This document shows, in pieces, positions 1 to 24,250 of a stretch of 24,250 bases of DNA. The notes beneath the pieces are model-generated. The model was not told the DNA's origin. It searched no databases and worked only from the letters and a program-made list of their open reading frames with translations. The translations under genes were made by a program, and so were the position numbers. How positions within the stretch are numbered: position 1 is the first letter of the stretch; each line of letters begins with the position of its first letter. The DNA comes from a virus. The stretch covers positions 1 to 24,250 of IMG/VR virus record IMGVR_UViG_3300027608_000149. One strand, 5' to 3'.

Positions 1-1
1 C

Positions 2-145
2 AAGGGTGAACTCGTGCAGATGGCCGACACGCACCGTTACAGGATGTGTGGCAATGGCGTCGTCGCCAATGTTGCCGAGTGGCTCGGTGTTAGGTATCTC
101 GCCGCAAAGTCAGCGGTCGGTGAAGATCCAAAGGACTCGTGGTGA
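2..145 (+). CDS. C-terminal end of a DNA (cytosine-5) methyltransferase (5' end outside window)
   Basis: Only the last 47 residues are in the window. They contain DTHRYRMCGNGVVANVAEWL, which matches the closing motif of C5-cytosine methyltransferases (motifs IX-X: a D-T-x-R-Y start, a G-N-[GS]-V core, then a helix ending in a W-[IL]-G-x-R-type pattern). Family knowledge: these enzymes methylate C5 of cytosine in a target sequence using S-adenosylmethionine, and phages often use them to escape restriction. The catalytic Pro-Cys motif and the SAM site would lie left of the window and cannot be checked. The stop overlaps the next gene by four bases (GTGA), so the two are probably co-translated. 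I am fairly sure of the family, but not of the target or activity. Confidence 0.72.
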   Translation, partial: KGELVQMADTHRYRMCGNGVVANVAEWLGVRYLAAKSAVGEDPKDSW

Positions 146-342
146 ACGACGACGTCGTAGCCCGTGCCGAAGAACGCCTCGACAAACTCCTGTGGGGCAA
201 GCCCGATGACACTTTCTCGGCGAGGGAACTGCTCTTCGTCATTGACCTGCCGGCCTTGATCAACGAAGTGAAGTCACTTCGTGTTCGGCTTGAAGAGGCG
301 CACGCAGAAGTCGCCACGCTCAAGACCAACGTCAAGTACTAG
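142..342 (+). CDS. small hypothetical protein, coiled-coil-like
   Basis: This is a 66-residue protein of unknown function. A GTG at 142 overlaps the methyltransferase stop in a GTGA coupling; a GTG one codon earlier (139) would also work. It is highly charged, and its second half (ALINEVKSLRVRLEEAHAEV) shows a heptad-like leucine/valine pattern suggesting a short coiled coil. No cysteines, membrane segment or known motif are visible. Its stop codon overlaps that of the oppositely oriented portal gene: both are formed from one CTAG at 339-342. Sitting directly after a methyltransferase it might be an accessory subunit, but that is only positional inference. Confidence 0.55.
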   Translation: MNDDVVARAEERLDKLLWGKPDDTFSARELLFVIDLPALINEVKSLRVRLEEAHAEVATLKTNVKY

Positions 343-2528
343 GAGACGTCAAACCTCAGTCTGCAACGGCAGTTGATGGTGAGGTGTGCCGGGGCCAACG
401 GGTCGCCTGGGAACCTGAGTTCGTACTGTCCGACCTTAAATCCGTCGGCAAGGGGAATCCTGTCGCCTTCAAGCAACCTGTGTTCTGAACGAACCTTAGA
501 GTCCTTGCGAGTTACCCAACGTTTACCGATTGCGCCCGCTTGCTTTCCTCCGTACCACATTCCTGCGTTGTATGCGGTCTGTGCCTCGTGTTCAGCGATG
601 GTGCGCTTCCTCTTGGCGAGAAGGTGCGCAAAGGTTGCGATGATGGCCGCCTTAAGAAGTACATGACCGTCTTCCTCATTGTCCTTCATCATTGCAACGG
701 CGACGATGATGGCCGCGGCGATCTCGTCCTTGGTGGAGTCGTTTGACTTCTCCATCCTCGCCATTTGCTCGTCCACATATTGGTCAACTTCTTCCTCGGA
801 GGAATCCATCGGCATACCGGTGCGTTCGTTGGCGGTCTTCATAGCGTCCTCAACGATGGACTTGACCAACGGTCTGACATCGTCGCGCATCTGCTTGTTC
901 CATACCTCAATGTCAAACACCTGCCCGACCTCCAGAGTCCCGGCAATCATTGCCTTCCTTGACTTTGCGCCGGTCGCTTTCTCAAGCACGACGCGCTGTT
1001 GGCGCTCAAAGAAACGTTCAAGGTTGTTGTCAAGGATCTCGGCCCACCTATCGGAGTCACCGAGTTCCTTGGTATCCCAAGAGTCATCCATGGTGTTGTT
1101 CGGTGCTTGCTTAGTTGCCCATGCGCCGACAGACGACGACGCCGATAACTCGGTGTCAGGTACGATCGCCGACTCTGGGGTTGCCATTGTTTCTCCGCCA
1201 GCGGTATTGACTTCACCCTCGGGTGGGAGTTCTTCCTGTGGCATTTCTGCTCCGGGCATAGGTGCGCCAGGCATACCAGGTGCGCCCATAGGTGCCGGGG
1301 GCTCGAGCTTCTTCTCGGTATTACCGATCGGAGTGAGGTTTGGGTTGGCGAGCATGGAGTCGGCTAACTCGGAGTCAACTTTTTTCCTGCCTGTACCGAG
1401 GCGATACTCGTTTGCCGTAATGAGTCCAGAGCCAAACTCTTGCATGAGGTAACGTTCGGCCTCATTCTTTGCCATTTGCAACACTGGTACGCCAGATACA
1501 TCGAAGTCAAAGTAGAGATCTGGATGAAGGGCGTCCATGCCCCTGGCAAGCATCTCGAGGTGCTGAGGCATCGTTTCAAGCCAGAATACCCTGGTCTCTT
1601 CTACGGCGTTGGAGAAAGTGCGTCCGGCAGCGTTGCCGATAACAGACTCAGGTACACCGAAAGCTGACAGGATCTCTTCTTTGGAGATCTGCCTCATCTC
1701 AATGTAGGACGCCTCGCGAGGCGACGCTCCTGTGTCAACGTAGTCCACTCCGTCAGACGAGGCAACGACTGATGTCGCACCGGCTCGACCGATGTTGCCG
1801 CGGAATCGTGACCTGAGTTCGTCCTTGTCGTCTTCGTCCATTTCGCCCTTGACGACCAATAGCCCACCTGGCCTGCCGTCATTCACGAGGAAGTTCCTGT
1901 TGTAAAACTTTGCCAGCGACTCAAGTTCAACGGCTATGCCAGCTGCCTCAAGTGGGGTCATGGACAAATAGGGGTCAAGTGGGTGTGGATGCTTGAACCA
2001 AAGGACGTCCTCGGGCTTGACATACTGAACCGACATATTGGGAAGCCTGACCTCAAAAGCAGAGACAAACTTTCTAGGATCAGGGATTGGCGATGTGAAC
2101 TGCGGGGGGAGTAGGTGGAGGGCGACAGGGTTGCCGCCGCGTCCCCTAATAATCTCAACGAACGCACCCCTGGTTGAGGTAAGCAACTGTGCCGAGAGCC
2201 TGTATCTGAAAGCAAATGAGTCTTCGCCAACATTCGCTCTCATGTTCAGAATGTCAAGAATGGCGGCATCTTTGACAACCTCGCCACCAGGCTTGTTGTC
2301 CTTATGGCCCATGATTGGCAGACGCGCCTGATTGCCCGCAATCGCGTCAATACAACGATAAACCCAGGTGACTTTCTTGACGCCGTCCCTATAGACCCTC
2401 TCAATATCCCATGAGTCGTGATAGCCACGGACTGAGTACGATGGGTTGGTCGAGATCGGCGCACCAGGCGGGATGACTTTGACTGAGTCGCTAGATAGTG
2501 ACTTATTTCCGCCGGTATTCCAGGCCAT
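339..2528 (-). CDS. portal protein fused to MuF-like head morphogenesis domain
   Basis: A 729-residue protein. Residues about 30-400 look like an HK97/SPP1-type portal: WVYRCIDAIAGNQARLPI near 55-72, a KPEDVLWFKH stretch near 171-180, the PLEAAG helix near 192, and ISKEEILSAFGVPESVIG near 281-298. Portals form the dodecameric ring through which DNA is packaged and ejected. Residues about 408-440 are a Pro/Met/Gly-rich linker. Residues about 490-729 are helical and end in a Mu gpF-like signature: TAYNAG, W-x-T-x-x-D-x-x-V-R-x-x-H, F-P-G-D-P and a final NCRCRLRF. MuF-type proteins are minor head proteins acting in head assembly or ejection. The ATG overlaps the stop of the 63-residue gene upstream by one base (TAATG). 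Portal and MuF are more often separate neighbouring genes, so the fusion is notable, as is the orientation opposite to the terminase. Confidence 0.9.
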   Translation of the reverse strand: MAWNTGGNKSLSSDSVKVIPPGAPISTNPSYSVRGYHDSWDIERVYRDGVKKVTWVYRCIDAIAGNQARLPIMGHKDNKPGGEVVKDAAILDILNMRANVGEDSFAFRYRLSAQLLTSTRGAFVEIIRGRGGNPVALHLLPPQFTSPIPDPRKFVSAFEVRLPNMSVQYVKPEDVLWFKHPHPLDPYLSMTPLEAAGIAVELESLAKFYNRNFLVNDGRPGGLLVVKGEMDEDDKDELRSRFRGNIGRAGATSVVASSDGVDYVDTGASPREASYIEMRQISKEEILSAFGVPESVIGNAAGRTFSNAVEETRVFWLETMPQHLEMLARGMDALHPDLYFDFDVSGVPVLQMAKNEAERYLMQEFGSGLITANEYRLGTGRKKVDSELADSMLANPNLTPIGNTEKKLEPPAPMGAPGMPGAPMPGAEMPQEELPPEGEVNTAGGETMATPESAIVPDTELSASSSVGAWATKQAPNNTMDDSWDTKELGDSDRWAEILDNNLERFFERQQRVVLEKATGAKSRKAMIAGTLEVGQVFDIEVWNKQMRDDVRPLVKSIVEDAMKTANERTGMPMDSSEEEVDQYVDEQMARMEKSNDSTKDEIAAAIIVAVAMMKDNEEDGHVLLKAAIIATFAHLLAKRKRTIAEHEAQTAYNAGMWYGGKQAGAIGKRWVTRKDSKVRSEHRLLEGDRIPLADGFKVGQYELRFPGDPLAPAHLTINCRCRLRFDVS

Positions 2529-2719
2529 TATTCAGCTCCGAGGATCATTGCACCGATAAGCGAGCAGGCACCGATTGACACAAAGCCTGCTCCAGTGGAG
2601 TAGAAAAACACCCCGATTGGGGTACATACGACGAAGGATATTAGAAGCAAGTAGGCCACGAAACCCCTGCCTCCAATCCCGTCTTTGATCTTTTGCAACA
2701 TGCGGCGCGGTAATCTCAC
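2528..2719 (-). CDS. small two-helix membrane protein
   Basis: 63 residues from a GTG start preceded, on the - strand, by AAGGTGG four bases upstream. A basic N-terminus (MRLPRRMLQKIKD) is followed by two hydrophobic stretches, about residues 19-40 and 43-61, separated by a short Ser-Thr-Gly turn. A hairpin of two membrane helices is predicted. It is the first gene of the leftward portal transcript and overlaps the portal start by one base. The size and two-helix layout resemble small phage holins, but there is no endolysin next to it and many small phage membrane proteins look like this, so the holin idea is weak. An internal ATG at 2701 is an alternative start. Confidence 0.6.
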   Translation of the reverse strand: MRLPRRMLQKIKDGIGGRGFVAYLLLISFVVCTPIGVFFYSTGAGFVSIGACSLIGAMILGAE

Positions 2720-2778
2720 ACTACCACCTTACATTCCTCATAGATGTGGGCAGGACAGATACTACTAGACGGAGTGAT

Positions 2779-4089
2779 ATGACCCAAGATTGGGAAGAAA
2801 TACTGCGGTTTCTGAAGCCAAAAGAACCACCGTACTGCCCCGAGAAGTCTTCGGTTCAGCAGCAGGTATTTCTCCGGACGAACGCCATGGAGGCTTTATT
2901 CGGTGGCGCAGCCGGCGGTGGCAAGTCTTCCGCTCTACTTATGGCCGCCATGCAATATGTGGATATTCCGGGTTATTCTGCCCTGCTTTTCAGGCGCACA
3001 CTTCAGGACCTCACCTTGCCCGGCGCCCTCATGGACCGTTTCCGAGAGTGGATTGCCCCTCACGACGATATTCGCTGGAACGCCAACACCTACACCGCAA
3101 CCTTTCCGTCGGGGGCAAGGATCGGCTTTGGCTACCTAAACAACAAGGACGACTACCTGCGTTACAAGGGTGTTGAACTTCAGTTCATCGGAATGGACGA
3201 AGTCACCGAAATCCGTGAGTCCGATTACCGTTACCTGTTCTCTCGACTCCGTCGTCCATCATCTGGCCCATTGTCTCAGGTTCCACTCAGAATGAGGTGC
3301 GCATCCAACCCCGCTCCGAACTGGGTTAGGCAAAGGTTTCTAGTTGAAGGGTCAACGCACGGCAGGATCTTCGTGCCATCCAAGTTGACCGACAACCCCG
3401 GCATTGACCCCGACTCGTACAGAAAGGCACTCGCCGAACTCGACCCGATTGAACGACGCAGGCTTGAGGACGGAGACTGGTGGGTTACATCCCTCGGCTC
3501 AATGTTCCAAAGGCAGGACTTTGTCATCATTGACCCATTTGAGATGCCCGAGTTCTCAACGAGTTCAGCCCGAGTGGTCAGGTTCTGGGACATGGCGGCG
3601 ACCGAGCCTTCGTACAGTAATCCCGATCCCGACTGGACCGTGGGTACGTTGATGATGTTTGACAAAGGCATCGCCTGGATCATGGACGTGAAGAGGATTA
3701 GGGGTAAGGGCGAAGCCGTAGAACGCCTCATTGCGCAGACGGCGGCCGACGATGGGCCGACTGTCTCAATCAGGGTGGAGCAGGAGCCAGGATCTGCCGG
3801 CAAAAACCTTCTTGACCAATACGCAAGGTATGTCGTCCCGGGGTATGACTTCATGGGCATCAGAGCTACCGGCGACAAAGCAACAAGGGCTAGGCCATTT
3901 GCCGCTGCTTGCGCCAACGGGAATGTGCGGGTGCTTGCTGGCTCGTGGCTGACCGAATGGCTTGACGAGATGTCGTCATTCCCAGAAGCCTGCAACCATG
4001 ACGACCAGGTGGACTCTGCCGTGGGTGCTTACACTTTTTTGGCAGGGCTTGGACTTCCTCAACGGAATCGTGTTACGATCATCGTCTAG
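2779..4089 (+). CDS. terL: terminase large subunit
   Basis: This is the DNA-packaging motor: an ATPase that pumps phage DNA into the prohead through the portal, plus a nuclease that cuts concatemers. From the ATG at 2779 it has 436 residues. Walker A is GGAAGGGKS at 42-50; the Walker B-like segment LQFIGMDEV is at 134-142 with D140 and catalytic E141. The C-terminal RNase-H-like nuclease has D271 in RFWDMAAT, a middle acidic position likely in VEQEPG (about 333-338), and D408/D409/D412 in HDDQVDSAVGAY. I chose 2779 because GGAG lies four bases upstream; the frame stays open to a GTG at 2746 with poorer spacing. It is divergent from the portal gene across about 59 bases. No small terminase subunit is recognised; the HNH gene at 6631 may assist packaging. 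Confidence 0.95.
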   Translation: MTQDWEEILRFLKPKEPPYCPEKSSVQQQVFLRTNAMEALFGGAAGGGKSSALLMAAMQYVDIPGYSALLFRRTLQDLTLPGALMDRFREWIAPHDDIRWNANTYTATFPSGARIGFGYLNNKDDYLRYKGVELQFIGMDEVTEIRESDYRYLFSRLRRPSSGPLSQVPLRMRCASNPAPNWVRQRFLVEGSTHGRIFVPSKLTDNPGIDPDSYRKALAELDPIERRRLEDGDWWVTSLGSMFQRQDFVIIDPFEMPEFSTSSARVVRFWDMAATEPSYSNPDPDWTVGTLMMFDKGIAWIMDVKRIRGKGEAVERLIAQTAADDGPTVSIRVEQEPGSAGKNLLDQYARYVVPGYDFMGIRATGDKATRARPFAAACANGNVRVLAGSWLTEWLDEMSSFPEACNHDDQVDSAVGAYTFLAGLGLPQRNRVTIIV

Positions 4090-4120
4090 TAGATACACCT
4101 AACTTATTGAAAGAGGAATA

Positions 4121-4639
4121 ATGAACGACGAGAGCTGGCGCTCTTCTATTGAGGTGCTCATTGAGCAGGCTCACGAGAAGGCCGAACAATACGCAGGCGA
4201 CCAAGAGTCGCTCGCATCACTAATAGCTGATATCCACGACATCAAGGTGCGACTTGCCGATGCCTGGGAATACGCCTCATCACTCTTGATTGAGGTCATG
4301 GGTGAAAACCCTGAAGTCGTATCGGGCAACAAGATGATCGAGAAGAAAGTTGGCGCACCGAGGAAGTCGTGGAGACACAATGAACTTGCGGACGAAGTTG
4401 CCAAGAGGATCATGGCGTCGTCCATTGACATGGACACAGGCGAGGTCATGAAGAGTACGGAGCAGATGATGCTTGAGATGCTCTCTTATGGCGCAGTGTC
4501 CTACTGGCGGGTCAAGAACCTGTCAAAGATCGGCCTCGTAGCCGATGAGTATTGCGATGTGGGCGAGCCCAAAACATCGCTCGTTGTACGCAATATGGGC
4601 GTCGCTTTTTCACAAGAAGAACAATCACCGGAGGAATGA
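4121..4639 (+). CDS. hypothetical protein in recombination operon
   Basis: A 172-residue, mostly helical, acidic protein with no recognised family. AGAGGAA lies just before the ATG. Residues about 69-85 carry a basic patch (MIEKKVGAPRKSWRHNELAD) that could bind nucleic acid. The C-terminal half (YGAVSYWRVKNLSKIGLVAD) looks like a small folded domain. Its last codons overlap the region just before the Rad52-like gene, whose ribosome-binding site (GGAGGA, 4630-4635) lies inside this coding sequence. Tight coupling to an annealing protein and a nuclease suggests an accessory role in recombination or replication, but this rests on position alone. Confidence 0.75.
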   Translation: MNDESWRSSIEVLIEQAHEKAEQYAGDQESLASLIADIHDIKVRLADAWEYASSLLIEVMGENPEVVSGNKMIEKKVGAPRKSWRHNELADEVAKRIMASSIDMDTGEVMKSTEQMMLEMLSYGAVSYWRVKNLSKIGLVADEYCDVGEPKTSLVVRNMGVAFSQEEQSPEE

Positions 4640-4641
4640 AA

Positions 4642-5346
4642 ATGAACAATAACGAACTTTACCTAGCACTATCTGATCCATTTCCAGTAGAGATGGAGAG
4701 AACCGTCAACAAGAGCGGTCGGGCGTTGACCTATCTTCCCATCGCCGAGGTCATCAACAAGATGAACAAAGTGATCGGCATTGGCAACTGGTCCAGCGAA
4801 GTGATCAGCATTGGCCGCGACGCACTCGACCCTGATTGGGTGATTGCTCATGTCCGTGTCACCATCATCGTGCCGAGTCATCAGACGAACGAAAAGATCC
4901 ACGCAACCTACGATGGCGTGGGCGGGCAGGCGGTCAAACGCAAGAAGACCGGCGAGATCCTTGACCTCGGAGATGAGTTCAAGGGCGCAGTTTCTGACGC
5001 ACTCAAGAAGGCACTACAGCAGATCGGCCTCGGTCTTTACCTTGCACGTACCGACGACGCAATCTATGCCGACGAGGCGTACGAGCCACCGGTGGCACCT
5101 GTTGCCGAGAAGCCCGTCAAACAGGCGGCCGGAAAGTCTGACGAGGACAAAATGTGGGATGCCTTTGATGAACACATCTCTGCCATGGACAAGGGTGAGA
5201 AGGCTGCACTCGGAGAGTGGTGGCAGAACACCTACCCCAATGAGCCGAAGCCAAAGCGCGGTGGCTCAACTACCAAGGCTCAACTCAAGGCCTGTGTTGC
5301 GGAGATCCTCAGGATCAAACTCGGCGCAACGACAAAGGAAGACTGA
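4642..5346 (+). CDS. Rad52-like single-strand annealing protein
   Basis: 234 residues. The N-terminal 140 match the Rad52/Rad22 recombinase core: RALTYLPIAEVINKMNKVIG near 27-46, GNWSSEV near 49-54, then GVGGQAVKR near 92-100 and LGDEFKGAVSDALKKAL near 109-125 followed by G-L-G-L-Y. Proteins of this family anneal complementary single strands and, in phages, work with a 5'-3' exonuclease in recombination-dependent replication and repair. The C-terminal third (about 145-234) is a linker followed by a small charged helical region. I chose the ATG at 4642 because GGAGGA lies six bases upstream; an ATG at 4636 overlaps the previous stop but sits directly against the Shine-Dalgarno. The likely nuclease partner follows immediately. 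Confidence 0.88.
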   Translation: MNNNELYLALSDPFPVEMERTVNKSGRALTYLPIAEVINKMNKVIGIGNWSSEVISIGRDALDPDWVIAHVRVTIIVPSHQTNEKIHATYDGVGGQAVKRKKTGEILDLGDEFKGAVSDALKKALQQIGLGLYLARTDDAIYADEAYEPPVAPVAEKPVKQAAGKSDEDKMWDAFDEHISAMDKGEKAALGEWWQNTYPNEPKPKRGGSTTKAQLKACVAEILRIKLGATTKED

Positions 5347-5349
5347 ACC

Positions 5350-6114
5350 GTGGCGCAGATGCCCGAGAGGCTTTCGCCGTCGTCAATCTCAACATGGATG
5401 CAGTGTCCGTTGAAGTTCAAGCTCAGCAGGATTGACAAGATCCCGGATGAGCAGACCGAGGCGCAGGCCGTTGGCAACATGACGCACGAGGTTCTCGAAG
5501 CCTTATTCAAGGAGGAGAAGGGCTCGCGTACTGTGGCTTTTGCCAGGGCGACCATGGTGCAGATATGGCACGACAAATGGCAGAAGCACGCCGAGGACGT
5601 GCTCGGGCTAACCGCCTACGCACAACACATGATGCGTTGGAACGCATGGCAGTGCGTAGAGAACTACTTTGGCCTTGAAGACCCCAACGAGGTTGACCTT
5701 GCTGGTATTGAAGATGAGGTGCGGGGTCATGTCGCCGGTGTGCCGGTCCTCGGTTTCATTGACAGGTGGAGTGTCACCGACGGTGTCGTCACCATTGGGG
5801 ACTACAAGACGGGCAAGGTATCCAAGCCTCCGTACGACCGAGATAAGAAGATCCAACTCATGATCTACGCCGATCTCGTTGAGGAGAACAAGGGTTTCCC
5901 AGTAGGTTCGTCCGAGCTCATCTACCTGAAGGGCAAGGGGACTCGGGTAGTGTATGAAGCGACCGAACAACTCAGGGCCGAGACCAGGGAGACGGTCGCC
6001 AGGGTCTGGGAAGAACTAAGAGAATCATGCGATACAGACAACTTCAGCACGAACAGAACAAAACTCTGCGATTGGTGCTCCTACAAACCGACTTGCCCTG
6101 CCTGGGAACGGTGA
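5350..6114 (+). CDS. Cas4/RecB-like PD-(D/E)XK nuclease with Fe-S cluster
   Basis: 254 residues starting at GTG 5350, with AAGGAAG about eight bases upstream. The N-terminus LSPSSISTWMQCPLKFKL carries Cys19, and the C-terminus LCDWCSYKPTCPAWER carries C240, C243 and C249. This 1+3 cysteine arrangement holds a [4Fe-4S] cluster in Cas4 and AddB-type nucleases. Between them are the nuclease residues: H46 (GNMTHEVLE), D138 (GFIDRW), D151 and K153 (DYKTGK), and a QxxxY-type helix (QLMIYAD, 169-175). All expected catalytic residues are present, so it is probably an active exonuclease that resects ends for the Rad52-like protein three bases upstream. No Cas genes or CRISPR arrays are near, so a phage recombination nuclease fits better than a CRISPR role. 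Confidence 0.9.
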   Translation: MAQMPERLSPSSISTWMQCPLKFKLSRIDKIPDEQTEAQAVGNMTHEVLEALFKEEKGSRTVAFARATMVQIWHDKWQKHAEDVLGLTAYAQHMMRWNAWQCVENYFGLEDPNEVDLAGIEDEVRGHVAGVPVLGFIDRWSVTDGVVTIGDYKTGKVSKPPYDRDKKIQLMIYADLVEENKGFPVGSSELIYLKGKGTRVVYEATEQLRAETRETVARVWEELRESCDTDNFSTNRTKLCDWCSYKPTCPAWER

Positions 6115-6118
6115 AGCC

Positions 6119-6634
6119 ATGATGCCCGACGATCAGTTCGCAAGACTCGTCGCAGACGATGTCAAGAACAAAGTGACCGACGAGCAGAAGAGATATCTCC
6201 GCCTCCCCGACAACCGAGACAGGTGGATGGTCAACATCCTTGCCCTTCTCAATAATCTTGATCAGCAGGTCAGGGAGATTGAGGAGCACGAGGAAGACGA
6301 TCAAGGCTTATACGGGTCTCTCGGCGACGATGGGATCAGGTTGTTGGCCGAAGCTCAAGCCTCATCGGAAGAACGGAAGAAAAAAGTACTCCGTTTCCGT
6401 TATCACGTAGAGAAAAGGCTTGATGAGTGCGAACGCATCAACATTGCTCACGATGCCGTTGACGATGAAGATGTCCCACTATTGCGCAGGGCCATTGAGA
6501 AACATCGAGAGATGACTGAAGGTTTTGGCATTGACCCAACGCAGATTGACGAGGCACTTTGGTTGTCGTTAGCCGGCGTATGGAAGTTTGCCGAGATTGA
6601 CACTAAGAAACTTTCGGAAGAACTTGACGATTGA
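6119..6634 (+). CDS. hypothetical acidic helical protein
   Basis: 171 residues, strongly acidic, almost entirely predicted helix (for example LLNNLDQQVREIEEHEEDDQ and EERKKKVLRFRYHVEKRL). No cysteines, membrane segments or catalytic signature. The N-terminus (DEQKRYLRLPDNRDRWMVNI) reads like a small folded start before the long charged helices. ATGATG at 6119 gives two possible starts and the Shine-Dalgarno is weak, so translation may be coupled to the nuclease gene ending five bases earlier. It ends in a TTGA overlap with the HNH gene. Being between a Cas4-like nuclease and an HNH nuclease suggests a DNA-processing accessory role, unproven. Confidence 0.72.
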   Translation: MMPDDQFARLVADDVKNKVTDEQKRYLRLPDNRDRWMVNILALLNNLDQQVREIEEHEEDDQGLYGSLGDDGIRLLAEAQASSEERKKKVLRFRYHVEKRLDECERINIAHDAVDDEDVPLLRRAIEKHREMTEGFGIDPTQIDEALWLSLAGVWKFAEIDTKKLSEELDD

Positions 6635-6933
6635 GGAATAGGTCCAAGAAGAAGGAGGAGGAGTACAAACTCCGCCGCCCGCTCGTGGCCAGGTTGCTGT
6701 CGGAACGACGGTGGTGCGAGGCATGCCCTAAGTTCGCTGCGTACGACGACCTCATGGTCTATATACGCAGACCGTCCGTTGATGTCCACGAACTCGTGAG
6801 GCGGTCGCAGGGCGGGTCAATACTTGACGAGTCAAACCTTATGTGCGTCTGCCGGGAGTGCCATCGCAGGATCGGCAACGAGCCACAACTCGCCTTTGAT
6901 CTAGGTCTAGCGAAGCACGCCTACGACTCATAG
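6631..6933 (+). CDS. HNH endonuclease
   Basis: 100 residues, beginning with a TTG (6631) that overlaps the previous stop as TTGA; GGAAG lies about ten bases upstream. It is a compact HNH fold: a zinc pair C29-x2-C32 (WCEACPK), the first catalytic His in VDVHEL (H53), Asn in DESNL (N69), and the second zinc pair and last His in CVCRECHRR (C74, C77, H78). HNH proteins of this size encoded near large terminases cooperate with them in specific DNA cleavage during packaging in HK97-like phages. A homing endonuclease is the alternative, but the gene sits cleanly in an operon. Its end overlaps the convergent GNAT gene by 13 bases. Confidence 0.9.
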   Translation: MRNRSKKKEEEYKLRRPLVARLLSERRWCEACPKFAAYDDLMVYIRRPSVDVHELVRRSQGGSILDESNLMCVCRECHRRIGNEPQLAFDLGLAKHAYDS

Positions 6934-7526
6934 GGAAGCACTGACCCGATACGAGGGGTGACCCTTGGGGAGTTGCTCCACGCTTTACGCAGTTCTTCAC
7001 CGTCAGGTGTGGTGACGTCCCCGCCGTTCAGGTACGGGCCGTAACCCCCTGAGATAATAATAATGTCCGCAACACCAAAGAGAACCGTGCTGATTCTTTG
7101 TCGACGCCAGTTCGGCGATACAAACACCTGTTGAATCCGTGAATCTTCTCTAAACCACTTTATGAACCCTGCCCTGTCTGATGGCTTGAGGCCAGCCTCT
7201 ACCGCATCTTTCAGATCAACAACACACCCCGGAGTGAACAGATCGCTGACTATCGCATGGATTGCAACCATGGAAACAGGGGTGCTGTTCTCCTCTAGTG
7301 CGTACCAAGTTGCTGGAGCACCGTCATACTGACCATCGTTGAGATCAACGGAAAGGTGACCGTCCTCGCATAGGGAGGAGCCTGAAAAGTATTCGGACTT
7401 GGTTGGACACGAATCGGACTCAACAGTTGATGGCTTTGGATGTTCGTCGCTTTCATAGTTACGAACAAGTGACCATCGTTGATTAAGTGGTGGCCCTTTC
7501 CAGAACCAGATCATCTTCATTGCCAT
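6921..7526 (-). CDS. GNAT-fold acetyltransferase-like protein
   Basis: 201 residues. Residues about 131-155 (QQVFVSPNWRRQRISTVLF and on) match the acetyl-CoA-binding motif A of GNAT N-acetyltransferases: a beta strand ending in V-x-P, then a basic R/Q-x-x-x-[IG] loop and a helix. The loop has RRQRIS rather than the canonical Q/R-x-x-G-x-G/A, so catalytic activity is not assured. The tail includes YGPYLNGGDVTTPDGEEL, a pattern I associate with GNAT-like proteins in phage structural modules. No clear Shine-Dalgarno precedes the ATG, and the stop of the 230-residue gene is only nine bases away, suggesting translational coupling. Its target (virion or host protein, or a small molecule) is unknown. 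Confidence 0.65.
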   Translation of the reverse strand: MAMKMIWFWKGPPLNQRWSLVRNYESDEHPKPSTVESDSCPTKSEYFSGSSLCEDGHLSVDLNDGQYDGAPATWYALEENSTPVSMVAIHAIVSDLFTPGCVVDLKDAVEAGLKPSDRAGFIKWFREDSRIQQVFVSPNWRRQRISTVLFGVADIIIISGGYGPYLNGGDVTTPDGEELRKAWSNSPRVTPRIGSVLPYES

Positions 7527-7535
7527 GCGGCAAGA

Positions 7536-8228
7536 TTAGTCGTTCCACCATTCAAGCCATGTCTTGGCTGAAGCAGAAACTGCTTCTTCGTCAGACATAC
7601 CAGAATAGGCAACCGAGATTGTGACCTTTGCGTCATCTTCGTACCCAGTCCAGTCGCCACTGTGAGCATAAACGAACAACTGAAGGAACTCGTCGGTGTT
7701 CATGACCGCAACATCTGCGAGGTATGTATTTGCGTTCCACTCAGCCTCGTTCCAGCTGTAGTTGATTGCACGGGCTTTGTCAATAGGCGTTGCCGCGGTG
7801 CTCCGCAGGTCAAGTACACCGTTGCCGAAATACGGCTGCGTGGACCATGCCCCAATGTTGCCGGCGGCGTCATCTGGGTTTCCAAGCCACATTGTTGGCT
7901 TGAGGTCTTCGTCTGGCGAAACGTCATAGGCAAGATCCTCAAAGCCGAACATCCAATCTGTCGGGTTGTCATAAATGCCGTGCTGTGTCTTGGAGTTCTT
8001 GGCTTTAATCACTGCGAGGGACAGTCGTCGATCGGTTGTCTCAATGTCCACAGTGCCGTTGTCTGTGGTACCCCAAAGACCGCTAGTTGCGCTGTAAATC
8101 TGTTGTGTAGTAAACCAGATTTTCTCAATCTTGACTCGGAATGGGAAAGACACATTCAGGTAAGAAGTGTCGCCTTCCTTGACGGTCCAGTCGTAGTTCA
8201 CGATTGACGGTGCGATGATGCCGGACAT
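7536..8228 (-). CDS. hypothetical virion-type protein
   Basis: 230 residues from the ATG at 8228, chosen because AGGAGA lies six bases upstream on the - strand; the frame remains open about 20 codons further upstream without a ribosome site. Composition is rich in Trp, Tyr, Asp, Asn and Thr with no long helices, as in a beta-rich extracellular or virion protein. It has no signal peptide and no recognised catalytic motif; the end is WLEWWND. It is read after a strong terminator that follows the 116-residue beta-rich gene, so it may depend on read-through or on its own promoter. It could be a head decoration or fibre protein. I do not see an HK97-type capsid signature. Confidence 0.65.
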   Translation of the reverse strand: MSGIIAPSIVNYDWTVKEGDTSYLNVSFPFRVKIEKIWFTTQQIYSATSGLWGTTDNGTVDIETTDRRLSLAVIKAKNSKTQHGIYDNPTDWMFGFEDLAYDVSPDEDLKPTMWLGNPDDAAGNIGAWSTQPYFGNGVLDLRSTAATPIDKARAINYSWNEAEWNANTYLADVAVMNTDEFLQLFVYAHSGDWTGYEDDAKVTISVAYSGMSDEEAVSASAKTWLEWWND

Positions 8229-8264
8229 TTGTTTCTCCTGTGTTGGATTGTTGGGATTTTGACA

Positions 8265-8300
8265 TAAAAAAATCACCCCACTCGTCAAGAGTGGGGTGAT
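8265..8300 (-). terminator. rho-independent terminator, leftward
   Basis: A perfect 12-base-pair stem (8272-8283 with 8289-8300, containing CCCCAC/GTGGGG) closes a five-base loop. Read leftward it is followed by a run of T (A on the + strand, 8266-8271). This is a textbook intrinsic terminator for the - strand. It lies between the 116-residue gene (ends 8317) and the 230-residue gene (starts 8228), so the 116-residue gene is probably transcribed largely alone, at high level. Confidence 0.9.
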
Positions 8301-8316
8301 CCTTTCAGAAGTTTAT

Positions 8317-8667
8317 TCAGCCTTCAACAACCGTGAAAGCAACCGTCATGTTTGAGCCGGCGGTACTTGAACCGACAGCTGATACATCAAGACTGACAAG
8401 ACTGCCTTTTGCGAAGTCGCAGTTGGCTGCAGTAAGTGTTCCTTCATCCGAAGTTCCAGCGGCGGCAATCGAGAACGCCGCTGCTACATCAGAGCCGACC
8501 TTGAGGTCTGCGGTAAGAGCGGAGCCTACTGGGGCCGTGGTCACAGCGACATAAGCACCAGTGATTTTGCCGGCGAAGGGCATTGCCATCGTGACGATGC
8601 TCGTGGTGGCTAGTCCGCCAGCAATGTTTAACGTGATGGTTGTGGGGGCGAGTACTGCTGTCGACAT
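8317..8667 (-). CDS. small beta-sandwich virion surface protein (decoration/fibre-like)
   Basis: 116 residues, dominated by Ala, Thr, Val, Ser and Gly in alternating hydrophobic patterns typical of an all-beta fold. The order of motifs, FAGKITGAYVAVTTAPVGSA, then DLKVGSDVA, then GSLVSLDVSAVGSSTAGSNM near the C-terminus, fits a beta-sandwich module that I know from phage surface and fibre proteins, where a P-x-G-S-x-[LI] hairpin and a final G-S-[ST]-x-x-G-[SA]-[DN] turn recur. The likely role is decoration of capsid or tail, possibly in many copies. Supporting high expression, the gene has its own candidate promoter (8699-8707), a GAAAGGA ribosome site, and a strong terminator right after it. 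Exact virion location is unknown. Confidence 0.68.
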   Translation of the reverse strand: MSTAVLAPTTITLNIAGGLATTSIVTMAMPFAGKITGAYVAVTTAPVGSALTADLKVGSDVAAAFSIAAAGTSDEGTLTAANCDFAKGSLVSLDVSAVGSSTAGSNMTVAFTVVEG

Positions 8668-8698
8668 ATTTGATGTCCTTTCGTGGGTTGGTGAAAGA

Positions 8699-8707
8699 AA
8701 TATAACA
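8699..8707 (-). promoter_or_regulatory. candidate extended -10 promoter for the 116-residue gene
   Basis: Read leftward this is TGTTATATT, an extended -10 element (TG-n-TATATT) 31 bases upstream of the ATG at 8667. No good -35 is found at the usual distance (TAGCTG at best), which extended -10 promoters can tolerate. The predicted start near 8692 leaves a leader of about 25 bases holding the GAAAGGA ribosome site. This is a motif reading only. Confidence 0.35.
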
Positions 8708-8739
8708 AGAAGATTTGATGCCAGCTACTAGACAAAGGT

Positions 8740-8748
8740 TGGTAGTAT
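8740..8748 (+). promoter_or_regulatory. candidate leaderless promoter for the RuvC-like gene
   Basis: TGGTAGTAT contains a TANNNT -10 box (8743-8748) with an upstream TG, ending six bases before the ATG at 8755. Transcription would start at or one base from the A of the start codon. No Shine-Dalgarno is placed properly upstream. Leaderless mRNAs with this layout are common in Actinobacteria. It is divergent to the leftward promoter at 8699-8707, so this 87-base gap serves both directions. Confidence 0.4.
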
Positions 8749-8754
8749 CCGCCA

Positions 8755-9273
8755 ATGCCTGGCATTATTGGACTTGACCTCAGCCTCACCTCAACGGGAG
8801 TTTGCTCAAAGGAAGGTTCGTTTGCTTATCAAGCCAAGACAAAAGGGATGGAACGCCTAGCAGACATCCGAGATGGGGTCATGCTTGTTGTCGCTGCACA
8901 GAACGACCCGATTGTCGTGGTGGAGGGTTATTCGTTCTCTTCTCGGAATAGTCAGTCTCACGCATTGGGTGAACTAGGTGGCGTAGTGAGACTTGCTCTT
9001 TATGAAGCGGGGGTTTCATACATTGACGTACCTCCAACAAGTCGAGCAAAGTTTGCCACAGGCAAAGGGAACGCGTCCAAGAACGAGGTTGTCTCTTCCA
9101 TCTCGGCCAGAACCGGGATTGTATGGAGTGGAAAGGGAGCTGACGATATGTGCGATGCGTGGATATTGCGTCAAATGGGACTAGCGCATCTAGGTGAAAG
9201 CGAATATGATTGGCCTGCGGTCAATATGACGGCACTAGACAAGATTGACTGGTCGGGATTTCCGTCCGCATAG
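8755..9273 (+). CDS. RuvC-like Holliday junction resolvase
   Basis: 172 residues with the RuvC/RNase-H-like fold: first strand IIGLDLSLTSTG with D8, E57 at the end of strand four (IVVVEGYSF), the conserved lysine region ATGKGNASKNEV (about 101-112), and the acidic helix GADDMCDAW (D131 and D134). These four positions are the metal-binding catalytic set, so it should be active. RuvC-type enzymes cut four-way junctions symmetrically; in phages they clear branched DNA before packaging and complete recombination. This fits the Rad52-like and Cas4-like proteins encoded upstream. There is no usable Shine-Dalgarno before the ATG; a leaderless transcript is suggested by the TANNNT box at 8743. Confidence 0.9.
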   Translation: MPGIIGLDLSLTSTGVCSKEGSFAYQAKTKGMERLADIRDGVMLVVAAQNDPIVVVEGYSFSSRNSQSHALGELGGVVRLALYEAGVSYIDVPPTSRAKFATGKGNASKNEVVSSISARTGIVWSGKGADDMCDAWILRQMGLAHLGESEYDWPAVNMTALDKIDWSGFPSA

Positions 9274-9286
9274 CACTGAGGTACAA

Positions 9287-9637
9287 ATGAAGACCAATAG
9301 GAACGCACCAATCAGCCAAGTAGACATTGAGGAAGAGATCATTAGGTTGATCGGCGACCTTGAGTCGGAGACGGAGACTTTTGAGACTCTGTCGATTGAC
9401 GCTGCCAAGAAAGAATCCCGGTTCAAGTCAGAGTGGGCCAAGGCGTACCTTTCGGCTCAGGGTTCAATCAAGGAACGCGAGGCCTGGGCCGACTATCAGA
9501 TATCTGATCCGCATATGGACTGGAAGATCGCCGATGCGTTAGTTCGTGCAAAACGCGAGAAACTCGCTAGCATCAGGTCGTCAATCGACGCGCTCAGAAC
9601 TCTGAACGCAAATGTCAGGGCGCAGGTGATGTCGTGA
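9287..9637 (+). CDS. hypothetical small helical protein
   Basis: 116 residues from ATG 9287, preceded by GAGGT five bases upstream; an open frame further left lacks a ribosome site. Predicted almost all helix. The middle (SEWAKAYLSAQGSIKEREAW) and end (REKLASIRSSIDALRTLNAN) resemble small helical proteins that I recall in replication/recombination regions of actinobacterial and other siphophages and myophages, but I cannot give them a function. Its stop overlaps the ParB-like gene start as GTGA, so the two are likely co-translated. It may be a DNA-binding or protein-binding helper of the recombination genes. Confidence 0.75.
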   Translation: MKTNRNAPISQVDIEEEIIRLIGDLESETETFETLSIDAAKKESRFKSEWAKAYLSAQGSIKEREAWADYQISDPHMDWKIADALVRAKREKLASIRSSIDALRTLNANVRAQVMS

Positions 9638-10413
9638 ACCACAACATCAACCCCGCACTTCAAGATCTTGCCCTGCCTGTTGAACTTCTCGAACCGTTGC
9701 CCGGAAACCCGCGCATCGGTAACGTCGACGCGATCGCGGCGTCCTATAAAGAGTTCGGGCAGGTCAAGCCCATCGTGGTGAAAGCACAGCCCGACGGCAC
9801 TTATGTCGTCGTAGCTGGCAACCACCAACTACAGGCGGTCAAGCGTCTCGGATGGTCTCATATTGCTGCCGTACAAATGGACGGCGATGACCAAAGGGCG
9901 GCTGCTTTTGCGCTCGTAGACAACAGGGTTGCTGACCTTGGGCGCACAGACCCGGCACTTCTCCACGACATCCTTTCAACAGTCAACGAAGATTTCTCCG
10001 AACTCTTTGAGGCAGTAGGTTGGGACGAGTACGAGGTTGCGTCCATTGGTACCGACCTGGAGGAGCTCTATAGTTCCATCAACGGCAACGGTGCCGCCGG
10101 CGCATATATCCCGCCGGTTCTCATGGATCCCGTCATGCCGATGGGTGTCGAGACTAGGGACGACGGAACGAAGCAGTACACCGCCCCTCCAGCCAGCGAT
10201 CAGAGGGCGACGGCGGCACAGGGTGCGGCGGCAGCTGGTTCTTCTGGTGGCGGCAAGCAAGCCGTATTCTCGTTCAGCCTCGTGTTTGATGACAATGCGC
10301 AGATGAGCAGATGGTGGGACTTTGTGAAGTGGCTCAGGGCGAGCCCTGCATACGACGGCGACACGATCGCATCCAAAGTCATGTCGTTCATTGACGCCCA
10401 CAGCGAGGTCTGA
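9634..10413 (+). CDS. ParB-like (ParB/Srx fold) domain protein
   Basis: 259 residues from GTG 9634. Residues about 14-100 form a ParB/Srx-type domain: ELLEPLPGNPRIGNVDAIAA, then the FGQVKPIVVK turn, then VVAGNHQLQAVKRLGW (59-74), which corresponds to the ParB box II-type G-[HN]-x-R/Q-x-x-A pattern; GNHQ replaces the usual G-H/E-R-R. Residues about 100-140 hold a helical region, about 160-205 an Ala/Gly/Ser-rich linker, and about 210-259 a small C-terminal domain (FSFSLVFDDNAQMSRWWDFV). Phage ParB-domain proteins act as DNA-binding factors, nucleases or parts of modification systems. It is not obviously a partition protein: no ParA is nearby and the helix-turn-helix is not evident. A second ParB-like protein lies at 11985. 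Confidence 0.85.
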   Translation: MNHNINPALQDLALPVELLEPLPGNPRIGNVDAIAASYKEFGQVKPIVVKAQPDGTYVVVAGNHQLQAVKRLGWSHIAAVQMDGDDQRAAAFALVDNRVADLGRTDPALLHDILSTVNEDFSELFEAVGWDEYEVASIGTDLEELYSSINGNGAAGAYIPPVLMDPVMPMGVETRDDGTKQYTAPPASDQRATAAQGAAAAGSSGGGKQAVFSFSLVFDDNAQMSRWWDFVKWLRASPAYDGDTIASKVMSFIDAHSEV

Positions 10414-10414
10414 G

Positions 10415-10645
10415 ATGAGTGCCGTATGCGAATACTGCGGACACGGCCCACACACCCCGGCCGCCTGCCCGTTAGTAAAGAGCGTTGAGTTCTTTCCCGA
10501 TGGGAGTATAAAGAGGGTCGAGAAGTACGAGTCTTCATCTTTCGGTGTTCCCTCCAAGACATATGCCTCGGGTCAGCCACAGGGGACGATCGTCCGTTGG
10601 AGCGACCCGTTCCAAGGAAAAGTGGACAAGGAAGAACCGCATTGA
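10415..10645 (+). CDS. small CCHC zinc-knuckle protein
   Basis: 76 residues from ATG 10415, with GAGGT six bases upstream. The N-terminus reads CEYCGHGPHTPAACP, an exact C-x2-C-x4-H-x4-C spacing: the CCHC zinc knuckle best known for binding single-stranded nucleic acid. The rest (KSVEFFPDGSIKRVEKYE) is a beta hairpin followed by a flexible tail. Similar short proteins of the pattern zinc site plus P-[DN]-G-[ST]-[IV]-K-R-[VI]-E occur in other tailed phages to my knowledge, without assigned function. It starts one base after the ParB-like stop and ends in a TTGA overlap with the next gene. A nucleic-acid-binding or virion-assembly role is possible. Confidence 0.75.
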   Translation: MSAVCEYCGHGPHTPAACPLVKSVEFFPDGSIKRVEKYESSSFGVPSKTYASGQPQGTIVRWSDPFQGKVDKEEPH

Positions 10646-10845
10646 CCGAGTTATGGCGCAAGGTTTTGACGAGCAAGTTTGGCCCCGAGATAGTCGTTGA
10701 GTGTTGCCGTCTACACAAAGGGCACTACAACGGAGGCAGATGGGGGAACTGCGGCAAGTGCGGCGCAAGACCCGTCATAGTTCCCATGACATGGGAGCAA
10801 GCAGACGAGAAGATGTCTCAGAATAAGGAGGACAACGATGTCTAG
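10642..10845 (+). CDS. small Cys/His-rich protein, putative zinc ribbon
   Basis: 67 residues from a TTG at 10642 that overlaps the previous stop (TTGA), with AGGAAG about nine bases upstream. Cysteines and histidines cluster in VECCRLHKGHYNGG and WGNCGKCGARP; the C-x2-C pair plus the upstream Cys/His residues could bind one zinc. It overlaps the PAPS-reductase-like gene by eight bases, and that gene's strong AAGGAGG site lies inside its last codons. It could supply a metal or nucleic-acid-binding function to the neighbouring enzyme. No family is recognised. Confidence 0.62.
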   Translation: MTELWRKVLTSKFGPEIVVECCRLHKGHYNGGRWGNCGKCGARPVIVPMTWEQADEKMSQNKEDNDV

Positions 10846-11983
10846 GCAGAGAATGTTCCTTGATATGTCATGCGTTGACGCAGCAAGGGAACGAATCAAA
10901 CACATCTACGACACCTTTGACACGGTGTGCATACAGTTCTCCGGAGGCAAGGACTCAACGGCAGTTTTGTACCTGGCGAAGGAACTCCACGAGGAGCGTG
11001 GCCTCGGGCCGGTGAAGGTCATATTCCGAGACGAGGAAATGGTCAGCCCACTCGTCGTTGACTTCATTGAGAAAGTCAGGAACTTTGACTGGGTTGATAT
11101 GGAGTGGTACTGCTTGCCCGTTGGGCAGGAGTGCTGGGTTCTCGGCAAGAGGGAGTATGTCTTGTTGTGGTCAGAGATGCGCAGGCTTCAGGGCAGACTC
11201 ATTAGGCCAATGCCATCGTGGGCAATCCACGCCGGGCATTTTGGGATGGGCGCAGATAAGCCACTCCCCGAGCCAATCGACTACTACACAATGCAAGGCA
11301 AGAAGGGGCGCACCGCTTTCATCACGGGCGTGCGAGCAAACGAGTCGATGGTTCGTTTCCGTTCGGTGGTGAACAAGTTGAACGAGAACTACATCACCAG
11401 GCCGTACAAACTTCAGAAGTCAATACCACTCATGCTTGCCAAGCCGATCTACGACTGGGTTGCAGCCGATGTGCTGAAGTTCATTCAGGAGGAGCACGGC
11501 GCAGAGTGGTGCGAGTACTACGACGTCGCCGCCATGGTTGGTGGTGTACAGCGTGTCGGCATCCCACTGCACTCGGTCGCAATCAGAAGACTAAGGGACT
11601 ACACGGCCGCCGAACCCGAGTGGTTTGACAGACTCTACGACTGCTTTCCTCAGGTGGATGCGCAGTATCGGCTCTGGCCCGAGTTTGATGTGGACGCCTA
11701 CATCGCCGACTATGCCGCCGACGGCTGGGACGGTGTGAAGAGGTGTATTGAGCAGAATATGCTCACTCCGGGAATCAAGAGGGCGGCACAGGCGGCCGTT
11801 GCTGACTTCAGGAAGAAGCACATCAACGACCCTGTCTCCTATCCGATCTCGTGGCTCATCAGGACATTGGTTATGAATGAGTTCCATACAACTTCGGCGA
11901 GACCCGTTGGGCCGAAGACTAAGGACTGGAAGAGGAAAGTAGCCGCCGAGCAGGAATATCTTGCGGCACAGGATGGAGAATGA
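10838..11983 (+). CDS. PAPS-reductase-like ATP pyrophosphatase (IbrA/DndC-type)
   Basis: 381 residues, with AAGGAGG six bases before the ATG. The N-terminus has the PP-loop SGGKDST (35-41), which grips the phosphates of ATP in ATP pyrophosphatases. FRDEEM (63-68), FITGVRANESMVRFR (161-175) and AKPIYDW (201-207) follow, as in the PAPS reductase superfamily. The region VGIPLHSVAIRRLRDYTAAE corresponds to the IbrA-type stretch after the core. The C-terminal E-C-G-L-H cysteine motif of assimilatory CysH is absent, so sulfate reduction is unlikely. Related enzymes activate substrates by adenylation: DndC in DNA phosphorothioation, TilS and TtcA-type proteins on tRNA. The next gene is ParB-like, as in IbrA/IbrB. 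The substrate is unknown; activity on nucleic acid is inference. Confidence 0.87.
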   Translation: MSRQRMFLDMSCVDAARERIKHIYDTFDTVCIQFSGGKDSTAVLYLAKELHEERGLGPVKVIFRDEEMVSPLVVDFIEKVRNFDWVDMEWYCLPVGQECWVLGKREYVLLWSEMRRLQGRLIRPMPSWAIHAGHFGMGADKPLPEPIDYYTMQGKKGRTAFITGVRANESMVRFRSVVNKLNENYITRPYKLQKSIPLMLAKPIYDWVAADVLKFIQEEHGAEWCEYYDVAAMVGGVQRVGIPLHSVAIRRLRDYTAAEPEWFDRLYDCFPQVDAQYRLWPEFDVDAYIADYAADGWDGVKRCIEQNMLTPGIKRAAQAAVADFRKKHINDPVSYPISWLIRTLVMNEFHTTSARPVGPKTKDWKRKVAAEQEYLAAQDGE

Positions 11984-11984
11984 A

Positions 11985-12545
11985 ATGACACTAAACATTG
12001 AGACCGTACATATTGACTCACTAAAACCCGCCCCCTGGGCATCGTCGCACCTATTGCGTCCTGACGAGAGGCTGCTCTTGCAGTCGCTCGCCGATTGGGG
12101 TTGGTTGCAACCACTCATAGTCAGGGTTGAGGACAGGACGATCATCGACGGCAACCTCAGATGGGTTATTGCTAAGGAGCAGAAGCCCGTGATGGCCAAG
12201 GTCGGCGATCAAGTTCCTGTTGTCTGGGTGTCCTGCGACGAAGTTGACGCCATGATTATGCACGTCAGAATGAACAGGGCAAAAGGCATGGTGGTCGCCA
12301 CCAAACTGTCGGCTTTGCTCAAATGGGTGATTGCGTCCAATAAGTACGACAGGCGTACCGTACAGAACCTTCTCGTTATGACCAACGACGAATATGAGGT
12401 TCTCGTTGAGGGGTATTACCTCAAGAGAAAGTCCATCAAAGAACACACCTACTCCCGCGGTTGGGTGCCGGTTGAAGCACCGAAACCCGGGACGGCAGTT
12501 GCCGGGGACATCTCCATTGAGAGACCCGCAAACAGGGATAACTAA
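11985..12545 (+). CDS. ParB-like protein, IbrB-type
   Basis: 186 residues from ATG 11985, with GGAG six bases upstream, one base after the PAPS-reductase-like stop. The ParB/Srx core is visible: VHIDSLKPAPW at the start, SLADWGWLQPLIVRVED (34-50), TIIDGNLRW (52-60) as the box II-like motif, and MHVRMNRAKGMVVATKLSAL (92-111), which resembles the M-H-x-R-[LM]-N-R-A-[RK]-G motif of IbrB. The C-terminal part has a helical region and a disordered tail. IbrA/IbrB pairs were first described as activators of immunoglobulin-binding proteins in E. coli and are associated with phage-related DNA; their chemistry is unresolved. This protein is probably the DNA- or nucleotide-binding partner of the enzyme just upstream. 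Confidence 0.8.
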   Translation: MTLNIETVHIDSLKPAPWASSHLLRPDERLLLQSLADWGWLQPLIVRVEDRTIIDGNLRWVIAKEQKPVMAKVGDQVPVVWVSCDEVDAMIMHVRMNRAKGMVVATKLSALLKWVIASNKYDRRTVQNLLVMTNDEYEVLVEGYYLKRKSIKEHTYSRGWVPVEAPKPGTAVAGDISIERPANRDN

Positions 12546-12569
12546 CAGAACCGTGGCCTGTGGTATGGT
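12542..12569 (+). promoter_or_regulatory. candidate promoter of the late morphogenesis operon
   Basis: CTAACA (12542-12547), a 16-base spacer and TATGGT (12564-12569) with TG before it (TGGTATGGT) give a -35/extended -10 arrangement. It sits at the boundary between the modification-like cassette and the structural genes. A start near 12576 would give a 30-base leader that includes the GGGGAG ribosome site of the next gene. Motif quality is modest, 4 of 6 matches at each hexamer. Confidence 0.25.
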
Positions 12570-12605
12570 GTCGCGTACGAAGTTGACACGCAGGGGAGTA
12601 CCAAA

Positions 12606-12974
12606 GTGCCTCAAGGAAGAGTTGGAGCAGACACCGAACAGGGCATGGCTTTTGGCCCCGGCGTCCTTTACGATACAAGCAATGGCGGACTGAACCCAAC
12701 CGGATTCGGCGTACCTGGCGAGAGTATTTTGGCACCCCCCGTACCCGGTACTGGAGCCGGCAGGGCTCTTGACAATCCCCCTGGAGCACCCGAGACGCCG
12801 GCACCAAGTTCAACCCCTCGTTCACCAACCGCCCCTAGTGGCACCGCCGCGCCAAGGCAGTCAAATACTCGCCCTCCACGCAATAGCAACAGGTCAAGAA
12901 GGCAGGGCAATATCCTTTCAAGGGCATTGCGCAATGTTGCTGGCAGACTCCGCGGCACGAACAACAACAACTGA
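12606..12974 (+). CDS. proline-rich disordered protein, unknown
   Basis: 122 residues from GTG 12606, with GGGGAG about eight bases upstream. The first 45 residues are Gly-rich (MAFGPGVLYDTSNGG). Residues about 46-95 are a Pro/Ser/Thr/Ala-rich stretch (GAPETPAPSSTPRSPTAPSG) that must be disordered. The end is strongly basic (RQSNTRPPRNSNRSRRQGN and following) and closes with four Asn. No domain is recognised. It is the first gene of the late operon and lies directly before the head-tail connector, where a scaffold or capsid-related gene often sits; a scaffold-like or linker function is possible but not shown. Confidence 0.62.
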   Translation: MPQGRVGADTEQGMAFGPGVLYDTSNGGLNPTGFGVPGESILAPPVPGTGAGRALDNPPGAPETPAPSSTPRSPTAPSGTAAPRQSNTRPPRNSNRSRRQGNILSRALRNVAGRLRGTNNNN

Positions 12975-12987
12975 TTAGGAGGCAAAA

Positions 12988-13611
12988 GTGCTCGTCACAG
13001 TACGCGAGCTCGCTGCCTACATGGATCGCGAGTTGACCAACAGGCAACAGGATGCGGCGGAACTCGTCCTCGCTGGTGTACAGGCCGAGATCGAGGCGTA
13101 CATCAACCGCCCCGTTGAGATTAGGGAGTTTACGGAGACGCACATCGTCCCCGAGGACACCCTCTACATCAACACCGAGTCATACTTCTACGACCGTTCG
13201 TTGGACACCACTAATGCCAATATCCGCGTTCTTATGCCGACCTACACCATCCACTTGGCAAATGCGCCGATCACTTCCGTCTCAAGCGTGATACTGAATC
13301 CGTTCGGATATCCAACGCCCGATCCCGTTGAGTTCAACGAGGGTCAGCAGTATCTTGTGAGGAAGTACGGACTTGATCTCTACTCCGTCTGGGCCGGCGA
13401 CATGATTGAGGTCGTCTATGAGGCTGGCCTCCCGGCGAACGCCTTCATCAAACAGGTCATGATCCGTGCCGCGTCTAGGGAAATGCAGAACATGACCGAC
13501 GACGTTGTGGGTCTCAAGGACTTTCAGAACAGGGCCGCCACTATTGCCGAGATCGGTTTGACCCAGGCAGACAAGGCTGGCCTTGACGCGTTCAGGCGTA
13601 AGCAAATATGA
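12988..13611 (+). CDS. head-tail connector (adaptor) protein
   Basis: 207 residues from GTG 12988, six bases after AGGAGG. It has the usual layout of a gp6/gp15-type adaptor: an N-terminal helical part (VTVRELAAYMDRELTNRQQ, then AELVLAGVQAEIEAYINRPV), a beta-rich middle with PITSVSSVIL and GLDLYSVWAGDMIEVVYEAG, and a C-terminal helical region (IRAASREMQN). Adaptors form a ring under the portal to which tail-completion proteins attach. The position is right too: it is followed by a virion morphogenesis protein, a tail terminator and the sheath. The N-R-P motif after the first helices is typical. The stop overlaps the next start as ATGA. Confidence 0.85.
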   Translation: MLVTVRELAAYMDRELTNRQQDAAELVLAGVQAEIEAYINRPVEIREFTETHIVPEDTLYINTESYFYDRSLDTTNANIRVLMPTYTIHLANAPITSVSSVILNPFGYPTPDPVEFNEGQQYLVRKYGLDLYSVWAGDMIEVVYEAGLPANAFIKQVMIRAASREMQNMTDDVVGLKDFQNRAATIAEIGLTQADKAGLDAFRRKQI

Positions 13612-14090
13612 GTCAAGTCACCGTCAAGATCTCGGTCTCCGCAGATACGACGGAACTTTCAGCCATGCGCAGAAATATGGGTTCATACCGCATCCCACTG
13701 CAAGAAGGTGTGAACTACCTCAGGACAGCCTTTCAGGAGAACTTTGACTCCAGCGGCTCGATGGTCGGAGGTTGGAAACCACTAGCACCAACGACCAGCC
13801 TGTGGAGGGCGAAGCACGGCTATCCGCCGGTTGCCCCCATACTCGTGAACAACGGGTCGCTTCGCGCCGCCGTCTTGGCCGCCCGTGGCGATGTGGGTGC
13901 TCAAGAAGCCAGGTTGACTATCAGTAACAGGCTCGCTCCATTTCACCAATACGGAAGCCTCAAGGGCAGGTTGCCTCAACGTGAGATCGTCTTTGAGCCT
14001 GCCGGGTTTGCTGACCTCATGGCTAGGCGCATTAGGGCGCACATCATGCCGAACACATTCTCGGCCGACCTTAGGGCGTTATTCCCATGA
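13608..14090 (+). CDS. phage virion morphogenesis (tail completion) protein
   Basis: 160 residues. The central pattern, LRTAFQENFDSSGSMVGGWK followed by LAPTT and W-R-A, then GSLRAAVLAARG and ISNRLAPFHQYGS, and finally LPQREIVFEP, is that of the Mu gpG/P2 gpS family of virion morphogenesis proteins (Pfam Phage_tail_S type). These join tails to heads: they sit in the neck and are needed for stable tails. It starts in an ATGA overlap with the connector and ends in an ATGA overlap with the next gene, so the three are translated together. Length and gene order both fit. Confidence 0.85.
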   Translation: MSQVTVKISVSADTTELSAMRRNMGSYRIPLQEGVNYLRTAFQENFDSSGSMVGGWKPLAPTTSLWRAKHGYPPVAPILVNNGSLRAAVLAARGDVGAQEARLTISNRLAPFHQYGSLKGRLPQREIVFEPAGFADLMARRIRAHIMPNTFSADLRALFP

Positions 14091-14716
14091 TGTCCGGACC
14101 GTGGTCAGCAAAGGAGTATGTGTCCTACTACCTTCAGGAAGACTTGCCAAAACGCATCATCGGATACAGGAACCTGTGGCAACTTGACTCAGAACGCCTA
14201 CCCGTTCCTGAGAAGTATTTCTCGTATGAGCCGCCAGCTCTTGACCATTGGCCCATGCTGATTACGGTCGCCCTCTCAACTCCGTCCATGACTAGGTCGG
14301 ATTACACCGACGGAATGAACCCCGTCTATCGAGTTGCCTACAACATGAGGACATACATCTGGGTCAGGCAGTCCCACGCCGAACTCGCTACAGAGAGCAG
14401 GGACAGGTTGACTACCGTCATCCGTTCTGCGCTCCTGGATAGGCAGTCCCTTTCGTCGCTTGACGACGAGAATCATGAACTCCTCATTGACGAAACCTCA
14501 ATGCGGGAAGAGTTCTCGGACATCACCTATGTCAAGGGTGATCGAGCCGTTGCCGGCTCGTTCATTGCTTATACATTGTCGCTAGACGAGGCCATAACGA
14601 GGCCCAACCTGTTTACGCCAACGGCAACAGAAATAGACCCGACCGATGGCTCCGCAAACGGCACAATCACCGATATTTCCGGCGAGTACGGGGTGTTGTC
14701 CCCGGACGAAGGTTGA
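14087..14716 (+). CDS. tail terminator / neck protein
   Basis: 209 residues; ATGATG at 14087 gives two adjacent starts. The core has the alpha/beta pattern of tail terminators: PMLITVALSTPS, VYRVAYNMRTYIWVR and SRDRLTTVIRSALLDRQ, then SDITYVKGDRAVAGSFIAYT. The order connector, completion protein, this gene, sheath is conserved among contractile phages, and this slot belongs to the terminator that caps the tail tube and sheath. The last 40 residues (about 170-209) are Thr/Asp/Gly-rich and probably flexible. No enzymatic motif is seen. Sequence similarity is weak in this family, so the call leans on position. Confidence 0.72.
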   Translation: MMSGPWSAKEYVSYYLQEDLPKRIIGYRNLWQLDSERLPVPEKYFSYEPPALDHWPMLITVALSTPSMTRSDYTDGMNPVYRVAYNMRTYIWVRQSHAELATESRDRLTTVIRSALLDRQSLSSLDDENHELLIDETSMREEFSDITYVKGDRAVAGSFIAYTLSLDEAITRPNLFTPTATEIDPTDGSANGTITDISGEYGVLSPDEG

Positions 14717-14734
14717 TTGGGTTAGGATTCGCAC

Positions 14735-15100
14735 GTGGCAAAGGTCTTGATCTTCAACATGACGCAAAAAGCCGTCGTCATCTCGTCCAGTGGGGCGATC
14801 GTAAAGGCTCGTTCAACCGCTGAGGCCGACTCGTCCGATCCCGTCTTGACATCTGCTATAAATAGTGGTCGTGTGGTGGTAAAGTCTGCCCCGCAACCTC
14901 CGAAGGCAGAAGAGCCCAAGGTAGAAGTAGTGCCAGAAGCACCGAAGCAGGAAGAAGCCCCAACCGAAACGCTGGTCGTTGAGGAAGAGGTTGAAGCGCC
15001 CGTTGAGGACTTAGGCGAGACAATGGGCGAAGAACCCGAAAACCAAGAAGAGAACAAGTCGAAAAGGCCATCAAGGCCAAAAGTGGCGAAGGAGAACTGA
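14735..15100 (+). CDS. small protein preceding tail sheath, acidic disordered tail
   Basis: 121 residues from GTG 14735, with TTAGGA about eight bases upstream. The first 50 residues (MAKVLIFNMTQKAVVISSSG and on to GRVVVKS) form a compact beta-type domain. The remaining 70 are Glu/Pro/Lys-rich (QPPKAEEPKVEVVPEAPKQE) and must be disordered. In many contractile phages a short protein of unknown function lies immediately before the sheath, as here; the stop and the sheath ATG share one base (TGATG). A role in sheath assembly or stoichiometry is inferred from coupling alone. Confidence 0.7.
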   Translation: MAKVLIFNMTQKAVVISSSGAIVKARSTAEADSSDPVLTSAINSGRVVVKSAPQPPKAEEPKVEVVPEAPKQEEAPTETLVVEEEVEAPVEDLGETMGEEPENQEENKSKRPSRPKVAKEN

Positions 15101-16578
15101 TGCCCGGCGTAGTCGTTAACACAGGAGTTAGAGTCGGAGGCACTGGGGTGGAAGTCGCCCCTAGTAGCACATTCTTCGTGGTCGGAACCGCGTTTCGCGG
15201 TCGTACTGCTACGCCGTTTGCTGTCCGCAGTATGGCAGATTTTGAGAACGAGTTCGGTGGATACGATTCTAACTGCACACTTCACCAACACCTAGAGACA
15301 TTCTTTGAGGAAGGTGGCGTTCGCGCCGTCGTTCAGAGGCTCGTCGGGCCAAGCGCAACTGCTGGAAGCAATACTTTCCTTGATGTTGATGAAGATGTTT
15401 GTATGACCGTTACGGCCGCAAACCCCGGCTCATGGTCGTCAAGTGTTGACGTGGAAATCATCAACGCCAGTACCACTTTCTCACTCGCAGTCAAGGTTGA
15501 CGGCGTTACTGTTGTGAGTTCGTCAAGTCTTGCGTCAACGGCGGCCGCAATCGCCCTCATCAACAACACCGCTCCTCACCTAGTAGTCGCTACCGCTGGT
15601 GCTTCAAGCCTGATGCTTGATACTCAGACCGAGACCCTTTCGGCGGGCGATGACGACATTGACAATGCCGCGTTTGATAATGCCGACTTTGTCGCTGCAT
15701 TAGACAACTTTGGTGATGATCTTGGCACTGGAGCCGTAGCAATCCCCGAAAAGAATGGCGCAACCATTTGGACCGGACTCAGGGATCATGCCGAAGCCAC
15801 AAAGAGGATCGCCATCTGTGGTTTTGATGAAGAAGATTCTGCAGATGATGCAATCACTTCGGCCGGCGGATACGCAGGTACTACTGCTGGCGAAAAGTCA
15901 GCAGCGAGCCATGTTGCCTTCTACTGGCCCATGGTGTCCGCACCTGACGGCAATGGTGGAACAAGGACACTCTCACCGGAGTCGTACGTAGCCGCAGTCA
16001 GGGCCAAGAACATCGTCGCCAATCGAGGACCATGGAAGCCAGCAGCAGGCATTTCGTCAGCCGCAAAGTTTATCGTTGGTCTCGTTTCGGATGGTTCTGC
16101 AACCAAGGTCAACAAGAGCGTGGGTAATGTTCTTGATGAGGGTCGTGTGAACGCAATCCGAATCATTGACGGACAGATCCGTATCTACGGTGCCCGTTCG
16201 GTATCGGCAGACGAGAATAACTGGCGGTACATCACCTACCGCGACACCGTCAATCAAGTCGCTACAACCTGTGAGAAGGCTCTTGAACAGTATGTGTTCA
16301 GCCCAATCGACAGCAGGAAGAATCTCTTCGGAGCAATCTCCTCAAGCATCACCTCAATCCTCGATACGGTCAAGGACAACGGAGGCCTCTACCCAATGGT
16401 GGATGCTTTCGGTTCACAAGTTGACCGCGGTTACTCCATTGAGGTTTCCGATGCGCTCAACCCAATCACCGAACTTGCCCAAGGCAAGATTGTTGCGAGG
16501 GTCGGCGTACGCGTCGCTGGAGTGGCCGACTTGATCACTCTGACGATTACGAAGTCAAGCCTCACGGCAGCACTCTGA
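15100..16578 (+). CDS. contractile tail sheath protein
   Basis: 492 residues. The start MPGVVVNTGVRVGGTGVEV, with PSSTFFVVGTAFRGRT after it, and the V-R-S-M-x-D-F-E-x-E-F-G-G pattern near 44-55 are typical of phage tail sheaths. The variable insert domain lies about residues 100-215. The C-terminal domain (INAIRIIDGQIRIYGARSV, DENNWRYITYRDTVNQVATT, then GYSIEVSDALNP and the closing strands VGVRVAGVADLITLTITKSS) is the conserved core that links sheath subunits into a helix around the tube. This identifies the virus as a myovirus: the sheath contracts to drive the tube through the cell envelope. The tube gene follows 19 bases later. Confidence 0.95.
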   Translation: MPGVVVNTGVRVGGTGVEVAPSSTFFVVGTAFRGRTATPFAVRSMADFENEFGGYDSNCTLHQHLETFFEEGGVRAVVQRLVGPSATAGSNTFLDVDEDVCMTVTAANPGSWSSSVDVEIINASTTFSLAVKVDGVTVVSSSSLASTAAAIALINNTAPHLVVATAGASSLMLDTQTETLSAGDDDIDNAAFDNADFVAALDNFGDDLGTGAVAIPEKNGATIWTGLRDHAEATKRIAICGFDEEDSADDAITSAGGYAGTTAGEKSAASHVAFYWPMVSAPDGNGGTRTLSPESYVAAVRAKNIVANRGPWKPAAGISSAAKFIVGLVSDGSATKVNKSVGNVLDEGRVNAIRIIDGQIRIYGARSVSADENNWRYITYRDTVNQVATTCEKALEQYVFSPIDSRKNLFGAISSSITSILDTVKDNGGLYPMVDAFGSQVDRGYSIEVSDALNPITELAQGKIVARVGVRVAGVADLITLTITKSSLTAAL

Positions 16579-16597
16579 GAAGAAGGAACGAAACAAA

Positions 16598-17107
16598 ATG
16601 GCAAAGATTTCACAACGCCAGGTAGTCGCCAAAGTTATTGCCATCGCTGGCAAGGGCGGAGCCGACACGACATCAAACAGCTTCACCAGTTCCACGAGGA
16701 CTTATTTCTCGCAAGTTTCTGGCGGAGAGATTCAGGCATCCGTAGAAAAGGTGTACGACGGAGGCTCAACCTTCCCGGAAGTGCTCCCATCGGTCATTGA
16801 GGTCGGCGATGTCACCGTTACTCGACACTTTGACACCGTCATTGACGCACCCGTCATCTCCTACTACAGGGACAAGGTCGGCAAGCAATACTTCAGGGTT
16901 GAGATCTTGACGCTTGACGCAGACGGCAATCAGACTGGCTACACCCGCAAGTACGAAGACTGCATCCTCGTGAACATCACCGAGCCAGACGGCGACGCCT
17001 CTTCGGGTGGACCCGCAACTTTCTCATTGACTTTCTCGGTCAGCAAGTCAACCGACGTTGCCTACACCGGCACGACGACCACCCCCGCAACGACAGTCGT
17101 CTCCTGA
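16598..17107 (+). CDS. tail tube protein
   Basis: 169 residues, with AGAAGGAAC about nine bases before the ATG. All-beta, as expected for the stacked hexameric tube: VDYG-like turns, SGGEIQASVEKVYDGGSTF (40-58), VIEVGDVTVTRHFDTVIDAP and YFRVEILTLDADGNQTGYTR. The sequence ends in a Thr-rich tail (TGTTTTPATTVV). The combination of a strand pair early, a charged loop before P-E-V-L, and the position directly after the sheath gives a firm call. The inner tube protects the DNA path between head and host cell. Confidence 0.9.
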   Translation: MAKISQRQVVAKVIAIAGKGGADTTSNSFTSSTRTYFSQVSGGEIQASVEKVYDGGSTFPEVLPSVIEVGDVTVTRHFDTVIDAPVISYYRDKVGKQYFRVEILTLDADGNQTGYTRKYEDCILVNITEPDGDASSGGPATFSLTFSVSKSTDVAYTGTTTTPATTVVS

Positions 17108-17108
17108 C

Positions 17109-17172
17109 GCAAGAGGCGTACATCCTCTGCTAGTCTCCTAGTTGTCTTATTACGACACTACGGAGGCTACAA
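17109..17172 (+). other. tube-chaperone intergenic gap with weak hairpin
   Basis: Between the tube stop and the chaperone ATG lie 65 bases. They hold a short stem (AGAGG at 17112-17116 with CCTCT at 17124-17128, extended by a GC pair across a bulged A), no T run after it, a possible TANNNT box (TAGTCT, 17131-17136) and the GGAGG ribosome site of the next gene. This may tune tube versus chaperone expression. Confidence 0.3.
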
Positions 17173-17664
17173 ATGGAAGATATTGACAACGACGAAATGT
17201 ATTTGCGTTCAGCCAATGCTGGCGAAAGTACACTTGACAAACTGCGCAGCGAACTCACCAAGAAGGTGCGCCGACCCGAGATTTTCCTCGAGGTTCCAGA
17301 ACGACCCAGCATGGCGGTTCGTTACTCACCAAACATCAACCAGAACCAGGTTCGTGCATGGCGCAGGAACTCAGGCGAAGATACCAAGAACGGTATGGAC
17401 GCAACGAAGTTTGCTTGCTATGTACTCGCCAACACTTGTACGGGCGTCATTATGGACGGCGAACTTGCCAGAGACGAACGTGGCGCTGAACTCGTATTCG
17501 GGTCGGACGAAATCATGAAGATGGTTGGAGCGGATCGCGTACAGGAAGCCATCAGGGCTATCTACGTGGTTGAGCCACACATTGAAGCAACGGCACTTGC
17601 CGTAATGGAGGCAGCTGGGTTTAACGACTCAGTTGAGCAGGTGGACCCTACGAAGCAGCCTTAG
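17173..17664 (+). CDS. tail assembly chaperone (gpG-like)
   Basis: 163 residues, with GGAGG eight bases before the ATG. Located exactly between tube and tape measure, the slot of lambda gpG-like chaperones, which coat the tape measure while the tube polymerises. It is helical and charged: TLDKLRSELTKKVRRPEIFL (about 20-39), then FACYVLANTCTGVIMDGELA and DEIMKMVGADRVQEAIRAIY, ending ALAVMEAAGFNDSVEQVDPT. The last codons overlap a second reading frame that has no start of its own but a good gpT-like sequence, the hallmark of G/GT frameshift pairs. Function is inferred from position and frameshift architecture, since these chaperones share little sequence. Confidence 0.87.
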   Translation: MEDIDNDEMYLRSANAGESTLDKLRSELTKKVRRPEIFLEVPERPSMAVRYSPNINQNQVRAWRRNSGEDTKNGMDATKFACYVLANTCTGVIMDGELARDERGAELVFGSDEIMKMVGADRVQEAIRAIYVVEPHIEATALAVMEAAGFNDSVEQVDPTKQP

Positions 17665-17843
17665 ATTGGCTGCTTGAAGAACCCCACATCATCTCCTCGG
17701 CTCGGATCGCTGAGATGTTTCATATAGACCCTCTCGTTGTGCTCGGGTCAGACGACTTTGACTGGATGCTTCGGGTCGCTTGTGCTAAGGTGGTCGCACG
17801 CGACCATGAAGCTCAATCCAGTAAAATGAGGCAGGGCAACTAA
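17637..17843 (+). CDS. T domain of tail chaperone, made by -1 frameshift (gpGT)
   Basis: This frame is -1 relative to the chaperone gene and open from 17637 to the stop at 17841-17843. It has no start codon before the overlap. It encodes about 65 residues: GPYEAALDWLLEEPHIISSA, then ARIAEMFHIDPLVVLGSDDF and DWMLRVACAKVVARDHE. A W-L-L-E-E-P opening, an A-x-x-F-x-x-x-P-x-x-V-L helix and D-W-x-x-R-[VI]-A-C-A are typical of gpT-like chaperone extensions. It should be made as a GT fusion (17173-17843) at a low ratio to G. It fills the gap before the tape measure, as in other tailed phages. Confidence 0.85.
   Translation, partial: AGGPYEAALDWLLEEPHIISSARIAEMFHIDPLVVLGSDDFDWMLRVACAKVVARDHEAQSSKMRQGN
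17643..17675 (+). promoter_or_regulatory. programmed -1 frameshift signal (slip site plus stem-loop)
   Basis: The shift must occur between 17637 (last -1 stop ends at 17636) and the zero-frame TAG (17662-17664). The best slip site is G-GAC-CCT (17643-17649), where the proline tRNA on CCT can re-pair with CCC. Three bases later a perfect 8-base-pair hairpin begins: AAGCAGCC (17653-17660), a seven-base loop holding the first bases of the stop, and GGCTGCTT (17668-17675). The stem is a plausible stimulator. The heptamer is not a canonical X-XXY-YYZ. Confidence 0.6.
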
Positions 17844-17876
17844 TGGTCGCCGTCTCTGCGTAGGAGGTGACCAAAC

Positions 17877-20800
17877 TTGAGCATGATCCCAGGGGGTGCT
17901 GACGCATCCGTAAGCATCAAGGTTGATGTCGACGACGCAGGTGCGCAGGCACGGATTGCGGCCCTAGAGGCACGCCTCAAGGCTCTTGAGAAGCAGTTCG
18001 GCGGCACTAGCAAGGGTGCCCAAAACTACGGCAAGCAACTTGACGATGTCTCCAAGAAAACGGGGGGCAACGACAAGTCGCAGAAAAACCTAATGAAGTC
18101 GGGCCAGGCCTTGGGTCAAATGTTCGGCAGGCTCGGTAAGTTTGCCAAGTTTGCCGGCATTGAGCTTGCGGTTCTGACCGCCGGGCTGGGTGCAATGAAG
18201 CTCGCCCTCTGGGCCGGTCAAACCGCCATGAAGGGATTTCATGCTCTACTGCGTGCTACTGGCGCCGCGGCCGGTGTCGCCGTAGGTGCGATAGCGACGG
18301 TTCTGGCCGCCATAAGGGAGGTACAGGCTGTCAAACTTGCCCCAATCCTTGGAGGGGTAGGCAACGCCAAAACACAGAGTAACGCTTTCTTTGCCGATAG
18401 GCGCTTTGCCATGTTTGATCAGAAGACGATGGCGAGCATTATGCAGTCGGCCGCCGAACAGGGTCAAGTAATCGACGCATCGTTCCGAAATCAACTTGCC
18501 GGGCTCGCCAACTACTCGCTTGGCGACCCCAAGAAACTCGCCAGTATTCAGAAAGTATTTCAGCAGGTACAGAAGGACGGCAAGGTTACTGCGAAGACCT
18601 ACGCCGAACTACAGACCGCATCGCCTGCGTTGGCTAAGGCGTTTGACGAGATGGCCGGTGGAACAAAGAAGGGCGAGGCCGCAGCCAGGGCTGGATCTGT
18701 CACCTATAAGAAGTTTTTTGACACGGTTCAAGAAGGAAAACTCAAGGCACTCGAGCCATTCCAGGGTGCTCTTGGCAACATCAACGACACCCTGATGGCT
18801 AGGTTCAAGGGTTCGGTAATGGGTGTCAAGGAGCAGCTCACGAGGATGGGCGAGCCGTTGCTTAAGGGCTTTAAGAGGCCGCTCACGATCATTGAACGCG
18901 AGATCAGCCTCTTCATCTTGAAGATCAACGGCACAGTCGGCAAGGTATTCCCAACTTTGTTTGACGTAAAGGACGCAGGCAACAACTCCATCACGAGAAT
19001 GTTTGACAAGTTAGCCAACTCAGTCAATACAAACATGGGCAAGATCTCTGGCTGGTATGCGTCGTTTAAGACTTGGGGTCAATCCGTCAGGGACTTCTTT
19101 GGTGGTACGGGTGATGTGCTGAGGAAGTTTTCAACTGGCTGGGATAGGCTCTACGCCAAGATCCTCAAGCCAATCGGTAGCGAGTTCAACAAGACACTCG
19201 GCCATCTATTTACTGAGTTCAATAAAACAATCAACTCGGCCCCGTTAAGTTCATTTGAGACGGCAATCGGGAACATTGGAGACATCGTCAGAAACCTGAT
19301 TACTGGTTTCGCTCAACTCAAAGTCGTCATGGCCCCCATAGTCTCGTCGTTCCTAAATATGGCCGCGGCAATCTCAAAAATCACTAGCATCCCTGGACTA
19401 CAGATGATCCTCCCTTTGCTCCTCATGGGCAAACTCATGGGGCGGGGTAGAAAACCCGAGAGCACCACGTATGGCGCAGGTGGTGCAATGCTCAGTCAGA
19501 CCTACAAGGGTCGCGGTCCCATGGGTGGCATGGGCGCTGCGGGAATGGGTGCCTCCATGTTTATGTCTGGCGGTATGGGCGGAGGCGGAATACTTGGCTC
19601 GCTAATGATGCCACTGATGATGGGCATGTCTGGTTTCGGCATGAACACCAAGTACGGGGCATCAAGTGTTGGCAACTACGCAGCAAACCGCGAGGCCGGT
19701 GCAGGTAGGCTGCCTTCGCTTGCCATGTCCGGCAATCTTGGTTACGGACTTGCCAGCAATATGCGTGGAGGTATGGGTCTTGGTGCGTCTGCATTATTGA
19801 GTGGTTCAAGTTCTCGTAGTGCAATGGCCAATGGCTTCACCAATAGGAGGGGGCAGACTATCCAGGGCTCTGTAGCGGCAACGCAACAGGCCAGGATTGA
19901 CGCCATCATGAAGAATAGGGCACAGAGGGCGTCGTTGCTTGGCAAGACCGCGGCGGGCATGTCTCCGCATGCGTACCTGCAGTCAAAGGGATTCGTCTTT
20001 GACCCAGTTCAACAGGGTTACAGAAACTCCGCCACTGGGCAAGATTTCACCAACGACGAGGCAATGGCTCATGCCAAGGCAGAGCAAGGCAAAGTTGCGA
20101 AGGGGACGATCGCAACTCGAAGGGCCTCAAACGAAAAGGTAATACAACAGGGCAAACTTCAAGCAATAGCCACCGGGAAGGCACAGGGTCAGGCGGCGGG
20201 TAAGGCTTTCGTTAAGGACGCTGGGGCGAAGTTCGGCAAGGCCGCTGGCGCAATGGCGGCCACGGTCGGTGCGACCATGCTTGGCGGATACATCACTCAA
20301 AAGGCGGGAACGAACAAGGGGATGGCGGCCGCTGGTGGAGCCCTCTCTGGGGCTGGCATGGGGGCCTCAATGGGTGCGGCATTTGGTCCGTGGGGGATGC
20401 TCGCCGGCGCAGTCGGTGGAGGTATATTCGGGGCGATCTCGGGGTGGAGAAACGCCGAAAAGTTACGTAGGCAAAACACGGTTACATCCGTTCAGAATGT
20501 TCAGAGTCAAATCACTGGCGACAACTTATTCAACAGGCAGTCTGATTTCACTACTGCTCAAGCCAATGCCGATATGACGTATGAGGAAATAGCAAAACTT
20601 AGTGGTCTGAGCGGTGGAGGACTTAAAAAACAGATTGCCGACCTTGAGGCGCAGAGGGATGCAAATAACTTTGACACCGTGTACACAGAAAGCCTACCGG
20701 CAGCAGTCAAGGGCTTTATTGACTTCGCTGGTAAGGCCGGCTTCACGCCCACCTCACTACCGGTCGACGTCGGTACCACAAACGCAGATGGTAGCTACAC

Positions 20801-24250: not shown

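Follow-up and report, generated by a model that had tools for sequence, protein, structure and literature searches.

Long-tailed dsDNA phages make their tail chaperones G and GT by a -1 frameshift of the lambda G-T type (Xu, Hendrix and Duda 2004, as cited in PMC2628397 and PMC5009743). The slip site is usually an X_XXY_YYZ heptamer built from runs of A, T or G, and Y in the original heptamer tends to be A or U (PRFect, PMC10885494). A review by Atkins and colleagues (PMC5009743) accepts G_GA in place of XXX for insect flaviviruses, umbraviruses, dianthoviruses and mesoniviruses, and names Z_ZZN as the smallest -1 site. The GGAUUUU site of PEMV shifts well, and blocking of re-pairing in its P site lowered the shift to 36–40% (PMC4737148).

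The DNA analysed here (the window) is a virus record of 24,250 bases. An earlier note on it had proposed a -1 frameshift at GGACCCT, with a downstream stem, in the tail chaperone G/GT pair. Conservation in relatives supported this proposal. We consider it very likely, from comparison of the sequences, that a programmed -1 frameshift makes the chaperone G and, from a fraction of the ribosomes, the fusion GT.

The tail chaperone locus in the window

The window had a contractile-tail gene order of sheath, tube, G, -1 extension and a very long ORF. The tail genes were as follows.

15100..16578, + strand: tail sheath (PHROG 23 tail sheath, E=1.9e-43)
16598..17107, + strand: tail tube (PHROG 5102 tail tube, E=5.2e-25)
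17173..17664, + strand: G, tail assembly chaperone, zero frame, 163 aa (PHROG 5088 'tail assembly chaperone', E=3.4e-19)
17649..17843, + strand: T, the -1 frame extension, 64 aa, from TAC 17649 to TAA 17841-17843 (conserved T domain in relatives)
17877..22571, + strand: tape measure protein, 1564 aa (assigned by its position after G/T and its length; no PHROG hit)

The sheath match showed the predicted tail to be contractile. G lay between the tail tube and the tape measure, was homologous to annotated chaperones in Arthrobacter, Gordonia and Brevibacterium phages, and the order of G, T and tape measure matched the annotated order in isolates. Outside the tail genes, a portal gene fused to a Mu F-like domain was found at 339-2528 (- strand), opposite in strand to the terminase (2746-4089) and the tail genes. 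The region separating the head-packaging module from the tail module encoded a PAPS-reductase-domain protein (10838-11983, + strand) beside a ParB_N-domain protein (9634-10413).

In the zero frame, G ended with TAG at 17662-17664. The -1 frame was closed by TGA at 17634-17636 and then open from 17637 up to TAA at 17841-17843. The features of the junction were as follows.

17637..17661, + strand: the sole stretch open in both the zero and -1 frames (from the sequence)
17643..17649, + strand: putative slip heptamer G_GAC_CCT (at the same place in 143 of 143 distinct junctions, as GGACCCT in 118 or as a re-pairing variant)
17653..17660, + strand: 5' arm of the downstream stem, AAGCAGCC (stem kept in the 7 closest relatives)
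17668..17675, + strand: 3' arm of the downstream stem, GGCTGCTT (stem kept in the 7 closest relatives; class-wide structure excess here)

The two frames were therefore open together only in one short stretch, 17637-17661, in agreement with the earlier note (which gave 17637-17664, with the stop codon). Within it, only CCT (17647-17649), with a C before it, re-paired fully after a -1 step. GGACCCT, which had been put forward as the best candidate, was thus the only -1 re-pairing site in the overlap. The heptamer occurred once in the window, against about 3 (3.2) occurrences expected by chance, so that its presence alone was meaningless. What counts is its place and its conservation.

GGACCCT does not fit the canonical X_XXY_YYZ, since GGA lacks three identical X bases. 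It fits the intermediate heptamer G_GAY_YYZ, with G_GA in the P site and YYY (CCC) in the A site, followed by T. By codon-anticodon rules, applied apart from any host tRNA set, the step from CCT to CCC gives full re-pairing with tRNA-Pro(GGG), and that from GAC to GGA gives partial re-pairing, namely G:C, then G.U, then a mismatch. There were no tRNA genes in the window.

In the proposed mechanism, the P site would hold tRNA-Asp, paired with GAC, and the A site would hold tRNA-Pro, paired with CCU. Both tRNAs would move back by one base, onto GGA and CCC. tRNA-Pro (GGG) would gain a Watson-Crick G-C pair and lose a G.U wobble. tRNA-Asp would retain its first-position G-C pair, plus a G.U at the second position. 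The stem-loop just 3' of the site would stimulate the slip. The next -1 codon would be TAC (17649), giving ...VEQVDP-YEAALDW... and a predicted GT of 159 + 64 = 223 aa.

The locus thus resembled the lambda-type G/GT in having a short G that follows the tail tube and precedes the tape measure, a -1 overlap and a conserved T extension. It differed in its putative slip site, G_GAC_CCT. The ORF position, the conserved overlapping -1 ORF and a re-pairing site in the overlap were all found, as in the G/GT tail-chaperone frameshifts.

Conservation of the junction in relatives

The first IMG/VR scan with G gave 53 loci, 44–100% identical. Further scans, together with a phage collection, gave 256 loci with a recognisable G, of which 143 were distinct at the junction and formed 62 clusters at 80% identity. 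The collection scans were run from a closer alignment; the 26-sequence alignment that included isolates was too diverse. The named relatives were Arthrobacter, Gordonia and Brevibacterium phages. A contig search of genomes with G produced just one MAG contig (JASLZV010000001.1, our L144), which was binned in a Phycisphaerae MAG and carried a G/T of this phage type. It may be a virus contig that was placed in that bin, and is therefore weak evidence for a host.

In all 143 distinct junctions, T followed in the -1 frame and the same place allowed re-pairing after a -1 step. The heptamers were GGACCCT (118), AAACCCT (7), CGACCCT (5), GGACCCG (4) and AGACCCT (4), and GGACCCC, TGACCCC, TGACCCT, GGATTTT and AAGCCCT (one each). 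GGACCCT was thus conserved, which the earlier note had suggested checking, and re-pairing variants took its place in the rest. It was found in IMG/VR contigs and Arthrobacter phages, down to about 25% identity of G. The most constant element was C_CCN, in 142 of the 143.

Some of the variants were closer to textbook sites. A_AAC_CCT, in seven junctions, is fully canonical; its AAA was seen in the L105/L132 clade. In Bendigovirus and Cantare, a canonical heptamer, C_CCT_TTG or C_CCT_TTA, lay one codon downstream; the P-site codon of Cantare, which had C_CCT_TTA, was AGC. One relative, L214 (2400-2430), had G_GAT_TTT, in which CCT had become TTT and GAC had become GAT, and G_GA was kept. This replaced with Phe a Pro that was conserved everywhere else at the slip site. 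L214 provides a natural experiment on the heptamer.

G_AAG_GGG, a second potential -1 site, was present 9 nt downstream of the main site in L211, L213, L217, L223, L224, L229 and L233, and also in L241, L243, L244, L251, L252, L255 and L256. It may serve as a reserve where the main site is a weak A_GAC or T_GAC.

The positions of stop codons in relatives bore on where the frame changes. In DalanDe (L063) and L229, the -1 frame was blocked as far as the CCC codon by a TGA that overlapped GAC. In ArV1 (L056), L021 and L028, a zero-frame stop followed one codon after CCT. With the family taken as one, these two kinds of stop confine the predicted shift to CCT or the next codon. The next codon of ArV1 (CAC, TCA in the -1 frame) is unable to re-pair, which leaves CCT as the probable shift codon in this phage.

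The T domain was conserved in contigs and isolates alike, among them records in which a -1 join is annotated. The annotated GT joins of the Gordonia phages GMA6, Schomber and UBSmoodge (Bendigovirus group) had homologous G and T and a -1 join at the same place; unlike the window, these phages carry the canonical C_CCT_TTG one codon downstream. The lengths of the Gordonia GT joins in GenBank fit a -1 shift. In most Arthrobacter relatives, G was annotated alone, and T was either unannotated or a separate small ORF. The GT fusion was unannotated in the GenBank/RefSeq records of Arthrobacter phages L056, L058, L060, L061, L064, L145-L152 and L162-L166. Many records of Arthrobacter phages (Klausavirus, Marthavirus, Vibakivirus and others) are predicted to contain GT fusions that lack annotation.

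T might instead be initiated independently, inside or after G, and the window does have an in-frame ATG at 17715 (a 42-aa ORF). On the other hand, the first 40 codons of T contained no in-frame ATG in 44 of the 62 clusters, and L049, L132, L061 and L148 lacked any ATG, GTG or TTG there. Such initiation would also leave the nucleotide conservation of the heptamer unexplained. For the family it is already contradicted by these sequences, and we consider it highly improbable.

Sequencing error or a pseudogene could likewise split one ORF, the window being a metagenomic contig. This was ruled out by the recurrence of the frame break: the same break, with the same heptamer, was present in more than 100 independent assemblies and also in sequenced isolates, which makes the probability of such an artefact negligible. 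No other conserved site was found, and the start codon of the second frame was not conserved, so that none of the outcomes named beforehand as speaking against a programmed frameshift was encountered.

The two halves of the proposed slip site

The earlier note had held that the site relies mostly on one codon. The base preceding GAC did not bear this out. It was G in 51 of 56 clusters (80% identity), where synonymous codon usage for the amino acids concerned would predict 15.1; elsewhere in these genes, 97 of 454 GAC codons (21%) had a G before them. The preceding amino acid varied (V, E, L, A, S or T), so that selection acts on the base. When the P codon was AAC or AGC, the preceding base was A. 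A Glu before the site was encoded by GAG if the P codon started with G (9/9 clusters) and by GAA if it started with A (3/3); exceptions were four unclustered junctions with GAA before GAC. Shared ancestry was left uncorrected in these cluster counts, so that their P values overstate independence.

Five GAC clusters lacked the preceding G, and four of them were partly explained by another site. Three were Gordonia clusters (Schomber-type, GMA6 and DalanDe), in which CCT_TTG creates the canonical C_CCT_TTG one codon on. The L229 cluster had G_GGG downstream, as did L252, L255 and L256. The Abba cluster had no alternative site.

We interpreted these patterns as selection on the P-site half as well. 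Re-pairing of tRNA-Asp in the P site would matter, and the predicted slip is not a one-codon slip.

Slippage of a single tRNA would have only tRNA-Pro on C_CCU re-pair, as on a Z_ZZN tetramer, with GAC a bystander kept for a conserved Asp. The constancy of C_CCN and the standing of Z_ZZN as the minimal -1 site (PMC5009743) agree with it. So do the junctions that had neither a re-pairable P-site base nor a canonical neighbour: Abba with C_GAC_CCT, L200, L252, L255 and L256 with A_GAC_CCT, and L229 with T_GAC_CCC. It is countered by the strong bias at synonymous positions towards G before GAC and towards A before AAC or AGC, by L214, in which C_CC changed to T_TT together and G_GA was retained, and by the Bendigovirus and Cantare exceptions, which carry the canonical C_CCU_UUR instead. 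We regard it as unlikely. The tetramer A_AAG of IS1222 (PMC5009743) is similar in that the A-site tRNA re-pairs on three identical bases; it differs in that Z is C here and the preceding base is selected, which points to a heptamer.

For tandem slippage, a close parallel is the G_GAU_UUU of umbravirus PEMV2, insect-specific flaviviruses, dianthoviruses and mesoniviruses. These sites share with the window the G_GAY_YYZ layout, the partial re-pairing of tRNA-Asp in the P site, the full re-pairing of the A-site tRNA and a 3' RNA structure, and L214 has the same heptamer. The P-site effect in PEMV matches the P site here, which appears favoured and not essential. Unlike these eukaryotic-virus sites, the present one has Y = C, a strong GC codon and a bacterial setting. 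The site is not an unprecedented solution, since G_GAU_UUU is established in several eukaryotic viruses (PMC5009743, PMC4737148), and it very probably belongs to the known 'intermediate' class (G_GAY_YYZ), in a C-rich version.

In the open-access literature searched, we found G_GAC_CCU nowhere described as a shift site. PRFect (PMC10885494) names no XX-Y-ZZZ pattern among its motifs, and frameshift finders that use X_XXY_YYZ or these motifs are expected to miss the site.

We lean slightly to the view that G_GAC_CCU is a -1 class of ancient origin, stably kept in contractile tails of the actinophage type. Its strong GC codon would slip efficiently, and lineages would have shifted among overlapping heptamers (GGACCCT, AAACCCT, GGATTTT and CCCTTTG) about a fixed point. 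If true, an efficient CCU to CCC slip would contradict the usual A/U rule for the A-site bases of the standard heptamer. The natural variants of this C-rich, non-textbook site would be ready-made mutants for the contribution of each tRNA in bacteria.

RNA structure downstream of the site

A perfect 8-bp hairpin at 17653-17675, three bases after GGACCCT, had been described in the earlier note and was confirmed. Its loop (17661-17667) holds the zero-frame TAG. Perfect 8-bp stems with a 3–10 nt loop occurred at just 4 separate places in the 24 kb. The 81-nt context of the hairpin folded better than shuffled sequences (z -2.4). Rfam gave no match at the G/T junction, and inspection by eye for an upstream Shine-Dalgarno-like stimulator revealed nothing consistent.

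Slippage at GGACCCT could be real and the hairpin a mere by-product of the coding sequence. Tested against synonymous recodings, the stem of the window was not exceptional on its own (z -1.1, p 0.17). Several isolate relatives had no clear simple hairpin or strong fold, and the position and strength of the stem varied; both are in keeping with a by-product.

The family as a whole argued otherwise. On average, the fold became weaker when T was recoded synonymously after the zero-frame stop: the mean z was -1.39 both for the 45 contig clusters and for the 17 isolate-type clusters. A uniform test on the 62 clusters gave z of -1.25 to -1.35 right after the site (p about 1e-11), compared with -0.3 to -0.5 within G; at 60, 90 and 120 nt into T it was -0.49, -0.28 and +0.13. 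The structure excess was limited to the first ~60 nt past the site, which speaks against a by-product. With the covariation described below, this makes the by-product reading unlikely, and a stimulatory stem-loop remains the preferred one.

Compensating changes in the stem, proposed earlier as a check, were present in part of the family. In the closest relatives of the window (spacer 3, different register), 7 of 8 stem pairs never varied, and no covariation was seen in this nearly invariant stem. In two related clades, one stem register was kept, with 84% of cells paired, compared with 24–39% when the arms were slid; the register was chosen from the same sequences, which favours it somewhat. 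There were 22 double-change cells in these clades, compared with 7.0 in shuffles, as expected from compensatory pairs.
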